DNA of 64,000 nucleotides from a virus: the IMG/VR virus record IMGVR_UViG_3300033146_004128, positions 123,665 to 187,664 of that record; one strand, given 5' to 3'. The position numbers and the translations under genes were made by a program. The notes beneath the pieces are model-generated. The model did no database searches. It worked only from the letters and a program-made list of their open reading frames with translations, and had not been told where the DNA came from. Position 1 is the first letter of the stretch. Every line of letters starts with the position of its first letter. This document shows positions 1-64,000 of the stretch, piece after piece.

Positions 1-1
1 A

Positions 2-847
2 GAGAGAGATGGGGTTATACCTATAGAAAAAAAGATATTGAGCAGTATAAAGTGCAAAATAGATCCTATAAGTGGGGACAGCCTAACAATATTTAATGAG
101 GATTTAACAAAGAACTATAAGGTTACATTACAGTATGATGGGGATACACGTTTCCTGGCAGAGAATGGATATCCTGATCCTGTAGAGCTAATTAGAGAGC
201 CATGCTACAGGGAGCCTGACATAGATGCACTTAAGGTATCGTGGTGTGATGATGTGTCTATGAGCAAAGTTAAGCTTAAAACAGGGACAGAAAGAAAACC
301 TATAGGCAGATCATATCTTGACTCAAGCAGTACGTTTATGGCATATAGCGTATCTTTTGTTGTATATACAGGAGAAAGATATAACCTGTTTGAATCTCAA
401 AACATTGTAGTGTTCGTAGATAGAGGAAAATTATATATAAATGACACAGAGCTTATGGATGTTAGGCTTGGTGAAAAAACAATATTTACTATACTTAGAT
501 ATCCTTACTACAACACGTATGGAGCATATTCCACGAGGAACCATATTGCGTCCATTATCCTTGTTGACAAGTTTGCACTTGCTCTCCATCTTGATGGATC
601 ACAGAACTATAAAGATGCATTTGTAAACACTGGAGAAGATGGATTCGAGGTTTATGACTCGAATGTGTACAGGATAGATAGAGAGGTTGACGGACATGGA
701 GTAACTCCCTACTACTTAAGAAGATATGCGTATACTGCCGAGGGTGTGTATCAGGATACTCTCATTAGTCAGCACTTTAGCAGTATGCTTCAGGCGAAGA
801 GAGCACCATGTAAAATACTTAAAGAAATGAGAGGTGAATGCAAATGA
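2..847 (+). CDS. Phage structural protein, 5'-partial (unknown)
   Basis: The reading frame is open from the first bases of the window, with no stop before the TTG at 38. The gene therefore probably begins upstream and is cut by the window edge. The visible product (about 281 residues) is mostly beta-strand-like and hydrophilic, with no signal peptide or membrane segment and no family I recognise. Its stop overlaps the next start by 10 bases, so it belongs to the packaging and head operon. A virion or neck role is inferred from position only. Confidence 0.6.
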   Translation, partial: ERDGVIPIEKKILSSIKCKIDPISGDSLTIFNEDLTKNYKVTLQYDGDTRFLAENGYPDPVELIREPCYREPDIDALKVSWCDDVSMSKVKLKTGTERKPIGRSYLDSSSTFMAYSVSFVVYTGERYNLFESQNIVVFVDRGKLYINDTELMDVRLGEKTIFTILRYPYYNTYGAYSTRNHIASIILVDKFALALHLDGSQNYKDAFVNTGEDGFEVYDSNVYRIDREVDGHGVTPYYLRRYAYTAEGVYQDTLISQHFSSMLQAKRAPCKILKEMRGECK

Positions 848-2118
848 TAAACATGAAGGAAGTTTTTTACTCAAAAATAGGAAACCATTCTATGGGTAGA
901 GAGATTGTATATAAGGTATACTTCGGGAGTATAGACCCACAGTTCTACTTTGCTGCATATGTTATTCCAAGAGGAGAATCTTATGACATGTTTTACATCC
1001 CACAGGTGAACAATATTGCCGACAATGGGATTATTGATATGTCCGAAGACAGCTCCACATCAAGAATGAATATTCAATATGGAGAGCCTGTAGAAATTCT
1101 CCTAACAAACCCTTTTGTTGAAGGAAGAGGATCTATTGTTAGTGTATCTGTATCTATAGATGAGAGTCCCGTTGCAGTAAACACCAGCAGTCTTACCCAA
1201 TTTAACCTAGACGATGCAAGGGCTATAACAAGAGAAGCCATACAGCCATTGATAGACGCAAAGATGTATCTACTTGCCAATATTGCAATGATAGAGGTTG
1301 AGACCAAGCTCAGAAACATATTGGAATCTTCCGTAGGCGTTAATCAGGATACTGCAATACCTACAATCCTGAGAAGTGTTCTAGCAGTAAAGAAAATTTT
1401 CATAGACAACCTACCTGATGGGATGCCTGAAGAAGACGAAGAGATGTTCTATATGCTGTATGTGCGAATGCTAAATGTATCTCCAGACTCGAATAATATA
1501 CCTAGTATATTTGCAAAGGGGATACTGTTTGCAAATATGATGTACTCAGAGGGAATGACGGCACACTTGATACCATATGAAATACTGTTCAGACTAATGA
1601 TAGATTGGTCAAAAGAATATAGGCCAGAGTACGTGTATCTACTAAAGCAAGCATCAGACAATATTGAGATAAAGAGAACCATATCTGTAAACCTGTCTAC
1701 CATGGAGGATCAGTCTAAGGTATATGAGCTTCTCAATAAGACTCAAGAGTTCGTGTACTTGACGAATATAAGGTTCACAAATATGGATAACGGGGAGTAT
1801 AAGGACTTCAGAATAAACAATGAGTACTTCGAAAACTACATAAAGACCACAGACAGATGTATAGAGCAAAAGGGAATACCGTCAGAAGATGGTACAATTA
1901 CGATACAATACGGATATGGAACAGATTGCGATAGCTTCATAGGGCTAACATCGACAGACAATCAAAATGTAAAGCGTGGTGTTAGGCGTGACGATAAGAT
2001 TATTGATAATGAGTTCAAGACGGCAAGAACATGGCAATGGGTCAATGACGAGATCATCCAGATAGAGGGTGATGTTACTACAGCAGGAACGATAGCTGTT
2101 GAATTTACAGGAGTATAG
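838..2118 (+). CDS. Phage protein of unknown function, upstream of terminase
   Basis: A 426-residue protein preceded by a GAGAGGTG ribosome binding site. A second in-frame ATG lies six bases on, and a third at codon 6. The product looks beta-rich at both ends with a helical middle (about residues 120-290). No motif is recognised. It overlaps the gene before it and abuts the gene after it (stop at 2118, next start at 2119). Portal, neck and tail roles are all possible from position alone. Confidence 0.7.
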   Translation: MQMINMKEVFYSKIGNHSMGREIVYKVYFGSIDPQFYFAAYVIPRGESYDMFYIPQVNNIADNGIIDMSEDSSTSRMNIQYGEPVEILLTNPFVEGRGSIVSVSVSIDESPVAVNTSSLTQFNLDDARAITREAIQPLIDAKMYLLANIAMIEVETKLRNILESSVGVNQDTAIPTILRSVLAVKKIFIDNLPDGMPEEDEEMFYMLYVRMLNVSPDSNNIPSIFAKGILFANMMYSEGMTAHLIPYEILFRLMIDWSKEYRPEYVYLLKQASDNIEIKRTISVNLSTMEDQSKVYELLNKTQEFVYLTNIRFTNMDNGEYKDFRINNEYFENYIKTTDRCIEQKGIPSEDGTITIQYGYGTDCDSFIGLTSTDNQNVKRGVRRDDKIIDNEFKTARTWQWVNDEIIQIEGDVTTAGTIAVEFTGV

Positions 2119-2832
2119 ATGAATAATATTATGCATGATTTCAGTGGGAAGATATCAGCTACAATGAATGCGCTAGACAAGGATGCAACCTTGTATGCAA
2201 TGGCTTCAAGAGCAGAAATGCCTGCCATACTAGCGTTCTATGGAGCATGCATGATCGTAGGTAGAGACATTCTTGAATATGAGAACGAAACTATACAATA
2301 TCTTCTCCTTGAGAAGAGGACTGCACCATCAATAGTCCAGAAGGCAATAATGGTAAAAAGTCTGATCTCAAACATGGATGGTGTATTGACTGTGCCTGAG
2401 TATTTAAACATTGCTGCAGATGTACTATGTGATGATGATGTAGAGACTGGGATCATTGATTATGTAGAGCCGGCAAAGTTGATATGGACTATAATCATGC
2501 TTATGGCCATTTATAATGCTGACAATATACCCATTGATGGGGATGCGCTAAGATATGTAGTTGCATGCCTTAAATCAGATGGCTGGACAATGCCTCCATA
2601 TTTACTTAACGTAGACAAGGTTGCAACATACTTTGAATATTATGATGAGGAATACTATAAGTCCATAATGTGTGAGGAGAATGAACTACTTATGGTGTGC
2701 GGGACAAATACTGACAGAGATATGGTTGATGCAAAATCAAACTTCATGGAAATGCATAAGCCACTATTCCAATATCTTCATCTAAAATCTGCAGAACTTC
2801 AAAGAGAAACAAAAGATCTTAGGGTTAAATAA
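2119..2832 (+). CDS. Phage protein of unknown function preceding terminase
   Basis: A 237-residue, mostly helical and acidic protein starting directly after the previous stop. It ends in TAATG, so its last base is the first base of the large-terminase start. Translation of the two is thus probably coupled. Small terminase subunits often sit here, but I see no clear helix-turn-helix, and the length exceeds that of most small subunits. I leave the function open. Confidence 0.7.
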   Translation: MNNIMHDFSGKISATMNALDKDATLYAMASRAEMPAILAFYGACMIVGRDILEYENETIQYLLLEKRTAPSIVQKAIMVKSLISNMDGVLTVPEYLNIAADVLCDDDVETGIIDYVEPAKLIWTIIMLMAIYNADNIPIDGDALRYVVACLKSDGWTMPPYLLNVDKVATYFEYYDEEYYKSIMCEENELLMVCGTNTDRDMVDAKSNFMEMHKPLFQYLHLKSAELQRETKDLRVK

Positions 2833-4418
2833 TGAGGACTGACACTAGGGTATCATTCCTTATTGACAAGTATGCCCAGATAGATGGCAAGAAGATGGAC
2901 TTCGACAAGTATGATGCCTTTAGGCTACCGTACGAAGTTGATGAAAGAAAGATGATGGTTACTGCCGGTAGACAGGTCGGAAAGACAGTATACCTTGCAG
3001 CTAAGATATCAGCCAAGTCCATAATAAGAAAATCAAACAGAGCTGTGTATGTTGCCCCACTTGAAGCACAGACAAAATCTTTCTCAAAAACAAAACTGCA
3101 AAAAATTATCGATGATACACCTCAGTTTAAGGCAGTATATACAGGAAGTGATGCGCAGAGTGATGTTTTCTTCAAGAAGAATATACTTGGAAGCTATGTA
3201 GAGCTTACGTATGCATCACTATCTGGAATGGACCCCGTGCGTGTACGTGGTAAGTCAGCAGATGACTTGTATATTGATGAAGCACAGGATATTGACTACG
3301 ACATACTTCCTGCGATAGAAGAGGTAACTACATCATCAAGTCAGCCAGTAATAACATATACAGGTACAGCAAAGAGTCTGGAGAATACTACCGGTGTAAT
3401 ATGGGAGAGATCCACAAAGATGGAGAGAATGATAAGATGTACGTCTTGTCACAAGCTAAACAATCTAGGGTACTCAAATGTTACAAAAGAAGGTCTGGTA
3501 TGTAACAATATGAAATGCAGAAAGCGACTCGATGTTGCAAATGCAGAATGGATGATGACCGGGGACAAGCATGCAAACTATGTTGCATTTAGGATCCCTC
3601 AGATATGTCTACCATTCCATAATGAGCCAGAGAAGTGGCAGGCAGTATGGTCTAAGTACGAAGAATACCCTCCTGACAAATTCAACCAAGAGGTTCTTGG
3701 GATACCAAGTGGAGCGTCTGATAGGTTCCTTACTCTAGACAAGATGAAGAAGTTGTGTACCGGTGGTAGAATGACATATACTCCAGACAGGGAGTTTATG
3801 TCAAGATATCATGGATTCTTTATGGGTATCGACTGGACCGGTGATGGTCTTTTGCAAAAATCTAGGACCGTTGCTGTAATAATTGGTCATAGACGTGATG
3901 GCAAGATGGAAATGGTTTGGGGAAAAATATTCCCTCCAGGTAATGCAAACCATCAGGCAGAGGATCTAATAAAACAAGCTCAACTATTTCAGTGTACCAT
4001 TGTCGGAGCAGATGCCGGTATGGGAATGATACAGAATGCTGACATGATGCAGAGCCTTGGCAATAATAGATTCAGACAGATACAATATGTTGCAAGCAAT
4101 GATGGATTCTCATATGAGATTGATAAGAACATGATTAGACTAGGCAAGACACAAGCGATAGATACGGTAATGAGTATGTTTGTAGGAAAGTTTTTTCCAA
4201 GGCCTCTCAATGGAGGGAAGAAGCTAGAGTTCATAATGCCTGACTATGATGACTCTAGGTTTTTCGTAGAGGATATACTTGCTGAGTTTGAACAGGAAAC
4301 ACGACAAGGTAAGAAAATGTGGACTCATAGTAATATGAAGCCAGACGATACGCTACATGCTATAGTCTTCGGATTATATGCTTACATGCATCACAGAAAC
4401 AAGGTGTCGTTCTACTAG
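2832..4418 (+). CDS. terL: Terminase large subunit (packaging ATPase/nuclease)
   Basis: The motor that cuts concatemeric DNA and pumps it into the prohead. The 528-residue product has a Walker A motif (AGRQVGKT, residues 45-52), a Walker B with catalytic acids (LYIDEAQD, 146-153) and a coupling motif (TYTGTA, near 175-180). A four-cysteine zinc site (C203, C206, C224, C229) follows. The RNase H-like nuclease domain starts at MGIDWTGD (D334), has a second acidic site at VGADAG, and a third at PDDTLHA near the C-terminus. The zinc insert between ATPase and nuclease recalls GpA-like terminases. It is complete and has a normal length. Its start overlaps the previous stop by one base. Assignment is firm; the packaging type cannot be read from it. 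Confidence 0.95.
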   Translation: MRTDTRVSFLIDKYAQIDGKKMDFDKYDAFRLPYEVDERKMMVTAGRQVGKTVYLAAKISAKSIIRKSNRAVYVAPLEAQTKSFSKTKLQKIIDDTPQFKAVYTGSDAQSDVFFKKNILGSYVELTYASLSGMDPVRVRGKSADDLYIDEAQDIDYDILPAIEEVTTSSSQPVITYTGTAKSLENTTGVIWERSTKMERMIRCTSCHKLNNLGYSNVTKEGLVCNNMKCRKRLDVANAEWMMTGDKHANYVAFRIPQICLPFHNEPEKWQAVWSKYEEYPPDKFNQEVLGIPSGASDRFLTLDKMKKLCTGGRMTYTPDREFMSRYHGFFMGIDWTGDGLLQKSRTVAVIIGHRRDGKMEMVWGKIFPPGNANHQAEDLIKQAQLFQCTIVGADAGMGMIQNADMMQSLGNNRFRQIQYVASNDGFSYEIDKNMIRLGKTQAIDTVMSMFVGKFFPRPLNGGKKLEFIMPDYDDSRFFVEDILAEFEQETRQGKKMWTHSNMKPDDTLHAIVFGLYAYMHHRNKVSFY

Positions 4419-4431
4419 TAAGACACAGCTA

Positions 4432-4460
4432 TTGGTTTTTTAGATAAAATGTGATACTAT
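4432..4460 (+). promoter_or_regulatory. Sigma-70-like promoter before the capsid genes
   Basis: TTGGTT at 4432-4437, a 17-base spacer and TACTAT at 4455-4460, in the gap between terL and the first head gene. The matches are moderate (3/6 and 4/6), but the position and the AT-rich spacer fit a promoter for the capsid operon. Not tested. Confidence 0.45.
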
Positions 4461-4488
4461 TTGATAAAGATAAAATCAAGGGAAAACC

Positions 4489-4806
4489 ATGCTTTCAAGA
4501 AAAGAAGTAGCGAGCCAGCTCAGAAAGGCTGCGACAGAGATACAAAAACTATCGGACGACAATGCTGCACTGGCTAGCGAAAACGAAGGACTTTTACAAA
4601 AAGTTGCTGGACTAGAAGCACAAGTGACTTCTTCTAATGATGACCCCACCGCACTGCAGAAAGAGGCGGAAGAAGGTTTTTCATTTAGAAGTGGAAATGG
4701 ATTCGGATCATCGGCAGACGATATTCCAACGATGAGTTCAGACTTGTCAGCAGAACAGCGTCTAGACATGATCTTAAATGGTGAGTCGCCTAGCGACTTT
4801 GAATAA
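4489..4806 (+). CDS. Small coiled-coil head protein with K-x-A motifs (scaffold candidate)
   Basis: A 105-residue acidic protein with a heptad-like helix over residues 5-60, followed by an acidic, Ser/Gly-rich tail. It carries two copies of the recurrent motif (LQKVAG near residue 45 and LQKEAE near 64) that marks about ten proteins here and that I read as a protease site. Position directly before the decoration and capsid genes, small size and coiled coil all suggest a scaffolding or capsid-assembly role. This is inference, with no named family recognised. Ribosome binding site CAAGGGAA. Confidence 0.7.
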   Translation: MLSRKEVASQLRKAATEIQKLSDDNAALASENEGLLQKVAGLEAQVTSSNDDPTALQKEAEEGFSFRSGNGFGSSADDIPTMSSDLSAEQRLDMILNGESPSDFE

Positions 4807-4827
4807 TAAAACATAAGGAATTTAATT

Positions 4828-5259
4828 ATGGGTTACAAAACTGAAAAGATTTTTGGCAGACGAGAAATGGTGCACATTGTGTCACCAGACTTTCTTGCTC
4901 TCCCGAAACTTGAAATTGAACTAGGAGATGGCGTTGTTGTCAAGTCCGGTGAGTTTGTTGGTTATGATGGTCAGAAGATCACACTAACTGATGCAAAAAA
5001 AGGTTTCTTCCTGGTAACAGAAGATAGCCATTACAATGACATGCTCGATAGAATGAAGCCGTCAGGTGTAGTAGAAGGGTTCTTCGGTGAGATGCTAATT
5101 CACACTAAAGTATTCAATGAAGGTGGTACAGCGTTCGCAGCAGGCGACAAAGTATCTATAAAAGATGGTGGGATTGTTCACGTAGACGGAACAAACACTA
5201 TTGAAGTTGGTGAAGTTGTTGGCCGTGGTGCTGACTGGCTTGCTATCATACTTGGTTAA
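4828..5259 (+). CDS. Putative head decoration protein
   Basis: A 143-residue protein rich in beta strands and glycine, with short repeated turns (GDGVVV, GDKVSI, GEVVGR) of the kind seen in capsid decoration proteins, which form a small beta barrel. It lies just upstream of the probable major capsid gene, the usual place for a decoration protein. It has a good ribosome binding site (TAAGGAAT). Its codon choice looks like that of the capsid gene, suggesting high expression. No K-x-A motif is present. Confidence 0.6.
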   Translation: MGYKTEKIFGRREMVHIVSPDFLALPKLEIELGDGVVVKSGEFVGYDGQKITLTDAKKGFFLVTEDSHYNDMLDRMKPSGVVEGFFGEMLIHTKVFNEGGTAFAAGDKVSIKDGGIVHVDGTNTIEVGEVVGRGADWLAIILG

Positions 5260-5271
5260 TAAGGAGAACAC

Positions 5272-6249
5272 ATGAAACCAGCAGTATCTACTACAGTGAG
5301 TTCAAGCCAGTTCGTTTCAAGACTATTCAGTGACCCTGAATTTGTTAAAGAAGCAGCAGAAGGTATCTCACTTTTTATCCAAGACAAAATTCGTGAAAAA
5401 GGGTTCGCTCGTAAGATCGTTGAGCCTACATACATTTCACCAAAAGACTTAGTGCCAACAGAGCACACTGATCAGCCGGCTATTATGGTTGAGAGAGATG
5501 TCGATGCACGTGCAATGACTGTACCTCTAAGAGGACGTGGTGAGTTCAGATACCATGAGACAGATCGTTATACAGTATATTTCCAAAAAATTGTATCTGA
5601 GAAGATCAGAAAATCAAAAATGGAAATGATGACAGTTAAGACTGACTACAAGAAGTTGTTTAGAGATCGTATCTCAGAAGCAATGTATGAAGTTGAAGAC
5701 TTGACAGTAATGGGCGGAGTAAACAAAGTTCTCGGAGACGAAGAAGTAGCGTTTAAGGCAGCAAATGGTGGAAACCTTTCTACTCAAGGTAACAAATCGT
5801 TCTCAGGTCAAACTGTGTACTTTAACAATGGTGAAACTCTAGACAAGTCTAACCTTGTGTTCTTGTTCCAAATGCCAACTCGTAACCGTATCGCTAACAA
5901 AACTGTCCTCTTGACAGAGACTCTTATCCAAGAGCTTATGCATATGACTATGCAAGAAGTTGGTGATAGTGTTGTATCTAAGTTTTGGGAAGATGGTGTT
6001 GATAACATCTCTGACTTCTGGAACAAGAAGATCGTTACTACGATTAAGTCGCACATTGTTAAAAACAACGAGATCTATACTTTTGCTCCGCAAGATATGT
6101 ATGGACATTTCTTCATCCTACAGGACCACACGTCTTATATGGAAGTTGATCGTGATATGATGACAATGGACAGTGAAGCGTATATCGCACATGCTATTGG
6201 TAACACTAAAGGTGTTTACAAAGGCGTATTCACAGACATCGAAGCATAA
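5272..6249 (+). CDS. Probable major capsid protein
   Basis: A 325-residue protein with a very strong ribosome binding site (TAAGGAGAACAC). It follows terminase, small assembly and decoration genes, the classic head order. Size and layout fit an HK97-fold capsid protein: a helical N-terminus, an extended segment (about 60-110), a long helix (115-150) and a beta-rich C-terminal half. One K-x-A motif (FVKEAAEG, about residues 22-30) lies in the N-terminal arm. If cut, it would remove a short propeptide, as in other protease-matured capsids. Assignment rests on context and size rather than a diagnostic motif. Confidence 0.75.
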   Translation: MKPAVSTTVSSSQFVSRLFSDPEFVKEAAEGISLFIQDKIREKGFARKIVEPTYISPKDLVPTEHTDQPAIMVERDVDARAMTVPLRGRGEFRYHETDRYTVYFQKIVSEKIRKSKMEMMTVKTDYKKLFRDRISEAMYEVEDLTVMGGVNKVLGDEEVAFKAANGGNLSTQGNKSFSGQTVYFNNGETLDKSNLVFLFQMPTRNRIANKTVLLTETLIQELMHMTMQEVGDSVVSKFWEDGVDNISDFWNKKIVTTIKSHIVKNNEIYTFAPQDMYGHFFILQDHTSYMEVDRDMMTMDSEAYIAHAIGNTKGVYKGVFTDIEA

Positions 6250-6260
6250 GGAGATCTGTT

Positions 6261-6725
6261 ATGAGAGTTGATATTTACCTAACAAACCTAACCAAGGAGA
6301 AGTTGTCGGTTGGAATGACCACACTTGAGCCTGGTGAGACGGAAAAGATTTTACAAAAAGACTTCGAGCGTAAAGCATCCTACATAGATCGCATGATCAA
6401 AGAAGGAAGATTGTCTTTCGGTAACTCTGGTAAGTCAGCTCCAGCAGATATACTTGTAGAGCCTACAGTCGAGGGAGCCAATACTGGCTCTCAAGATGAG
6501 GCAAAAAATGCTGGGGATGATACCAAAGAAGAGACACAGACAAGTGAAGCAGATGCTTCTAAAGACGAAGCTACTCAAGAAGTTGCGAAAGAGGAAGCTG
6601 CGGAAACTGAGGCTGATTCTAAAGATGAGGAAACCTCAATAGAAGTTACTGATCAAGAAGCAAAAGAAGAGCCTAAGATAGTCGAAGAAGTTCCGGCGCC
6701 TAAGCGTTCACAAAAGAAAAAATAA
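6261..6725 (+). CDS. Small head protein with long acidic tail (unknown)
   Basis: A 154-residue protein. Residues 1-55 look folded. From about residue 56 it is a low-complexity Glu/Asp/Ala/Thr tail ending in basic residues (PKRSQKKK). One K-x-A-like element (FERKASY) lies at the junction. It follows the capsid gene with a good ribosome binding site (AAGGAGATC). It may be an accessory head or connector protein; no family is recognised. Confidence 0.6.
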   Translation: MRVDIYLTNLTKEKLSVGMTTLEPGETEKILQKDFERKASYIDRMIKEGRLSFGNSGKSAPADILVEPTVEGANTGSQDEAKNAGDDTKEETQTSEADASKDEATQEVAKEEAAETEADSKDEETSIEVTDQEAKEEPKIVEEVPAPKRSQKKK

Positions 6726-6737
6726 TAAGGGGTTGAT

Positions 6738-6845
6738 ATGCTTGACGGAGTCTGCAGAGAAAAGATAGAGAAGATGATATTTGCTCACCTCCTCACAAAG
6801 TATCTTAAACAGTTGCTACGAGAAGGAGGACACCATGTTGGTTGA
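6738..6845 (+). CDS. Possible 35-residue leader peptide
   Basis: A short frame from ATG at 6738 behind AAGGGGTTGAT, ending 11 bases into the next gene. It is amphipathic and basic (KMIFAHLLTKYLKQLLREG). The overlap with the next ribosome binding site suggests translational coupling. It may equally be chance. Confidence 0.3.
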   Translation: MLDGVCREKIEKMIFAHLLTKYLKQLLREGGHHVG

Positions 6846-7803
6846 TGCACTAAGCGATATAGATATGGCTGTTCTTAAGAGTAAGATAGAAGAGATAGAT
6901 GGGGCAGCTCACAGACTTGAGAAAGTCGCATCTCTTCCGTTGGATGACAGAAATGATTTAACGAAGGAAGCGTTTGCTTGGCCTGAGGAAAAATTGTTTC
7001 CTATATACTCTCCTGCTCACGCTCTTGTTTCAAGCGTATACCTTGAAGGGAACGATGATGTTCCCGGATTTGTGAAAGAAGCGTGCGAAGAAGCATGTGC
7101 TTTGTTTGGTATGGACGTCCAGATAGGGGCACTTGAGAAAATAGCATCTACACCAGATGAGCTAGAGGCATCGGATTTCCTAATGCCGGCAGCAAGAAAA
7201 TTGCCTGTTGTTGATAAGGATACATTCAGAATGTCTGCAAGCGTACTTGAGAAGGTAGCTTCAGACCTAACTGGTGATGATCTAATCATAGCCAATAGAC
7301 AACTTGTGAAGAAAGCAAGAGACCTTGGAGAGGATGTTTCTGACGAAGCATTGTCACTAGGGTTATATGGAACGATTGATGCCATAGGGGCCAGAAGCAC
7401 GCTTCATGAGCGTACTCTTATTACCGGTGATGAAAGATATGAAAAAGTCGCATCAGACATTAGTGGAGACACAGTGTACTCCGTTGAGAAGGTAGCCTCT
7501 ATAGTTATGGATGTTCTATCCTTAGATGAAGAGCATGGGCTTGACAAAACAGCAAAAGAAGCAATTCTTGAGCTAGTTAACCCAGGAGAAGTTTCAGAAG
7601 TCTTTGAGATTGGAGCAGAGGAAATTCCTGTAGACAAAATAGCATCGATTGATGCTGAGGACTGGGTAGATGTACTGCCTAGGTCTATTGTCGAAGGGAT
7701 GTTTAGTGATGGATATTTAGATACTAGTATCCTGAGAGAGATTACGGACAATGCTAGCCCCGAAGAGAAAGAGGCTATAGCAATGTTTGTTAATAAAATT
7801 TAA
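6835..7803 (+). CDS. K-x-A repeat protein (head/internal protein candidate)
   Basis: A 322-residue acidic, helical protein. I chose ATG 6835 because AGAAGGAGGA sits just before it; an upstream TTG at 6781 has no ribosome binding site. The motif [LVY]-x-K-[VTIE]-A-[SF] recurs about nine times (LEKVAS, LTKEAF, FVKEAC, LEKIAS, LEKVAS, YEKVAS, VEKVAS, LDKTAK, VDKIAS), each at the end of a predicted helix of about 25-40 residues. Such spacing fits a protein cut into small pieces by the head protease, as known for T4-type internal and scaffold proteins. Membership of the head operon supports this. No named family is recognised. Confidence 0.75.
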   Translation: MLVDALSDIDMAVLKSKIEEIDGAAHRLEKVASLPLDDRNDLTKEAFAWPEEKLFPIYSPAHALVSSVYLEGNDDVPGFVKEACEEACALFGMDVQIGALEKIASTPDELEASDFLMPAARKLPVVDKDTFRMSASVLEKVASDLTGDDLIIANRQLVKKARDLGEDVSDEALSLGLYGTIDAIGARSTLHERTLITGDERYEKVASDISGDTVYSVEKVASIVMDVLSLDEEHGLDKTAKEAILELVNPGEVSEVFEIGAEEIPVDKIASIDAEDWVDVLPRSIVEGMFSDGYLDTSILREITDNASPEEKEAIAMFVNKI

Positions 7804-7815
7804 AAGGATCTTATT

Positions 7816-8073
7816 ATGGCAGTAATGCTTGATTACAGAAAAGGAACTGAGCATAGTTTGTCACCATTTTTTGGGGCAGGAACAGCGAAGCCGATTGACT
7901 GGATACACAGAGAAGAAGGCGAGAAGACTACAGCCGCAGGTCTTGTAGATGGAGCCGACGGGATAGATAATGCTACCTCCGGGACCACTGCCGTACTTAG
8001 TGCGCAGATTTCAGGGATAGCTGGGTATACAAAATACCAAGGTCAAATAACCATGGTCGAAATACCATTATAG
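7816..8073 (+). CDS. Small structural protein (unknown)
   Basis: An 85-residue protein with ribosome binding site AAAAGGATC. It is rich in Gly, Ala and Thr and has no membrane segment. It lies among head genes and is closely followed by another small Gly/Ser-rich gene. Possibly a minor virion protein. Confidence 0.55.
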   Translation: MAVMLDYRKGTEHSLSPFFGAGTAKPIDWIHREEGEKTTAAGLVDGADGIDNATSGTTAVLSAQISGIAGYTKYQGQITMVEIPL

Positions 8074-8089
8074 AGATAAGGAGAAAGAC

Positions 8090-8386
8090 ATGGCAACTAT
8101 ACCAACAAGTGCACCATCAGTTGATGAAACAGGACTGATAGGAGGAGCAGATATAACCATAAATAAGACTGTGCAGGCAGTAAACAAGAATGAGCCAATT
8201 TTTGGAGTTGGATCAGAGAAACTAGTGGGATATGTAGCACTAGAAATGTATGAGCAATATCAGGCAAGCGTAGTAGGTGGCGGCGGTGGCGGCAGCGGAT
8301 ACTCTCTTTTTGAAGGAGAGTCATATGCATCTGGAAAACCATATGTTGTAGCAGAGTCCGTATGGGCAATAGGAGAAGGTATCTAA
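8090..8386 (+). CDS. Small Gly-rich structural protein (unknown)
   Basis: A 98-residue protein with a strong ribosome binding site (AAGGAGAAAGAC). A run of six glycines followed by GSGYSLF links two beta-rich parts near residue 64. Its TAA stop shares one base with the next start, so the two are probably coupled. Role unknown; a virion component is inferred from position. Confidence 0.55.
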   Translation: MATIPTSAPSVDETGLIGGADITINKTVQAVNKNEPIFGVGSEKLVGYVALEMYEQYQASVVGGGGGGSGYSLFEGESYASGKPYVVAESVWAIGEGI

Positions 8387-9015
8387 TGGATACCAGCGTT
8401 TATAGTCCTCTGGTGCAAGAGCATCAGGGAACAATAGACCATTTCCGTAGGCAGTACTCTTCGGAGATACCTCCTGCGGAACTAGACTTAAAGCTTTACA
8501 ACTACTCAAAAGATGCAGAGAGAACTTTCGACAAGTCAAAAAATGCATCATTTAAAACTCATCTAAGCAATCATCTTACGAAACTAAAGAGAGACGTTCA
8601 TCAGTCAGGATCGAATCTTAAAGTTAGTGAGGATGTTGGAATGTCCATAAATAAACTAAGGACATCTGGGGATGAATTTTACATGAGGCACGGAAGAGAG
8701 CCAACCACAAGTGAACTATCAAAGCATACAGGGATGGATCAGAAGTTTGTGTCTAAGTATAGCAAAATGGGATCCATCAAGACTGTAATGACTGACAAGT
8801 TTGAGACTGGTACGAACTATGCATCAATACAAGACCTTCTGCCTAATCTTTCCAAAAAAGAACAGAGGGTTGCTGACACGATAACAAACAGCATGTCAAC
8901 CCCTGAAGCACTTAAGCATACAAAAATGTCTAATGGTGCATTCTACAAAGAGAGAAATAAGCTCAAAGACAGAATGAGAATGGCATACTTAAGAAGCAAT
9001 ACAAAGGAGATGTAG
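8386..9015 (+). CDS. Divergent sigma-70-family-like protein
   Basis: A 209-residue protein. I chose the ATG at 8386 (TAATG overlap, AGGAGAAGG upstream) over one at 8362. Residues 48-72 resemble sigma region 2 (FDKSKNASFKTHLSNHL, compare FDPSxGxxFxTY). Residues 88-125 match region 3, including the hallmark GREPTTSELSKHTGM. Residues 153-200 match the region 4 helix-turn-helix (LSKKEQRVAD, then TPEALKHTKMSNGAFY). The N-terminal 30 residues do not match. Sigma factors direct RNA polymerase to promoters, so it could turn on late genes or act from the virion. Its place inside the head operon is unusual. The promoter-recognition residues of region 2.4 are not clearly preserved, so function is uncertain. 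Confidence 0.65.
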   Translation: MDTSVYSPLVQEHQGTIDHFRRQYSSEIPPAELDLKLYNYSKDAERTFDKSKNASFKTHLSNHLTKLKRDVHQSGSNLKVSEDVGMSINKLRTSGDEFYMRHGREPTTSELSKHTGMDQKFVSKYSKMGSIKTVMTDKFETGTNYASIQDLLPNLSKKEQRVADTITNSMSTPEALKHTKMSNGAFYKERNKLKDRMRMAYLRSNTKEM

Positions 9016-9016
9016 T

Positions 9017-9475
9017 ATGGTTGCAAACATAACCTCGATAGTTACACGTGACTTTGTTCCTTCTCCAATAGAGGGATACACTATAGAATCCATAAACGAA
9101 TTGATGATCAATATAGCATACTCGATAAATGGAATTCTTGAAAAGATAAGAGATAGAGGATTCAATATGGAAGATATTTCACTTAAAAATATAGACAACA
9201 TAACCCAGGTAACAGAAGTTCTTAACGAAAACATAAATATGATCAATAAATATTTTAGTGATATGAATGAAACTTTCGCACAAAACTACATGCTTAACAA
9301 AGAGGTTCTTGAGACAATGAAGATAGATGTGGCAAACACTGATGCAATGAGCACCATTGTTGTATTCGATGACAGGGTTGATGTAGAGCTGGACAATGGA
9401 CAGATAGTATCAGTTAAGAAAAATGAGGTAACGTCTGTAAAGGGAAATGATACGCAGACAATAGCACATGCTTAA
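9017..9475 (+). CDS. Phage protein with coiled-coil segment (unknown)
   Basis: A 152-residue protein with ribosome binding site AAAGGAGAT. Residues 25-100 are largely helical and coiled-coil-like; the C-terminal 40 residues look beta-rich (VVFDDRVDVELDNGQIVSV). It overlaps the next gene by 8 bases. A structural role is inferred from the operon. Confidence 0.6.
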   Translation: MVANITSIVTRDFVPSPIEGYTIESINELMINIAYSINGILEKIRDRGFNMEDISLKNIDNITQVTEVLNENINMINKYFSDMNETFAQNYMLNKEVLETMKIDVANTDAMSTIVVFDDRVDVELDNGQIVSVKKNEVTSVKGNDTQTIAHA

Positions 9476-10247
9476 TATAAAGATAGTCACAAACACAGTA
9501 TCATCTTTCAAGTTCACTATCTCAGAGAATGTGAGCTTTTCAAGTGCAGTCCTATGGCTTGGAGACAGCGGAGATGAGGCTAAGCTTGACGTATACAGTG
9601 CATCAACTGGAAAGTCTGAATCAAATATTATACGAGTTGATGTTGGCACCGGTGAAATAACAGTTGACCTAAACAAACTTCCTTTTGACTCTATATACTA
9701 CAAAAACTTTCACATGCAGTTTCTTGATGGTAACGACATAGAAGTAGATAAGACGAAGATATTTCAGATATCACCAGAGGGTAAAGAGTCATTGTATGGG
9801 ATAGTAAACAAGCTTACGTTTGACTTTGTGCAGATGGCAAGCTTCTCTGGGACAAGAGTAAGAATATTCAATGCATCCTTGGTGCAAAACAAATGCCCTG
9901 AGTGTTGGGATGAAGAGCTTGAGCAGCCGATATCATCAACATGCACATGCTCAGGAAGACAATATAACACTATTGATATATTATGCCGCAAGGTTAAGAC
10001 TCAGAGTAAACAAGAATATGGGGATACTGGATCAAAAACACGAGAGAGTGTTATGTTCCAGACATACGCAAGAACAGACTTCGTAAAAGGTGTGCTGTTC
10101 GCAGACCTTGGCAATAAAGAAATATATGAGGTTCTAGACAGGACTGTGGCTAATATCGGAGGAGTAAGAACCTCTACGATGTTTGTTGGGTCAATGATAA
10201 AGCCAAATGACTCAAGAGTCCAAGGAATACTGGACTTACTTGATTAA
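9468..10247 (+). CDS. Zinc-binding phage structural protein
   Basis: A 259-residue protein. Residues 1-125 are beta-rich. A zinc-binding knuckle follows, with C143, C146 (NKCPECWDEE) and C159, C161 (SSTCTCSG). The C-terminal part resembles neck or tail-joining proteins with the same CPxCWD element. It is the last plus-strand gene of the head operon and overlaps the stop of the opposing gene by 12 bases. No terminator hairpin is visible at this convergent junction. Confidence 0.65.
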   Translation: MLNIKIVTNTVSSFKFTISENVSFSSAVLWLGDSGDEAKLDVYSASTGKSESNIIRVDVGTGEITVDLNKLPFDSIYYKNFHMQFLDGNDIEVDKTKIFQISPEGKESLYGIVNKLTFDFVQMASFSGTRVRIFNASLVQNKCPECWDEELEQPISSTCTCSGRQYNTIDILCRKVKTQSKQEYGDTGSKTRESVMFQTYARTDFVKGVLFADLGNKEIYEVLDRTVANIGGVRTSTMFVGSMIKPNDSRVQGILDLLD

Positions 10248-12077
10248 GTTCATCCTTATATTGGACACAAGATTGTAGAAGTTATCTTCATTTTCAAGAT
10301 GCGTCTTGAGATGATCATGGTCTGAATATTGTGATGATATCATGGTTAGGCAGTCCCTGAAGAATCTTGCATATAGTTTATCTGGGTGTGTCCCTTCTAG
10401 TCTTCTAGACATGACATACTTTGCCGGCCCAAAGCTTTCCTGGCTCATTACTATATCGGCATCCTCTTCGTGCTCAACAAATACAACCTTTTGCTTTATG
10501 TTTGGATGATAGTCTTCCCTGCCCTCATTTATAAAAGCAAACTCTCCATCCTTAAGTGTAAGAAGATCAGGGTCTTTTCCTACTGATGATATTGGGTTGA
10601 AGGCCCTTGAGCAAAAGTATCTTTTTGCATTCACTTTTCCAACTTTTGTTGTGTAGTAGACAGATACCCTATACTCTATGTCAAATAAGATTGCCAAAGC
10701 AAGACCATATGTACTTCTGAGAGCCGTATTTGCGTCTTTAAGGCTGTTAAATATGAATAGGTATGACTTAGCCCTATTGACTAGGTTTTTACCCTTATAG
10801 CTTGCCCTGTCAGCAATTATCCATTTCGTATTCTTGGATACAGTCTTTAGGTTCGTTGATTCGAACCTTATCTCTCTTTTTCCATACTTGAAAAACATTC
10901 TCACATTATCGAACTCGTAGCACATATCTGATACTGACGACTCACTTGTTCCTACGTAGTCACGAATATATTCATGAACAACAGCTATCATGTCATCAAT
11001 GGGCATGTGAGATACCATGTCACTTACTGTGTCTATGGACTTTATCTTTTTAGCAAGCCTCCGTGCAGAAGCATTATCATTTGCACTTGCATACACATAC
11101 TGTGCATTTCCGTATCTCTCAGATATTATCGTGCTGAACCCTTTTGATACGATAAAGAACATATCAAGTATTCCAAAAACAAACTTCTTGTCAGTGTCGC
11201 TTATCTTTGTGTCAAGGTTTGATCTTGAAGCTATCATTGATGCTATATTTTCAGGGATAGGCTTCCCAAGTCTTGCGCATGCTGACACAACCTCTTTTAT
11301 CGCTTCTGTTGCCTCCCTAGATGACATCCTATGAATAACCTTGTCAACTAATGCTATAGGAGTCATCTTGTTTATCCTTAGCGGAGCAATAGTCAGAGTG
11401 GTAGGGTTCTTTATGATAGATGATGCTATTTTTATTTCATGAGTGACAGCAGACTTTACTTGTGTTATAACCCCGGCACTACACCATTCTATAAGACTAG
11501 GTATCATCTCTGAAGTGACCGTATTCTTTGTTTTTGTGTACGCTCTATGGTATGTGAATGTCTTTATTACTATCGCTGTATGATTAGTACTATCATGATT
11601 TATGAGTCGTGTGTTCTCAGGCTCAAATGCAAGAAGCTTCGCATCACTGGTGCTATTTATTACAAGGAAGCCTGTTTCCATGCCCTCTATGTTAAATACA
11701 GGCTTCACCCTATTCTTTTTGTTTATGTGAGCTGTTCCCCATGGCATCTTAACTTTTATTTTTGATGAAGCAACAAATACCCCGTCATCGTCAAACTCTC
11801 CAGTTTCATCATTGAAGTAGATATGCTTATCTGCTGTCCAGGTAAAGTTTCCGTAAGTTGGATCCGGCTCAGACCTATACAACATTGCGATGCAGTTAAG
11901 CGATCTATTAGCAGATAGTTCATCTTCGATATCAAAAGATTTATCAAGATATGATATAACTCTTTTGAACTCTTTAAATCTTGCTCCAGATGCAACAAAA
12001 TAGTCATTATGCACATGTATGTCAACTCCAAGTGATGAGTTTATTAAGTCAATATGCTTTGAAAAAGAATTGTTCAT
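10236..12077 (-). CDS. 613-residue protein of unknown function
   Basis: The last gene of the long leftward late transcript. It begins 7 bases after the end of the tail-chaperone frameshift product and runs into the convergent head operon. The sequence mixes alpha and beta, with no signal peptide, no membrane segment and no K-x-A cluster. I recognise no family. Co-transcription with the chaperones suggests a tail or baseplate role, but this is only context. Confidence 0.7.
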   Translation of the reverse strand: MNNSFSKHIDLINSSLGVDIHVHNDYFVASGARFKEFKRVISYLDKSFDIEDELSANRSLNCIAMLYRSEPDPTYGNFTWTADKHIYFNDETGEFDDDGVFVASSKIKVKMPWGTAHINKKNRVKPVFNIEGMETGFLVINSTSDAKLLAFEPENTRLINHDSTNHTAIVIKTFTYHRAYTKTKNTVTSEMIPSLIEWCSAGVITQVKSAVTHEIKIASSIIKNPTTLTIAPLRINKMTPIALVDKVIHRMSSREATEAIKEVVSACARLGKPIPENIASMIASRSNLDTKISDTDKKFVFGILDMFFIVSKGFSTIISERYGNAQYVYASANDNASARRLAKKIKSIDTVSDMVSHMPIDDMIAVVHEYIRDYVGTSESSVSDMCYEFDNVRMFFKYGKREIRFESTNLKTVSKNTKWIIADRASYKGKNLVNRAKSYLFIFNSLKDANTALRSTYGLALAILFDIEYRVSVYYTTKVGKVNAKRYFCSRAFNPISSVGKDPDLLTLKDGEFAFINEGREDYHPNIKQKVVFVEHEEDADIVMSQESFGPAKYVMSRRLEGTHPDKLYARFFRDCLTMISSQYSDHDHLKTHLENEDNFYNLVSNIRMNLIK

Positions 12078-12083
12078 GTGTAA

Positions 12084-13087
12084 TTATATCCCCTCCGACA
12101 TCTCTCTAATGATGTCATCTATGTCAGTGGAGTCACCTCCTCCTGCAGCCAATAGACTACCGTATACACCAAGCAATGATCCATTAATCTGCATCATCGT
12201 ATTCTTTCTTGACTTGTATGACAATAGCCCCTCAAGAACGCTCCGCTCAAGTGCATCAGTTGGAGGCTCTATTATAGTGTCCAGCCTTTTATACGCCCAG
12301 AGTATTATTCCTCTGGACTCTGTGCTAAAAAATCTACAAGTCCTGGGTGAAGAAGGAGGTGTGCGATTCTCCAAAATGACTTAGTTGTATTTATGATAGC
12401 AGTGATCTTTACCTCACTAGTCTCTTTAAGCATGTCATATCTGTCATTTGCACTCATCTCTGACATATCATCTCCATCAAGAGCTACTACTGCATATGAA
12501 AGGTTTCTAAGTTGCGTAAAGGTGTCGAACTCTTTTTGTGAAATAGGATCAAGCAACAGCCTCCTTACATACTCTGTATAGTCAACATAGTCATTCACAG
12601 TCTTGCTTCTCATTGTTACGCTTGATCCAAATGGAAGGTCAAAATCCTGTTCAAAATATCCCTTGCTTGAGAACACTCCTGCTGCAGCCTTAATCAGGTC
12701 GCTCTTATCTACTTCAAGATTCCCCATTGCTACTTCAAAAGGCTGGTCTGCTATCTCATGCATTATTTGATCCATGGCATCCTCTTCGCTGACGTTCTCA
12801 TCCTTCAGCCTTTCAGACTCTTTCTCTATAAAACTTCGCTCATAGTCATCAACATCTTCTTCGTCATCTTCTTTTGGACCAGGAATGACTCCTGCGTTCT
12901 TGTTTTTCTCAAGAAAAGAACTCTCCTCGAAGTCTATAGCCTCTGTGGAAATAGAGTCTTCTGACAAGCTTCCTCTTGCAACATTCCCCTTGTCAAGTTC
13001 CTGCAGCTTTTTCTCTGTGTCTTTATCTGTATCTGACTTGCTTTGCTTTGGAGGGAGAACCTCTTCTTTTATTGTTTTCGTACTCAT
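12084..13087 (-). CDS. Tail assembly chaperone, -1 frameshift fusion (GT-like)
   Basis: The shorter frame (12305-13087) continues after a -1 shift at TTTTTTA (12332 down to 12326) into a frame open to 12084. The fusion would have 254 residues from the first frame and 80 from the second, starting at STESRG. The second frame has its own ATG at 12374 but no ribosome binding site, and it overlaps the first by 70 bases. Long-tailed phages make G and GT chaperones this way, to hold the tape measure and recruit tube subunits. Position two genes from the tape-measure candidate, with chaperonin genes between, fits this role. The shift itself is inferred from sequence. Confidence 0.7.
12305..13087 (-). 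CDS. Tail assembly chaperone, unshifted product (G-like)
   Basis: A 260-residue product of normal termination. Residues 1-110 are a highly charged, probably disordered arm (EDDEEDVDDYE). Residues 115-260 look folded. They contain the pattern common in tail chaperones: a beta hairpin (FGSSVTMRSKTVNDYVDYTEY) followed by helices and an AVVALDGDDMSE turn. It ends eight codons after the slippery site. Begins 15 bases after the GroEL-like gene ends. Confidence 0.7.
   Translation of the reverse strand: MSTKTIKEEVLPPKQSKSDTDKDTEKKLQELDKGNVARGSLSEDSISTEAIDFEESSFLEKNKNAGVIPGPKEDDEEDVDDYERSFIEKESERLKDENVSEEDAMDQIMHEIADQPFEVAMGNLEVDKSDLIKAAAGVFSSKGYFEQDFDLPFGSSVTMRSKTVNDYVDYTEYVRRLLLDPISQKEFDTFTQLRNLSYAVVALDGDDMSEMSANDRYDMLKETSEVKITAIINTTKSFWRIAHLLLHPGLVDFLAQSPEE
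12326..12332 (-). promoter_or_regulatory. Slippery heptamer for -1 frameshift
   Basis: On the minus strand the bases read T TTT TTA in the zero frame (codons GAT TTT TTA). This is a canonical X-XXY-YYZ slippery site. The frames on either side differ by exactly -1, and the new frame stays open for 80 more codons. A stop (TAA) follows in the zero frame within about 20 bases. Confidence 0.75.
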
Positions 13088-13101
13088 CTTGCTTTCCTTT
13101 T

Positions 13102-14538
13102 TTATTGTGTTAATACGACTGATTTTGTCATGCCTAATATAAATGCAAGCTCTATTGCCTGCTCTGCAACTGTCTCCGCTACTATGGTTGGATCCAGAGT
13201 TACAACTGAAGAGTCAGATCCTAGACTACCATTTATAATTTTAGATAGCTCTTCTACCGCTCCATCTATGTTCGATCTGCATCCAGACCCCTGCCCCATA
13301 TTTGTGTATGCATATGATGCACCTGGAACAACTCCACCGCTTAGTGACAACTCAAGAGAGTTTATGCAGTCATCAGCCCTATCCTTTCGCTCCGTAACAG
13401 CATTTACTGTGTTCCCGCCAACTATAACTTTTATAAGCTTTTTCTTGAGTATTGACAATATTGTTTTAAACATATCCCTTTCCTCGTCAGATGAGACAGA
13501 CCTCATTTTACCCATGTAGTAATCAGCAAGTCTATCAACATCGTCTTGATTTGACTTGTCCTCACCGGTTATCGTTATCGACTTTCTCTTTACTGATATT
13601 CTTGAGATTTTAGTCATCATCTCAGGTGTAACATCACATATGTCTATTCCGCTAGACTCTCCAACAACTGTTCCATTTATGGCGGTAGAGATTGCCTCTA
13701 TGGCAAGTGATGTGTTTATGGCACTACCACCATCTATGGCAATAGGCAAAAGATTTATTGACACACCGTGATTTATCGATAGAGCTGACAGTGATGTCAT
13801 CGCAAACTGAGGTGCAATAATGACTAGATTCTCAACTCCTGCATTCACACAGGTGGTAATCAGTTCAACAATGTCATCCTCACCACTAACCTCAGATGTA
13901 GACAGTATCACATGCGCATCTTTCAAATCAGAAGTCCTGCTATCTTTATTGTCATAAAAAATTAAGTCTATGATATTACCAGTGAAGTTTATACCGTCAA
14001 CAACATCAACTTTTGTAACACCTCTAACCTGTGGGTCTGCTATAACACCAGATATTCCACTCTCATCTGCTATTTTGAATGCAGATACTATCGCCTCTGC
14101 CAATATCTTATCACCGGCAGTTGAGGTCATTGCTACAGTCATTGCTTCAGGAGAGTCTACGGTTATATCCCTACTGTTTTTCCTTATGTTGTTCTTAACT
14201 GTATCTATGATGTGATCTTTGTGCATGAAGTCTGCACTGTTGAAATTAGCAAGTATCTTATTGGCCAGGACAACTGTGGTGGTGGTTCCGTCCCCTGCCT
14301 TAGATAGTGTGTTCAGAGAAGCTTCTTGTATCACACTTATGATTGCCTGCTCTAGAGGCTCCGTAGATACAAGAGCCCTAATAACAGACACTCCATCTTT
14401 TGTTGCAAGAGACGTGTCTCCGTTGGATAGCACCACAAATCCACCGTTTGGACCATACGTAGACTCAACAAGAGACGACACCTGTTCCATAACATTTCTC
14501 ACAAAATCAGTTGAATTTGGACCGGTTGACTTTATCAT
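13102..14538 (-). CDS. groEL: GroEL-like chaperonin
   Basis: A 478-residue type I chaperonin, shorter than the usual 540-550. It has TKDGVSV (residues 46-52, with the catalytic Asp), the ATP loop AGDGTTTT (81-88), an apical domain over roughly 160-340 and IKVIVGGNT. It also keeps KDRADDCI (the second catalytic Asp region), GGVVPGASYAY and the closing LDPTIVAETV segment of the equatorial domain. The Gly-Met tail is missing. ATP-driven rings would fold phage proteins in the host cytoplasm. The start overlaps the GroES-like stop by 4 bases, so the pair is one unit. It lies between the tape-measure candidate and the tail chaperones, which suggests tail proteins as clients. Whether it forms single or double rings cannot be seen. 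Confidence 0.9.
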   Translation of the reverse strand: MIKSTGPNSTDFVRNVMEQVSSLVESTYGPNGGFVVLSNGDTSLATKDGVSVIRALVSTEPLEQAIISVIQEASLNTLSKAGDGTTTTVVLANKILANFNSADFMHKDHIIDTVKNNIRKNSRDITVDSPEAMTVAMTSTAGDKILAEAIVSAFKIADESGISGVIADPQVRGVTKVDVVDGINFTGNIIDLIFYDNKDSRTSDLKDAHVILSTSEVSGEDDIVELITTCVNAGVENLVIIAPQFAMTSLSALSINHGVSINLLPIAIDGGSAINTSLAIEAISTAINGTVVGESSGIDICDVTPEMMTKISRISVKRKSITITGEDKSNQDDVDRLADYYMGKMRSVSSDEERDMFKTILSILKKKLIKVIVGGNTVNAVTERKDRADDCINSLELSLSGGVVPGASYAYTNMGQGSGCRSNIDGAVEELSKIINGSLGSDSSVVTLDPTIVAETVAEQAIELAFILGMTKSVVLTQ

Positions 14539-14789
14539 TTTAATACCCTCGCAATAATGTCATCTGTAGTTATGACTATGTAGTCTTTATTCTCGTATTC
14601 AAGCTCCGTACCTGCATATCTTGCAATAAGAAACTTGTCTCCTTCCTTTACCCCATCTACTCCACAACTAAGTATCTCCACAGTCAATGGCTTTTCCTTG
14701 TTGCTAGATGTTTTTACAACGCCGGCAGAGTTCTTATTGTCAACTCCTATCCTGCGAGCAATTATATTGTCTCCGAAAGATTTTATCAT
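14535..14789 (-). CDS. groES: GroES-like co-chaperonin
   Basis: An 84-residue lid protein for the chaperonin encoded next to it. I use the ATG at 14789, which follows CAGGAGATATA; an ATG 14 codons upstream lacks this signal. The start matches GroES (IKSFGDNIIARRI). A mobile-loop region (NKNSAGVVKTSSNKEK) carries the SAG-hydrophobic pattern used to bind GroEL. It ends with the family's FLIARYAGTELEY and IITTDD-like strand (IVITTDDIIARVL). Length is close to the normal 95. It probably caps the 478-residue partner. T4 gp31-type lids differ more from GroES than this one does. Confidence 0.88.
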   Translation of the reverse strand: MIKSFGDNIIARRIGVDNKNSAGVVKTSSNKEKPLTVEILSCGVDGVKEGDKFLIARYAGTELEYENKDYIVITTDDIIARVLK

Positions 14790-14869
14790 TATATCTCCTG
14801 ATATTGTAGTATCAGTAGTATACCCTAGCAAAATTAGATAATACCTTAATCGTATATATATTATGTGCC

Positions 14870-17800
14870 TTACGTCTTCTTTATATCGGGACCAGGTTTA
14901 TTTAAAGCATCTCTCACTGCTTCAGTTGCCACGGCAATTCTCTCAAGAATTGACTGCGTATTGTCCTTTGACACACCCTTCTCTGTTCTACTTCGACTCA
15001 TGACGCTTGTGTCCTTAGTTATCTTATTCATGGTTCTGTTTATATGAAAGTCTTCGCCGACAGGTGGAGTCACATTGAAGTCTGCGCTAGCCAGATGTTT
15101 TGGAATCCTTGCCTTGTCCGGACCATCAAGCGCCTTGCTGTCCACTCCTTTTTTGTTTTTTTCAGAAGTCTCAATGTCAGCATCTGGAGAGCCACCATCT
15201 CGTGGAGGAAGCCCAAAAGCAGCCCTGTAGTCTGCCTTTGCCTTTGTGCCATCTGGGTAATACCCCTCTGCATTCGCAAAAGCCTTAGTTCTTCCAGTCA
15301 CTACTCCGAACCCATCATCCTTAGGCTCAGGCAACCCAAACGCTTCCCTATAGTTTCCCATTGCCTTTGTGCCATCTGGGTAATACCCCTCTGCATTCGC
15401 AAAAGCCTTAATTCTCCCAATCTCAACCCCAAAATGATCACCTTTTTCTTTACTCATTTGTCCAGGACTTATAAATCTAGCTTGAGACTCAGCTGACCCT
15501 ATAACCTCTTTGTCCCCAGTATTTATTTCATAATTATCATTAGGATGATCCTTTATCCACTCTTTACTATCTATGGAGGGACCCATACTTGCCCTGAGGG
15601 CTTTTTTTGCCAAAGTCCTGATATCTTTATTATGTTCTACTTCAGTGTTCGATACATTTTTGTGTCCAGAACTACCTTCTCCTGACCCTATCCCATAACT
15701 ATCAACTTCACTTCTTTTTGATTTTGATCTTCTTTGAATATACTTAGGTGTAAATTTCTCCCCTTTATATATTACTCTATCCTTGCTCTCGTATTTAGTC
15801 CCTCTAGGCTTAGCATTCTTCTTCGCAACATCAAGCTTATCGCTAGCAACTTTCATTTCTGCAGCCAATTCTGCAGTTCTTTTAGCATCTTCAGCTTTCC
15901 GTGCGCCAATACTAGTTCCAGACTCATCTATATCATTCTTGTCACCAAGCATGGCCATCTTCAGCTTTCGTACATCCTTTCCTTTTCCATATCCTCCAGC
16001 TGTGTACGCATCTTTTTCCTCAGAATATCCACCATCTTTTTTATCATTATAGAACGATATCGACAATCTATCTTTTTTCGCTGTTACTTTGACTCCTCCT
16101 GCATATTGCCCTTGCAAATCTCTCTGTATAGACTCACCAAATTTCTTTGCCTCTTTAGCATCCTTGAACTGAGCAATGGACATATCAAAGGCTTTGCCCT
16201 TTTTGTGTCTCTCCTCATTTTGCTCAGATCCTCCAGTGAGTAGCAGTGTCTTTCCTTTTTTGGAAAGAGCATTTTTAGTTCTCAATAGCATATCGCTAGT
16301 GTCATCTTTTAATCCATCTAGACTAGTTCCTCCAAATGTAAGAACTGCACCCTTTCTAACACCTCCTACTTTACTCATATCCCTTCTTCCTGAAGGCATA
16401 GGGACATTATCTTTTGGGTCAGCCATGCCCATATTTTTTGGAGGCTTGGCTTGATGGTCAACGGATGTGTTTTTTACTGTCTGGGTTGGCTTTGATGCAG
16501 GAGTTGGTCTATCTTTATCATTATTCATGGTAGCCCATTCATTCTTCTTGCTATTGCCTACATGATCAACCTCAACCTTCTTTCCTTTAGTGGTATGCCT
16601 GTCAGAAGTTTTTATTGCGTCCTTCTTATCAGTATCGCTAGCTACAGGTTCTGCTACTGGAGTCTTTTTGACTGTTGCCCTCTTTGGCGGCACAACTGGC
16701 TCATCAGAAGCATCCCTAGATACAGGAGTCATAGTTTTAGCAGAATCTTCTTTTATCTTCTGAGATAAGCTGTATACTTTATTCACAGATGCAGTAAAGT
16801 CAGTTTCGGCTATGCTTTTTGTGCTTGATCCCTTCCCCTTATCTGTATTCCTGACCAAATCTGCCATTTTTGAATTTATTTGATTCAATATGTTTTCTAT
16901 AGGGTTCTGCCCCTTATTTACAGACCTGTCCTCTATTGTTTTTGCTGTTATGCCAGATGATCCTCTGTCTGCGAATGACTGAGTAAGCAATTCTTCTCCA
17001 GTAACCCCTGCCTCCTTCTTCTTGTCCCCACCTGTTATATTCTCCATGGCCCTAGACAGAACTCTTTCAGTCATGGTCATGTCTTCATATTTCTTTTCTC
17101 CAATAGCATCATACTTTTTACGTATCTCTGCGCCAGACATTCTTGTCATCTTACCTTTTTCCCCAACGTGAAATAGTCCAGCAACACCCATTGCACTAGC
17201 CTGTTTCTCTGAAGAAAGCAGGTTCTCACCGAATAGATGCCTATTTCTTGCATTTTCCAAGCCTATTGTCACTGCTCCTATAGTACTATTTTTGAAATCT
17301 TTCTCTGAAATATCTCCAAGTGCTTTTATTCCTGATAGACTGTCTACCATTTTCTTCTGTTCGGTTGAAAGTTTTTCATACTCATCTTGAGTATCGTTCA
17401 GTATCCCTTGGTCTGCAAGCTTAGAATTACTCTTACCATGTATATTCTTTGCTCTCTTCTTGGCAAGAGAGAATATTTTTGTTCTGTCTTCTTCTCCAAG
17501 CTGTGTCCATTTTACAGCAGCAACAGATGCGTCACCATCCTTAAGTATATCTGCTGCTATATTTCCTTTTGTACCCTTCATGCTGTCTAGATACAGAGAA
17601 CTTATATAGTCGGAGTCCATCGCATCACCTACAGCAAGATTGTCTGCATTTTTTGTAATAGTTCTACCAACAGCCTTAGACGTATCTTGGGCTTCCTGGT
17701 CATCCATATGAAGTGATCTCATAAGATTCTTATATGTAGGCTTTTCGTATGTCTTTGTCATATCTATACCAAGAGTCTCTACTTCTTGCTTTGTTGCATT

Positions 17801-20611
17801 TCCGTTATACCCTATGTTAAATGCAGCTGCGGCAGCTCTTATATCAACACCTGCATGCTTTAATGACTCGGCCTTGATGTGCGCCGCTTCAAAACTATCA
17901 ACGGCTCCTTTGTGTGTACCCTTCCCATACAGTAGGGCATCCGAAAGGAATCCTTTTGCCTGAGATCCAAGTTTTGACAATTTAGGGTCGGAAGCTATAA
18001 ATTTCTCTATTCCCTCTTTTTCACCATACTTAGAAGTACTTTCTTGCAATTTTCCATAGTCAATATCTTTTTCGGCATCTGCAGCTGATATGATAGCCTT
18101 CTGTGCTTTTGTTGCTGATTTTACCATTGTTGTCGTGTCTCGTATCACGTCCTCGCTTTTTGCATTTATTTTATCTCCCATTCCCCAAAAATCATAGAAC
18201 TTATTCGCCATACCATCATGCTCTCCTCTTTCTGCGCTGGCAGCTTGATACATGGAGAATACTGCTGCCTCTCGTGTTGGTTTGAACTTCTTATTGTTTA
18301 GCGTTGCTCCTGCATCCTTGAAGTCATTATCCTTTAGTGTAGAGAAGAATAGGTCCATGTTTGACACAACCTCATCATTTCCAGCCTGTATCTTTTCTGA
18401 GAATGTTTCAAAGTCAATCTTGCCAGATCTGTAGTCCGCAAACGCATTTGTGTTTTTTGTCCTGGCATTACTCTCTGCTCTTTGCATATCGTTTGAGGAC
18501 TTAGCCATAGCCGCAACCTCTTTATGATCAACAGTCGCAAAGCCAAACGCCCCGACAGCTTCCGTTAGCGCATCCCATCCAACTGCTTCAAATGCACCAA
18601 GCATTCCTTTCCCTATATCCTGTCTGTTTATTCCTGCACGTGTGCCTAGACTCTGGAGATTCTTTCTCTCGTCCTCATACTGAGTACTTAGCCCAGGTAG
18701 ATAGTTCGTGAACGATGCCTCTCTGTTTCCAGTGCCAAGCATATCTTTGTACCCATCATCACTAGCAGAATCCATTTTAGCATTTACTTTTGCGAACTCA
18801 AGGCTATTGCCTGCTATTCCGGTAGCTGCCTTTTTCCCAGCCTCTGTAACGGTTCCTACACTTACTCCATTGGATGTTAGCTTCTTTACATCCTGTAGAA
18901 GACCCTCTATAAAACCTCCAAACACTTTTCTTACTGCGGTAAGTCCTGATTCCCACTGCTTCTCAAATGATCCTGAGTCAATAGCTGCACTACGCTGCTC
19001 TAGTTTTTTTGCCTTCTCGACAGATTTCATGACACTTTCATACCCACCGTTGCCTGCTGCACTAAATATAGCCCTTGTCTTACTTGACAAAGTCATTCCT
19101 GAAGCACGGACAAGGTTTCTATCTTGTGTCACTTTAGCCATATAGCCAATTTGTGTCTTTACTGCATCCCATGAGCCAGAATCGTGAAGTGCCCTAGAGT
19201 ACCCCTCTGTCATCTTTTTCATTGCTGCAGGATCCTGCATTAGTATAGAAGCAGTTTCTGTTGTTGTAAGAGCACCGTTCTTGGAGTACGTATCTAATAG
19301 TTCTCCTAGGGTAAATTCCCCATTCTTGTGCCCTTTTTTTACTTTTTCAAATGATTTTTGTATTAGTGAGTCCTGATCTTCACTACTCATTTTCTCGAAC
19401 GCTTTTCTTCCTCCTGCTGACGTGTATGCCTCCCCTATAGCAAGAGCACCATACACATTCTCACTAGCAGCCATATTCTTACTGAATGCAAGTTGAGCCG
19501 TAGGACCAGATGCGAACGTATTATACGCCTTGTTTGCCTGGTCGATAGCTTGTATCTGCTCTTCGTTGTTACCTAGTTTTTTCTGAAGTTCAGGGTCAAG
19601 TTTTATCATATCCATCATTGTTGATTTAGACATAACAGCATCAGCCTTAGATAGCACATTTATTGGATCGTTCGCTTCAGCTTCCTGAAGAAGGTTCCCC
19701 ATTAGATTGCTGGCATCCATTCCGTACTTTCTTGCTGCACTGCCTACTGACCTTGACGCTTCCACAGCAGCTCCGTTTGACAGACCTGTTCCATTTAGTC
19801 TTCGAAGTGTATCCATTATCTCTGAGATGTCAGATCCTCCAAATATCTCAACAAGAGATTTTGCTACGCCTTTAAGGTCTTTTATCTTAGATGTTATGTC
19901 TCCGGTTCCTTGTGCTCCTGATATGTTTCCGGTCTTAATTCCCTCATCCATTATTCGTGTAATCTCCCCCACGCTGAAATATGGATCCTCCGTTGCGGAC
20001 TCTTCCATAGATGAGTACACCTTCTTGCTGTCTGATATACTATATCCGAAGTCAGCACCATATGGACTATCAGTATTTGCAAGCCCCATAAGGCTTCTAT
20101 GTGTCTCAAGTTGCCTACCAGCCCTTTGAGAATACATTTCTCCTAAGCTTCCGCCTATGCCTCCTCCGGCCATACTACCCACCATACTACCAACGAGAGC
20201 ACCAATACCAGGAATAGGTATCATCGCCTGCCCAATCATTGCTCCAAGGGCAGACCCAGCAAATCCTCCGCCTATCTCCATTCCTGTTGATGCCATTGCG
20301 GCAGTAGACCCCTCTCTAAGGTTTGCCATATGGGCTTGGAATGTTGCTCCGTGTGCTCCTGCTGGTTTTGATAGTAGGTTTGTTCTTCCCATCATGAATG
20401 AAGATGTAAAAGGGTTGTCATACATTGGAGAATAAGGAGATGACCACGTACTAGACTGTCCACCCCCATACATATTCTGCATGTTGAAGTTGCTGGATGG
20501 ATTCATGTACCCCTGTGGTCCACCAGACATCATGCCTGGATTAGCAGTAAATCCCTGCCAAGGGCTCATGTGCATATAGCCATTACTTTGTTGCATGTAC
20601 GGATCTAGCAT
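14870..20611 (-). CDS. Tape-measure protein candidate with M15-like peptidase motif
   Basis: A 1913-residue protein, the largest in the window, starting behind ATAGGAAAC. The first 90 residues are Met/Gly/Ser/Tyr-rich. Residues about 105-165 are hydrophobic and glycine-rich (AMIPIPGIGALVGSMVGSM), like tape-measure membrane segments. A long helical, Lys/Ala/Ser-rich body follows to about 1300. Around residues 1460-1470, ERHKKGKAFDMS fits the HxxGxAxD zinc motif of M15 peptidoglycan peptidases. The later His of that family is not apparent, so activity is doubtful. The C-terminal region has two copies of a 41-residue unit. Size, hydrophobic patch and chaperone neighbours support tape measure. 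An ejected internal protein is the main alternative. Confidence 0.65.
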   Translation of the reverse strand: MLDPYMQQSNGYMHMSPWQGFTANPGMMSGGPQGYMNPSSNFNMQNMYGGGQSSTWSSPYSPMYDNPFTSSFMMGRTNLLSKPAGAHGATFQAHMANLREGSTAAMASTGMEIGGGFAGSALGAMIGQAMIPIPGIGALVGSMVGSMAGGGIGGSLGEMYSQRAGRQLETHRSLMGLANTDSPYGADFGYSISDSKKVYSSMEESATEDPYFSVGEITRIMDEGIKTGNISGAQGTGDITSKIKDLKGVAKSLVEIFGGSDISEIMDTLRRLNGTGLSNGAAVEASRSVGSAARKYGMDASNLMGNLLQEAEANDPINVLSKADAVMSKSTMMDMIKLDPELQKKLGNNEEQIQAIDQANKAYNTFASGPTAQLAFSKNMAASENVYGALAIGEAYTSAGGRKAFEKMSSEDQDSLIQKSFEKVKKGHKNGEFTLGELLDTYSKNGALTTTETASILMQDPAAMKKMTEGYSRALHDSGSWDAVKTQIGYMAKVTQDRNLVRASGMTLSSKTRAIFSAAGNGGYESVMKSVEKAKKLEQRSAAIDSGSFEKQWESGLTAVRKVFGGFIEGLLQDVKKLTSNGVSVGTVTEAGKKAATGIAGNSLEFAKVNAKMDSASDDGYKDMLGTGNREASFTNYLPGLSTQYEDERKNLQSLGTRAGINRQDIGKGMLGAFEAVGWDALTEAVGAFGFATVDHKEVAAMAKSSNDMQRAESNARTKNTNAFADYRSGKIDFETFSEKIQAGNDEVVSNMDLFFSTLKDNDFKDAGATLNNKKFKPTREAAVFSMYQAASAERGEHDGMANKFYDFWGMGDKINAKSEDVIRDTTTMVKSATKAQKAIISAADAEKDIDYGKLQESTSKYGEKEGIEKFIASDPKLSKLGSQAKGFLSDALLYGKGTHKGAVDSFEAAHIKAESLKHAGVDIRAAAAAFNIGYNGNATKQEVETLGIDMTKTYEKPTYKNLMRSLHMDDQEAQDTSKAVGRTITKNADNLAVGDAMDSDYISSLYLDSMKGTKGNIAADILKDGDASVAAVKWTQLGEEDRTKIFSLAKKRAKNIHGKSNSKLADQGILNDTQDEYEKLSTEQKKMVDSLSGIKALGDISEKDFKNSTIGAVTIGLENARNRHLFGENLLSSEKQASAMGVAGLFHVGEKGKMTRMSGAEIRKKYDAIGEKKYEDMTMTERVLSRAMENITGGDKKKEAGVTGEELLTQSFADRGSSGITAKTIEDRSVNKGQNPIENILNQINSKMADLVRNTDKGKGSSTKSIAETDFTASVNKVYSLSQKIKEDSAKTMTPVSRDASDEPVVPPKRATVKKTPVAEPVASDTDKKDAIKTSDRHTTKGKKVEVDHVGNSKKNEWATMNNDKDRPTPASKPTQTVKNTSVDHQAKPPKNMGMADPKDNVPMPSGRRDMSKVGGVRKGAVLTFGGTSLDGLKDDTSDMLLRTKNALSKKGKTLLLTGGSEQNEERHKKGKAFDMSIAQFKDAKEAKKFGESIQRDLQGQYAGGVKVTAKKDRLSISFYNDKKDGGYSEEKDAYTAGGYGKGKDVRKLKMAMLGDKNDIDESGTSIGARKAEDAKRTAELAAEMKVASDKLDVAKKNAKPRGTKYESKDRVIYKGEKFTPKYIQRRSKSKRSEVDSYGIGSGEGSSGHKNVSNTEVEHNKDIRTLAKKALRASMGPSIDSKEWIKDHPNDNYEINTGDKEVIGSAESQARFISPGQMSKEKGDHFGVEIGRIKAFANAEGYYPDGTKAMGNYREAFGLPEPKDDGFGVVTGRTKAFANAEGYYPDGTKAKADYRAAFGLPPRDGGSPDADIETSEKNKKGVDSKALDGPDKARIPKHLASADFNVTPPVGEDFHINRTMNKITKDTSVMSRSRTEKGVSKDNTQSILERIAVATEAVRDALNKPGPDIKKT
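15239..15287. repeat. 49-bp direct repeat, copy 1
   Basis: Identical over 49 bases to 15362-15410, with starts 123 bases (41 codons) apart, inside the tape-measure candidate. It encodes the KAFANAEGYYPDGTKA core of a duplicated unit. Exact identity suggests recent duplication or selection. Confidence 0.9.
15362..15410. repeat. 49-bp direct repeat, copy 2
   Basis: Second copy of the repeat at 15239-15287. The flanking codons of the 41-residue units (FGVEIGR against FGVVTGR, YREAFGL against YRAAFGL) are similar but not identical. Confidence 0.9.
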
Positions 20612-20619
20612 AATGTTTC

Positions 20620-21342
20620 CTATTCTATTATATTTATAATCTTATTAGAGTCAAAAGTAAAAGCTTTTCTTAAGTATGAGTATTCTTTTCTTATTGATAC
20701 TTTTATATATGGAGGTTCAAGGTCTAAATCAACTGCCTTATCCACAAAACTGTCAGCAGGTATAATGTCGTCCACAGCAAGAGTAACCGCATCAGGAAAA
20801 TTCAATATGTAGCTTCCTGCAGATGTAGTCATTTCCCCTGTAGATTTATCAAGTGAGTTTATAGTCTCTTCCTCTGCAAAATATGTTGCCCCAAATCTTG
20901 TATTGTACAAGAACTCAAGTCTAGAGTAGAACTGCTTTGAGAACATCTTTCCATCAGTCTTTGCGCTTCCCGTAATTGTCTTATTGAACAGGACAGGTTC
21001 AAGAATGAAATGTATGAACACTATCTTTCCTTTGTGTTGATATACCGGATCAGTATTTGAAAATGGTCCAGTTATATCAACATTCTCCCATCCAGCACCA
21101 ACATTTATCTGTGTTATCCTTGTATCTATTTTAGAACCTAGTCCATCTCTAAACTCACATGTACTATCATCTATATCATGTATCATGCACGGGAGAGTCA
21201 TTGTACCACCCTTACACGATACTATATTATCCGTAACAAAAGCCTCGTGTGACCTAAGTCTTCCGCTAGCTGCAATTATATACTCATCTTCAGATAAGGC
21301 TTTATACTCGTACGGGAATAAGCAGTTATATGACTGTAACAT
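20620..21342 (-). CDS. Tail-region protein of unknown function
   Basis: A 240-residue beta-rich protein whose start lies within the end of the preceding gene (17-base overlap), behind a GGAG ribosome binding site. No membrane segment or motif. It sits directly before the tape-measure candidate in transcription order. A tail tube, hub or distal-tail role is possible; not recognised. Confidence 0.65.
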   Translation of the reverse strand: MLQSYNCLFPYEYKALSEDEYIIAASGRLRSHEAFVTDNIVSCKGGTMTLPCMIHDIDDSTCEFRDGLGSKIDTRITQINVGAGWENVDITGPFSNTDPVYQHKGKIVFIHFILEPVLFNKTITGSAKTDGKMFSKQFYSRLEFLYNTRFGATYFAEEETINSLDKSTGEMTTSAGSYILNFPDAVTLAVDDIIPADSFVDKAVDLDLEPPYIKVSIRKEYSYLRKAFTFDSNKIINIIE

Positions 21343-22576
21343 CGCCGGTCTCCAAGTCTTCTATTTGTGATAGGCGTATACATGTATTATCTATGTCTAC
21401 CCACGAGAATATGGATCTTGGGCTAACTGCTAGATTGTTGTTGTATATTTTTATTCTTTTTTTAATAAGTGGGTTTATCCATAGTACGGCATCTATCCCA
21501 ACTATAGAATTCCCACTCTTCTGAAGTATTCTTGATAGTTCTGATATTTTTGATGTCCATTTGCCACCATCCATAGGGGTCTTAAGAAATGATATAACTT
21601 TAGCAATAGAGTTTTTGTTTTGTAATTGTATATCTATATCTATAGGAAGAAGCCCAAAGAATTCAATATCGTATTCAGGGTTGTCTGACTTAAGCTCGTT
21701 CTCCTTGGTTGGATCATCGTTGTAGTATTCAGTCTTCATGGTGGCAGAGATTGGACCAGTGTACTCTATCTCTATGGATCTAGTAGCGAAACCTACATAT
21801 CCTCCATCCATTGATGTACACTTTACCTGTCCTCTTACACTTTCAGGTATGTCTATGGTTTTCCATTTTCTTGCAGGAAGAACTTTCGTTTTTGTCTCGC
21901 CATCAAGAGCTGTTAGTGGCTCTCCGCTTGCTGTGATGTCTGTCTTTAAATATACATCGATAAAGTTAGTTACTCTTCCTGAATTTGAAATTATTTTATA
22001 CTTCTCTATATCGGCCATTGTTATTGGCTGATTCATTATGTCTACAACCTCTATAGTCGAAGATAAATTCTCATACATCATTGCGGCACCAAATTTGTTA
22101 CCTGTAAAGTACATTAAGTCTGGAGAGTTTCTAAACATAGTCCAAAACACCCCAGTTGCTCCGTCTATTGCATAAGGGTATTTATTAACTATATTCATCA
22201 TGTCAGAGTGTATTCGTGTGTCAGATACCGTCAGCCGGTTCTCTATAGCAGAAACTATATCATTCGATGTCATGTTTGTAGTATCTATGCCTATATCAGT
22301 AGCAAAAGATGAGAAGTACGCATCCTTTTTTGTTGGAGAAATCAAGTCATCTGAAAATATGTCGGACAAAGAGAGTGTTGATCTCTGTTCATACATAGTA
22401 TAGTAGTTTAGTAGTGTTGCATAAAATATAGGTTGAACAAAGAAGGTGTCTATTAAGTGTTGATTGATTGTGTAGTCATCAAGAGTAAATCTCTCCTGAA
22501 CAAATGTATCCACTTCGTTTCTTATTGCTCCTAACATCTCAGGAGTGAAGCGTGATTTTATTAGTTCTATATTCAT
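21326..22576 (-). CDS. Tail-region protein of unknown function
   Basis: A 416-residue protein. Residues 1-190 are helical and residues 190-416 beta-rich. No recognised motif. It overlaps the next gene and follows the K-x-A protein at 22606-23778 by 29 bases. A baseplate or tail structural role is inferred from context. Confidence 0.65.
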   Translation of the reverse strand: MNIELIKSRFTPEMLGAIRNEVDTFVQERFTLDDYTINQHLIDTFFVQPIFYATLLNYYTMYEQRSTLSLSDIFSDDLISPTKKDAYFSSFATDIGIDTTNMTSNDIVSAIENRLTVSDTRIHSDMMNIVNKYPYAIDGATGVFWTMFRNSPDLMYFTGNKFGAAMMYENLSSTIEVVDIMNQPITMADIEKYKIISNSGRVTNFIDVYLKTDITASGEPLTALDGETKTKVLPARKWKTIDIPESVRGQVKCTSMDGGYVGFATRSIEIEYTGPISATMKTEYYNDDPTKENELKSDNPEYDIEFFGLLPIDIDIQLQNKNSIAKVISFLKTPMDGGKWTSKISELSRILQKSGNSIVGIDAVLWINPLIKKRIKIYNNNLAVSPRSIFSWVDIDNTCIRLSQIEDLETGDVTVI

Positions 22577-22605
22577 AGTGTATGCCTTTCAAGAAAAACA
22601 CAACA

Positions 22606-23778
22606 CTATGGGCGTAATGTCATGTTTTGATATTTGTTCATTGCAGGACCTACTTCAAGTGCCGTTGCTCCAGCTACTCCAAGAGTACCAACAGCACCTA
22701 ATGTAGACCCACCATTTACGAAGCCTTTTGCTCCACCGCTTACAATATTCAAAGGGTTTCCAGTTAGAGCCCCTTTTATACTTCCTGAGGCTGCACCAAA
22801 TACTCTTCCCGGTAATTTTGCTGTCCCCATTATAACACTAGAACCCTTATTCCATCCATGGGCTGCACCAGATAATGGATTTTTTCCTGTAAGTAAGCTC
22901 TTTGTTCCTTGTATTGCGGCACCACCTATTTTTCCGGGAAGCTTGGTGGCCTTATACCCAAGCTTCCCTAGTTTAAAACCCGTCCTTGCAATCCCTCCGA
23001 GGAGGCTAGTTAGAAATGCTATCTTTTCAAGGTCGTCATATGATGATGCTTCTTTAACAAGAGTCTTTGCTTCCTGGATGTCTCCCAGGGTAACAATTAT
23101 TCGTTCTGCTGCTTCTGTACGTATAGCGTCCATGTCGACAGATGCTACCTTTAGCAGGGTTGTCTCTGCATCATTTGAGACAGCTACCATCTCAGGTATT
23201 ATACTTCCCATCCCATTGTCTATAACCATTCCGATTATTGATCTAAGCTCGGATGCGTCATTTGCTATCTTTGTGAGATCTTCTATCTCTGCACCAAACA
23301 TATCATTGAGCATGGCAATAGCTCTAACCTTATCGGTCTTGAACGACTCCTCTTCTCTGTCTGCTTTCTTGTCAAGCTCTGAGTCTATGATATGCTCTGC
23401 AACTTTTCTAAATGTAGATTCTGATCCACCATTTGATGATCTGGCACTTATCGGTCTGTGAGCTCCTATTACGAACATCGAATCATCTACCATTGCTATC
23501 TTGTCTATAGTCTTTGTATTATCAGATGCTGTCTTCTCTACAGTTGGGTCTTCTACCGACCTAGTCACATGAGAGTCTTTTATCTCTGGCTCAAGAACAT
23601 TAAAGTCGATATTTCCGTCAGTATCTCTTCCTTCTAGCCTACTTAAAAAGAATTGCTTATTGACTTCCCTAGCGAGTGTCGTCTTGTGCACATCATCTAA
23701 AGAGGATGCTTCCTTGGCAAACTCCCCATACGGATCCTCCGCTGATGCTATCTGAATAGCTAGTGTTTTATAGTCCAT
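22606..23778 (-). CDS. K-x-A motif protein with Gly/Ala-rich hydrophobic C-terminus
   Basis: A 390-residue protein. I chose ATG 23778, which follows AAGGAATATAAA; an upstream ATG lacks this. Residues 1-265 are acidic and helical, with about eight K-x-A motifs (FAKEAS, VEKTAS, IDKIAM, FRKVAE, LTKIAN, LLKVAS, LVKEAS, LEKIAF). From about 265 to the end it is Gly/Ala/Lys-rich and hydrophobic (LLGGIARTGFKLGKLGYK and GTLGVAGATALEV), with no acidic runs. Cleavage after the last K-x-A would release a basic, membrane-seeking peptide. I infer a virion-internal or ejected protein. No family name is known to me. Confidence 0.75.
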   Translation of the reverse strand: MDYKTLAIQIASAEDPYGEFAKEASSLDDVHKTTLAREVNKQFFLSRLEGRDTDGNIDFNVLEPEIKDSHVTRSVEDPTVEKTASDNTKTIDKIAMVDDSMFVIGAHRPISARSSNGGSESTFRKVAEHIIDSELDKKADREEESFKTDKVRAIAMLNDMFGAEIEDLTKIANDASELRSIIGMVIDNGMGSIIPEMVAVSNDAETTLLKVASVDMDAIRTEAAERIIVTLGDIQEAKTLVKEASSYDDLEKIAFLTSLLGGIARTGFKLGKLGYKATKLPGKIGGAAIQGTKSLLTGKNPLSGAAHGWNKGSSVIMGTAKLPGRVFGAASGSIKGALTGNPLNIVSGGAKGFVNGGSTLGAVGTLGVAGATALEVGPAMNKYQNMTLRP

Positions 23779-23837
23779 TTTATATTCCTTGTTTTTTATG
23801 GCCCTCAGTCCTCCCATCCAAGATGAGAGGGTCAGGG

Positions 23838-24098
23838 TCAATAGTCCTTAGGGACCAATGGCTCTGATTCGTCCATTTTTTGCTTGCCGATATAAGCACC
23901 ACCAGCACCTACGGCTGCAGTACCTCTAACGAAAGCTCGTTGGTCTTTAGCAGCTTTTACGCTCTTCTTACCAACCTTTATATCATTTGCATTTCCCGAC
24001 TTCTTGGCAGCTTTGAGTGCCTTCTTTGCCTTCTTCACATTTTTACCTGTGAAAGACTTTGTAGCAAATCCAAGAATGCTAGCTTCTTTGTTTAACAT
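23838..24098 (-). CDS. Small basic K-x-A protein
   Basis: An 86-residue, Lys/Ala-rich protein. LNKEAS at residues 2-7 is a K-x-A motif right after the start. The rest is a basic helix (KKAKKALKAAKKSG) and a glycine-rich hydrophobic stretch (GTAAVGAGGAYIG). It resembles the second half of each repeat unit in the neighbouring 484-residue protein and may be a stand-alone version. It could bind DNA or membrane inside the virion (inference). Confidence 0.7.
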   Translation of the reverse strand: MLNKEASILGFATKSFTGKNVKKAKKALKAAKKSGNANDIKVGKKSVKAAKDQRAFVRGTAAVGAGGAYIGKQKMDESEPLVPKDY

Positions 24099-24122
24099 GA
24101 CTGCTCCTTTGTGCAGAGGGGA

Positions 24123-25577
24123 TTACCCTCTACCTTGGAATGAAGCCATCCCGGCTGCACCAGCGCCAGCAAGACCAAGTCCACCTGCAACTGTTGCTGC
24201 TCTAGATACATTTCTGCTCTTCTTGGCAGACTGTAGTTTGCCCTTAGCTTTGCTTACAGCTTTCTTCTTACCGAAGATTTTCTTAGATGCTTTTGCAACA
24301 CCTTTTTCTGCTTCAGCTACGCCTTTTCCGCTAACGTTCTTAGCATATGTCTTAGCTCCAGACTTTACTGCTTCTTTTGCTTTACCGAATGCTTTTTTTG
24401 CCGTATCTATCTTTCCTGCTTCTTTCTCTACTTCCAACATTAGGTCTGTAAGAGATGCACCCTCGATATCTGAAAGATACTCAAACGCTTCAGCAATTTT
24501 GTCAATAGACTCTTCGTCAAGACCATCAAACTCAGATGCAACTTTATCTTGTGCTTCCTCATCTTCGGCAGATGCAAAGTTCTCAGCAAATTCGATTGCA
24601 TTAACTGCATCCAATCCTGCTTCATCTAGGAAGTCATATGCTTCCGCAACTTTGTCCCATACTTCGTCTGTAGCAGATACTTCTTCTGAAGCCTGTTTAT
24701 TAAGAGCTGCTGCTGTTCCGCCTACTGCTAGTGTACCACCGGCAATACCTGCTCCAATACGAGCATTCTTTGTATCTTTCTTAGCTTGTGCTACTGCTTC
24801 AAGTTTCTTCTTTTTACCAAAGAACCCTTTTTTAGCATTTGCTTCTGCTGCGCTTAGGTTTTTACCGGTAACATCTCCATACAATTTTTTAACTGCACCT
24901 TTTGCTTTTCCGAAACCTTCTCCGACAGCTTTCTTTGCAGCTTCCATCTTGCCTGCTTCTTTGTCAAACTCTGCCATAAGGCTTGTTAATGACTGACCTT
25001 CAATATCAGAAAGGTATTCAAAGGCTTCAGCAATCTTATCGATTGACTCTTCATCAAGTCCGTCAAAGTCAGATGCTACTTTATCTTGAGCATCTTCGTC
25101 TTCTGCGCTTGAGTACTCTTCTGCAAACTCCATAGATGTAACAGGATCTAAACCAGACTCACTAAGGTACTCGTGTGCTTCTGCAACTTTTTCCCATACT
25201 TCGTCTGTAGCAGATATGCCCATTGCTTCTTCAGCTTCTTCAGCTTGCTTGTCAAGTAGTCCAGAGATGATCTGTAGATCAAGTTCTTCAAGTCCAGCCT
25301 CTTTCACCATTTCAAGTGCATCCGCTTCTGTGAAGTCTTCTTCTCCGTAGTATCTCTCATATGCAGATACTGCCTCCAGGAAAGCACTAGGCTCCTGATC
25401 TTCAGCTACCTTGATAAGATTTTCCTGAGTATAAACATTTCCATATACGAGGTTATGCATAACTCTAGCGTCATTTTCCGATACTCCATCTGCCTCAGCC
25501 ATCTTAATTAGGCCATCTACGTTGTCGCTACCTTCGATTACACCGAGATAGTTGATTGTTAGTTCTGATAATGTCAT
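24123..25577 (-). CDS. Tandem-duplicated K-x-A protein (probable processed virion protein)
   Basis: A 484-residue protein with an acidic helical N-terminal 120 residues, then two homologous units (about 121-299 and 300-484). Each unit runs from SATDEVW[ED]KVAEA through acidic helices with DKVAS, IDKIAE and [FV][DE]KEAGK, into a Lys/Ala-rich basic tract. It ends in a Gly/Ala hydrophobic patch (GAGIAGGTLAVGG; AGGLGLAGAGAAG). About 13 K-x-A motifs are present. If a protease cuts at the KEAG junctions, each unit gives an acidic pro-part and a basic, membrane-active-looking peptide. I infer a scaffold-plus-internal-protein role. Its promoter-like element lies at 25622-25649. Confidence 0.8.
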   Translation of the reverse strand: MTLSELTINYLGVIEGSDNVDGLIKMAEADGVSENDARVMHNLVYGNVYTQENLIKVAEDQEPSAFLEAVSAYERYYGEEDFTEADALEMVKEAGLEELDLQIISGLLDKQAEEAEEAMGISATDEVWEKVAEAHEYLSESGLDPVTSMEFAEEYSSAEDEDAQDKVASDFDGLDEESIDKIAEAFEYLSDIEGQSLTSLMAEFDKEAGKMEAAKKAVGEGFGKAKGAVKKLYGDVTGKNLSAAEANAKKGFFGKKKKLEAVAQAKKDTKNARIGAGIAGGTLAVGGTAAALNKQASEEVSATDEVWDKVAEAYDFLDEAGLDAVNAIEFAENFASAEDEEAQDKVASEFDGLDEESIDKIAEAFEYLSDIEGASLTDLMLEVEKEAGKIDTAKKAFGKAKEAVKSGAKTYAKNVSGKGVAEAEKGVAKASKKIFGKKKAVSKAKGKLQSAKKSRNVSRAATVAGGLGLAGAGAAGMASFQGRG

Positions 25578-25621
25578 GACATTATTCCTTTATTTTGGTT
25601 TTAGTTTTTGCCCACACTAGT

Positions 25622-25649
25622 ATTATAGCGTAAAGTTTACAAAAAACAA
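25622..25649 (-). promoter_or_regulatory. Sigma-70-like promoter before the duplicated K-x-A gene
   Basis: On the minus strand TTGTTT (25649-25644), 16 bases and TATAAT (25627-25622), about 45 bases before the start at 25577. The -10 is perfect; the -35 is partial. Confidence 0.5.
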
Positions 25650-25683
25650 ATAATGGTAAATAGGGGGGGGATTAAGGGAGGGT

Positions 25684-25702
25684 GCAGGGGATAATCCCCT
25701 GC
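25684..25702 (-). terminator. Hairpin after the 280-residue gene
   Basis: GCAGGGG and CCCCTGC form a perfect 7-bp stem with a 5-base loop, 8 bases past the stop at 25710. No U-run follows on the minus strand, so it may be an RNA 3'-end stabiliser or a weak terminator. An 8-G run lies just beyond (25663-25670). Confidence 0.45.
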
Positions 25703-25709
25703 GTGTAGG

Positions 25710-26552
25710 TTACGCTTCTGAAGAAGACTTCAAGTATGTGATTCTACAAGTTTTGCCATCATATTCACCAGCCGTTCCCGGCAATAGTGTCCACTCTTTA
25801 GCGTTTGTACCAGGAACGATATCAACAACATCCCAAACACCACTAGATACTTCTACTTCTGCAGTTCCACCAACAACATCTCCTACAGGAGTGTATGTAG
25901 ACGAGAACCCGTCTCCAGTAATAGCAAGTCCGCTATCAACTTTCATCTCTGTTGATTGTGCTGCTGCATCAACCAATGCTTTCAATGTCTTAACTGATTC
26001 TGCAGAGGCAGGAACAGCTGATCCACCAGTAGTCAAGTCGTCAACAATGTCAGCATACTTAACGAATGGAGTTACGTCAATGTTCTGTGCAAGGATCTGC
26101 AATAGAGCCCAACCTGAACCATCAATATAGATATATGCCGCTGCAGTACCTTCGTCATCGCCAAGAGAAGAATCTCCTGTTGTGTCGATTACGTATGCAA
26201 TCAATGAATCGTACGGGTTAGAATAGTTATCTCTCTCAGAGATATCAGAAACAACAACAGAGTCATCAACTGATGCCACATATGCCTTCAACTTATCTAC
26301 TGACCACGTTACGGTATTTCCTGTATCTGCAGTATCATCAATGATTCCGCTAACAGAACTGCTGATCGCAGAGATTTGAGATGTAAGATCTGTAACAATC
26401 TCGTTAACCGCTGCTGTAGATGCAACTGTTGAAACACTGTTCGAGTTCTCAACGTCAACCTTAGCCGCCATGATAGCTGCAATGTTAATCTTTCCTGCCA
26501 ATAATCCTGTAAGACCGTCGATGGATCCTACTCTTCTTTTTCTTAATGCCAT
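25710..26552 (-). CDS. Putative fibre or decoration protein
   Basis: A 280-residue protein with a short basic start (MALRKRRVG). A helical, probably trimeric coiled-coil segment follows (about 25-110, Ser/Val/Ile repeats), then a beta-rich C-terminal part (TPVGDVVGGTAEVEVSSG). This layout is common in short fibres and in fibre-attachment or decoration proteins. It has its own promoter (26589-26617) and a hairpin at its end, so it can be expressed on its own at a high level. No family recognised. Confidence 0.65.
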   Translation of the reverse strand: MALRKRRVGSIDGLTGLLAGKINIAAIMAAKVDVENSNSVSTVASTAAVNEIVTDLTSQISAISSSVSGIIDDTADTGNTVTWSVDKLKAYVASVDDSVVVSDISERDNYSNPYDSLIAYVIDTTGDSSLGDDEGTAAAYIYIDGSGWALLQILAQNIDVTPFVKYADIVDDLTTGGSAVPASAESVKTLKALVDAAAQSTEMKVDSGLAITGDGFSSTYTPVGDVVGGTAEVEVSSGVWDVVDIVPGTNAKEWTLLPGTAGEYDGKTCRITYLKSSSEA

Positions 26553-26588
26553 GTTTAATTCCTTATGGGTATTTTTTTGTACAATGCC

Positions 26589-26617
26589 ATTATATCATAA
26601 AAAAAATTCAATGTCAG
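26589..26617 (-). promoter_or_regulatory. Strong sigma-70-like promoter
   Basis: On the minus strand CTGACA (26617-26612), 17 bases and TATAAT (26594-26589): 5/6 and 6/6 matches at ideal spacing. The AT-rich spacer holds a run of eight T. It lies 37 bases before the start at 26552 and overlaps the end of the upstream gene. Confidence 0.7.
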
Positions 26618-26910
26618 TATGAGAATTTCAGCTTGAAGTATGCGTTTATCTTTTTTGACTCATCATTGACGAAAAACCTTCCGTATAGTACAGATGGCAC
26701 TGGAGCCATGGTGTCCGTATCAAAGGAGAACTGTATTGTTGTGCCTGTTATTGATACGGGGTTGAACGTATCAATAATGTCTTGCAACCCATCAGGATAC
26801 TTCTTTGTTCTGAATATCTCTATCTTTGCCTCTGTAGGGTTATCGGAAAGCCCGTCAACATCCACAAAGAAGTCTACTGTATTCCCGACTGTTATATCAA
26901 GTGTTTCCAT
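26614..26910 (-). CDS. Small beta-rich protein (unknown)
   Basis: A 98-residue protein with alternating beta strands (TVGNTVDFFVDVDGLSD; TTIQFSFDTD), compatible with an immunoglobulin-like or small jelly-roll domain. It shares one base with the stop of the preceding gene. Probably a tail or fibre accessory. Confidence 0.6.
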   Translation of the reverse strand: METLDITVGNTVDFFVDVDGLSDNPTEAKIEIFRTKKYPDGLQDIIDTFNPVSITGTTIQFSFDTDTMAPVPSVLYGRFFVNDESKKINAYFKLKFSY

Positions 26911-28271
26911 TAAAATATTCCTTCATATGCTTTTTCTAGTGAAACATAGTTTATTGATGATGTTATCAGTCCTGCATGAGCTGTTACTGTAACGCCTGTT
27001 ATAAATCCCTGATCACCAATATTTCCTTCTTCAACTGCAGTCTCAACACCTTCAGATGTTATGATTGCTTTCTGCAATGATATCTCTCCACCGGATATAG
27101 TAAGTGGTTCATAAAAACCAATGGCAGTGGCATCAACAACTGCTGTTTTAGCACTAGCGCCCATTATCGCTCTTAACCCCATCATTTCCTGCATCTTTGC
27201 TATAAGTAGTGTCTTTGCTGCAACTGCTGCTGCTCCAACATCAACATCCTCTTCTATGTCCTTGATGTCTTTATCAATCATTCTATCTTTTGCTTTTTTT
27301 ATCTTAAGTAGAGGAACTGTTATTTCATCGTCTCCCATCTTAACCGTAGCTGTATCCCCATCGATATTCATCCCCCCTGCGTTAAAGTCTACTGCTTGAA
27401 GTAATGGTATGCTCTCCATAGTCATTATGGCATTCATTCCAACTGCATTAGATATTCCAGCGCCAGGTAAAGCTCTATGGTTAAGCTTGTTTTTTTCATT
27501 TGCTACAGAGTTAAGTATCGAAAAGTTTGAAACACTATTATCTCCAATAGCTGATTTTTCTCCGACAGCTCCAGTACTTGTTAAGTTTACTATGGTTTCT
27601 TTTTTGATTCTTGTTGTGTCAAAAGATCCACGTATAGAAACAACAGTTTCCGCTTCAACGCTTATGCCTACTGATTTCATACAAGTTACCTCATCAGTAA
27701 GCATAAAACCTTCCTCTTTTTGAATCACTACTATTCCTAATCCAGCATAGATTGTCTGCATTATGACTGCAGGGGTCAATCGTCTTATTTGCAGCATCTG
27801 TGATACTAAATGAGGAGGTGCTCTAAAAAGCTCACCTATTTGTGTAAATGTCTCCTGTGTCGCTCCTGCCATGGATACCGTTCCTGCTGCCCCAACAGCA
27901 GTTAAAAGCTTACTGAAAACATAACCTATGTCTAAAACATTAACTGCTATATTTAGCATGTCTGTCTGTGTAAGTACTCCTGATCCCTCCGATGGGCCAT
28001 CTGGTGTTTTCCCCTTACCTGTCATGTCAACAAGAATTACCTTTTGCAGATCAAGAACAAATTGTGGCATATATGTCTCAAGTATAGCTACCCCGGACCC
28101 ACTAACTGTTTCACTTGAGTTTGCAAGTATCATTCCCTCAGGTGCAGTGTACTCTGAGTCCGGAGATCTCTCAACAGATACAGAATACCACCCACAAAAT
28201 CCGTCAAAGTTTGATTGTATTGTTATTGAATATACTCCAACTCCACCCTCTAATGCATCAGACATAGCCAT
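26910..28271 (-). CDS. Phage structural protein of unknown function
   Basis: A 453-residue protein with ribosome binding site AAGGAGC. The N-terminal 80 residues are beta-rich, followed by hydrophobic helices (LTAVGAAGTVSMAGA; AVIMQTIYAGLGIVVI). Later come Lys/Asp-rich helices (KKAKDRMIDKDIKDIEED) and a beta-rich end. It starts one base after the stop of the preceding gene. Its size would allow a sheath, portal or baseplate protein, but I see no signature and do not choose. Confidence 0.65.
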   Translation of the reverse strand: MAMSDALEGGVGVYSITIQSNFDGFCGWYSVSVERSPDSEYTAPEGMILANSSETVSGSGVAILETYMPQFVLDLQKVILVDMTGKGKTPDGPSEGSGVLTQTDMLNIAVNVLDIGYVFSKLLTAVGAAGTVSMAGATQETFTQIGELFRAPPHLVSQMLQIRRLTPAVIMQTIYAGLGIVVIQKEEGFMLTDEVTCMKSVGISVEAETVVSIRGSFDTTRIKKETIVNLTSTGAVGEKSAIGDNSVSNFSILNSVANEKNKLNHRALPGAGISNAVGMNAIMTMESIPLLQAVDFNAGGMNIDGDTATVKMGDDEITVPLLKIKKAKDRMIDKDIKDIEEDVDVGAAAVAAKTLLIAKMQEMMGLRAIMGASAKTAVVDATAIGFYEPLTISGGEISLQKAIITSEGVETAVEEGNIGDQGFITGVTVTAHAGLITSSINYVSLEKAYEGIF

Positions 28272-28272
28272 C

Positions 28273-29664
28273 TTACCAGCTCCTTACTTTACCTGACGTA
28301 GTGGCACCTACGCCTATGTCGTGCAGTGCATTTTTTACATCTTCTACTGTTGCGCAGTCATTCACTGACGCTAGTAACTGTGGTCTCCTACTGAACTCCG
28401 GGGAGCTTGTAAGCTTTAGGAAGCTTGACGATGTTGACTGTATTGCCATATATTCAGAGTTATCTATGAATACACCTGGGTTTTCTATGAGAAGTCTAGA
28501 TGCAACCATATCGTACACAGTTTTTATGGTTGTTGCCATTCTTCCTCTGGCCATAGAGATGTCTTCCGGGCTTGCTGTGTATCCATGTGGGGATACCGCA
28601 TACAGCATCAAATATTCTCTCTTTAATGACTCTTGGTCCACATCGTCTTTGTCTCCATATAGAACACCATGTATATCCCTTATTGAGTATCTGTCTAGCA
28701 CTGAGTCGTTATTGCCATCTATGGATGGATGAATAAATGATGTTGAATACCCAGGCTGACACTCTTTAGGAATAGATACTACATCTGAAACAAAAGATCC
28801 CAAGGATGTAAGCACTGTCTCTGCAGAATTGTCAGTTGCAACATTTTTTAGGTCTGTTCCAACTATATCCATCCTTGATACGCCTAGGTTAGACAAGTCC
28901 TTCCTTACTACCGCACTATCTATATTACTCTTAGATATTAGGGACTTCTCAGAGGGAGAACTTCTTAACGTTAGGTCTTTGCCTATTACTAATGTAGTCG
29001 GAGATGACGATAGAGTTATTGATCCGTCTTCACCAACATCAATAAAGTTTGATAACACCTTCCTGGTGCTGGCTTTTATCATCTTTCTACTTTTTGATGT
29101 TCCTGCGATCTTGTAGGCAATAATTCTATTTACGGCTGACTCTCTATTTATAGTTGAATCAGAAGAGAGTATAAGTTTCCCATACGCTTTACCCTCTTCC
29201 TTGGTGGAGTAGTTATTTCTGAAATATAATACACTCGGAACCTCTCCATCAAGAAAAGTATCCACAGACGGATCATATTCTCTCTGTATGACAGTGACCC
29301 CAGACTGTCTCCTTACAAACGTTTCTCCAAGCTTGTCTATAAGGTTTGTAGAGATCTCCTTAGGAAGCATGGAGTCAATGCCGTAGACATAATTGTCTCC
29401 AAAAACCGGACTACCCCCATTTGCTATGTCTAGAGATATGCTTCCCTCACTTTTCCATGAGTCTTCTCCTATTACTGTCTTAACCCTACCTATTACAATT
29501 TCTGTTATGGATGTGCTATATTTAATAATAGAGGCAACAGAATTCGATCTCAACTCTATAGACCCCTGTATTAGATTGTCTATGGATGTTGTTATTCCTC
29601 CGACTGATGACTGTATGTAGTCAACTATCGCCTTATACTTGTCAAAATCAAAATTCCTTGCCAT
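28273..29664 (-). CDS. Phage structural protein of unknown function
   Basis: A 463-residue protein behind GTAGGAGAATG. It is mixed alpha/beta with many Ser/Thr, no membrane segment and no recognised motif. It is packed between similar structural genes, so a baseplate or tail component is likely from context only. Confidence 0.65.
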   Translation of the reverse strand: MARNFDFDKYKAIVDYIQSSVGGITTSIDNLIQGSIELRSNSVASIIKYSTSITEIVIGRVKTVIGEDSWKSEGSISLDIANGGSPVFGDNYVYGIDSMLPKEISTNLIDKLGETFVRRQSGVTVIQREYDPSVDTFLDGEVPSVLYFRNNYSTKEEGKAYGKLILSSDSTINRESAVNRIIAYKIAGTSKSRKMIKASTRKVLSNFIDVGEDGSITLSSSPTTLVIGKDLTLRSSPSEKSLISKSNIDSAVVRKDLSNLGVSRMDIVGTDLKNVATDNSAETVLTSLGSFVSDVVSIPKECQPGYSTSFIHPSIDGNNDSVLDRYSIRDIHGVLYGDKDDVDQESLKREYLMLYAVSPHGYTASPEDISMARGRMATTIKTVYDMVASRLLIENPGVFIDNSEYMAIQSTSSSFLKLTSSPEFSRRPQLLASVNDCATVEDVKNALHDIGVGATTSGKVRSW

Positions 29665-29676
29665 TACATTCTCCTA

Positions 29677-30354
29677 CTAAACGTTGTTTTTTATATGCTC
29701 ATCTATGTCAAAATCTTCAAATTCAAGCATTGATTTGTTCTCATAAATCTTTCTATCAAGAGCAGGGAACGGTAGAGAGTCTTTAAATACTTGAGATGAT
29801 AGAAGATCGTCAGTTCTCATATTGTATATTGTAGCCTTTTTTGTACCAGGTCGCAACGTATACCATCTTCCATCTTTGAAGTCGCAAGTGAATATGAAAC
29901 CTTTTGAGTTTCTCAATATAAGCTTATCTGATGCAGTTGCTATGATTATCTTAAGGCTTACCTTTCTTGGAAACACCTCAGCATCACGACCTCCACTTTC
30001 TTTTATATCATCGTCATATCCACCACGCTCAAACTTGGCAGCTACCGATGGAAGTTCATACACGTCCCTCATCTCTTCTTTTGCCATAACCTTTCCATGA
30101 ACAATTTCAAGATCGTATGTTGATATAAACACACCTATATTTACAGAGTCTGACTTCTTTGGTGATGTCAGGAAGAATGTTCTCTCATTTTTATCATATT
30201 TCAATCCTGCGATGTGCTTTGTCTTATTCTTATACTTCACTGGTCTTACGTCCATGAAGCCAATAATACTTTTGCCCCTTAGTGCAGATGCTATTCCAGA
30301 TGCTTTGTCCTTGTAAAATTTAGATACTGCTGCGTTCAATACTATGTTTGCCAT
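29677..30354 (-). CDS. Phage protein of unknown function
   Basis: A 225-residue basic protein, beta-rich in its first 90 residues. It shares its first base with the stop of the preceding gene and is tightly packed in the operon. No motif recognised. Confidence 0.65.
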   Translation of the reverse strand: MANIVLNAAVSKFYKDKASGIASALRGKSIIGFMDVRPVKYKNKTKHIAGLKYDKNERTFFLTSPKKSDSVNIGVFISTYDLEIVHGKVMAKEEMRDVYELPSVAAKFERGGYDDDIKESGGRDAEVFPRKVSLKIIIATASDKLILRNSKGFIFTCDFKDGRWYTLRPGTKKATIYNMRTDDLLSSQVFKDSLPFPALDRKIYENKSMLEFEDFDIDEHIKNNV

Positions 30355-30689
30355 TATTCATATTCCTTATGTGGGTAGTCTATAGTCATTAACCTGTCAT
30401 CAAAAACAGATGATATAGATATTGTAAAGGTACTACCTTTTCGTGTACCATCTCTTGTTGCGGATATTGCAACCATTCCGTCTCCGGATATTATTCCGTT
30501 CATTACCTTAAGACCATACTCATCATTAAAAGCTCCGATTGAGTAGTTTATTAGTCCAGACCTCTGCATCTTAGTAAGAGTATCAAGAGTTTTCTCTATC
30601 AGTCCTATTTCAGTATCAATATTAGAGAACTTTTTTATCTTCCTTAGCACTCCTGATGCTTCCATTGCAGTTAGTTCACTTTTAGCCAT
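30354..30689 (-). CDS. Small phage protein (unknown)
   Basis: A 111-residue protein with a helical N-terminal 60 residues and a beta-hairpin-rich C-terminal half (MVAISATRDG; STFTISISSVFDD). It overlaps both neighbours. This could be a neck or tail connector subunit, given its size and place among small overlapping genes. Confidence 0.6.
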   Translation of the reverse strand: MAKSELTAMEASGVLRKIKKFSNIDTEIGLIEKTLDTLTKMQRSGLINYSIGAFNDEYGLKVMNGIISGDGMVAISATRDGTRKGSTFTISISSVFDDRLMTIDYPHKEYE

Positions 30690-30906
30690 CTGTATTCCTT
30701 CTCTTGTATGTTACTATCTTTGTCAAAATACCAGTCTGATCCCAGTTCTCTTCAACATCAACAAGCTCAAGGTCAGGAGATTGCTCTATGGTTGTGAGAA
30801 GGTCTGCGTATACAGTTGCCTCTGTATGATCATCAAATACATACATCTGAGAGTGAAAACTATACCTACTCTTCTTAGGGTTTATTCTGTCTCTCAGCCA
30901 ATTCAT
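30682..30906 (-). CDS. Small phage protein (unknown)
   Basis: A 74-residue protein with two strands and a helix (FHSQMYVFDDHTEATVYADLL). It overlaps the neighbouring frames by 8 and 4 bases. No function recognised. Confidence 0.6.
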   Translation of the reverse strand: MNWLRDRINPKKSRYSFHSQMYVFDDHTEATVYADLLTTIEQSPDLELVDVEENWDQTGILTKIVTYKRRNTDG

Positions 30907-31100
30907 TTCTTTCTCGAAATTGTTTGCTCTATCAGGCCAAAGAATCTTGACATCTTTGCATATATCTTTGGACTACACTGGTATAGTCTTCTTTTTATCA
31001 ACTGAAGTTCCGTAAGAGATATATTATCTCCAAACCATTCAGTACGGTTCTCTTCCATAAATTGTCTCAGTTTTGTGCATGATATATTTATAAAGTCCAT
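30903..31100 (-). CDS. Small phage protein (unknown)
   Basis: A 65-residue basic helical protein (LTELQLIKRRLYQCSPKIY). It ends inside the next gene by 4 bases. No function recognised. Confidence 0.55.
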   Translation of the reverse strand: MDFINISCTKLRQFMEENRTEWFGDNISLTELQLIKRRLYQCSPKIYAKMSRFFGLIEQTISRKK

Positions 31101-31118
31101 ATTTGTTCCCCCTCTCTA

Positions 31119-31349
31119 TTATGTTGTAACAACAGTGGTTACGTCAGCAAGTATACCATATATTCTCTTGGAATGCCCCTTTGCAAGCATGTATGCGCAT
31201 ATTCCAACTACATCACCATGCGTTGCTGCATCTTTCCCTGATAGTGGTCTTCGAGCTGATGACTCAGCATCAATAAACATTGTCTTTGTTTTTGACATAG
31301 AGCTCATTTCTGGACCGGTTACTATTCCTATTTGTTTCTTAAACTTCAT
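31119..31349 (-). CDS. Small phage protein (unknown)
   Basis: A 76-residue protein whose C-terminal half is hydrophobic and helical with a final Val/Thr strand. It follows the 1197-residue gene by 3 bases. No function recognised. Confidence 0.55.
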   Translation of the reverse strand: MKFKKQIGIVTGPEMSSMSKTKTMFIDAESSARRPLSGKDAATHGDVVGICAYMLAKGHSKRIYGILADVTTVVTT

Positions 31350-31352
31350 ATA

Positions 31353-34300
31353 TTATCCTTCCTCTATAAGTAGTGTTGACACAACTTTTCCATCAATCTC
31401 TTCTGTTCCCCATGTAAGGGTTGGGTTATTTACAGGTGTTGCTCCCAGTGGTATCCCTCCTCCTCCACTAGCTAGTCCAGCCATATACTCAATTTTTGAT
31501 ATGCTATTACTGATATAGGTTCCCAGGTCAGAAGACGTGTGTATTGCTCTTATGCTAGTAACGATATCATCCTTCCACGTGAAAGAGTTATGAGCTCCTA
31601 TGTGCCCTACCCATGAAACGAAGACAGAGTAAGGAAGTATCTCATCAGCAAACTCATCCGCCTCAAAAATTAGTCCGATGATCTTGTTGAAGTTTTCTTC
31701 CCAATCATCATATGCGATACTGTCTTTGTTCTCTATGAAGTACAATAGAACTTTCAAGAAAACAGTTATCAGCGGAGAGTATATACTTTCATCCTGATCT
31801 GCCTCTCCTGAATATACACTAGACTCAAGCATCATTGAAGCAAGCTCATACGGAGATAGTGAATCAAAACTCTGGTAGAACGACTGTAGGTATACTCTAG
31901 CACTGTTTATGGACACGATGCTTCCATCATCAGCTATCTCTATGGCATCAGTAAGTAGAGCTAGTACTGACTCATTATATTTCTTGGAATACCCATTAGG
32001 TGAGTGATTCAATGCTAGGTCTACATTCGTAGAAAAGAAACCTGTTCTTACAAGCTCTCCATACAGCCTATCTTCTATCCCAGTATCATCAGGTATTTGT
32101 ATGCTAATGACTTTTCCAAGGGACACATCTGTGCCTTCCATGAGCCATTGCCCATCATTGAAGGTTGCACGTGATGGAGACGGAGGATCATATAGTGAGG
32201 ACTCAGGAAACGTAAGTGCATGTATTGAACCTGTAAGATGAAAAATAAGCTGACCTTCGGTAACTGTGGTCCCAAGAGCGTAGTTTTTTGACTGAAGAGC
32301 AAGGGCTTGGTTTCTCATGTTCCTGAAATACAACTTTGACATTGTTACTGTTGCATCTATGGGTATGCCACCTATTCCGTAGTTATTCTCAGGTGCAGCC
32401 TCCGGCTCATTAACGCCAAAAACAAAGTCTGCAAATTTATCATCACTATAGAACCCAGACAATTTTGATGCATCCACTACGTATGCTCCTGCCAAGGCTA
32501 TAAACCTTTGTTCCCGCAGTCCATCATCTATTTGCATTGCAAGCTCCATTAGGTACTTGTATACTTCATCTACATCATTTTCACTTAGTTGTGGAAGAAG
32601 CGCATAATTAATAAACCCTTCAAGAACTTCATTTCCCAGTATTCTTCGTATCTCCTCTATATCATCAGCGTTAAATGTATCTAGGCGAATTGGCATGGTC
32701 GCCACATCTCCAACTTGGTTATATGACTCAGTGTCCTCTTTGAGTAAGCTGTATAGGGACTCATACTTTTGACCAACATTTGGTATTCTATTTTCAAGAG
32801 CAGTGGAAAATGATGCAGTATCATCTTGCAGTACCAGCCTCTCGTAGTCTCTTGGAGATATAGTTAAGACAGCAACACCTATTGTAGACTTTGCAGCAAT
32901 ACTATTTGCTCCCGCCTCAACAAAGAACCATCTATTGGACTTTGCTTGCGGAGTAGCATACATTGGATATATTGCTTCAGGGAAGTTTCTTCTTGCCGGT
33001 GATACTAAATCAGAAGCGGATGCTATCCTACTCTCTTCAGATCTGACTATAGTTTCAAACCTTGGTGCAACAGTAGACACGGGTGGAACAAAATTGTTTG
33101 TATTGTCTACTAGTGTAGGAACTTGTGGGATCATCATATACGAATCAGAGAATGCCATCCCTGAAGACACTATCTTGTTTATATCCTCATTATTTAGAGG
33201 TTCACGAATATTTGTAATTATTCCACCATCTTTTTTAAGCTGTGGCAATGATTCACTTCCTATTGTTGGAAGACCTCTAAGATCATATCTTAAAAGAGTA
33301 TCTCTGTCGATAGGAGTAACATAGTTGAACTCACCAGACGTAGAGACAGTGAATGATGTCCCTGGTGACGAAGCTACAAGGGTTATGAGTGATGAAGAGT
33401 ATGACGCTATAACATCTGACTGATCAGCGTTTATTCCAGCAGTAAGAGCCTGTGCTAGGGTTGCTTCGTCTACTATGTACTCATTTCCCTGAAGGCTAGG
33501 ATCTATCTCTACTCTTGTGCTATTTATCTCTATGTAATATGTATTATCTGGGTTAAATTTGATTATCTCAACTGTACCCTTCTGAGCTGTAGCTGCAGAA
33601 AAATCAGACACATGAATATACTCATACTTCTCTGCTTCTAGTGTTGACACAGTTACTGTCTGGTCAGAAGATGCTTCAATAATAATCTTCGAAGCACCTA
33701 TCTCAAGTTGTACACTATCTGCTGTGGAGTATTCATCTCCAGTATCAAACCCAGGCATAACAACAACTCTTATGTCTACATCTTGGAACGCATTAACAAG
33801 ATCTCGTATGTCTGCTATTGTTGGGTATACAGGGTCAAATCCATCATGCTCAAATGTTATCAATATCTTCTCTGGATTTGAAGCGTCCTGCTCTATCGTT
33901 AGGTCGCCTTCCTCTGTAGGCACAATCATCTCAACTTCATATGACAGGGAGTCGTCAGAATTCTTTGCATACCACCCGAATACTTTGTCTCCTGCTCCAT
34001 TTTCGAACACAGTTGACCAATATCCAGTGTCTAGAGACACAGACAGATTTGCATCTGCTCCAAGTTCGTCAGATAATCCAGTTGCTATGTCTTCTGCAGT
34101 GTCGGGCGATGATGATGAATATGTATAGTCAACCCCACCAACATTTACAGTATAATCATTCTCGTAGTTTAAAATAACTGTTAGCTCATCACGGTATAGA
34201 GATGCACTTGCTGATGCCTCTATCTCTTGGTAGTCGGCTATCTTTGACCCTGAACCTTTTAGCTCACCGTCCGAAATATCCTGCTCTATAAATGACACGT

Positions 34301-34946
34301 CTGCATATGATATAACTATGTTTTTTAGAGAATTATCTATTGTCAGCTTTATAATATCAACATTGTCTGATCCTATATTTGGGACGTATCTAGTAATAAA
34401 CGAGTCTATGTTTAATATTCCATCAGGGTCAGACATGCTTGCTGACTCTATCTCTATGAATGGGACTGTAACATCACTACTGCTTTTTGGCATAGCCGAG
34501 CTAGATGATGATATTTCTGCTTTTGTTACAGTGTTTGACGAGTTAAGGTACCCACCAGTAATTGCGCTCTGCTCAACACTTGAAACACTTATATAAGCAT
34601 TCTCCATCTCCTGTTCTATTTTAGATATTGTCCACGCTGGAGACCCGGTTTCTCCATCTACGTATTTTTCTGCAACTATGGTAAGATTGCTACCAATGGT
34701 CCTGAACTCATCGCCATCTGTAAATTGGTTTGAGTCGATCAATTCAAGTACATTTTCGACCCTCGAAGTAATTATCTTTTCTTTCATAGTGCTTACAGCC
34801 TCCATCATATAGTTTCTTTTATCACTAGTTATTTTGTTAATCAAGTTGTCGTACTCGCCAATAAGCGAGTCGACTGCATCATCTACTGATCCCAGAGAAT
34901 AGCCGGAAGCTAAATTCTCCAGTAGCCAATCATTATCGATAGCCAT
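31353..34946 (-). CDS. Large virion protein, probably tail or baseplate (unknown)
   Basis: A 1197-residue acidic protein. The N-terminal 120 residues are helical. Residues 130-560 are rich in beta strands and Ser/Thr/Asp turns, typical of stacked fibre or baseplate domains. The rest alternates helix and strand. No catalytic motif, membrane segment or K-x-A cluster. It shares one base with the stop of the RCC1-like protein gene. Size and neighbours suggest a baseplate or adhesion protein; the exact role is open. Confidence 0.7.
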   Translation of the reverse strand: MAIDNDWLLENLASGYSLGSVDDAVDSLIGEYDNLINKITSDKRNYMMEAVSTMKEKIITSRVENVLELIDSNQFTDGDEFRTIGSNLTIVAEKYVDGETGSPAWTISKIEQEMENAYISVSSVEQSAITGGYLNSSNTVTKAEISSSSSAMPKSSSDVTVPFIEIESASMSDPDGILNIDSFITRYVPNIGSDNVDIIKLTIDNSLKNIVISYADVSFIEQDISDGELKGSGSKIADYQEIEASASASLYRDELTVILNYENDYTVNVGGVDYTYSSSSPDTAEDIATGLSDELGADANLSVSLDTGYWSTVFENGAGDKVFGWYAKNSDDSLSYEVEMIVPTEEGDLTIEQDASNPEKILITFEHDGFDPVYPTIADIRDLVNAFQDVDIRVVVMPGFDTGDEYSTADSVQLEIGASKIIIEASSDQTVTVSTLEAEKYEYIHVSDFSAATAQKGTVEIIKFNPDNTYYIEINSTRVEIDPSLQGNEYIVDEATLAQALTAGINADQSDVIASYSSSLITLVASSPGTSFTVSTSGEFNYVTPIDRDTLLRYDLRGLPTIGSESLPQLKKDGGIITNIREPLNNEDINKIVSSGMAFSDSYMMIPQVPTLVDNTNNFVPPVSTVAPRFETIVRSEESRIASASDLVSPARRNFPEAIYPMYATPQAKSNRWFFVEAGANSIAAKSTIGVAVLTISPRDYERLVLQDDTASFSTALENRIPNVGQKYESLYSLLKEDTESYNQVGDVATMPIRLDTFNADDIEEIRRILGNEVLEGFINYALLPQLSENDVDEVYKYLMELAMQIDDGLREQRFIALAGAYVVDASKLSGFYSDDKFADFVFGVNEPEAAPENNYGIGGIPIDATVTMSKLYFRNMRNQALALQSKNYALGTTVTEGQLIFHLTGSIHALTFPESSLYDPPSPSRATFNDGQWLMEGTDVSLGKVISIQIPDDTGIEDRLYGELVRTGFFSTNVDLALNHSPNGYSKKYNESVLALLTDAIEIADDGSIVSINSARVYLQSFYQSFDSLSPYELASMMLESSVYSGEADQDESIYSPLITVFLKVLLYFIENKDSIAYDDWEENFNKIIGLIFEADEFADEILPYSVFVSWVGHIGAHNSFTWKDDIVTSIRAIHTSSDLGTYISNSISKIEYMAGLASGGGGIPLGATPVNNPTLTWGTEEIDGKVVSTLLIEEG

Positions 34947-36742
34947 TAGTTTTCCTCTAGTGTCTCTAGTCTAGTAAATATATCTGCCATCTTTTGCTTA
35001 TAGTCAGCATTTAAGGCACGCACTGTCTCTGATGTTTTTTTAGATAAATCCGAAACAGTCTGAACTGCATCTGAAATATCAATTACCATCTCTGCTGCTT
35101 TTGTATGTAGCAATGCAGTATCCATGTCTCTATACACTACTTCAGGAGGAAGCAATGAGGCATCTAGCTCATCAGTTACCTCTGCATAGTGAAGAGTGAA
35201 GTCTTTCGCATTTCTGATGTATAGTGCCACTCTACCTGCGCTATATCCAGTCTCTTCGATAGACAAGTGTTTGAACGGTGCATCTTGTGCAAAGTCCCCA
35301 TTTATCTTTCTGAATCTTAGAGTTTTTCCGAATGGGCCAAATGATATAATCATCTCATACTTTTCATTCTCGTCAGACGTGATAAACGACTCAGATACAG
35401 GCATATGTCCAGTAGCGGTATAAGGATTGTAGTCTGAACCCTTAAGGTCAAAACACATGTCTCCTCCATTGTCGACTTTTGCAAGTATTGCGCCTTTTAT
35501 TGCACCACGTATCCCTGTAAAGACAGTGTCGTATCCATCTCTACCTACTATAATAGGCTCAACTGATCCATCTGCAGCAGTGTATTTGTGGTACGTTTGA
35601 TCAAGTGAATCATTCTGTATTCCGCCCATGATGTTTATGCCTGTAATATCTCTAAGCATAGGGAACATGTCGTATGTATCATCTGACGATGAGGTACTTC
35701 TTGAGTCACCAATCTTGTTCCCAACTATATCATCAAGATATGCAGGTGCCGTACCAACAACAACAATACTTCTGTCTTTCAGTACAACAATAGAGAATGT
35801 CTCCCCTGCAATAACATCAATAGGCTGAGATCCTGCAGGAATAGATGTAACCTCTTCAGTTCCTGAGATACCTGATCCCCACTGATACACCTTGCCATCC
35901 TCGGCAAGCATAACATTTCTGTTGGCGCCTGAGCTAACCTTTAGAGATTTCTGACTAGGAACCGTTGTTCCTGAACCATGAAGTGTTCCATTAAGTTCTG
36001 TTGTTATGAGGTAGTCTTCTCCTGCAGTGATCGCAACTGATACATGGTTGATGCCTGATGTATCAAGAGAGCCTGTTGTCTCTATGGTTCCGTCTCTCTT
36101 GAGAATGGATACAAAGCTTTCGCCTGACGCAATACTGATAGGTCTGTCATTCTCATCAAAGTTAACACATGAGTCTGGTATAGCTATTGTTCCACTATGA
36201 TCATCTCCATACATCTCAACAGCACCACCAACTCTCATCACTACAGTGTATCCATCTCCACACGCAACCATCTCTACTGTCTCTGGAGATAGTATGTCAA
36301 GTTGTCCGTATGTATTGTCTCCTGATGTTCCTATGCATGTTCCTGTCTTGACCACTGAATGAGTGCTTGATGCATCTGCGCCATAGAACTTATCACATTG
36401 ATATTTTGACATAGATAGACAGTCAGGAGCACCTTCACATGAAGAACTGAATGTATCACCCTTCCATTCGACAGATGTTCCGTTATCAACAAGTGCAGCA
36501 AATCTTCCTGCTGCCCCAGCTCCAAATAGACCTGATCGGGCAGCAGTTGTGTACGGAGATGCACTAAACACAAGCCGTACTGACTTGTTCCCAGATGTAA
36601 AATCAAAAGCATCTCTAGATACTATCGCAACATCATAGTCTCCAGACCTTGTATTATCTATAGAGATTCCCCCATCCTGAGTAACTTGAGCCAAGTTACT
36701 ATTCGTGACGAAGTCATTTCCTGTTAAAAGTGTAGAACCCAT
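34946..36742 (-). CDS. RCC1-like beta-propeller fibre protein
   Basis: A 598-residue protein. From about residue 70 to 340 it has repeats of about 45-50 residues with the RCC1-type pattern. Examples are GDNTYGQL, then VACGDGYTVVMRVGGAVEMYGDD, IASGESFVSILKRDGTIETTG, ITAGEDYLITTELNGTLHGSG, VSSGANRNVMLAEDGKVYQWG and VIAGETFSIVVLKDRSIVVVG. Such repeats fold into a beta propeller that binds proteins or glycans. A beta-sandwich-like region follows, then a C-terminal coiled coil (DISDAVQTVSDLSKKT). This fits a receptor-binding or fibre protein. The domain call is good; the ligand is unknown. Confidence 0.7.
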   Translation of the reverse strand: MGSTLLTGNDFVTNSNLAQVTQDGGISIDNTRSGDYDVAIVSRDAFDFTSGNKSVRLVFSASPYTTAARSGLFGAGAAGRFAALVDNGTSVEWKGDTFSSSCEGAPDCLSMSKYQCDKFYGADASSTHSVVKTGTCIGTSGDNTYGQLDILSPETVEMVACGDGYTVVMRVGGAVEMYGDDHSGTIAIPDSCVNFDENDRPISIASGESFVSILKRDGTIETTGSLDTSGINHVSVAITAGEDYLITTELNGTLHGSGTTVPSQKSLKVSSGANRNVMLAEDGKVYQWGSGISGTEEVTSIPAGSQPIDVIAGETFSIVVLKDRSIVVVGTAPAYLDDIVGNKIGDSRSTSSSDDTYDMFPMLRDITGINIMGGIQNDSLDQTYHKYTAADGSVEPIIVGRDGYDTVFTGIRGAIKGAILAKVDNGGDMCFDLKGSDYNPYTATGHMPVSESFITSDENEKYEMIISFGPFGKTLRFRKINGDFAQDAPFKHLSIEETGYSAGRVALYIRNAKDFTLHYAEVTDELDASLLPPEVVYRDMDTALLHTKAAEMVIDISDAVQTVSDLSKKTSETVRALNADYKQKMADIFTRLETLEEN

Positions 36743-36752
36743 AGTCTTCTCC

Positions 36753-37124
36753 TTAGATATCTATTTTGTTTTGAATGTCTGCTATAACAACATCAGCAAG
36801 TTTTGTAGCAATAGTAGATAGGTGCTCAAAGTCTGAGTTTCCTAATTCTTTTGCGATCTTAATGATGTCGTCAGTAGTATCTGCGTTCTCCATGTCTGTT
36901 GCGATCTTCTCAAGCATATTTGACATAGATAGTCCTTCTGCACCTATTTCTCCTGCAATTTCACTTGCAACAATATTTGCATCTTCTGCTGTCTTTGACA
37001 GATGATCTCCAGATAGCCTCTCTCTTAGTGACTTGAGCCCGGCAGTCTTGCTAAGTGCAGACTTTTGAGCCTTCTCTTCTGCTATAGATGATACTAGATC
37101 AGATACGTTTATTTCGTTTTTCAT
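36753..37124 (-). CDS. Small helical K-x-A protein
   Basis: A 123-residue acidic helical protein with four K-x-A motifs (LSKTAG, LSKTAE, LEKIAT, IIKIAK) at regular steps of about 20-30 residues. It has no Gly/Ala-rich end, unlike its larger relatives. I infer a scaffold or assembly substrate of the head protease. Confidence 0.7.
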   Translation of the reverse strand: MKNEINVSDLVSSIAEEKAQKSALSKTAGLKSLRERLSGDHLSKTAEDANIVASEIAGEIGAEGLSMSNMLEKIATDMENADTTDDIIKIAKELGNSDFEHLSTIATKLADVVIADIQNKIDI

Positions 37125-37138
37125 TTTATTTTCCTTTG

Positions 37139-37672
37139 TTAGTTTTGAATTGAGTAGAACCCGTCTACTTTTAAGAATACTGTGCCTAGGACACTACACG
37201 ATATAAGTGAAGAGTCAGTGCTCTCAGCCAGCCCGGACTTACCCCAACTAATAAATTCAGCGCCGATTATGTTTGGATGCATCTTGGATACTATTGTCAT
37301 TCCAGTTGTCAGTATTGCTTCCATGACCAATCCTCCTAGTTTTTCTGCCTCAAGATATGAGTTTCCGTAGCATGTAAACTCTATTGGGTACTCAAGCATA
37401 TGTGCTGTGTGAGACTCGAATGTATCAAGTGATTGATTAACAATTCCTCTTTCACTAAGCATTAAAGATCTTGGGACATGAGATAGTCCACCTCTTTCTA
37501 CGACTATAAGGGGAGCCCTATTCAGATTCTGCTTTATGCCATTCTTTATCTCGACAGCAGATGGGTCAATATTATACGACTCAAGACCCGTTGATATTAT
37601 CTTCTTGTACGTAGCGAGCACGTCTCTGTATAAACTAAGTCTCTCGTCTGTAGCATCAGCCCTTAGAAACAT
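37139..37672 (-). CDS. Possible tail terminator/completion protein
   Basis: A 177-residue protein with a first helix (LYRDVLATYKKIISTGLESY). A strand follows (PLIVVERGGLS), then a long beta hairpin with a helix after it (YPIEFTCYGNSYLEAEKLGGLVMEAI). This alternation resembles gpU-like tail terminators, which cap the tail and join it to the neck. The similarity is by eye only. It shares one base with the upstream stop. Confidence 0.45.
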   Translation of the reverse strand: MFLRADATDERLSLYRDVLATYKKIISTGLESYNIDPSAVEIKNGIKQNLNRAPLIVVERGGLSHVPRSLMLSERGIVNQSLDTFESHTAHMLEYPIEFTCYGNSYLEAEKLGGLVMEAILTTGMTIVSKMHPNIIGAEFISWGKSGLAESTDSSLISCSVLGTVFLKVDGFYSIQN

Positions 37673-38148
37673 TATCCTTCTCCAAGATTATACTTAGATG
37701 AAAGATAGTTTTTGTATGCTGACGATCTTCCTGTCTTTTTACCTGACAGCAACTCCCTGGAAGCTTGCTGTCTATTATACTCACTTTTTTGTTTCTTCGC
37801 AGACATTACCCCGGCAACTCCTGCTGCAGCCAATCCGAGAACACCATTCTTTCTTCCTGAAGTTAGAGATTTGAACCTCTTGCTATCTTTTAGATTTAGT
37901 GTTCTACCAACAAGATATGAAAGTGAACCGCCTGTAGCGGCATCCTTCACTGTCTCTTCCTTGTTGTGTGGTGATCTTCGTGTCTTCTTTGCTTCAGATA
38001 TAGCCTCCATCTTCGCAAGACTCATATCTGACGATGCTACCTTTTCTCCAGTGCTAGTGTCAAAAGATGAGAAGTCATCAGTAAATAGGGGCTTATTCTT
38101 CTTCTTCTTGTATTGCTTTTTTACTGGGAGTGGTTTTTTTTCGATCAT
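37672..38148 (-). CDS. Basic K-x-A protein with Gly/Ala segment
   Basis: A 158-residue basic protein. It has a Lys-rich start (KKQYKKKKNK) and one K-x-A motif (GEKVAS near residue 36). A hydrophobic Gly/Ala stretch follows (GVLGLAAAGVAGVMSA, about 105-120), then a basic end. The architecture matches the other putative processed proteins in this region. It overlaps the upstream gene by 4 bases. Confidence 0.65.
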   Translation of the reverse strand: MIEKKPLPVKKQYKKKKNKPLFTDDFSSFDTSTGEKVASSDMSLAKMEAISEAKKTRRSPHNKEETVKDAATGGSLSYLVGRTLNLKDSKRFKSLTSGRKNGVLGLAAAGVAGVMSAKKQKSEYNRQQASRELLSGKKTGRSSAYKNYLSSKYNLGEG

Positions 38149-38732
38149 ACAGATACTCCCCCTGCTAACCCAGAAGACTGACCACTGATTGCATCATATA
38201 AAGTATTGTAGTTTCCGCCACCTCTATGTTGTATATCACCAACAGTCTTTGCGGTGTTAAGGTCTACACCACCAACAGCATGAGCGGTGTTAAGGAATGT
38301 AGATGCAAGCATTGGATCTTTTGCAACACGTGGAGATACTGCATATGCACTATTAAGCCACATTTTTAATTTTCCATTACTTACATTTGACAAGGCAGGA
38401 TTTTCTCTCTTCGCAAATGCTATGATTCCATTCCTGTGCTTATTGAAAAGATTTTTATTATGTTTTTTTTCCATATCTTTTGCTATTCCACCTGCTAGTG
38501 CAACGCCAAGACCAACTACTGCAGTTTGTCCTAGTCCACTAATAAGTCTATCTGAAAAACCAGCAGTTTTTTCGATTTCTTCATCATCAGTAGTTTTGGC
38601 TAGATCTTTTTGTATGTTTCTTAGAAGGTATACTGCTTGTGCTGTCTTCTCTAGCAATATCTCATTATCCTCAAGAAAGCCCTCTTCTTCCACGGAAGCG
38701 GCGGTCTTTTCTAATTCTTGTTTTGTAATCAT
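38145..38732 (-). CDS. K-x-A protein with hydrophobic Gly/Ala segment
   Basis: A 195-residue protein. Residues 1-60 are an acidic helical pro-region with LEKTAA, LEKTAQ and IEKTAG. A hydrophobic glycine-rich segment follows (LGQTAVVGLGVALAGGIA, about 68-86), then a basic soluble part that looks folded. Cutting at IEKTAG (about residue 55) would expose the membrane segment at the new N-terminus, a layout that fits an ejected pore-like protein. It has its own promoter (38781-38807). Confidence 0.7.
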   Translation of the reverse strand: MITKQELEKTAASVEEEGFLEDNEILLEKTAQAVYLLRNIQKDLAKTTDDEEIEKTAGFSDRLISGLGQTAVVGLGVALAGGIAKDMEKKHNKNLFNKHRNGIIAFAKRENPALSNVSNGKLKMWLNSAYAVSPRVAKDPMLASTFLNTAHAVGGVDLNTAKTVGDIQHRGGGNYNTLYDAISGQSSGLAGGVSV

Positions 38733-38780
38733 TGGTAAATACTCCTAGCATTTTTTTCAAAAAATAGTTATGTTACCAAT

Positions 38781-38807
38781 ATTATAGCAAAAGTTTTATG
38801 ATAACAA
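38781..38807 (-). promoter_or_regulatory. Sigma-70-like promoter before the 195-residue K-x-A gene
   Basis: On the minus strand TTGTTA (38807-38802), 15 bases and TATAAT (38786-38781). The -10 lies in GCTATAATATTGG, a 13-base string also found exactly at 54628-54616. Spacing to the -35 is short, so the -35 may be only partly used. Confidence 0.5.
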
Positions 38808-38828
38808 TAGGCTTGAGTATGGTTTGTA

Positions 38829-38848
38829 GGCACAAGCGATGTTGTGCC
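38829..38848 (-). terminator. Hairpin after the spanin genes
   Basis: GGCACAA and TTGTGCC form a 7-bp stem with a 6-base loop, about 11 bases past the o-spanin stop. No U-run follows. It is a possible 3' end for the lysis transcript. Confidence 0.4.
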
Positions 38849-38859
38849 GGTGTAGGTTT

Positions 38860-39213
38860 TTAAAATCCGAACCAGTTTTTCTTTGGCTCTTCTTCTTTTT
38901 TTTCTATATTAACTGATGCTGGTTCCCATTTGTTATAGGTATCCATTATTGCACTTAGCGTCTTTACCTGGTATTTTCTTTCCACCAGTTCATTGGTCAT
39001 AGCCTTGAATACCTTAGGGGAGAGAACTATGTTTCCATTTTCTTTTCTGCCATCAATTCTTATGTGGCTATTTGTATTGAACTTTGGATATACCAACTCA
39101 GGGTTTGGAACCACTACTACTGGTGCAGGGCATGTCCCAAAGCATCCAGAAAGCAGTAATGATGTAGCTACACTAAATAATAATAGTGAAGTCTTCGCCT
39201 TCTTTGATCTCAT
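38860..39213 (-). CDS. Outer-membrane spanin lipoprotein (Rz1-like)
   Basis: A 117-residue protein with a basic start, a hydrophobic core and the lipobox LLSGC near residues 20-24 (Cys probably acylated). Proline-rich (PAPVVVVPNPE) and soluble sequence follows, as in o-spanins. It begins inside the i-spanin gene (41-base overlap), an arrangement typical of spanin pairs. It would sit in the outer membrane and fuse it with the inner membrane at lysis. Length is at the upper end for Rz1 proteins. Confidence 0.8.
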   Translation of the reverse strand: MRSKKAKTSLLLFSVATSLLLSGCFGTCPAPVVVVPNPELVYPKFNTNSHIRIDGRKENGNIVLSPKVFKAMTNELVERKYQVKTLSAIMDTYNKWEPASVNIEKKEEEPKKNWFGF

Positions 39214-39478
39214 CTATCTTCTCCTGTATTTGTTTTACTTTCTCTTTGGCTATAGTGCTATTCTGAACAACAGTTTTTGCAACATCTTTGTGTAGATTTG
39301 CTTTCGCCCTGCTTATCTGTGACACCTTCTCCGCAGCAGCAACTTTGCCCTCAGCAGTTTTTATCTCTGTGTCCATGTTCTTTATCTTGTAATGCTGTCC
39401 TCTAGCATACAAACCGAGTGCTCCAACTATCGCTGTCAATATCCCTACTATGTATGTCATAATCTCTGCTGTGATCAT
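39173..39478 (-). CDS. Inner-membrane spanin (Rz-like)
   Basis: A 101-residue protein with one N-terminal membrane segment (YIVGILTAIVGALGLYA, about 9-25). A long charged coiled coil in the periplasm follows (IKTAEGKVAAAEKVSQISRA and beyond). This is the i-spanin layout. It shares one base with the holin stop and overlaps the o-spanin gene, so the three form one cassette. Ribosome binding site AGGAGACG. Confidence 0.8.
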   Translation of the reverse strand: MITAEIMTYIVGILTAIVGALGLYARGQHYKIKNMDTEIKTAEGKVAAAEKVSQISRAKANLHKDVAKTVVQNSTIAKEKVKQIQEKIDEIKEGEDFTIII

Positions 39479-39738
39479 TATACGTCTCCTGCTTCCGGTT
39501 CTCTAACCTTTGATCTTAACGATCTGCTTGTAACGAATCTAAGCATTGTTCCCACTGTAGCTATTGACACCATGAATAGTCCAAAAGCCTGATCAGAGGT
39601 GAACATTCCTCTTAGAAATCCTGAGTATGCCTCTATTGCTCCAGAGAGCCCAAGTATAAAGTTAAATATCAATGTTTTACTTGATGACAAGTATTCCCAA
39701 GATATTTTAACCGGTCCTAAAAAATAAGTTTCTATCAT
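39478..39738 (-). CDS. Putative holin
   Basis: An 86-residue protein. The ATG at 39738 follows AAGGAAAAAAC; an upstream ATG at 39819 would overlap the previous gene. Two hydrophobic stretches (TLIFNFILGLSGAIEAY, and AFGLFMVSIATVGTMLRFV) flank a short loop, and the C-terminus is charged. Small size, two membrane segments and direct linkage to the spanins support a holin that opens the inner membrane. The family is not named with certainty. Confidence 0.7.
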   Translation of the reverse strand: MIETYFLGPVKISWEYLSSSKTLIFNFILGLSGAIEAYSGFLRGMFTSDQAFGLFMVSIATVGTMLRFVTSRSLRSKVREPEAGDV

Positions 39739-39751
39739 GTTTTTTCCTTTG

Positions 39752-41494
39752 TTATAATATGCCAAGGGCAAACTTTGCCCTATCCGAACGTATGTCTTTG
39801 GTGTCTTCTTTCTTTCCAAATAGAAGCCCCTCAGTCAATCCTTTTTTTATGCCCCTGTAGTTTATCTGTTGCCACATAGACTTACCTGTCATTGGTCTTT
39901 GCTCATATGTCTTAAAGACTGGTTGATAGTCAAGAGGACCATGAGACACCTTTACTGACCCAACACCATTTCTCTTCAGGTATCCTGCAACTTTTTTAGT
40001 TATCTGCTTTCCTGGGCTGAAATGTAGAGCTGGCTCAGCAAGGTACTTTTTTGTTATCTGCTTGTCTCCAGTGCTCATAATTTTCATATGTGTTCCTGCC
40101 AATGTAGGAACAAAGCTATCGAATGTCTTTAAATCCGTGTTGGACTTATCGCTTTTAGCCTTAACCAGATTTAGATATCCACGACTAACAACTTCAAAGT
40201 TTCTCTTATCTATAGTACCATTATTTGCCTTATCAAGAGCATCAACAAGATACTTTCTTCCCTCTACTATTCCTCTGTGGTTTACTATATCCTTTGTTGA
40301 GGCAAGTCCATTTGTTACAATGTCCCCACGATCAACCATAGCCCCCACTGCAACAGTTGGAGCCACATGGTGAGATGTCGCATGATCAACTCCTCCAATA
40401 TTTATGTTGTACCCACCGGTTGTGAGTTTACTTATAGAATTTACCTTGCCACCAATAGTAGCTACTGTTGCCTTCCCATTGAACTTGTCTGTAGAGTTTA
40501 ATAGTATCTTGGCTGCCTGGAACCCAGAAGGTATCTTCGATGCAGTCTTTCCAGCAACGTTATGCTTTGCACTTAGTATCAACTGTGTAGACTTCTCTGA
40601 TAATCCTTGTGCGGCTTCTATACCAACATTGTGCCCAATAGTAGGCAAGCTTCCACTTGAATTCTTCCCCATGCACATTGCGCATACGCCATGTTTTGAT
40701 TGGCACGTTATTGGAGATCTTACTTTTATCTTCTTCTTGCCCATAGCTCTAAGTGTCTTCAGATACTGCTCGGTGACAAGTTTATTAGTCCCTGCTTCGT
40801 ATCTACTTAGAGCATCATTACCATCTGTAGGAACAACTATTCCATTCTTTGTTCCGCAGTCTTTCTGGTCTATCTTTACATCTTCGGCATTAGCAATAAG
40901 TACTTTTCCCATTGCTCCAGGCTCAGATGTAGATACAGCTGCCTGAACCGCTGCAAACCTTGCTTGCCCTCCAGAGGCATACTGCTCGTGAGAATTTAGT
41001 CCTGCTGCAAGACTATTTTTTATCATAAAAGGATATGGTTCAGAGTTCATATCTACTGCATACACAACACCACCGGTTATTCTTGATGCAGTGGAAGGAT
41101 TTCCCCTTCCTTTTGACTTTGCTTGAGAAACGAGATTGTTTCCATCATTAACCATTACCATTTCTTGCGTCTTGTTAAAAACATTGATGAGATGCGATTT
41201 CGCCTTCTCTTTGCTCATTCCGTTAAGCTTATTGCCTTCACGATGAAGCATATCATCAATACTTTTCTTGTTCTTTAGTGAGAACTCTGCAGGTCCCATG
41301 TTGTGACCATTTAGATACGCAAGCTCTTCTCCGAGCTCACGTATCTTGTGTATCTTGGAAGCATACATTGCTGGATACTTCTGTGCGTACACAGATAATT
41401 TTGCATTTATCTTGGGCTTAGTCAATGGAGTATCTGACTGGCTGAACTGTATGTCTTTCGGCATAAGCTTGTTTAGCTCAAAGATAGCATCCAT
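39752..41494 (-). CDS. RNA polymerase beta-prime C-terminal-half homologue
   Basis: A 580-residue protein. Residues 119-230 align by eye with the bacterial beta-prime bridge-helix region: GLNSHEQYASGGQARFAAVQ against GLNVxxYFxSTHGARKGxxD, then KIDQKDCGTKNGI against the DCGTxEGI site. All four cysteines of the C-terminal zinc site are present (C213, C264, C271, C274 in CQSKHGVCAMCMG). GHNVGIEAAQGLSEKSTQL (288-305) followed by SAKHNVAG matches the trigger loop, including its catalytic His (H311). The N-terminal half with NADFDGD is absent here. It could be half of a split phage polymerase or a virion protein that reuses the fold. It lies between an unknown structural gene and the holin. Confidence 0.8.
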   Translation of the reverse strand: MDAIFELNKLMPKDIQFSQSDTPLTKPKINAKLSVYAQKYPAMYASKIHKIRELGEELAYLNGHNMGPAEFSLKNKKSIDDMLHREGNKLNGMSKEKAKSHLINVFNKTQEMVMVNDGNNLVSQAKSKGRGNPSTASRITGGVVYAVDMNSEPYPFMIKNSLAAGLNSHEQYASGGQARFAAVQAAVSTSEPGAMGKVLIANAEDVKIDQKDCGTKNGIVVPTDGNDALSRYEAGTNKLVTEQYLKTLRAMGKKKIKVRSPITCQSKHGVCAMCMGKNSSGSLPTIGHNVGIEAAQGLSEKSTQLILSAKHNVAGKTASKIPSGFQAAKILLNSTDKFNGKATVATIGGKVNSISKLTTGGYNINIGGVDHATSHHVAPTVAVGAMVDRGDIVTNGLASTKDIVNHRGIVEGRKYLVDALDKANNGTIDKRNFEVVSRGYLNLVKAKSDKSNTDLKTFDSFVPTLAGTHMKIMSTGDKQITKKYLAEPALHFSPGKQITKKVAGYLKRNGVGSVKVSHGPLDYQPVFKTYEQRPMTGKSMWQQINYRGIKKGLTEGLLFGKKEDTKDIRSDRAKFALGIL

Positions 41495-41509
41495 AATTTA
41501 GTCCCAGCC

Positions 41510-42052
41510 TTATGCGTAAGTTGCTTCTAGCTGTGTTCTCTTGCTAGTAACGATTGTCTTGAATTGTGCAAGCGCAGTAATTGTTGTCTCTACTGTATGT
41601 GTAGGGCTATACTTCAACTTGTCGATTCTTTCTCTCTCGATTATCTTAGGGTCTCTTGCTACCATTGTACCTGTACCGTCGTCTTCTTCAATAGGAACTA
41701 CAAGTGTCGAAACATTTGGAATTATATATTGAGTATAGAACTCTGATTTTGGGTTGTAATCAAAAGATATGATCCCACTTATAGTAGGTGTCATGTTCCA
41801 TGCATACTTTCCAGCCACTGAATTTACAGAAAATCTAACATCAGCAATTCCGCTGTCAGCTGTAGCTATATCCTCAATATCAGAAAGTGCATTTGCTGCT
41901 TCTGTTACCTTTGAAACAATATTGTCTATCTCGTTCTCCATGCAAGTAAGTCTACATATACTTAACTGTACGTCTGCCAATGGATCTGGCTCCCATAGTG
42001 TTACATTACATTTTTCTAAGTCTGCCTGAATCTGCTCATAATTTGTTGCCAT
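41510..42052 (-). CDS. Structural protein of unknown function
   Basis: A 180-residue protein with a strong ribosome binding site (CAGGAGAACAC). An N-terminal helical part with two cysteines is followed by a beta-rich middle (YNPKSEFYTQYIIPNVSTL) and a C-terminal helix. A TATAAT (42083-42078 on the minus strand) sits about 25 bases upstream, but no -35 is clear. Probably well expressed; role unknown. Confidence 0.6.
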   Translation of the reverse strand: MATNYEQIQADLEKCNVTLWEPDPLADVQLSICRLTCMENEIDNIVSKVTEAANALSDIEDIATADSGIADVRFSVNSVAGKYAWNMTPTISGIISFDYNPKSEFYTQYIIPNVSTLVVPIEEDDGTGTMVARDPKIIERERIDKLKYSPTHTVETTITALAQFKTIVTSKRTQLEATYA

Positions 42053-42105
42053 AGTGTTCTCCTGTTTTTTTGGTTACTGTTATTATACACAAAAAAGTGC
42101 ATTTT

Positions 42106-43482
42106 CTATAGGGTAATAGCGGACGACCCTGTGCTGTCAACTCTTATCCCTCTTGTTCCGCCTCCAATTATAGCAGAAGACCCTCCAAATACGGTAGCAT
42201 CTTCAGTTGCAGATACAGTAAAGCTTCCCATTACTGATATGGTCATATCTCCTCCCCATGTTAAAGATGGTATCCCCACGCTTCCTCCGCAGTATCCTGG
42301 AGTAGACGAGGATATGTTTATCTCAGGTATTGCTATACTGTCAACGTTTACGTGAACAGCATTTGAATACACTCCTGCATAGTCAGAAGACACAAAGCTC
42401 TTCTTCGCAATTATCCCATGTTCAAGACTGTATGTCTTTTTGTTTGCGGAATACTCAACTACACCGCCATCACTCATTACAATATTCATAGCGAATATTG
42501 AGTACTCTTCTCCATTAAAGAATCCATTTATTTGTAATATGTCACTAGACGCATTACTACATGGTGGTATAGGAACATGTGCTCTTTCGAGATTTCCGGC
42601 TCCAGGCATAAGGAAAAATTCCATACTCTTTATCCTGTTTTCGCCTGCACATCCTCCACAGTATGCATACACGGAGTCAAATGTTCCGTACTTGTCAAAC
42701 ACTTCATGGAAAACAGATTCTTGACCTCTGAATAAAAGCCTTGACCATTGAAAAGTTAAAAGCAACTCTCCTAGGTGAAGGCCAAACATTTTTATGAATG
42801 GATCAGCTTCAAGATCTGCGAATGCCATTTCGTACGTTCTTGATCCACCTTCCTCATCACCACTCATCATGGAAACAACGGACTTTTTTGCAGCCTCTAT
42901 GTCTCCTGCTCCTCCTGCGGACCTTGCTGTTGTTATATCAATTTCTATATGGATACCAGCACTGAAGTTATCTATGACTATTGTGCTTCCATAGAGTGCC
43001 ATAAGGTGAGGAGTTACTATCTCTACCGTGCCATTATCTCTTGCAATAACCTTTGACTCACAGGACGTTGCTATTCCTGCAGCAGTTGGTCCTGCGAAGG
43101 CAATGTTTCCATTACCTGTTTTTACAGAGTCTAATCCTAATTGTGTATCTGCAAAAAAGAATTGTGAAGTTTGTCCATATTTGTCTTCTTGGCCTACGCC
43201 ATTAGCATCGGCTTTACCCTTTGCCGTAGGTTCAGGAACTGTATTCTCTCCGGATATGGCATAGAAGTTTAGGTATCTTTTCAATGATGACAGCTTAGCT
43301 ATTGCTTGAGCAGGATAAATCTGAGGGTAGGACATAGACAAATCAAGAACTACAGCTTGGCCCATCTGTGGAGATATTCCCATATATCTTGGAACGTCTA
43401 TCTCGTTACTGTACTCCGTAAGAACAGTTATTGATGACTCAGTTATACCTGTCACACGTCCGGATATTCGTGATGATGGCAT
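42106..43482 (-). CDS. Possible baseplate spike/hub protein with OB-like start
   Basis: A 458-residue protein. Residues 1-65 look like an OB fold (SGRVTGITESSITVL, then MGQAVVLDLSMSYPQ), as at the start of gpV/gp5-like spikes. The last 80 residues are glycine-rich beta repeats (GGDMTISVMGSFTVSATEDATVF), which suggest a beta-helical tip. A CGGCAGE element lies near the middle. Spike function is a structural guess. It starts immediately after the protease gene. Confidence 0.45.
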   Translation of the reverse strand: MPSSRISGRVTGITESSITVLTEYSNEIDVPRYMGISPQMGQAVVLDLSMSYPQIYPAQAIAKLSSLKRYLNFYAISGENTVPEPTAKGKADANGVGQEDKYGQTSQFFFADTQLGLDSVKTGNGNIAFAGPTAAGIATSCESKVIARDNGTVEIVTPHLMALYGSTIVIDNFSAGIHIEIDITTARSAGGAGDIEAAKKSVVSMMSGDEEGGSRTYEMAFADLEADPFIKMFGLHLGELLLTFQWSRLLFRGQESVFHEVFDKYGTFDSVYAYCGGCAGENRIKSMEFFLMPGAGNLERAHVPIPPCSNASSDILQINGFFNGEEYSIFAMNIVMSDGGVVEYSANKKTYSLEHGIIAKKSFVSSDYAGVYSNAVHVNVDSIAIPEINISSSTPGYCGGSVGIPSLTWGGDMTISVMGSFTVSATEDATVFGGSSAIIGGGTRGIRVDSTGSSAITL

Positions 43483-44781
43483 TTAATTCCCCCCTCTATA
43501 AACAACGGCTTCATCACCGTTTGCTCTAACTCCTGTTATATTGTGCGCAAATCCATTATCGACAAGTTCAACATAATACTCAGGAATGTCTTTAGATAAG
43601 CTAAAGCCTCTTCTTGACAGTGTTACGCTTTTACCATCATTGAAATTCACTTTATATTGAGCGTAGTCCTGCTTTCCAAATGCTCTCCTGGCAACCTCTC
43701 CTGGCTTAGCAGCTCTTGAGTCACCATATAGATCCCTTTTGATACCGTCACTACTTAATGCTTTTGCAAACATATTTCTAGCTGCTATCTTCTCAATGAA
43801 CTCATTTGTGTAGTCAAGAGATGTAGCAAACTTAATCATCGAGCATGGTGGGTTAGCCTCGGCCTTCTCGATTAACATTCTAGCAAATATCTCATTATCG
43901 CAATTTTTTGCACAGTCAGCATACTCTTCTTTTGGCATATCCGACCCTATAAACAAGGCCTCTGAAGGTTTTAGTACAAGTCTTTTTGAATGTACAATCT
44001 TAATGATCGCTTCAGGACTCATTCCTCTTCTGAACTTATCCATCTCGTCAACGCTTACGGATGATGGGAGGGTATCTATGGCATCTATATACTTAACCAG
44101 TGTTGCAACTTTTTCATCTATGCTGTATGACTCATCCGATGCAACTTTCTGAAACAATGCATGTCCTTGAGCGTCTGCCGGCTTCCGGACTACTGATATA
44201 TCAAAGAAGTTCATTGGTGGTATATTTATTGCGTATACAACTTGACCATTTGGCTTCTGTCTATGCATCTCGAATTTGAGATGATCACATCTGTTTGCAA
44301 GCGACCCCTTAGTAATTGACCCACAATATGAGCACATTTCCTGAGGAACCTTTACTCCCATAGATACTTTTATCCTTGACCCACTTTCTATGTCAGAATA
44401 TATATCTGGAGCCTTGCTCTTCTTTATCTCAAGTAAAAGCTCTACTCTATGCATATCATCATTGTATATTGCTTTCACAACATTACCTATAGATTTTGAC
44501 GGATCCTTATTGAAATGCTGTATAAATATACCTGCAGACTCAAATGTCTTATAAAACTCTTTCAGGTCTTTTTCATAAAAGAAATCACCATTATTGTTTT
44601 CACCATAATAATCACCTGCACCCATAGCTATAACATGTAGGTATGCATTGTTCTTTTTCTGATCTATTTTATCAAGAAGATTCTCTCCTGCTGTTTTTAT
44701 CATAGGGCAAGATCCACCAAAGCACGAGCTGTGCTCAATTTCCATCTGGTCTACGGTAAAGTCAATTATCTTAGTTAGCAT
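43483..44781 (-). CDS. Head maturation (prohead) protease
   Basis: A 432-residue serine protease of the U35/S78 type (herpesvirus-assemblin-like fold). His89 in GIFIQHFNKDP and Ser140 in IKVSMGVKV are the likely catalytic pair. FFDISVVRKPAD (about 192-203) is the usual final strand. A zinc-like set (C150, C153, C165, H167) is inserted after the serine strand. K-x-A motifs occur at MIKTAG (27-32), FQKVAS (210-215), DEKVAT (222-227) and IEKIAA. These flank the protease domain, so self-cleavage would free residues 32-213. It would mature the capsid by cutting scaffold and internal proteins. The fold assignment is good; the cleavage rule is inference. Confidence 0.8.
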   Translation of the reverse strand: MLTKIIDFTVDQMEIEHSSCFGGSCPMIKTAGENLLDKIDQKKNNAYLHVIAMGAGDYYGENNNGDFFYEKDLKEFYKTFESAGIFIQHFNKDPSKSIGNVVKAIYNDDMHRVELLLEIKKSKAPDIYSDIESGSRIKVSMGVKVPQEMCSYCGSITKGSLANRCDHLKFEMHRQKPNGQVVYAINIPPMNFFDISVVRKPADAQGHALFQKVASDESYSIDEKVATLVKYIDAIDTLPSSVSVDEMDKFRRGMSPEAIIKIVHSKRLVLKPSEALFIGSDMPKEEYADCAKNCDNEIFARMLIEKAEANPPCSMIKFATSLDYTNEFIEKIAARNMFAKALSSDGIKRDLYGDSRAAKPGEVARRAFGKQDYAQYKVNFNDGKSVTLSRRGFSLSKDIPEYYVELVDNGFAHNITGVRANGDEAVVYRGGN

Positions 44782-44793
44782 ATGTGTCCTTGC

Positions 44794-45027
44794 TTATACT
44801 GTTATCTCATGCGAGATCTCATTGTCTCTCATATATTGCTTAATGTCGTTAAGAAGAATTTTCTCTTCCTCTATTTCTTTTTCTGAAAATGGATCCGTCT
44901 CAAGAAGTAGTCTTTTGTGCTCAACTTGAACATGTGCAGACCTAATAATTGATGGCAGATCATTGACTATAGTATCATAAAATTTATCAAGGTCTGTGCT
45001 TAGCGTGAACTGTATATTTATTTTCAT
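44794..45027 (-). CDS. Small acidic phage protein (unknown)
   Basis: A 77-residue protein with a strand at the start and two charged helices (EKEIEEEKILLNDIKQYM). It lies just upstream of the protease gene. Possibly an assembly partner; not recognised. Confidence 0.6.
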   Translation of the reverse strand: MKINIQFTLSTDLDKFYDTIVNDLPSIIRSAHVQVEHKRLLLETDPFSEKEIEEEKILLNDIKQYMRDNEISHEITV

Positions 45028-45049
45028 ATCATATTCCTATTCCTGGACC

Positions 45050-46099
45050 TTATACGGCCCAGTTTATCTCAAGTTCAGTATCTGATACTGATTGCACCAT
45101 AAACGGTACAGGATAGTAAGCACCATCCTTATAGTAACACATATCAAAGTCATTAAATGACCCTGTAGGAGTTACATATCCATCTTGCACTACGAAGTTG
45201 TATTCTTCTCCAGTATCCGGATTTTTACCAACTATCATTGATATCTGATTGTGTATGTCCGATCCATACTTTTCTACAAGCTTGGAGATAAAGAATGAAG
45301 ATATGGTCTCATTCTCACCGTCCTCATTTACTGGTTTATTCGCAAAGCACAGTGTCCACTGGTTAGGGAATATCTTTATTGCACCACTTGCAATTCCATG
45401 GTCTATATCGGCTATCTCGTACCTTACTGAGTCAAGAGTAAATACTTCTGTCTCCATTGTAAGGCTTACAGAGTTTACATCTCCTGCAACAAAGAAGCTA
45501 GGAGTGAACCCAGACTCTACGCTACTTGTAAGCTCAATAGGTATAGATATTGATGTCTCAAATGCATATACTGGAGAATTTACATTATACTCGCTAGATA
45601 TAGAGTGTACAGGAACGTTTACGTTTAGAGCAGTAGGAGCATATCCCTCTACTATAGTTCCATTTATACTTGTGTCCCCACTCTCTATTGTCTCTGCTGT
45701 TACAGATATATTCTCTACTGAGCTGTGTCTTCCTACAATTTTACCAATAAAGTATGGAGCTCTGTGTGTAACTGCTACAAAGTTCAACAAGTCGTAATTG
45801 ATCTCATAATTTATAACATCAGCATTTGTGTACAGAGTTATGTTCGGAGCAAGATTAGGATACACATCGTCACCAGGTTCTCTTATATATGCGCCATATT
45901 GCAATTCTACTTTAGGTATCTCAAAGACAGCAGAAGGAACGAAGAGCTCAATAGCAGTATGGTCTCCCTCTACTACAGATATATGATTATTTGTTAGTAC
46001 CACGGCTGTCAATACAGAAACATCTCCGGATAAATTTATAGTGCCAATATTAGCACCAGGGGTCGTTGACCCCAAGTATGGTAGATTTACATCCATCAC
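45050..46099 (-). CDS. Beta-rich virion protein (unknown)
   Basis: A 349-residue protein that is almost entirely beta strand and turn, with repeated Ser/Thr/Val segments and no catalytic motif. It starts 9 bases past the stop of a fibre-like gene, in the adsorption region. Probably a fibre or baseplate component. Confidence 0.6.
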   Translation of the reverse strand: MMDVNLPYLGSTTPGANIGTINLSGDVSVLTAVVLTNNHISVVEGDHTAIELFVPSAVFEIPKVELQYGAYIREPGDDVYPNLAPNITLYTNADVINYEINYDLLNFVAVTHRAPYFIGKIVGRHSSVENISVTAETIESGDTSINGTIVEGYAPTALNVNVPVHSISSEYNVNSPVYAFETSISIPIELTSSVESGFTPSFFVAGDVNSVSLTMETEVFTLDSVRYEIADIDHGIASGAIKIFPNQWTLCFANKPVNEDGENETISSFFISKLVEKYGSDIHNQISMIVGKNPDTGEEYNFVVQDGYVTPTGSFNDFDMCYYKDGAYYPVPFMVQSVSDTELEINWAV

Positions 46100-46108
46100 A
46101 TCCTCCTA

Positions 46109-48016
46109 CTAGAGTGTGTTTACGTTAAAGTCATATACCAACCAGCTTCCTGAGTTTGAGAAGATGGCTCTCTCAGAGCCAGCAACTGTACATACTATAG
46201 CATCTTGAGAATATACAACATTCCCAACGTCTGCAGTGATAGACACGATTGTGTTGTCAATCTTGATCTCGCTTAGAGCTCCATCTGTAGCTAGTACCAC
46301 AAACTTTCCTGCGATAACCATGATGTCATCAACATCAAGTGCAGAAGCAGCAGAGAAGTCACTCATTCCTGAAGCATCTATGATCTTAACTTTTTTATCT
46401 GTACCAAGTCCAAGAACATTACCGTTAAAGTATACTGCCTTAGACACAGAGTCTTTGTTTACGATCAGGTTGTTAACGATATCGTTTTTGTCTTCTCCAA
46501 AGTTACCGATAGCATGGAATGTCTCAGCTGTCTTGATAAACGCATTGTTTTCTGTAACCGTGATATTCTCAATAGTCTCAGTAGACAAGTTCAAGTCAAC
46601 AAAGAACTTAGATGATACAACTCTACCATCAGATGCTATTGCAAGTATATGTCCATTCCCACCAAGTACAGTGTCGAATGTATCATCCAACAACTCATTG
46701 TATAGGTTGTAGTTGGACGGGTTATTAAACTCTATTCCATGATCAACTTGCACACCAAGCATTGTTCCATCTGCAAACGTATATGGAGTAAAGAAGATTC
46801 TCTCAGACGTATCAACTGCACTTACGGCACCTGCTTTTGTCTCTGTGAAAGATGCTAGAGATAGCTCTATCTTCTTAACCTCGAAAGTATCACTTGTGTA
46901 GTGAGCTGTGAGTGTATTTGCGACCTCATTGACTTTAAATGCAAACTTCTGAGATGAAACATTTTGAGCAGTAAAGGCAGTAAAGAACTGTTGTTCGAAG
47001 TTTGAATACAATTCACTTTCAAAAAGAAGGTTCACTAAATCATTATCTCTAACGAAAGCTTCTCTCTCCAATGCGAACGTTTCATCATAGAAGATGTTAG
47101 ACAATGAGATTGTAGTCTCAATAGAAAGTCTCTCTGCTGCAATGGCACCAAAGTATCCATCGTTGTTTATGACAAGGTTTCTAATCTTACTTCCCACTGG
47201 AAGAGCTAGTACAGCATCGATATCCACGATTATCTCTCTTAGAGAAGGATCATTCTCGACAGCAGTAACATTGTCGTCTGAGTTTGCTATCTCTGAAAGA
47301 TCAGTAGAGTTAAACACGTACATAAGTCTTGCTCTGATACCAAACGGAGAGTCACTCTCAAGTGCTCTTGCTTCAGGAGTTAAATATATCGCATCCATTG
47401 CAGGTGAGTCTTCAGCTAAGTACTCAATAGTTTTGTACTTCTGAACATCAAGTCCAGTGATACTCGCTACATATTTAACATACGCAATCTCAACAGTAGA
47501 GATAAGCCCATTGATAGCATCCGGGTATGTTGCAACAACATGGTCTGTTACAGTTGTGTTAAGAAGAAGCTTGTCCCAAAAATTTGAAACTGAAGCAATA
47601 GATTTCAAGAATGACTCATCACCTGATCCAAATATAACATCCATTACATCTTCTGTAAAGAACAATGTAGCAAAAGTATCATCTTCAAAAAGACCGTCAG
47701 CAAATCCATCTACTGTGAATGCTACAAGTCTGTCATCTACAAACACGTTCCCATTCAGTTCAGTCACTGTTCTTCCGTTGTTTGTCTCAAAGGCAATGTA
47801 TCCATCTTTAAGTGCATCATACATAGAATCTTTTGATGCTTCAGACATCTTGAATTCTAGTAGAGCCTGGAATTTCTTTCTGAATGAAACTGAGTTCATT
47901 GATGTAGTTAGGTCTGACAGTGTTAAATCGTCAGCATATAGTCCAGCTAGTACGCTTACGTCTGGCAGTTCTGCAATAACATTTGCGTCTGTTATTTGAG
48001 TTGTAAAGTTAGGCAT
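46109..48016 (-). CDS. Putative tail fibre with propeller-like C-terminal half
   Basis: A 635-residue protein. The first 370 residues are helical and acidic. From about 400 on, repeats such as GGNGHILAIASDGRVVSS, VYFNGNVLGLGTDKKVK and IAGKFVVLATDGALSEI have the RCC1/propeller rhythm, ending in YSQDAIVCTVAGSERAIF. A second protein at 34946-36742 shows the same rhythm. Adsorption role inferred from neighbours (spike, cupin and small fibre genes). Confidence 0.6.
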   Translation of the reverse strand: MPNFTTQITDANVIAELPDVSVLAGLYADDLTLSDLTTSMNSVSFRKKFQALLEFKMSEASKDSMYDALKDGYIAFETNNGRTVTELNGNVFVDDRLVAFTVDGFADGLFEDDTFATLFFTEDVMDVIFGSGDESFLKSIASVSNFWDKLLLNTTVTDHVVATYPDAINGLISTVEIAYVKYVASITGLDVQKYKTIEYLAEDSPAMDAIYLTPEARALESDSPFGIRARLMYVFNSTDLSEIANSDDNVTAVENDPSLREIIVDIDAVLALPVGSKIRNLVINNDGYFGAIAAERLSIETTISLSNIFYDETFALEREAFVRDNDLVNLLFESELYSNFEQQFFTAFTAQNVSSQKFAFKVNEVANTLTAHYTSDTFEVKKIELSLASFTETKAGAVSAVDTSERIFFTPYTFADGTMLGVQVDHGIEFNNPSNYNLYNELLDDTFDTVLGGNGHILAIASDGRVVSSKFFVDLNLSTETIENITVTENNAFIKTAETFHAIGNFGEDKNDIVNNLIVNKDSVSKAVYFNGNVLGLGTDKKVKIIDASGMSDFSAASALDVDDIMVIAGKFVVLATDGALSEIKIDNTIVSITADVGNVVYSQDAIVCTVAGSERAIFSNSGSWLVYDFNVNTL

Positions 48017-48083
48017 TTTTGTTCCTTTAGTGTTTTATGTTTATGAGCATATTTTATCATAAATAGCTCTCTTATGGAAGACT

Positions 48084-48470
48084 CTATAAAAGAGTCTCTG
48101 TTGGCTGTTCCCAATCTGAACCGTCACAGAAAACAGAAACTATGTCTCCGGTCTCAGTATCTCTTACGGCTTGTATGCAAACAGCGAATGTATCATCTTC
48201 AAGTGCCACTACGGTATGGCTCTTGTCAGCAGGAACAAGAAATACGTCACCTTGCTTGAATGTCCCTATACTTGATCTCTCTCCGGACTGTAGACCATCT
48301 TCGTATTTCATCTCGAAAACTTCAACACTTCCGCTACCCACTAGATGTGCGTGACTGAAATTGTGCTTGTGGCCTAGCTTGTAGTCTCCACTCTTCTCGA
48401 ATTTCATAGTGTGGATCCATACATTTGCTACGATCTCTTCTTTTACGATTGGTTGTCTTTGCGTTCTCAC
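48084..48470 (-). CDS. Cupin-fold protein
   Basis: A 128-residue single cupin domain. Motif 1 is GHKHNFSHAHLVGSGSVEVF, with His residues placed to bind a metal. Motif 2 is GDVFLVPADKSHTVVAL. Cupins bind small ligands or sugars and may act as dioxygenases or isomerases. In this place, among fibre genes, a structural or fibre-assembly role is likely. The substrate cannot be inferred. Confidence 0.7.
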   Translation of the reverse strand: MRTQRQPIVKEEIVANVWIHTMKFEKSGDYKLGHKHNFSHAHLVGSGSVEVFEMKYEDGLQSGERSSIGTFKQGDVFLVPADKSHTVVALEDDTFAVCIQAVRDTETGDIVSVFCDGSDWEQPTETLL

Positions 48471-48472
48471 TT

Positions 48473-48829
48473 CTATCTCTCCGTATCGATAACTGCAACA
48501 CTGGCTATAGTTGGAATGTCACGATTATACTCTCTATCACATCTTGAAATATGATTTTCCTTCATCCCTTTTGATGGGAACATGAGTACTCCGTCACGAA
48601 TCTCAATATCTCTAATGTTGTTCCTCCTAGCTATAGAAATAACATCTTCAGCAGATGCTACAGTCATATAGCTAGATTTTTCAAACAGCTCTTCTATATA
48701 TTCTATAAAGACACATGTCTCATTGTCGGTTCTGAATATTATCCTTGCTATCATAGTCTCTTCGAGATCCTTCTTGAATCTATTTCTAAATTCATTAGGC
48801 ATAACAAGTAAAGCAGTTTTATACATCAT
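48473..48829 (-). CDS. Phage protein of unknown function
   Basis: A 118-residue mixed alpha/beta protein that overlaps the upstream gene by 4 bases. No motif. It is part of the fibre-gene operon. Confidence 0.55.
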   Translation of the reverse strand: MMYKTALLVMPNEFRNRFKKDLEETMIARIIFRTDNETCVFIEYIEELFEKSSYMTVASAEDVISIARRNNIRDIEIRDGVLMFPSKGMKENHISRCDREYNRDIPTIASVAVIDTER

Positions 48830-49152
48830 TCTGAATATGCAGCATTTCCACTTGCATCATACCAAGTCCCATCGTAAAGCCATACTGGCTTATTTAAGTC
48901 CGTATCAAATGCAGTGTTAGCTTCACCTGGGCCAGTCATTGCTTGAATGTCTGCGGAATTATTCGCTGGGAACGAAGCAGGAACTGATACCTGATCAGCC
49001 TGCAGTCCAATAGGAACAGGGTTGCTCTCTGCTGACTCCATGACAATTTCTTCGCCATTTCTAAGATCTGTTATCCTACATGGGTAAGATAGTTGTGTTG
49101 TATCGATAGTTACATCTGCCGGTGTATCTTTTGGAATAATATAGTTAGTCAT
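48826..49152 (-). CDS. Small tail-fibre-associated protein
   Basis: A 108-residue protein whose end (NKPVWLYDGTWYDASGN) matches the KPxxWxGTxWxDAxG signature common at the ends of phage fibre proteins. It lies in the fibre operon. Probably a tip or accessory module. Confidence 0.6.
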   Translation of the reverse strand: MTNYIIPKDTPADVTIDTTQLSYPCRITDLRNGEEIVMESAESNPVPIGLQADQVSVPASFPANNSADIQAMTGPGEANTAFDTDLNKPVWLYDGTWYDASGNAAYSE

Positions 49153-49163
49153 AATTTGGTCCT

Positions 49164-49772
49164 TTATCCTGAGAAGACTGTAAAGTCTTGGTCTTCACTA
49201 TTCTGAATTTCTAGGTGTAGCTCATCGATTTTAGCATTCAATGTAGCAAACTCTGCGTTAAGTTTTGAATCAACATCTTCAAGAACTATCTCTTTGATAG
49301 TATACTGTATTCCCTTTGATCTTAGGTTGATAGAAGGGTTAGATATGTAGATACCATAGTTACCTGCCGTGTTGATTGTAAGCTCTATAGAATAGATACC
49401 AGTATTCCCAACTTGCGTAAGAGTATCACCATACCCTATTCCTTCAGATATTGGGAATTTAGTGTAGATAACATCACCTACAACCTTCTCAACATAGTAC
49501 TTGTTTCCATTAGCATCCTCAAATACCATACCGTCAGAGATTCCTCCACCAGACTGTACTGTGATTTGCTTTGTCCCTGCTGCCGCTGCTGCATCAACTG
49601 TAGATTCTGCAGGAGAAGCAATAGTCTCAACTATTTCAACTCCATCATTTGCTGCTTGAGTAATTGTACCATCTACAAGGTTTACTACCTTGGTGGTAAA
49701 ACCAGATGCACCGAAAAACTTCTGGTGGCTATTTAGTTCTAGAAAGAACGGGGTTCCCATTTTCTTTATCAT
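49164..49772 (-). CDS. Beta-rich tail-fibre-region protein (unknown)
   Basis: A 202-residue protein with ribosome binding site AAGGAAAAT. Residues 1-150 are strands with many Gly/Thr/Val (TVDAAAAAGTKQITVQSGGG). The C-terminal 40 residues form a coiled coil (LNAEFATLNAKIDELHLEIQ), which suits a trimeric fibre or baseplate part. Confidence 0.6.
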   Translation of the reverse strand: MIKKMGTPFFLELNSHQKFFGASGFTTKVVNLVDGTITQAANDGVEIVETIASPAESTVDAAAAAGTKQITVQSGGGISDGMVFEDANGNKYYVEKVVGDVIYTKFPISEGIGYGDTLTQVGNTGIYSIELTINTAGNYGIYISNPSINLRSKGIQYTIKEIVLEDVDSKLNAEFATLNAKIDELHLEIQNSEDQDFTVFSG

Positions 49773-49792
49773 TTTATTTTCCTTTTTGTTTA

Positions 49793-50260
49793 TTAACTAG
49801 CTGTGATAGTCCACTCTTCCTGGCTAGACATGCTGTCTAACAGCTCAGGGTCAAGTGTAACCTCAGTGCTTCCGCCACCTGTACCAGTGGAACCGCTTAC
49901 CCCTACCATATCGATAAGGTTTGATACTCTCATTGATACTGTTACCTTAAAGTCACCTATTGTGTCTTCGATAGGATCAGTACCATCATGTCTATATAGG
50001 TTTCCTCTGATTGTAAGTCTATGGTCTCCTTCATATGGTCTTATCTTCCATCCATTTTGGAGGAAGTATGTTAGACCTAGCTGATCTTCAGGGAGAGGGT
50101 TCCCTCCTACTATATCAAAAGCCATTCTATATTTAGAGTTGTCCGAGTGTATGAACCATCTTTTCCACTCAGAGTATATATCCTCTCTTACATCTAGGCT
50201 TGTTATACCGGGACCGACTATGATAAGTTCTCTGTCTCCGTCAAATGTTACTACTGCCAT
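49793..50260 (-). CDS. Conserved phage tail/baseplate structural protein
   Basis: A 155-residue protein of a pattern I know from many phages: SLDVREDIYSEWKRWF near the start, then DNSKYRMAFDIVGG, YFLQNGWKIRPYEGDH and LTIRGNLYRHDG. No enzymatic function is known for it. Such genes sit among fibre and baseplate genes, as here. The C-terminus is a short Gly/Ser-rich linker followed by an acidic tail. Confidence 0.65.
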   Translation of the reverse strand: MAVVTFDGDRELIIVGPGITSLDVREDIYSEWKRWFIHSDNSKYRMAFDIVGGNPLPEDQLGLTYFLQNGWKIRPYEGDHRLTIRGNLYRHDGTDPIEDTIGDFKVTVSMRVSNLIDMVGVSGSTGTGGGSTEVTLDPELLDSMSSQEEWTITAS

Positions 50261-50556
50261 TACAAGACTCCTTTCTGAAGTAATTCACGAATAAATGTCT
50301 GATTTCCACTCTGATCAATTTGCAATAGCGCAACAGTAGATAATGATACCTCTGATCCAGTAATCGTAAAGTCGTGCGATGTGATATGAGGAACTCTGTT
50401 CCCGTCCACAATCTCTAGCTTTTGTACTACAACTCCATCATGGTTATACACATATGTAAGCCCGTCCTCAGACAGTGCAGTTGCACCGTCTACGAGACTT
50501 CTTGTTATACCGTTTTCGAGTCTATTCTTTTTAAGTTCTATTAGTAATTCTTCCAT
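50260..50556 (-). CDS. Small fibre-region protein (unknown)
   Basis: A 98-residue protein with a helical start followed by beta strands. It overlaps the next gene by one base and lies directly after the tail spike gene. Often such genes encode fibre attachment parts; not recognised. Confidence 0.55.
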   Translation of the reverse strand: MEELLIELKKNRLENGITRSLVDGATALSEDGLTYVYNHDGVVVQKLEIVDGNRVPHITSHDFTITGSEVSLSTVALLQIDQSGNQTFIRELLQKGVL

Positions 50557-50557
50557 A

Positions 50558-52756
50558 CTATACTCCTATGTAACCGTGATCTTTTTCAGGTCTTACTGCA
50601 AATACATTAAGTTGCCCTTGATCAAAGGTTTGAGATATAACAGTGTTCTTAGCCATATCGCTACCTGCTAGAACTATTGTTACGTCAAATGGCTCTCCTG
50701 GAGTTCTTCCGTTAGAGTCATCTCCAACAAAGTCGTAAGTAAAGTCTATAAAGTCCATACCATCAACAATACCGCTAACAGGTCTTCCCTCTGCATCCTT
50801 AATAAGTACACCTGCTGATGTACCATATCCATCACTATAGTACGCAAAGTACTTAGCATTGGCATCGATAACTGCATTTGTGTCGAATATTATTCTTCCT
50901 TTTTCAAAGTCCATAGGGTAGACATATCTGCTATCTGTTGTAGCAAGCTTGACTGAAGAAAGGTATGTTGTTCCACTTATTGTCCCGGATACAGCTCTTA
51001 CTTTAAGTAGGAACCCTTCGTCAGGGATAATGGTTTCAGAAGCTAAGTTCTCTCCATTTAGAGCCTGATATGGGCCAAACCCATCTCCTGTATCAATAGC
51101 ATAGTCTATTGCAATCGCAGAAAGACCATACCCGGTAAGAGTTGGTGCAACATCATTTAGTGTTACCCCTTTTATTCTGTAAGGTGTAGTGAACTCAATC
51201 GTATCTCCTGCACCGGTAAAGTATACTCTACCATTGTTTGAGAATTTTATTCCACCAAGTAGATTGCTGAATAGGCTTGACTCTACAGAGTCTTTGGACA
51301 TAACAAAAACAAGCTCTCCGTCTGTAGCTGATGTGTACAGCTGTGCGAATGAAGACCCCTGAGTTCCTTTATTGTCCTCTTTTACTGATGTTGCCTCCAC
51401 ACCCTTAATTACTGCGTTTGGAGCTTCAACAGAGACTCTTTCTCTTACGGCAGATGTGATATGCTGAAGTAGTATACCGTTGTTCTTAGAAGGAATAGAG
51501 AATGGCTCTGTTCCAGTGTGCCCTTCATAGTACATTTCTGACACTCTTGTGCCGAATGATACGTCACAAGCTATTACGTTCGTAGCATATGAACTCTGTA
51601 TGTCTGTATTTATGACAGTTACACCTGGAGAGTTTTTTATTCCAAGGTATGCAAGTTTTGCACCACCGTTAGCAGGAACATTCCAATCTCTAACTAAAAC
51701 TCCTGATGAGTCTTCTATGGACAAGTTCATTGTTGCTTTGCTGCTGTTCTCTGTGAAGAGTGTGCTGTCTATAGTGTCAACACCAACAACACGGCTATCA
51801 CTTACATTTGAAAGTCTTGTTGCTCCACCTACGCCAGTAACATTTTGAATGTCTGACGTTTGAACCGTTGTCATAAGTACAGCATAGTCAGTAGAACTAT
51901 CTCTTTTTGCTACTAGGCCGAATACTTTATCAACCGTAATATTCTTAAGGTAGTTAAATGTAACACCTTTTGACTTTGTGGATGCTCCAGATACATTGTT
52001 TACTGTACCGTTTGATGCGTAACTAAAACTTAAACCTGTTGAGTAATTGTCTTTTATACCTGCGTGAACATCTTCAATCTCGAAGTCGTTACAATATTGT
52101 ATATATGCAGATCCATAGAACGCAACTCTTTCAAGGTCTATATGATCCATACCTTTTAGTGTACTGTTAAAGTCTGAGAATGAAGCGTCTTTTATTGATA
52201 TAAATCCACCTTCGTCATATACTACTTTTGCTGTAGTCGTGCTTCCGAATGGAGTTACTGTAGAGAAGATAATATTTGGTACTTTGATCTTGCATCCATT
52301 TTCAGGAACTCTTGCTTCTCCTTCAGTACTTGAGAACTCTATTGCTCCTGCGTTCCATTCGAACACTCTTCCTGATATGATATTATCTGGGAAGTCGCTA
52401 AATGACAACAGCGTAGATCCTGGAGTGTTTATACCGTACCATGGCTCATAGTCATCTGACCCGGATGTCTTCTCTACCCAAATTACATTTATTGGATGTT
52501 CTGACTGCCAGTGTGGCACTGTGAATCCTCTTGTTCCATCTGCGGTGCCCAACTCAATCATTGAACCTCTTACATTTAACTGACCGAAAGCCTTAACCGA
52601 TATATATCCTGAACTCTCAAAAGCGAGAACAAGTCCCGTATTGGAATTGTTGACAATGTTGCACACACCATCATTGATATTTATATAGTCAATAGTTTCA
52701 GCAAGTGTTTCGTCTATAGTTAGCACATCGCCACTATTTACGTTATAACTAGCCAT
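50558..52756 (-). CDS. Tail spike, right-handed beta-helix
   Basis: A 732-residue protein. I chose ATG 52756, which follows AAAAGGGGATC; an upstream ATG at 52813 overlaps the promoter. Residues 60-450 show the ladder of short strands and Asn/Asp/Gly turns (NVTGVGGATRLSNVSDSRVVG, SPGVTVINTDI) of pectate-lyase-type beta helices. This is the fold of many host-glycan-binding or depolymerising spikes. The C-terminal 250 residues hold further beta domains. No catalytic acids can be placed by eye. It is the first gene of the fibre operon. Confidence 0.7.
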   Translation of the reverse strand: MASYNVNSGDVLTIDETLAETIDYININDGVCNIVNNSNTGLVLAFESSGYISVKAFGQLNVRGSMIELGTADGTRGFTVPHWQSEHPINVIWVEKTSGSDDYEPWYGINTPGSTLLSFSDFPDNIISGRVFEWNAGAIEFSSTEGEARVPENGCKIKVPNIIFSTVTPFGSTTTAKVVYDEGGFISIKDASFSDFNSTLKGMDHIDLERVAFYGSAYIQYCNDFEIEDVHAGIKDNYSTGLSFSYASNGTVNNVSGASTKSKGVTFNYLKNITVDKVFGLVAKRDSSTDYAVLMTTVQTSDIQNVTGVGGATRLSNVSDSRVVGVDTIDSTLFTENSSKATMNLSIEDSSGVLVRDWNVPANGGAKLAYLGIKNSPGVTVINTDIQSSYATNVIACDVSFGTRVSEMYYEGHTGTEPFSIPSKNNGILLQHITSAVRERVSVEAPNAVIKGVEATSVKEDNKGTQGSSFAQLYTSATDGELVFVMSKDSVESSLFSNLLGGIKFSNNGRVYFTGAGDTIEFTTPYRIKGVTLNDVAPTLTGYGLSAIAIDYAIDTGDGFGPYQALNGENLASETIIPDEGFLLKVRAVSGTISGTTYLSSVKLATTDSRYVYPMDFEKGRIIFDTNAVIDANAKYFAYYSDGYGTSAGVLIKDAEGRPVSGIVDGMDFIDFTYDFVGDDSNGRTPGEPFDVTIVLAGSDMAKNTVISQTFDQGQLNVFAVRPEKDHGYIGV

Positions 52757-52783
52757 ACTAGATCCCCTTTTTTTATTTTGCAT

Positions 52784-52813
52784 ATTGTACCATGTGTAGG
52801 ACACAGTATGCAA
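52784..52813 (-). promoter_or_regulatory. Promoter of the tail-fibre operon (extended -10)
   Basis: On the minus strand TTGCAT (52813-52808), 18 bases and TACAAT (52789-52784) with TGG directly before it, i.e. an extended -10. Transcripts would start about 20 bases before the ribosome binding site of the spike gene. Confidence 0.55.
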
Positions 52814-52903
52814 GACTTTAATTTTTGTGTCATGAAAATTTTACCATAATAAAAGCTTTTTTACTATAGCTGTGTTTTGTAATATTTGTGAGTATTTGTT
52901 TGT

Positions 52904-52980
52904 TGGTGGGCAGAAGAGGACTCGAACCTCCGACCATCCCGTTATGAGCGGGATGCTCTAACCAACTGAGCTACCTGCCC
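52904..52980 (-). tRNA. tRNA with CAU anticodon (Met or Ile2)
   Basis: A 77-base cloverleaf on the minus strand with an encoded CCA. It has acceptor GGGCAGG/TCTGCCC, D-loop AGCTCAGTTGGTTAGAGC, anticodon loop CTCATAA (bases 52944-52946) and T-arm GGTTCGAGTCC. CAU reads AUG, or AUA if the first base becomes lysidine, so Met or Ile cannot be separated by eye. Confidence 0.9.
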
Positions 52981-53000
52981 GTGAGAGTTATGTAAGTATG

Positions 53001-53088
53001 TGGCAGAGGGTATAGGATTCGAACCTATGGTGACTTTCGCCACAACTCCTTAGCAGGGAGCCCATTTAAGCCACTCATGCAACCCTCT
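53001..53088 (-). tRNA. tRNA-Ser (GCU anticodon)
   Basis: An 88-base class II tRNA with a long variable arm (TGTGGCGAAAGTCACC), anticodon loop CTGCTAA (anticodon at 53052-53054), discriminator G and an encoded CCA. It reads AGC/AGU codons. Confidence 0.92.
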
Positions 53089-53203
53089 ATCTTTGTTTTT
53101 TATATCGATCAATAACAGTTATTGTTACCATGACTATAGTTGTAAAAATTGCAAACCTTACTACTAGTGACGCCAAAGAAGCGATGAAGTCCAAGCTATG
53201 CAT
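53087..53203 (-). CDS. Possible 38-residue membrane peptide between tRNAs
   Basis: From ATG at 53203, with AGGTAAG just before it, to TAG at 53087, two bases inside the tRNA-Ser gene. One hydrophobic segment ([18 protein letters not shown]) is followed by a basic end (DRYKKQR). Size and topology fit a small phage membrane protein; there is no homologue I know. On the same strand as the flanking tRNAs, so it would be co-transcribed. Confidence 0.4.
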
Positions 53204-53234
53204 TATCTTACCTATTTTCTTTCATGTTTATATG

Positions 53235-53322
53235 TGGCAGAGGGTAAGGGATTCGAACCCTTGGTACCTTTCGATACGCTGGTTTTCAAGACCAGTGCTT
53301 TCGACCACTCAGCCAACCCTCT
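53235..53322 (-). tRNA. tRNA-Ser (UGA anticodon)
   Basis: An 88-base class II tRNA with a long variable arm, anticodon loop CTTGAAA (anticodon at 53286-53288) and an encoded CCA. Its acceptor stem (AGAGGGT/ACCCTCT) matches that of the other tRNA-Ser, suggesting duplication. It reads UCA codons. Confidence 0.93.
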
Positions 53323-53334
53323 ACACAGAAGAGA

Positions 53335-53363
53335 ATTATACTACCACTGCTATTAACTTTCTC
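53335..53363 (-). promoter_or_regulatory. Putative promoter for the tRNA genes
   Basis: TATAAT on the minus strand (53340-53335) ends 13 bases before the first tRNA. No convincing -35 is seen. It lies in the 76-base divergent gap shared with the HNH promoter. Confidence 0.4.
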
Positions 53364-53381
53364 TTAAATAATTGATATAAT
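53353..53381 (+). promoter_or_regulatory. Promoter of the HNH-endolysin operon
   Basis: TTAACT (53353-53358), 17 bases and TATAAT (53376-53381) with TGA directly before it (extended -10). The start codon at 53399 lies about 18 bases past the -10, so the leader is very short. Confidence 0.65.
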
Positions 53382-53398
53382 TACAAAAAGGGTTTTTT

Positions 53399-53707
53399 AT
53401 GGCAAAAAATTGGCATAGTTCACGAGAGTATCGCATATGGCGTATGCTAGTAATAAGAAGAGATAAGGTGTGCCAGGTTCCCGGATGCAATAGTATCAAA
53501 GGGCGTGCGGCACATCACATGAACAGTGGGTCGTATTTCCCTGATGAGAGATATGATGTTGACAATGGAGTCACACTATGTGGTAAGTGCCACATGAACT
53601 TCCATAACAACTTCAAGAGGTCATATAGAGAGAAGTGTACAAAGTATGACTTCGCAAACTTTATGGTATTATGTACGTACCTAAAATCAATTCACACAGG
53701 AGAATAG
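53399..53707 (+). CDS. HNH endonuclease
   Basis: A 102-residue protein with the HNH fold: C25 and C30 (CQVPGC), the double His H39-H40 (RAAHHMNS), Asn56 (DVDNGVTLC) and C61/C64/H65 with H69 (CGKCHMNFH). Such free-standing genes act as homing endonucleases or as packaging-associated nickases. It lies just before the endolysin gene and shares its promoter. Confidence 0.85.
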   Translation: MAKNWHSSREYRIWRMLVIRRDKVCQVPGCNSIKGRAAHHMNSGSYFPDERYDVDNGVTLCGKCHMNFHNNFKRSYREKCTKYDFANFMVLCTYLKSIHTGE

Positions 53708-53709
53708 CA

Positions 53710-54261
53710 ATGAAAAAAATAGCATTAGTCGTAGGCCACAGGAGTAGAAGCCAAGGAGCCTATGGAGATATGGGTATATCAGAATGGAAGTTCTATAATC
53801 AACTCGTAAAAGAGATAGTTGAAGAAGCAGAAGATGTAGATGTGGAGCTAAAGGTATTTCACAGGAGAGAGAGTGGTCATGGATACACATCCAGAATGAA
53901 GGCACTACACAGAGAAATCGATGCATGGGGTGCGGATATATCTATTGCGCTACACTTCAACGCCTCATCTCATGCAAGTGCAAATGGACATGAGGTGCTT
54001 CACTGTGCTTTCAGTTCCACAAGCGCAAAGTATGCATCGATTATGAACTCTGCATTCACGAAGCACTTGAATAATAGGGATAGAGGAGTAAAGCCAAAGT
54101 CAAGAAAAGATAGAGGTGGTGGATTCCTATGTAGAGGAAGGTCTTATTGTATATTGATAGAACCATTCTTCGCATCTCACCAGCATGAATATATGCCTGG
54201 TCAACGTGCACGAGAGGAACTTATAAACTCATTCATAGAGTTTTTTGATAAGGTATCGTAG
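53710..54261 (+). CDS. Endolysin, N-acetylmuramoyl-L-alanine amidase (Amidase_3)
   Basis: A 183-residue zinc amidase that cuts the sugar-peptide bond of peptidoglycan. I chose ATG 53710, behind CACAGGAGAATAGCA, two bases after the HNH stop. Zinc ligands are H10 (VVGHRSRSQGA), E25 (GISEWKF) and H82 (SIALHFNAS); the catalytic acid is E151 (CILIEPFF). The domain fills the whole protein, with no signal peptide or wall-binding domain, so release needs the holin. It lies more than 13 kb from the holin and spanins and on the other strand. Confidence 0.9.
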   Translation: MKKIALVVGHRSRSQGAYGDMGISEWKFYNQLVKEIVEEAEDVDVELKVFHRRESGHGYTSRMKALHREIDAWGADISIALHFNASSHASANGHEVLHCAFSSTSAKYASIMNSAFTKHLNNRDRGVKPKSRKDRGGGFLCRGRSYCILIEPFFASHQHEYMPGQRAREELINSFIEFFDKVS

Positions 54262-54278
54262 GCAACTGCCTACTACCT
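54251..54278. terminator. Hairpin between convergent genes
   Basis: AGGTA/TACCT plus GTAGGC/GCCTAC form an 11-bp stem broken by a TC bulge, with loop AACT. It covers the endolysin stop and the end of the opposing gene. The plus-strand sequence after it is AT-rich but has no T-run. Probably ends transcripts in one or both directions. Confidence 0.5.
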
Positions 54279-54597
54279 ATTTATTTATAATCTTCTCTAA
54301 TCTCTTCACCCCTCTTTTATAGGACGACTCTGTTCTGTCCTTGACTGACTGAAGATACTTTTGCTTGAACCTCGCCTTAAGGGCCTTCTTTACATTCTTT
54401 GGGCGTGACGATTCTTCTATCTTTGCATACCCATCATCTCTGGTCTTATTGAAAGTTTCTATCTTGGACTTTGCAGCCCTCTTCTTTATGTCCTTCACTC
54501 TAACCTTTGGATCTGCAGACGCTTCCATTAAATACTTATATTTCTTCACGATACGTCTACCTGTTCCTTTTGCTGTCATAGCAGTCTTGTTATGCAT
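54277..54597 (-). CDS. Small basic protein (unknown)
   Basis: A 106-residue, Lys/Arg-rich, helical protein (RIVKKYKYLMEASADPKVRVK; KKALKARFKQKYLQ). Very basic and without a membrane segment, so nucleic-acid binding is plausible. Own promoter at 54621-54649. It is the only minus-strand gene in the right-hand early region. Confidence 0.65.
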   Translation of the reverse strand: MHNKTAMTAKGTGRRIVKKYKYLMEASADPKVRVKDIKKRAAKSKIETFNKTRDDGYAKIEESSRPKNVKKALKARFKQKYLQSVKDRTESSYKRGVKRLEKIINK

Positions 54598-54620
54598 TAT
54601 ACTTCCTTTATTTTTCCAAT

Positions 54621-54649
54621 ATTATAGCTACATTGTCCATGCATGTAAA
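54621..54649 (-). promoter_or_regulatory. Sigma-70-like promoter of the small basic gene
   Basis: On the minus strand TTTACA (54649-54644), 17 bases and TATAAT (54626-54621), inside GCTATAATATTGG, which is shared exactly with the promoter at 38776-38788. Confidence 0.65.
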
Positions 54650-54651
54650 GA

Positions 54652-54690
54652 TGTAAAAACTGCGTAAAAACGGGTATATACTATGTAGGA
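54652..54690 (+). promoter_or_regulatory. Repeated promoter-like element, copy 1
   Basis: TGTAAAAA at 54652, then CGGGTATATACTATGTAGGA at 54671-54690, 19 bases start to start. The 20-base block recurs exactly at 55086-55105 with the same upstream octamer at the same distance. TATACT with the octamer as upstream box suggests a phage early or middle promoter. It lies before the MazG-like gene. Confidence 0.6.
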
Positions 54691-54776
54691 GATTATATCT
54701 TCTCTTTCTGTGCCGATCTGGATCATACATAAGTATTTGATGATCTGAATTAGTCCAAGGCAGAAAGGAGGCATCC

Positions 54777-55010
54777 ATGATGACAGTTGAGCAGCACGAC
54801 ATGATGCGTATGTCGTCAGAGCTTGCAGAACTACAACAAGCTCTAGGAAAGGCTATTCAGTTTGGAGCTGATGATGCTAATCCTGATACAGGCGAAAACA
54901 ACATGGACGCTATACAGAGAGAGATGCTTGACGTCTTATATTTTTGTAAGCGACTTGGTATCAGGGGTGGTATCTATATAGCGTCTATAAGGGGAAAACT
55001 GAGTAATTAA
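54777..55010 (+). CDS. MazG-like nucleotide pyrophosphohydrolase
   Basis: A 77-residue protein with the MazG/all-alpha NTP-PPase signature. E15 and E18 lie in SSELAELQQALGKAIQFG, and E49 and D52 in REMLDVLYFCKRL; these acids bind magnesium. The RFGxDD-like spacer is present as QFGADDANPDTGENN. It would hydrolyse nucleoside triphosphates or alarmones and shift host nucleotide pools. Shorter than typical MazG domains (about 100), so perhaps a minimal form. Ribosome binding site AAAGGAGGC. Confidence 0.75.
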   Translation: MMTVEQHDMMRMSSELAELQQALGKAIQFGADDANPDTGENNMDAIQREMLDVLYFCKRLGIRGGIYIASIRGKLSN

Positions 55011-55066
55011 ACACTCTATTTTGCCCTCAAATACCCCTAAAATAGCCCAAATACCCCCTAAAAAGG

Positions 55067-55105
55067 TGTAAAAATGGCCGTTTTTCGGGTATATACTATG
55101 TAGGA
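55067..55105 (+). promoter_or_regulatory. Repeated promoter-like element, copy 2
   Basis: TGTAAAAA at 55067 and CGGGTATATACTATGTAGGA at 55086-55105, as in copy 1 at 54652-54690. An AAAAATGGCCGTTTTT hairpin lies between the two boxes. It precedes the small membrane protein gene at 55213 and is the nearest upstream promoter for the structured RNA region. Confidence 0.6.
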
Positions 55106-55212
55106 CTATATATCTTACATTTCTTCCCTAAGTAGATAGCTAAGCACCGCATCTATAGGGGATACTGATATGGGAAACCGTATTGGAAACAGCTACCTTT
55201 AAGGAGGATTCA

Positions 55213-55485
55213 ATGGCAAACAAAAACTCATTTAACTTCAAGACTATTCACTTGGCGGCAGTCATCACTGCCCTAATTTTCTCATTCGCTGCAGGCTTTG
55301 TATTTGGAGATGACAACGGATACCACAGGGGATATCATAAGGGTGAAAGTCTCGGTGAAGAACTAGGCATTGTAAAAGGACAGTTAAGTGTCCATACAAT
55401 GTGGGAAACAGCTACTCAGTCCGGAAGTAAAAAGCCGGTAAAAGAAGCTGTTGAGCTAATAGAAACGTATGTCTACAAGATATAA
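55213..55485 (+). CDS. Small membrane protein (unknown)
   Basis: A 90-residue protein starting behind TTTAAGGAGGATTCA. One membrane segment (LAAVITALIFSFAAGFVFG, about 14-32) is followed by a soluble His/Gly-rich then helical part (YHRGYHKGESLGEELG). Likely inner-membrane with its C-terminus outside. Early gene of unknown role. Confidence 0.65.
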   Translation: MANKNSFNFKTIHLAAVITALIFSFAAGFVFGDDNGYHRGYHKGESLGEELGIVKGQLSVHTMWETATQSGSKKPVKEAVELIETYVYKI

Positions 55486-55584
55486 GTTTGTTGCTGCCTG
55501 TCCTAAACATATAGCGAATTTTAGCATATGCAAGGAAACGTATTCTGGAAACAGAGTACACACAAATCACTTAGGAGGTGAACC

Positions 55585-55737
55585 ATGCTTAGAACTATAA
55601 AAGATTACGACAAAATCGTTAAAAAAATGTCATCGGCGCAAGCGAGTAAAGTAACTCAAGAAGAGAGAAGCTTTGTGGAGAGAATACGCAGGGTTGCGAT
55701 GAACAACCCTGACGTCGCCAGAGAGTTCTCTCGATAA
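55585..55737 (+). CDS. 50-residue protein (unknown)
   Basis: ATG behind TTAGGAGGTGAACC, a near-perfect ribosome binding site. The product is a short basic helical protein (KDYDKIVKKMSSAQASK; RSFVERIRRVAMNNP). The last gene before the 1.45 kb gene-free region. Confidence 0.6.
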   Translation: MLRTIKDYDKIVKKMSSAQASKVTQEERSFVERIRRVAMNNPDVAREFSR

Positions 55738-57190
55738 TGGCGTGAGTAGTGTGGTTGTATGTTCTGGGGTCGCACCCCATCCGAGAGGACCTAAACATTC
55801 CGTTCCTGATGAGACGAGAGAATCAGGGCAGTTGGAGCTGCTACCTTCCACTTAGAATATTATTAAGTTATCAAACAGATAGCTTATCGTGTTCTTCTTG
55901 CCTGAGATGGCATACATTCTACAGGAAATGAACTGTAGTACGGCGATTGAAGCCGGGTCGAGTGGAGAGTAATCCTCCTTGACTGATATGCCATGGAGGC
56001 ATAATCTATTGAATCTCCTTCAAAGGGGGCATGGTCTTTTTCTTTTACCATGTGTTAGGTCATTTTCGTTATTAAAAAAAAGAAATATGAGAGTGGGATT
56101 ACTCCTCTCTCTTCCTGGTGCATAGTAGGAGTATATACGTGCCAGGACCAGTGAAACTGGATACCACATTTACGAGCTGAACTAATCGTATCTAAGTGCA
56201 ACAATAGTCGATTTATGAGGCTGCATGTGTTCAGATGTGCAGAGCAACTCAGAGAGAGATCTCGTGGAGTAGCAGCGCCGTGGGTTGGACGTAGGGTGGT
56301 TCCACGGCAGAGAGAGTAGTACAGCGACCTCGTAAGAGAGTGTACAGTTTGGGTGTGAGTCCCATGTTCTAGTGCCAGGTCAAAGAGCAAAATCCTGGCA
56401 ATCCGTAGCAAGACTGCGGAGCAATCAACATGGTGCCATTCCATGCTCTGTACCGCCCATCCTGGCGGTTTATAAATATGGGTCAACGTAGTGGTGCTAC
56501 GGATGAAGTAACGAGAATTAACCACTCTCACATTAGGAACAAGCTTCCCTCACTTATACGTTGAGGTCTGTGTCGCTAGGTGCACTGTAAAGCTCAAATA
56601 CCAAGCTATGTCTATCAGAATAGACAGAAGACAACACATAACAATGTGCTCTGCAACGCAGCCTTAACAGGAGCCGAACTGCGGTATATAAATCAAAATA
56701 GGTCGAGAAGGTATTGACGCTTAAGCGATAGGTCAGTATGGGTCCAACAACGATCTGAAACTCGTATAAAACCAGTCCTCTCATGAGGGCAAGACCATGA
56801 GTGCTTAATGGAGCATTGATGAACTTGCAAGCCTAGCTGGGCTTAAAACGGAGCGCCTACAGTCTATGTGTAGATGAAGCCTATCGTTGGATAGGAAGTG
56901 TTCTCTTGAATGGTGTAGCATAGTCTGCCGAGAGAGAAGGCTCTACATAGCCGGAAGGACCCGGAAGTTAAACCTGCTTGCAGGAGGCGAGCTCACCCTG
57001 AGTATAACTGGCAGTTGTCTTTCATGCAGGATCCGAGCCTAACACCACAGCTTGTGGGAGGCGTTGAAGGTTGTAAAGAATAGCTACCTTAGAGCGAAAA
57101 AGCAAAGGCGGACAGAATTGATCAGCTGTCTAGTGCGAAAATTTTGATCATATAGCACCTAAGAATTGGGCTGCAACACTGGGAGGTGTA
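55738..57190 (+). ncRNA. Large structured noncoding RNA region
   Basis: No plausible gene on either strand for about 1.45 kb: only short frames without ribosome binding sites. The sequence is visibly richer in G+C than its surroundings (bases 56221-56280 hold 33 G/C of 60). It is full of perfect hairpins on the plus strand. Examples are TGGGGT/ACCCCA near 55764, GCCGTGG/CCACGGC (56277/56302), TGCCAGG/CCTGGCA (56373/56394), ACCGCC/GGCGGT (56452/56464), TGTCTAT/ATAGACA (56609/56620) and CCTATC/GATAGG with a GTTG loop (56880/56890). Two long-range helices close domains: TGAGAGTGG/CCACTCTCA (56088/56522) and TAGGTGC/GCACCTA (56577/57155). Size, phage origin and tRNAs 2.4 kb away recall the GOLLD and ROOL giant RNAs, but I cannot confirm membership. 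Confidence 0.65.
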
Positions 57191-57192
57191 TA

Positions 57193-57342
57193 ATGTTTAA
57201 CGGACAATTTTTTAACGGACTATCCATCGCAACAGACAATCCTATGATGATTAAAGATGGGGCTGTGAGATTAGATATTCCAAAGAGCGAGACAGTCAGA
57301 CACTTGATGATGGGTTGGTCTTTCTGGAAAAGAAATGTGTAA
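57193..57342 (+). CDS. 49-residue protein (unknown)
   Basis: ATG at 57193 behind GGGAGGTGTATA, directly after the structured RNA region. The product has a strand-rich start and a final amphipathic segment (HLMMGWSFWKRNV). It overlaps the next small gene by 8 bases. Confidence 0.5.
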   Translation: MFNGQFFNGLSIATDNPMMIKDGAVRLDIPKSETVRHLMMGWSFWKRNV

Positions 57343-57463
57343 GAAGTTCAACGCTGATAAAGCGATGGATAAGGTAGAGTTGTACCTGCTTGCAGGTATG
57401 AAGTATAGTGCTGGGCTGCTTATAGCAGGTCAGGCGATTATGGGAATAATGTCCCTGATCTAA
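57335..57463 (+). CDS. 42-residue hydrophobic protein (unknown)
   Basis: ATG at 57335 with GGAAAAG just before it, inside the end of the previous small gene. After a charged start, LAGMKYSAGLLIAGQAIMGIM forms a hydrophobic helix. Possibly a small membrane peptide. Confidence 0.45.
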   Translation: MCKKFNADKAMDKVELYLLAGMKYSAGLLIAGQAIMGIMSLI

Positions 57464-57472
57464 AAAGGATAT

Positions 57473-57658
57473 GTGGTGAAGGTTTATCACAAGAAAAAGT
57501 TACTCATTGAAGTAACAAAAGCTGATGCGTCTGCGTTCATACGCATTGCAAAGGCGAAAGGTGGTCGAGTAAAATTCGACGACAACTCAGTTACAATACA
57601 AAATGCTGTTGCCTTAAAGGTAGCAGAGGAAGAGTTTTGGGAACTTACCGACCCATAG
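57473..57658 (+). CDS. 61-residue protein (unknown)
   Basis: A GTG start at 57473 (a second GTG follows directly) behind AAAAAGGATAT. The product has a basic first half with beta strands and an acidic helical end (ALKVAEEEFWEL). No family recognised. Confidence 0.55.
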   Translation: MVKVYHKKKLLIEVTKADASAFIRIAKAKGGRVKFDDNSVTIQNAVALKVAEEEFWELTDP

Positions 57659-57660
57659 AA

Positions 57661-57760
57661 TGTGCCGAGCCAGGGCCTAAAGCAAGCTTTCCATTCATGC
57701 CTAGGGCAGATGAGACTTAACCGTCTTGTCTGACCTGGGCTTGGTGGTTGAATTTTTTTT
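57661..57760 (+). ncRNA. Compact structured RNA ending in a U-run (small RNA or terminator)
   Basis: A 10-bp outer helix with one bulge (57665-57674 with 57734-57744) encloses a 9-bp inner hairpin AGATGAGAC/GTCTTGTCT (57708-57716 with 57723-57731, loop TTAACC) and further short pairings. Eight T follow at 57753-57760. It could be an elaborate intrinsic terminator for the upstream transcript or a separate processed small RNA. Confidence 0.6.
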
Positions 57761-57822
57761 AGATTACGTTTTTGGACACCTAAGAAATGGTCCATTTAAC
57801 AAGCAATGACAAAGGAGAAACT

Positions 57823-58392
57823 ATGTCAGAACCAATGAATTACAATATATCAAGTGAGCTCGTGTCGGCTTCAAGCGCACTAAATATGCACGTGGAAGAG
57901 GTCGCTTCAGGAAAGTCTATAGCCGAGTCTTCATACTCTGCTAACCACGCAGTGGAGCACATAAGGGCAGCTATACAGCTTTGCGACGACAAAGATGCGG
58001 TCTCTAGTTTTGCCTACGCTGCGAACAACCTTCTTGAGGACGCAGGACTGGAAATAACTCCGCATGAGAGCATCATAAATATGTACTTTGAAATCATGAC
58101 TGCTGTAAGAGGCATGCTTGAAGTGTCAATAAAAATGCTTGACTTAGAGTATTTGTATGACGGTAGAGATGGGATGGATGTCTTCTTAACAGATGTAGAT
58201 CCAACAGCAGAACTGTGTGTAAAGACATTATCACTAGCAATAGATGAGGTTGGTGTTGCACGCAGACTTCTGTGGAGGGCACGCCTTGTAGTGGACAGAA
58301 GAATGGCTCTAGAGAATGGTTGGGACAAGCTATCATCATCCCGTTGGGAAAGCTTTGACAGGGTAGCAAGAAGAGCAGAGGAAAAAATGTAA
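57823..58392 (+). CDS. Early-region protein of unknown function
   Basis: A 189-residue helical protein. The ATG at 57823 follows AAAGGAGAAACT. It is acidic in the first 150 residues and basic at the end (ARRLLWRARLVVDRRM). No motif. Its stop TAATG is coupled to the next start. Confidence 0.65.
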   Translation: MSEPMNYNISSELVSASSALNMHVEEVASGKSIAESSYSANHAVEHIRAAIQLCDDKDAVSSFAYAANNLLEDAGLEITPHESIINMYFEIMTAVRGMLEVSIKMLDLEYLYDGRDGMDVFLTDVDPTAELCVKTLSLAIDEVGVARRLLWRARLVVDRRMALENGWDKLSSSRWESFDRVARRAEEKM

Positions 58393-58661
58393 TGGAAAAC
58401 ATGACTGTATATGATGTTGAAGAAGCTCAGAAAAGAGGCTGGTGTTGTGCTCCTGTGCTTCATATAGGTGACGTTGCGTTCAAGTTTACTGTTGACGACA
58501 TAGGGAATGGAAAGATGATATACATATCATCGTTCTTTGATGATGTGGATATTCTTCCTATGGAGTCCAGAACAAGAGGGTTCAGGAAAACTGATACAGC
58601 AATAAGATACATAAAGAAAGAACTTAAAATATTCTGCGAGAAAATACTCAAAGAATTATAA
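58392..58661 (+). CDS. Early-region protein of unknown function
   Basis: An 89-residue protein with beta strands in the middle (AFKFTVDDIGNGKMIYISS) and a basic helical end (AIRYIKKELKIF). Overlaps the previous stop by one base. Confidence 0.6.
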   Translation: MENMTVYDVEEAQKRGWCCAPVLHIGDVAFKFTVDDIGNGKMIYISSFFDDVDILPMESRTRGFRKTDTAIRYIKKELKIFCEKILKEL

Positions 58662-58679
58662 TATCGAAAAGGATAACAT

Positions 58680-59000
58680 ATGGATGAAAGAGAAATGCAG
58701 GAAGAAATCAGAGCTTTACGGGCAGAAGTCAGAATGCTTAGAGCACAAGATGTGATGGCAATAAATAATGCCATTAGGGAGATAAAGAGACTCACACAAG
58801 ATAGATTTATGGCGAGTGGAGTGATAATGAGCTTCACTGATTTAAGAGGGAAAGAGCTTGTGGAGCCGGTACTAGTTCAAGACGGATTGTCAGACGATAC
58901 AATATCTTCAATAAAAGATGACCTTGAAAGAACAATGAAAATTCGCCTAGATTATATAGGTGCAGAGAAAACAGTAAAAGGAGATAAAAATGAAATTTGA
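58680..59000 (+). CDS. Early-region coiled-coil protein (unknown)
   Basis: A 106-residue protein with an N-terminal coiled coil (REMQEEIRALRAEVRMLRA). Overlaps the next gene by 11 bases. No family recognised. Confidence 0.6.
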   Translation: MDEREMQEEIRALRAEVRMLRAQDVMAINNAIREIKRLTQDRFMASGVIMSFTDLRGKELVEPVLVQDGLSDDTISSIKDDLERTMKIRLDYIGAEKTVKGDKNEI

Positions 59001-59442
59001 AATAGATGTAGACACAGTAGAGCAGGCAGACATACAATATACAGCACTTCTTGAGGCAGACTCAGCAGAGGATGCAATAAGAAAAGTCAAGGAGGCTATA
59101 GAGGAAGACGGGAGTGCGTTTAATCAGTATGAATGCATACAGACACGTGTAGTAGACACAGAGCGTCTTGATGAATATGGAGAGTCGGTTGAGTGGGATG
59201 AAGGTGACGATACATCATGGGTTGCACGAGAGCACGTTGATTCCAAGCCAAGAATAGCAATCGTTATAGACAAGGGTACACCACTATATGTATTTGCAAG
59301 CCAATTCAAGATAGGTGAGTTTACAGCAGAAGTAGGTATTATAAATTTTGATACCGGTGGCGTTGCTGCAGACGATGAGTTTTGGAGTCTCCAGCAGGAT
59401 GATTCCATGAAGCTAGTATATTCAAGAGAGGAGATAGATTAA
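58990..59442 (+). CDS. Acidic early-region protein (unknown)
   Basis: A 150-residue, very acidic protein, beta-rich, with a short helix (SAEDAIRKVKEAIEED). Its charge might let it mimic DNA, but I see no specific similarity. Shares one base with the next start. Confidence 0.6.
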   Translation: MKFEIDVDTVEQADIQYTALLEADSAEDAIRKVKEAIEEDGSAFNQYECIQTRVVDTERLDEYGESVEWDEGDDTSWVAREHVDSKPRIAIVIDKGTPLYVFASQFKIGEFTAEVGIINFDTGGVAADDEFWSLQQDDSMKLVYSREEID

Positions 59443-59600
59443 TGAGAACGATACTTTTAATAATGGCTATGTTCATTATGGCTAACAGTGAGGCTATGTT
59501 TCCACAGGTTATATGCCCAAAGGGAGAAACATATGTGGTAATATTTGATTCAAATTCAAGCGTCCCAAGACAAGGGTGTATGAAGAAGGAGAAGATGTGA
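59442..59600 (+). CDS. 52-residue secreted or membrane-anchored protein (unknown)
   Basis: Starts in TAATG of the previous stop. Residues 2-14 are hydrophobic (RTILLIMAMFIMA), followed by a small polar part with two cysteines (VICPKG; RQGCMK). Looks like a signal peptide or anchor. Ends in GTGA, overlapping the next start. Confidence 0.45.
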   Translation: MRTILLIMAMFIMANSEAMFPQVICPKGETYVVIFDSNSSVPRQGCMKKEKM

Positions 59601-60073
59601 GTGAGAAAAACCTATTTGGGTATGAGGAAGAGAAGCCCATCGAAAAGAAGATCAAGAAAAAGAGAGCTGAACCAAAATCAAAGTGTGTTGTGTGCGGGAA
59701 GGGATTGTCGGATCCAAGATCAGTTGATGCAGGATACGGACCTGTGTGTATGCACAACCACTATGCAATAGGGCAAGAAAACTATGTTGGTGATCTATTT
59801 ATGTTTGATGAAAAGTTTCAAAGAAGAGTAGCATCATTTGTTATTGACGCCTGGGATGAAAGAACTATACTTATAACAGATTTGGATGACGACGAAGATA
59901 AGCCGTCTGTAACAAATAGTATAGACGAGATCCTGGATAGACTAGGTGTAGACAAGCATGAGAAAAGGGTGGTATGCCTTGGATCCGACAAGATGTATGC
60001 AATGTATAATGGTGTTTGGAAGTTTCTAGGATGGACAGAAGAAGAAGCTAGACTAGCCCTTAGAATAGACTAA
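59597..60073 (+). CDS. Zinc-knuckle protein (DUF6011-like)
   Basis: A 158-residue protein. I use GTG 59597, which has GAAGGAG seven bases upstream and overlaps the previous TGA; a GTG at 59576 is the alternative. The CVVCGKGLSDPRSVDAGYGPVC element is a known small phage zinc-binding module (C-x2-C with a GxGPxC end). The remainder is mixed alpha/beta with an acidic middle (DLDDDEDKP). Function unknown. Confidence 0.65.
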   Translation: MSEKNLFGYEEEKPIEKKIKKKRAEPKSKCVVCGKGLSDPRSVDAGYGPVCMHNHYAIGQENYVGDLFMFDEKFQRRVASFVIDAWDERTILITDLDDDEDKPSVTNSIDEILDRLGVDKHEKRVVCLGSDKMYAMYNGVWKFLGWTEEEARLALRID

Positions 60074-60090
60074 TACAAAAGGAATGCAAA

Positions 60091-60483
60091 ATGAAAACAG
60101 AGTATGTAATACCAACAATGAGTGAGCTTGCGTCAATAGGTAAAGACAATGGTCCAAGAGGTGCAGAGGGGACATCAGAACCGATCTGGTTATTTCAATT
60201 AAGAGAGACATGGATACCTGAGCCGTTGAGGATTGACGAGGAAGAACTTAGCCAGTATGAGTGGGAGATGCTTGAAAGTGGAGAGTATGAATTCGAGTGT
60301 TGGAACACAAAGATGGTATTTTTATCTAGGGAGGAAGCTGAGTCTCACGGAGAAAGCAGATCGTATGAGTATGGAGAGAAGAATGTTGACTGGAGAGTGT
60401 ACTGCATATCACTATGGCAGACATCAGATACAAAGCACATTTTAAGTGCTATTGATACTAAGAATCTAGAAAGGAATAGATGA
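60091..60483 (+). CDS. Early-region protein of unknown function
   Basis: A 130-residue acidic protein rich in Trp and Tyr, behind AAAAGGAATGC. No motif. Its last four bases overlap the next start (ATGA). Confidence 0.6.
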   Translation: MKTEYVIPTMSELASIGKDNGPRGAEGTSEPIWLFQLRETWIPEPLRIDEEELSQYEWEMLESGEYEFECWNTKMVFLSREEAESHGESRSYEYGEKNVDWRVYCISLWQTSDTKHILSAIDTKNLERNR

Positions 60484-60986
60484 TGAATAACAGAAGCCTT
60501 ACGGAGGGTTATATTGTAACCTTTAATCTGATTGTTGCAGAGGGGAAGGAGCTAGTGAATTTAACTCCTCACAATATTTCGGATGAAGAATCAGGGTTTA
60601 GTGCTGGCCCGGTAAGAGGTAAAGACCTACTGAGAATACAGAAGACAAACATTAAGCACGGAACAGTGATGGACTCAAGTATCTACTCTCACATAGAGGA
60701 AGTATATGGAGAGATCCCTGAAGAAAGAAAAGACAGACTATATATCGTAAGCCAAAGAGTAGCTGAAGCACTAGCAATAGATCCTGAGTACAGCAACAGG
60801 AAAGACTTTGTGTACCCGATAAACATACAGCACGAACATGTATACAAAGAGATGACTGATCGATACGGAAAGATTGTCACAGACAGCAAAGGTGATCCGA
60901 TAATGAACAGGATCCAAAAAATAAAGGGATGTAGAGGTTTCGAATTCCCAAGAAGACCAAGAGGATTACAAGATGGTAAAAATTAA
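60480..60986 (+). CDS. Early-region protein of unknown function
   Basis: A 168-residue protein. Either ATG 60480 or 60483 may start it behind AAAGGAAT. Mixed alpha/beta with a basic end (RGFEFPRRPRGLQ). It overlaps the next gene by 14 bases. Confidence 0.6.
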   Translation: MMNNRSLTEGYIVTFNLIVAEGKELVNLTPHNISDEESGFSAGPVRGKDLLRIQKTNIKHGTVMDSSIYSHIEEVYGEIPEERKDRLYIVSQRVAEALAIDPEYSNRKDFVYPINIQHEHVYKEMTDRYGKIVTDSKGDPIMNRIQKIKGCRGFEFPRRPRGLQDGKN

Positions 60987-61263
60987 AGTTGATAAAGGCA
61001 AAAAGAAAAGCATGACTGTAAAACCAGCGGATCTAATAAGCAGTACGCTTGTTGAGATAGTTTCGGATAAACTAGGTAAGGAGGTAACAAATGATTCGAT
61101 ATTGAGTTTTGACGGTAAAAAGGTTGAGTATATTGATGGCGATAGTATAGAGTTCTCTATCCCTGAGAAAGAGCTATTGGAAGTAAGCATATCACAATGG
61201 GCTCAGAAAAAGCTAAAATCACGTGCAAAGCTGAACATCACAGTACTCAAGTCGGGAAACTAA
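60973..61263 (+). CDS. Small early-region protein (unknown)
   Basis: A 96-residue Lys-rich protein with alternating strands and helices (TVKPADLISSTLVEIVSDKLG). It overlaps both neighbours, and the following frame lies at -1 relative to it. Confidence 0.55.
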   Translation: MVKIKVDKGKKKSMTVKPADLISSTLVEIVSDKLGKEVTNDSILSFDGKKVEYIDGDSIEFSIPEKELLEVSISQWAQKKLKSRAKLNITVLKSGN

Positions 61264-61469
61264 AAAAGCTTCCGGTGAGCGCATTCCTGCATAAGCTGGC
61301 TGTGCTAACACGAAAACTTAAGGAAGATGGCCCATCGGAGGCACTATATGCTGAGGCAGACACACTGCTACAGCGAGCTCCTATAGATAACTACTGCTCA
61401 GCAGAGGAGTTCATAAAGAAAAGGAATACCAATAATGTTAAGAAAAGGAGTGGGAGTAACCCCCATTAA
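61197..61469 (+). CDS. Small basic protein, start uncertain
   Basis: Up to 90 residues in a frame that overlaps the previous gene by 67 bases. The ATG at 61197 has only a distant GGAAG. GTG 61275, or -1 slipping at AAAAAG (61206-61211), are other ways to enter the frame. The part after 61275 looks real: a helical, charged domain (SAFLHKLAVLTRKLKEDG, then EALYAEADTLLQRA). Confidence 0.45.
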   Translation: MGSEKAKITCKAEHHSTQVGKLKKLPVSAFLHKLAVLTRKLKEDGPSEALYAEADTLLQRAPIDNYCSAEEFIKKRNTNNVKKRSGSNPH

Positions 61470-61575
61470 AGAAAGAGTTATGGAAAATGGGATTTTTAGC
61501 ATGGTTGATTGGATCAATACTGGAGGTATTAGTATTCATATGGAGAGTTATACACGAAATATTTTAAAGGATTAG
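61435..61575 (+). CDS. Possible 46-residue protein
   Basis: ATG at 61435 behind AAAGGAATACC, ending just before the next gene. A different frame (61487-61567) would encode a 26-residue hydrophobic peptide (GFLAWLIGSILEVLVFIW), so only one of the two is probably real. Confidence 0.3.
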   Translation: MLRKGVGVTPIKERVMENGIFSMVDWINTGGISIHMESYTRNILKD

Positions 61576-61577
61576 AT

Positions 61578-62156
61578 ATGGCAAGAGAAATGAGTTTAGA
61601 AGAGTTGCAGGACTATATGCCGGTGCATGTAAAGAATGCAATTTTTGTAAAAGAGTGGGCGCCCAAGGGGTACTTCCACAGAGTAACACGGGAGTTCATG
61701 GTGATGGATGATAAGCACTATGTATTCTGTGACACAACAGTATACAAGAGAGAAAAGGATAAGGATCTATTTGTCTGCAATGCATCAGCTCTTGAGTGCA
61801 TCAGTACAAACTCAAGTGAGGCTGTAGAGGCATTGAGATTCTGCGAGACATCATCGAGGGGTAGAGCATTCAGTGCATTTGGAATAGGTATTGACGTTAG
61901 CATGTCAAGCAGGGATGATGTGCAGACAGATGTAGACTATCGTGGACCGAAGATTGTAGAGGATGTAAAATCACCAAAAGTAAAACCTCCATCCATAGAG
62001 AAGAATCTCAAGAGGATGAAGATCGAGTATAAGAAAGACGATAAGACTTTCATGATTGACAAGAAGGAAGTAAAAGGTAAGTCTCTTACTGTAATAAAGA
62101 GATATGGTTTTACAGAGATAGATGGAATGTTTGTGTGCCAAAGGGATGACGTATGA
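61578..62156 (+). CDS. Putative single-strand annealing/recombination protein
   Basis: A 192-residue protein. Residues 85-105 read RFCETSSRGRAFSAFGIGID, the ETSAxGRAxxxxGIG pattern of phage Rad52/Erf-like annealing proteins. A Lys/Pro linker (VKSPKVKPPS) then leads to a small C-terminal domain. It overlaps the next gene, a probable exonuclease, by 4 bases; phage annealase-exonuclease pairs work together in recombination. The N-terminal strands are hard to place, so the family is not certain. Confidence 0.55.
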   Translation: MAREMSLEELQDYMPVHVKNAIFVKEWAPKGYFHRVTREFMVMDDKHYVFCDTTVYKREKDKDLFVCNASALECISTNSSEAVEALRFCETSSRGRAFSAFGIGIDVSMSSRDDVQTDVDYRGPKIVEDVKSPKVKPPSIEKNLKRMKIEYKKDDKTFMIDKKEVKGKSLTVIKRYGFTEIDGMFVCQRDDV

Positions 62157-63313
62157 ATTTTTCAGGAATAATGAATCTTGCCTTTAATCTAGAGCAAGAA
62201 AGAACAAGCAATGAAAGAATGACATATACAGGTCACGACGTAAAAGTCGGAGCCAGTACAGTTGCTGGGTGTGCAAGAAAAGCAGCCTTTCCAATTCTGT
62301 TTGGAGAGGAACCACCAACCCTTGAGGAATTCTTTCGGATGAGAAAGGGGAACGTGGCAGAAGGTGTTGTCGAGGGGAACTTAGACATACTTGGAATACA
62401 GTACGAGAAGCAGGGAGAGTACAAAGGAGAAGGTCAGTTCGACTTCATCTTGGTTCACCCAGACATCTTCATTGATGCTAACGCACCAGGGGATAATCTT
62501 TCTGCTGAGGCTACAGAGTTCATCCAGAGATCGAAAGACAAAGGTTGTGATTATATTCTATACGAATTGAAGACAACCAATGCTATCCCGTCTGAGCCTC
62601 ATGACTATTGGGTTAGGCAGACAAACCTGCAAGCTCAATATATTGCAGATTCTCTTGGGATAGAACCTGAGAAGATAGACATCTATGTGTATGCTATCGA
62701 ACTTAATGATGGAAGAAATGCTGAGTTTAATATAGAGTTTGAAGTTGAAGAGGTCCTGATTGCACAAGATGATGCGTTGAGTTTTGCATCTGTTATTGAG
62801 GATTATATTCAGTATGCCAATAAAGAAAAAGATGCAATGGAGTTCACAATCCATGATGTAAACAGAAGAGTTGGAAATCTATGTTCAATATGTAAATTTG
62901 CACATAATTGTCTTGGAAGTGGAGAAACAGTTGAACTTCCTGACGACCTGGCCAGATCAGTCTCTGACGTTAAAGAGTGGGCTAAGCAAGAGAAGAATAT
63001 GAAAGCTCATAAGGAAGAAGTTAAGCAGTTCATGCTAAACTTAGGGGCAAAAAAGGCTAAGACATCGGGATTCAAGGTCACTTTAAAAGGTGGAAATAAG
63101 AAAGATGTCATAAACCCGGACTCATATACAGACGAAGAAAAACTTGCACTTGCAAAGAAGGATGCCAACCTGATAAAGATAGACGAAAAACAACTCTCAC
63201 GATATTTCGGTACTGAAGACGATAGTATGAAATGGGTAACTGACGAGAAGCATCTTAAAGAAAAAGTGTCTGCACTATCTGTAATGATTACCGAGGTAAA
63301 AAAAGAGGAGTAG
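62153..63313 (+). CDS. PD-(D/E)XK exonuclease, Cas4/AddB-like with Fe-S cysteines
   Basis: A 386-residue nuclease. After GASTVAGCARKAAF (Cys near residue 38), the core runs over FDFILVHPDIFID to YILYELKTTNA, giving the D-x(n)-E-x-K active site. QTNLQAQYIADSLG follows as motif IV/QxxxY-like. A trio of cysteines (LCSICKFAHNC, near 244-253) together with the early Cys would bind a 4Fe-4S cluster, as in Cas4 and AddB. The basic C-terminal part may contact DNA. It probably resects ends for the annealing protein upstream and is important for replication-linked recombination. Confidence 0.75.
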   Translation: MNFSGIMNLAFNLEQERTSNERMTYTGHDVKVGASTVAGCARKAAFPILFGEEPPTLEEFFRMRKGNVAEGVVEGNLDILGIQYEKQGEYKGEGQFDFILVHPDIFIDANAPGDNLSAEATEFIQRSKDKGCDYILYELKTTNAIPSEPHDYWVRQTNLQAQYIADSLGIEPEKIDIYVYAIELNDGRNAEFNIEFEVEEVLIAQDDALSFASVIEDYIQYANKEKDAMEFTIHDVNRRVGNLCSICKFAHNCLGSGETVELPDDLARSVSDVKEWAKQEKNMKAHKEEVKQFMLNLGAKKAKTSGFKVTLKGGNKKDVINPDSYTDEEKLALAKKDANLIKIDEKQLSRYFGTEDDSMKWVTDEKHLKEKVSALSVMITEVKKEE

Positions 63314-63316
63314 ACA

Positions 63317-64000
63317 ATGAGAGTAAACTTATATAGCGATTTCACGCAGATACCAAATTCTATCATACTTGACAAGGAGTTGTCTGATGGCGCAAAGATG
63401 CTATGGATATATATAGCATCTAAGCCTAGTACATGGAAGTTCTATGACAGGAACCTGAGGGGAGAGGCAGGCTTATCAAGAAGCACACTTCAGCGACGAC
63501 GTATGGAGCTCGTTAAAGCAGGATACCTAGTAGTGCAAGAAAGAGTAGGTGAGTCTGGTGCAACCACAGGTATGGACTATCATATGTTTGATAGCAGAGG
63601 AGACAGAAAATCATATACAGAAAACATAAAGGGTTTGAATATACGAGAGGTAGGGGGTGCCACTGGTGACACCGGGGGGGGTGCCACTGGTGACACCGGG
63701 ACGGGGGTACCACTGGTGACACCCCTTAGTAATACTAATACTAACACTGACCTTAATGTCGCACATGCTCCTGTCGCAACAAAAGTTGACGACGTTGCTC
63801 CTAAAGCTTTTACTGAGACTATGCTGCACAAATGGGCAAAGGACATTGATCGTGCCATCAGGCTAGACAAGCGTACAAAGTCACAGCTCATAGAAGCGAT
63901 AGACTGGATACACAGTGGAACTGGTACTTTTTGGATATCCAATATCATGTCAGGTAAGAAGCTAAGAGAACAGTTTGACAAGATCACAGCACAGAGGAAA
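63317..64000 (+). CDS. Replication initiator/helicase-loader-like protein, 3'-partial
   Basis: Runs off the right edge (at least 228 residues) behind AGAGGAGTAGACA. Residues 1-85 form a winged-helix domain of the replisome-organiser/DnaT/O type (LSDGAKMLWIYIASK, then GLSRSTLQRRRMELVKAGYL). A repetitive linker follows (GGATGDTGGGATGDTG, 114-131), encoded by iteron-like DNA. A second helical domain is cut at the edge (LDKRTKSQLIEAIDWI). Such proteins open the origin and recruit helicase. Confidence 0.7.
   Translation, partial: MRVNLYSDFTQIPNSIILDKELSDGAKMLWIYIASKPSTWKFYDRNLRGEAGLSRSTLQRRRMELVKAGYLVVQERVGESGATTGMDYHMFDSRGDRKSYTENIKGLNIREVGGATGDTGGGATGDTGTGVPLVTPLSNTNTNTDLNVAHAPVATKVDDVAPKAFTETMLHKWAKDIDRAIRLDKRTKSQLIEAIDWIHSGTGTFWISNIMSGKKLREQFDKITAQRK
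63656..63723. repeat. Iteron-like repeats, possible replication origin
   Basis: Three copies of the 18-base unit GGT[GA]CCACTGGTGACACC at 63656, 63680 and 63706 (steps 24 and 26), separated by G-runs, inside the initiator gene. Each is an imperfect palindrome. Lambda-type phages place initiator-binding iterons inside the gene for their O protein in the same way. Confidence 0.65.

Follow-up and report, generated by a model that had tools for sequence, protein, structure and literature searches.

A large conserved structured RNA behind a candidate phage promoter in an RNA-polymerase-encoding phage

The window, i.e. the whole stretch of 64,000 nucleotides analysed here, comprises bases 123665-187664 of a 187,664-base IMG/VR record of a large uncultured phage (G000) and carries the gene for a part of a multi-subunit RNA polymerase at 39752-41494 on the minus strand. 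By protein comparison the nearest named phages are the Vibrio phages D69, D148 and D181 and the Salmonella phage Arash, all of them distant (~30% identity). The 1,455 bases at 55738-57192, flanked by a 50-aa ORF (55585-55737, plus strand) and by a 49-aa ORF whose first base is 57193, contain no credible gene; they hold a densely structured non-coding RNA on the plus strand. This region had been described in a sequence-only reading as gene-poor, rich in G+C and hairpins and close to three tRNA genes. The first three features were borne out, as no ORF in 55738-57192 passed a codon-usage test, the G+C content of the RNA is 0.46-0.48 against ~0.40 nearby, and many hairpins are predicted at a probability > 0.9. 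The three tRNAs are real, yet they are located 2.4-2.8 kb away on the opposite strand; they are the only Rfam 15 matches within the window. Two more stretches of low coding score (~1.2 kb) were noticed in G000, at L210:6729-7938 and L213:2162-3356; they are not GC-rich and could be small ORFs.

A homologous RNA of 1,534 bases was found in IMGVR_UViG_3300028490_000007 (G001), a phage reached via its RNA polymerase subunit (76% identical protein) and in which one tRNA was found. It occupies the equivalent place, between the homologues of the 50-aa ORF and of the 49- and 42-aa ORFs. The G001 DNA aligns with window positions 56766-56854 and 56856-57198 at 80% identity, interrupted by ~510 additional G001 bases, and with positions 56115-56163 at 86% identity. 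The translated-frame similarity of the two regions is spread over many frames of both strands, as DNA conservation gives, and the alignment gaps include 1, 2, 4, 5, 11, 16, 25 and 29 bases. No extended reading frame conserved across the region, a finding that would have spoken against an RNA, was detected in the translated frames of the window RNA and G001. The insertions that differ between the two phages, together with a 158-aa open frame on the minus strand (56055-56531), could be read as a mobile intron, a remnant gene or a chance structure. This reading is extremely improbable, as there is neither a conserved frame nor a match to the catalytic cores of group I or II introns in the Rfam models, and it is contradicted by the strong covariation presented below. 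The same tool does recognize such introns in Vibrio phage D181, namely three of group I (L020:3807-4014, 7604-7884 and 49164-49365), two of them adjoining annotated homing endonuclease genes.

The window RNA folds at -477.9 kcal/mol, below its dinucleotide-shuffled controls (-438.6 +/- 9.8 for 40 shuffles, z -4.0), compared to a z of -2.4 for its minus strand and of -2.0 and -2.4 for two coding stretches of equal length taken as controls. The G001 homologue by itself gave z -8.4 on the plus strand and -5.1 on the minus strand. For the consensus fold of the two RNAs, a sequence-only alignment was used from which the lineage-specific insertions were left out, and the shuffles preserved local conservation classes. 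The consensus energy was -193.0 versus -123.6 +/- 8.3 after shuffling (z -8.4, reached by none of 60 shuffles). The reverse strand gave a weaker value (z -6.1), and the plus strand is therefore favoured. By segment, z was -6.0 for the 5' domain, -6.9 for the middle domain and -5.6 for domain C (0 of 150 shuffles each), and merely -2.0 for the 3' core, as this core hardly varies.

In addition, 24 helices were matched between the two phages by position and flanking sequence in a structure-guided alignment made by eye. Their 139 cells include 35 double changes that keep the pairing, 10 single changes and 6 broken pairs, several of the latter stemming from one pseudoknot arm that was mis-located in the window sequence. 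When the 3' arm was slid by up to 4 bases as a control, only 0-5 double changes were counted versus 35. The shuffle tests, based on the sequence-only alignment, are free of the by-eye bias of this list of helices. Since only two homologous sequences are known, all this covariation amounts to one comparison. Loop features, namely a 17-base loop, a GNRA loop and a CUUG loop, are retained between G000 and G001 while the stems change. The comparison thus shows that the predicted fold of most local helices has been kept by compensatory changes between the two phages, and we regard it as almost certain that the region encodes a conserved structured RNA.

The RNA can be divided into several parts, all on the plus strand. 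According to the fold and the comparison with G001, the hairpins at the 5' end (55738-55845), e.g. TGGGGTCGCACCCCA, occur in the window phage only. They are followed by the 5' domain (55846-56112), whose hairpins at 55854-55895, 55919-55938, 55941-55955, 55956-55984 and 56015-56028 each covary with a counterpart in G001. A hairpin with the conserved 17-base loop (56113-56121/56139-56147) and a CCAGT/ACTGG hairpin make up the next element (56113-56160), which is 84% identical in G001 and carries two double compensatory changes. The middle domain (56161-56451) contains hairpins at 56221-56242, 56252-56263, 56373-56400, 56403-56419 and 56429-56445, all covarying, and the GNRA loop of the second is GAGA in the window and GCAA in G001. 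A lineage-specific structured insertion (56452-56703), mostly missing in G001, separates this domain from domain C (56704-56854; 78% identity), which has hairpins at 56775-56790, 56800-56817 and 56831-56842 and contains GCCTAGCTGGGCTTAAAACGGAGC, present also in two other related phages, G005 and G002. The structured insertion of ~510 bases of G001 falls at 56854-56856 in the DNA comparison (RNA positions 690-1197 on the reverse complement of L007); it is highly structured and is predicted to form long helices with the conserved 3' core. This core (56855-57180) is 80% identical to G001, contains AAAGAATAGCTACCTTA and may form a pseudoknot, in which GACAG (57111-57115) would pair with CTGTC (57126-57130) and the loop TGATCA (57119-57124) with TGATCA at 57145-57150. 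The architecture is hence modular: the 3' core is conserved (80%), the 5' half covaries, and each lineage has insertions of its own, ~250 nt in the window and ~510 nt in G001. A small pseudoknot-like motif, CGCCnAGCTGGGCGTAAAACGnAGC, occurs at window position 56831 and at L245:9807(-), L221:2577 and 3496, and L249:530(-); it lies within the giant RNA in G000 and G001 but behind ORFs in G005 and G002.

Two long-range helices had been proposed to close domains of 443 and 585 bases. Their arms are present in the sequence, as TGAGAGTGG (56088-56096) and CCACTCTCA (56522-56530) for the first and as TAGGTGC (56577-56583) and GCACCTA (57155-57161) for the second. Both helices are nevertheless absent from the minimum-energy structure, and the relative lends them no support, since the arms at 56522 and 56577 lie in the insertion that is confined to the window, so that nothing speaks for domains of 443 and 585 bases. 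With the supported helices being mostly local hairpins and the long-range closing helices left without covariation support, the region could also be an array of independent small RNAs, or a decoy or sponge whose hairpin loops titrate host or defence factors. The order and spacing of the modules are however kept in G001, and no tandem repeat of one hairpin was evident in the sequences as read by eye, which makes such an array or decoy rather improbable. Given the small ORFs that flank the region in the same orientation, it may still comprise two or three separate RNAs.

The RNA unit probably begins before 55738. A promoter-like block, AAAAATGGCCGTTTTTCGGGTATATACTAT, is found at 55070-55099 on the plus strand and recurs in related phages. 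With 90% identity in G001, the 129 bases around it are better conserved than any other non-coding stretch near the locus, tRNAs excepted. The block is followed by a hairpin of 7 pairs, TGTAGGA-CTATATA-TCTTACA (55099-55119), which is the same in G001 and is the probable 5' end of the transcript; in G005 and G007, a further related phage, hairpins of 6 and 7 pairs with another sequence stand in its place. G001 has this type of block too, G005 has it ahead of the syntenic operon, and in G007 it immediately precedes a giant RNA. The pattern AAAAATnnnnTTTT..GG..TATATA..TATG, behind which a short hairpin often stands, was recognized in G000, G001, G002, G004, G005 and G007, with copies in the window (55070-55119 and 54647-54709) and at L245:10749(-) and 11603(-), L221:1954, L244:18436, L249:2168(-), and L229:13905 and 9211. 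A motif unique to the RNA locus is ruled out by the copies elsewhere in the phages; this recurrence points to a recurrent phage promoter class, probably that of a phage polymerase. G005 (L221:2050-2125) and G002 (L249:260-320(-)) share a 5'-UTR element, GGTTTCATAGCCTAAAACTTT, ahead of different small ORFs.

Transcription from the block at 55070 would yield one unit together with a few small ORFs. A 90-aa ORF from ATG (55213-55485, plus strand) lies inside the putative transcript, was not found in G001 and has no Pfam match. The G001 homologue of the 50-aa ORF is found at the equivalent position (38% over 37 aa). Downstream, three small ORFs of 49, 42 and 61 aa (57193-57658, plus strand) have G001 homologues in the same order; an apparent G005 homologue of the 61-aa ORF was recognized by reading, below the tblastn threshold. 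Protein searches with the flanking small ORFs revealed no function. After the 61-aa ORF, a conserved element of ~95 bases (57667-57762, plus strand; 84% in G001) ends in a T run and is possibly a terminator or a small RNA, and transcription might extend to the T run near 57762.

The conserved small ORFs on both sides have the same orientation as the RNA and good ribosome-binding sites, so that the region could lie between cistrons of one mRNA. The main rival explanation is accordingly that a structured leader or intercistronic region of great length controls translation of the flanking small ORFs or their stability, for example through pairing with GGGAGGTG, the ribosome-binding site of the 49-aa ORF (57182-57189); CACCT at 57156-57160 is able to pair with AGGTG at this next ribosome-binding site. 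The syntenic region of G005, which contains small ORFs with hairpins between them, fits such a role as well; it is neither a long non-coding gap nor the site of a homologous giant RNA. Against a regulatory mRNA region stand the length of 1.4 kb and the more than 20 conserved helices, as to our knowledge no known leader approaches these dimensions, and also the RNA unit of G007, which is without an ORF and is seemingly closed off from the tRNA by a terminator-like hairpin and a separate sigma-70 promoter. We therefore consider a regulatory mRNA region unlikely, and it is rather probable that the RNA works in trans as an RNA of its own and not merely as the leader of small ORFs.

The G007 phage (IMGVR_UViG_3300026484_000402) has a polymerase subunit 53% identical to that of the window phage and a genome G+C content of 0.29. 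Its giant RNA, of ~1.15 kb (L244:18466-19640), lies directly behind the promoter-like block and has no ORF of coding character. The G+C content of this RNA is ~50% (0.45-0.59 in 400-base windows) versus 29% for the genome, and 1,000 bases of it fold at -411.8 against -330.9 +/- 8.3 after shuffling (z -9.8). Behind it are a perfect sigma-70 promoter, separate from the block, and a tRNA-Ser(GCT), seemingly preceded by a terminator-like hairpin. The RNA has no match in Rfam or in phages, and no sequence similarity between it and the window RNA could be detected. The best match of the domain-C covariance model in 60 kb lies inside the G007 RNA, although it is weak (E 0.0016, with rough calibration); the other two covariance models did not match this RNA, and homology to the window RNA is thus merely suggested. 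Both RNAs occur in related phages, share the type of block and leader hairpin, lack ORFs and fold very strongly, the one of G007 adjoining a tRNA. G007 seems to produce an RNA of this kind as a free-standing molecule, from a promoter of the same type.

The region 54800-58000 was compared to Rfam 15 with permissive filters and no match was obtained at E <= 10. In particular, neither the GOLLD (RF02032) nor the ROOL (RF03087) covariance model matched G000 or G001 at this threshold. The ROOL control gave a signal in no genome searched, and the ROOL search alone is therefore no proof. RF01998, considered as a GOLLD model, is actually a group II intron model. GOLLD is a phage RNA of >800 nt with tRNA genes nearby and a conserved 3' and a variable 5' region (PMC12286853). 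The window RNA resembles it in size, in its phage location, in the presence of tRNAs within 3 kb and in its conserved 3' and variable 5' parts, which could speak for a divergent GOLLD or ROOL member missed by the Rfam models; it differs in lacking a model match, in having its tRNAs on the opposite strand at a distance of 2.4 kb and in being directly flanked by conserved small ORFs. ROOL, too, is a giant structured RNA of phages that lies near tRNAs and has no known function, but the window RNA does not match its model and is about twice as long as the 574 positions of the latter. OLE, a large ornate RNA working as an RNA-based complex (PMC12286853), is encoded by bacterial chromosomes, in contrast to the viral window RNA, which has no Rfam match. 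Because Rfam 15 was silent and the family models were unmatched, membership in GOLLD or ROOL was rejected, and a divergent member of either is very unlikely. Of the proposal of a giant structured phage RNA, either of a new class or related to GOLLD and ROOL, the first part stands on the two-genome covariation, the synteny and the lack of coding, and the second does not. Judged by its sequence, the window RNA, as a long non-coding RNA with covariation-supported secondary structure, is of the same kind as GOLLD and ROOL and belongs to a new family outside Rfam 15.

The RNA turned up in none of the 50,697 phage records and none of the 72,556 plasmids searched. Beyond G000 and G001, nothing credible was obtained by blastn among 32 records of the clade, nor among 56 phage records with two covariance models, R1 built on the 3' core and R2 on domain C; R1 matched only G000 and G001. 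The failure of the core models to match other phages of the clade suggests an accessory element, unless the RNA has diverged beyond recognition. Besides G001, the matches of the IMG/VR pattern scan were chance matches inside genes, a superoxide-dismutase-like gene in L009 and the protein motif SLPIE in L195, and a blastn match in G010 (L185) falls in an RNA polymerase beta gene. A GC-rich stretch of 1.5 kb in G004 proved to be an ordinary tRNA array with eight tRNA genes (L232:1540-2711). The flank of its Ser(GCT) gene matches the tRNA flank behind the G007 giant RNA, the RNA itself being absent there. A GC-rich stretch of G008, with recombinase- and transposase-like genes, looks like an ordinary transposon.

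Few giant ornate RNAs are known, GOLLD and ROOL being the phage examples. The reading we favour, and hold to be probable, takes the region as the gene of a giant structured phage RNA that is non-coding, transcribed as a unit driven by the block and acting as RNA, likely as a scaffold or particle similar to GOLLD and ROOL. By analogy with these, it would be a self-folding scaffold or particle abundant during infection, whose conserved 3' core stays while peripheral domains are gained and lost. Both GOLLD and ROOL form RNA-only nanocages whose purpose is not known (PMC12286853), and an oligomeric particle of this type is a tentative possibility for the window RNA. Equally tentatively, phages of this RNA-polymerase-encoding clade may have a dedicated giant-RNA locus, driven by a phage promoter, where ornate RNAs of 1-1.5 kb that are either unrelated or hyper-diverged take one another's place; these would represent one or more further scaffold or cage classes, separate from GOLLD and ROOL, whose modules are gained and lost as protein domains are. 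If so, with one family in another phage group that shows no sequence relationship, and a second in a relative, phages would have acquired giant RNAs repeatedly, new objects would be available for cryo-EM and functional tests, and Rfam-based catalogues would overlook giant RNAs of uncultured phages. In the Salmonella phage Arash, unannotated gaps of ~0.9-1.0 kb were noticed near the PAAR spike gene, at L021:38752-39657 and 40541-41538.
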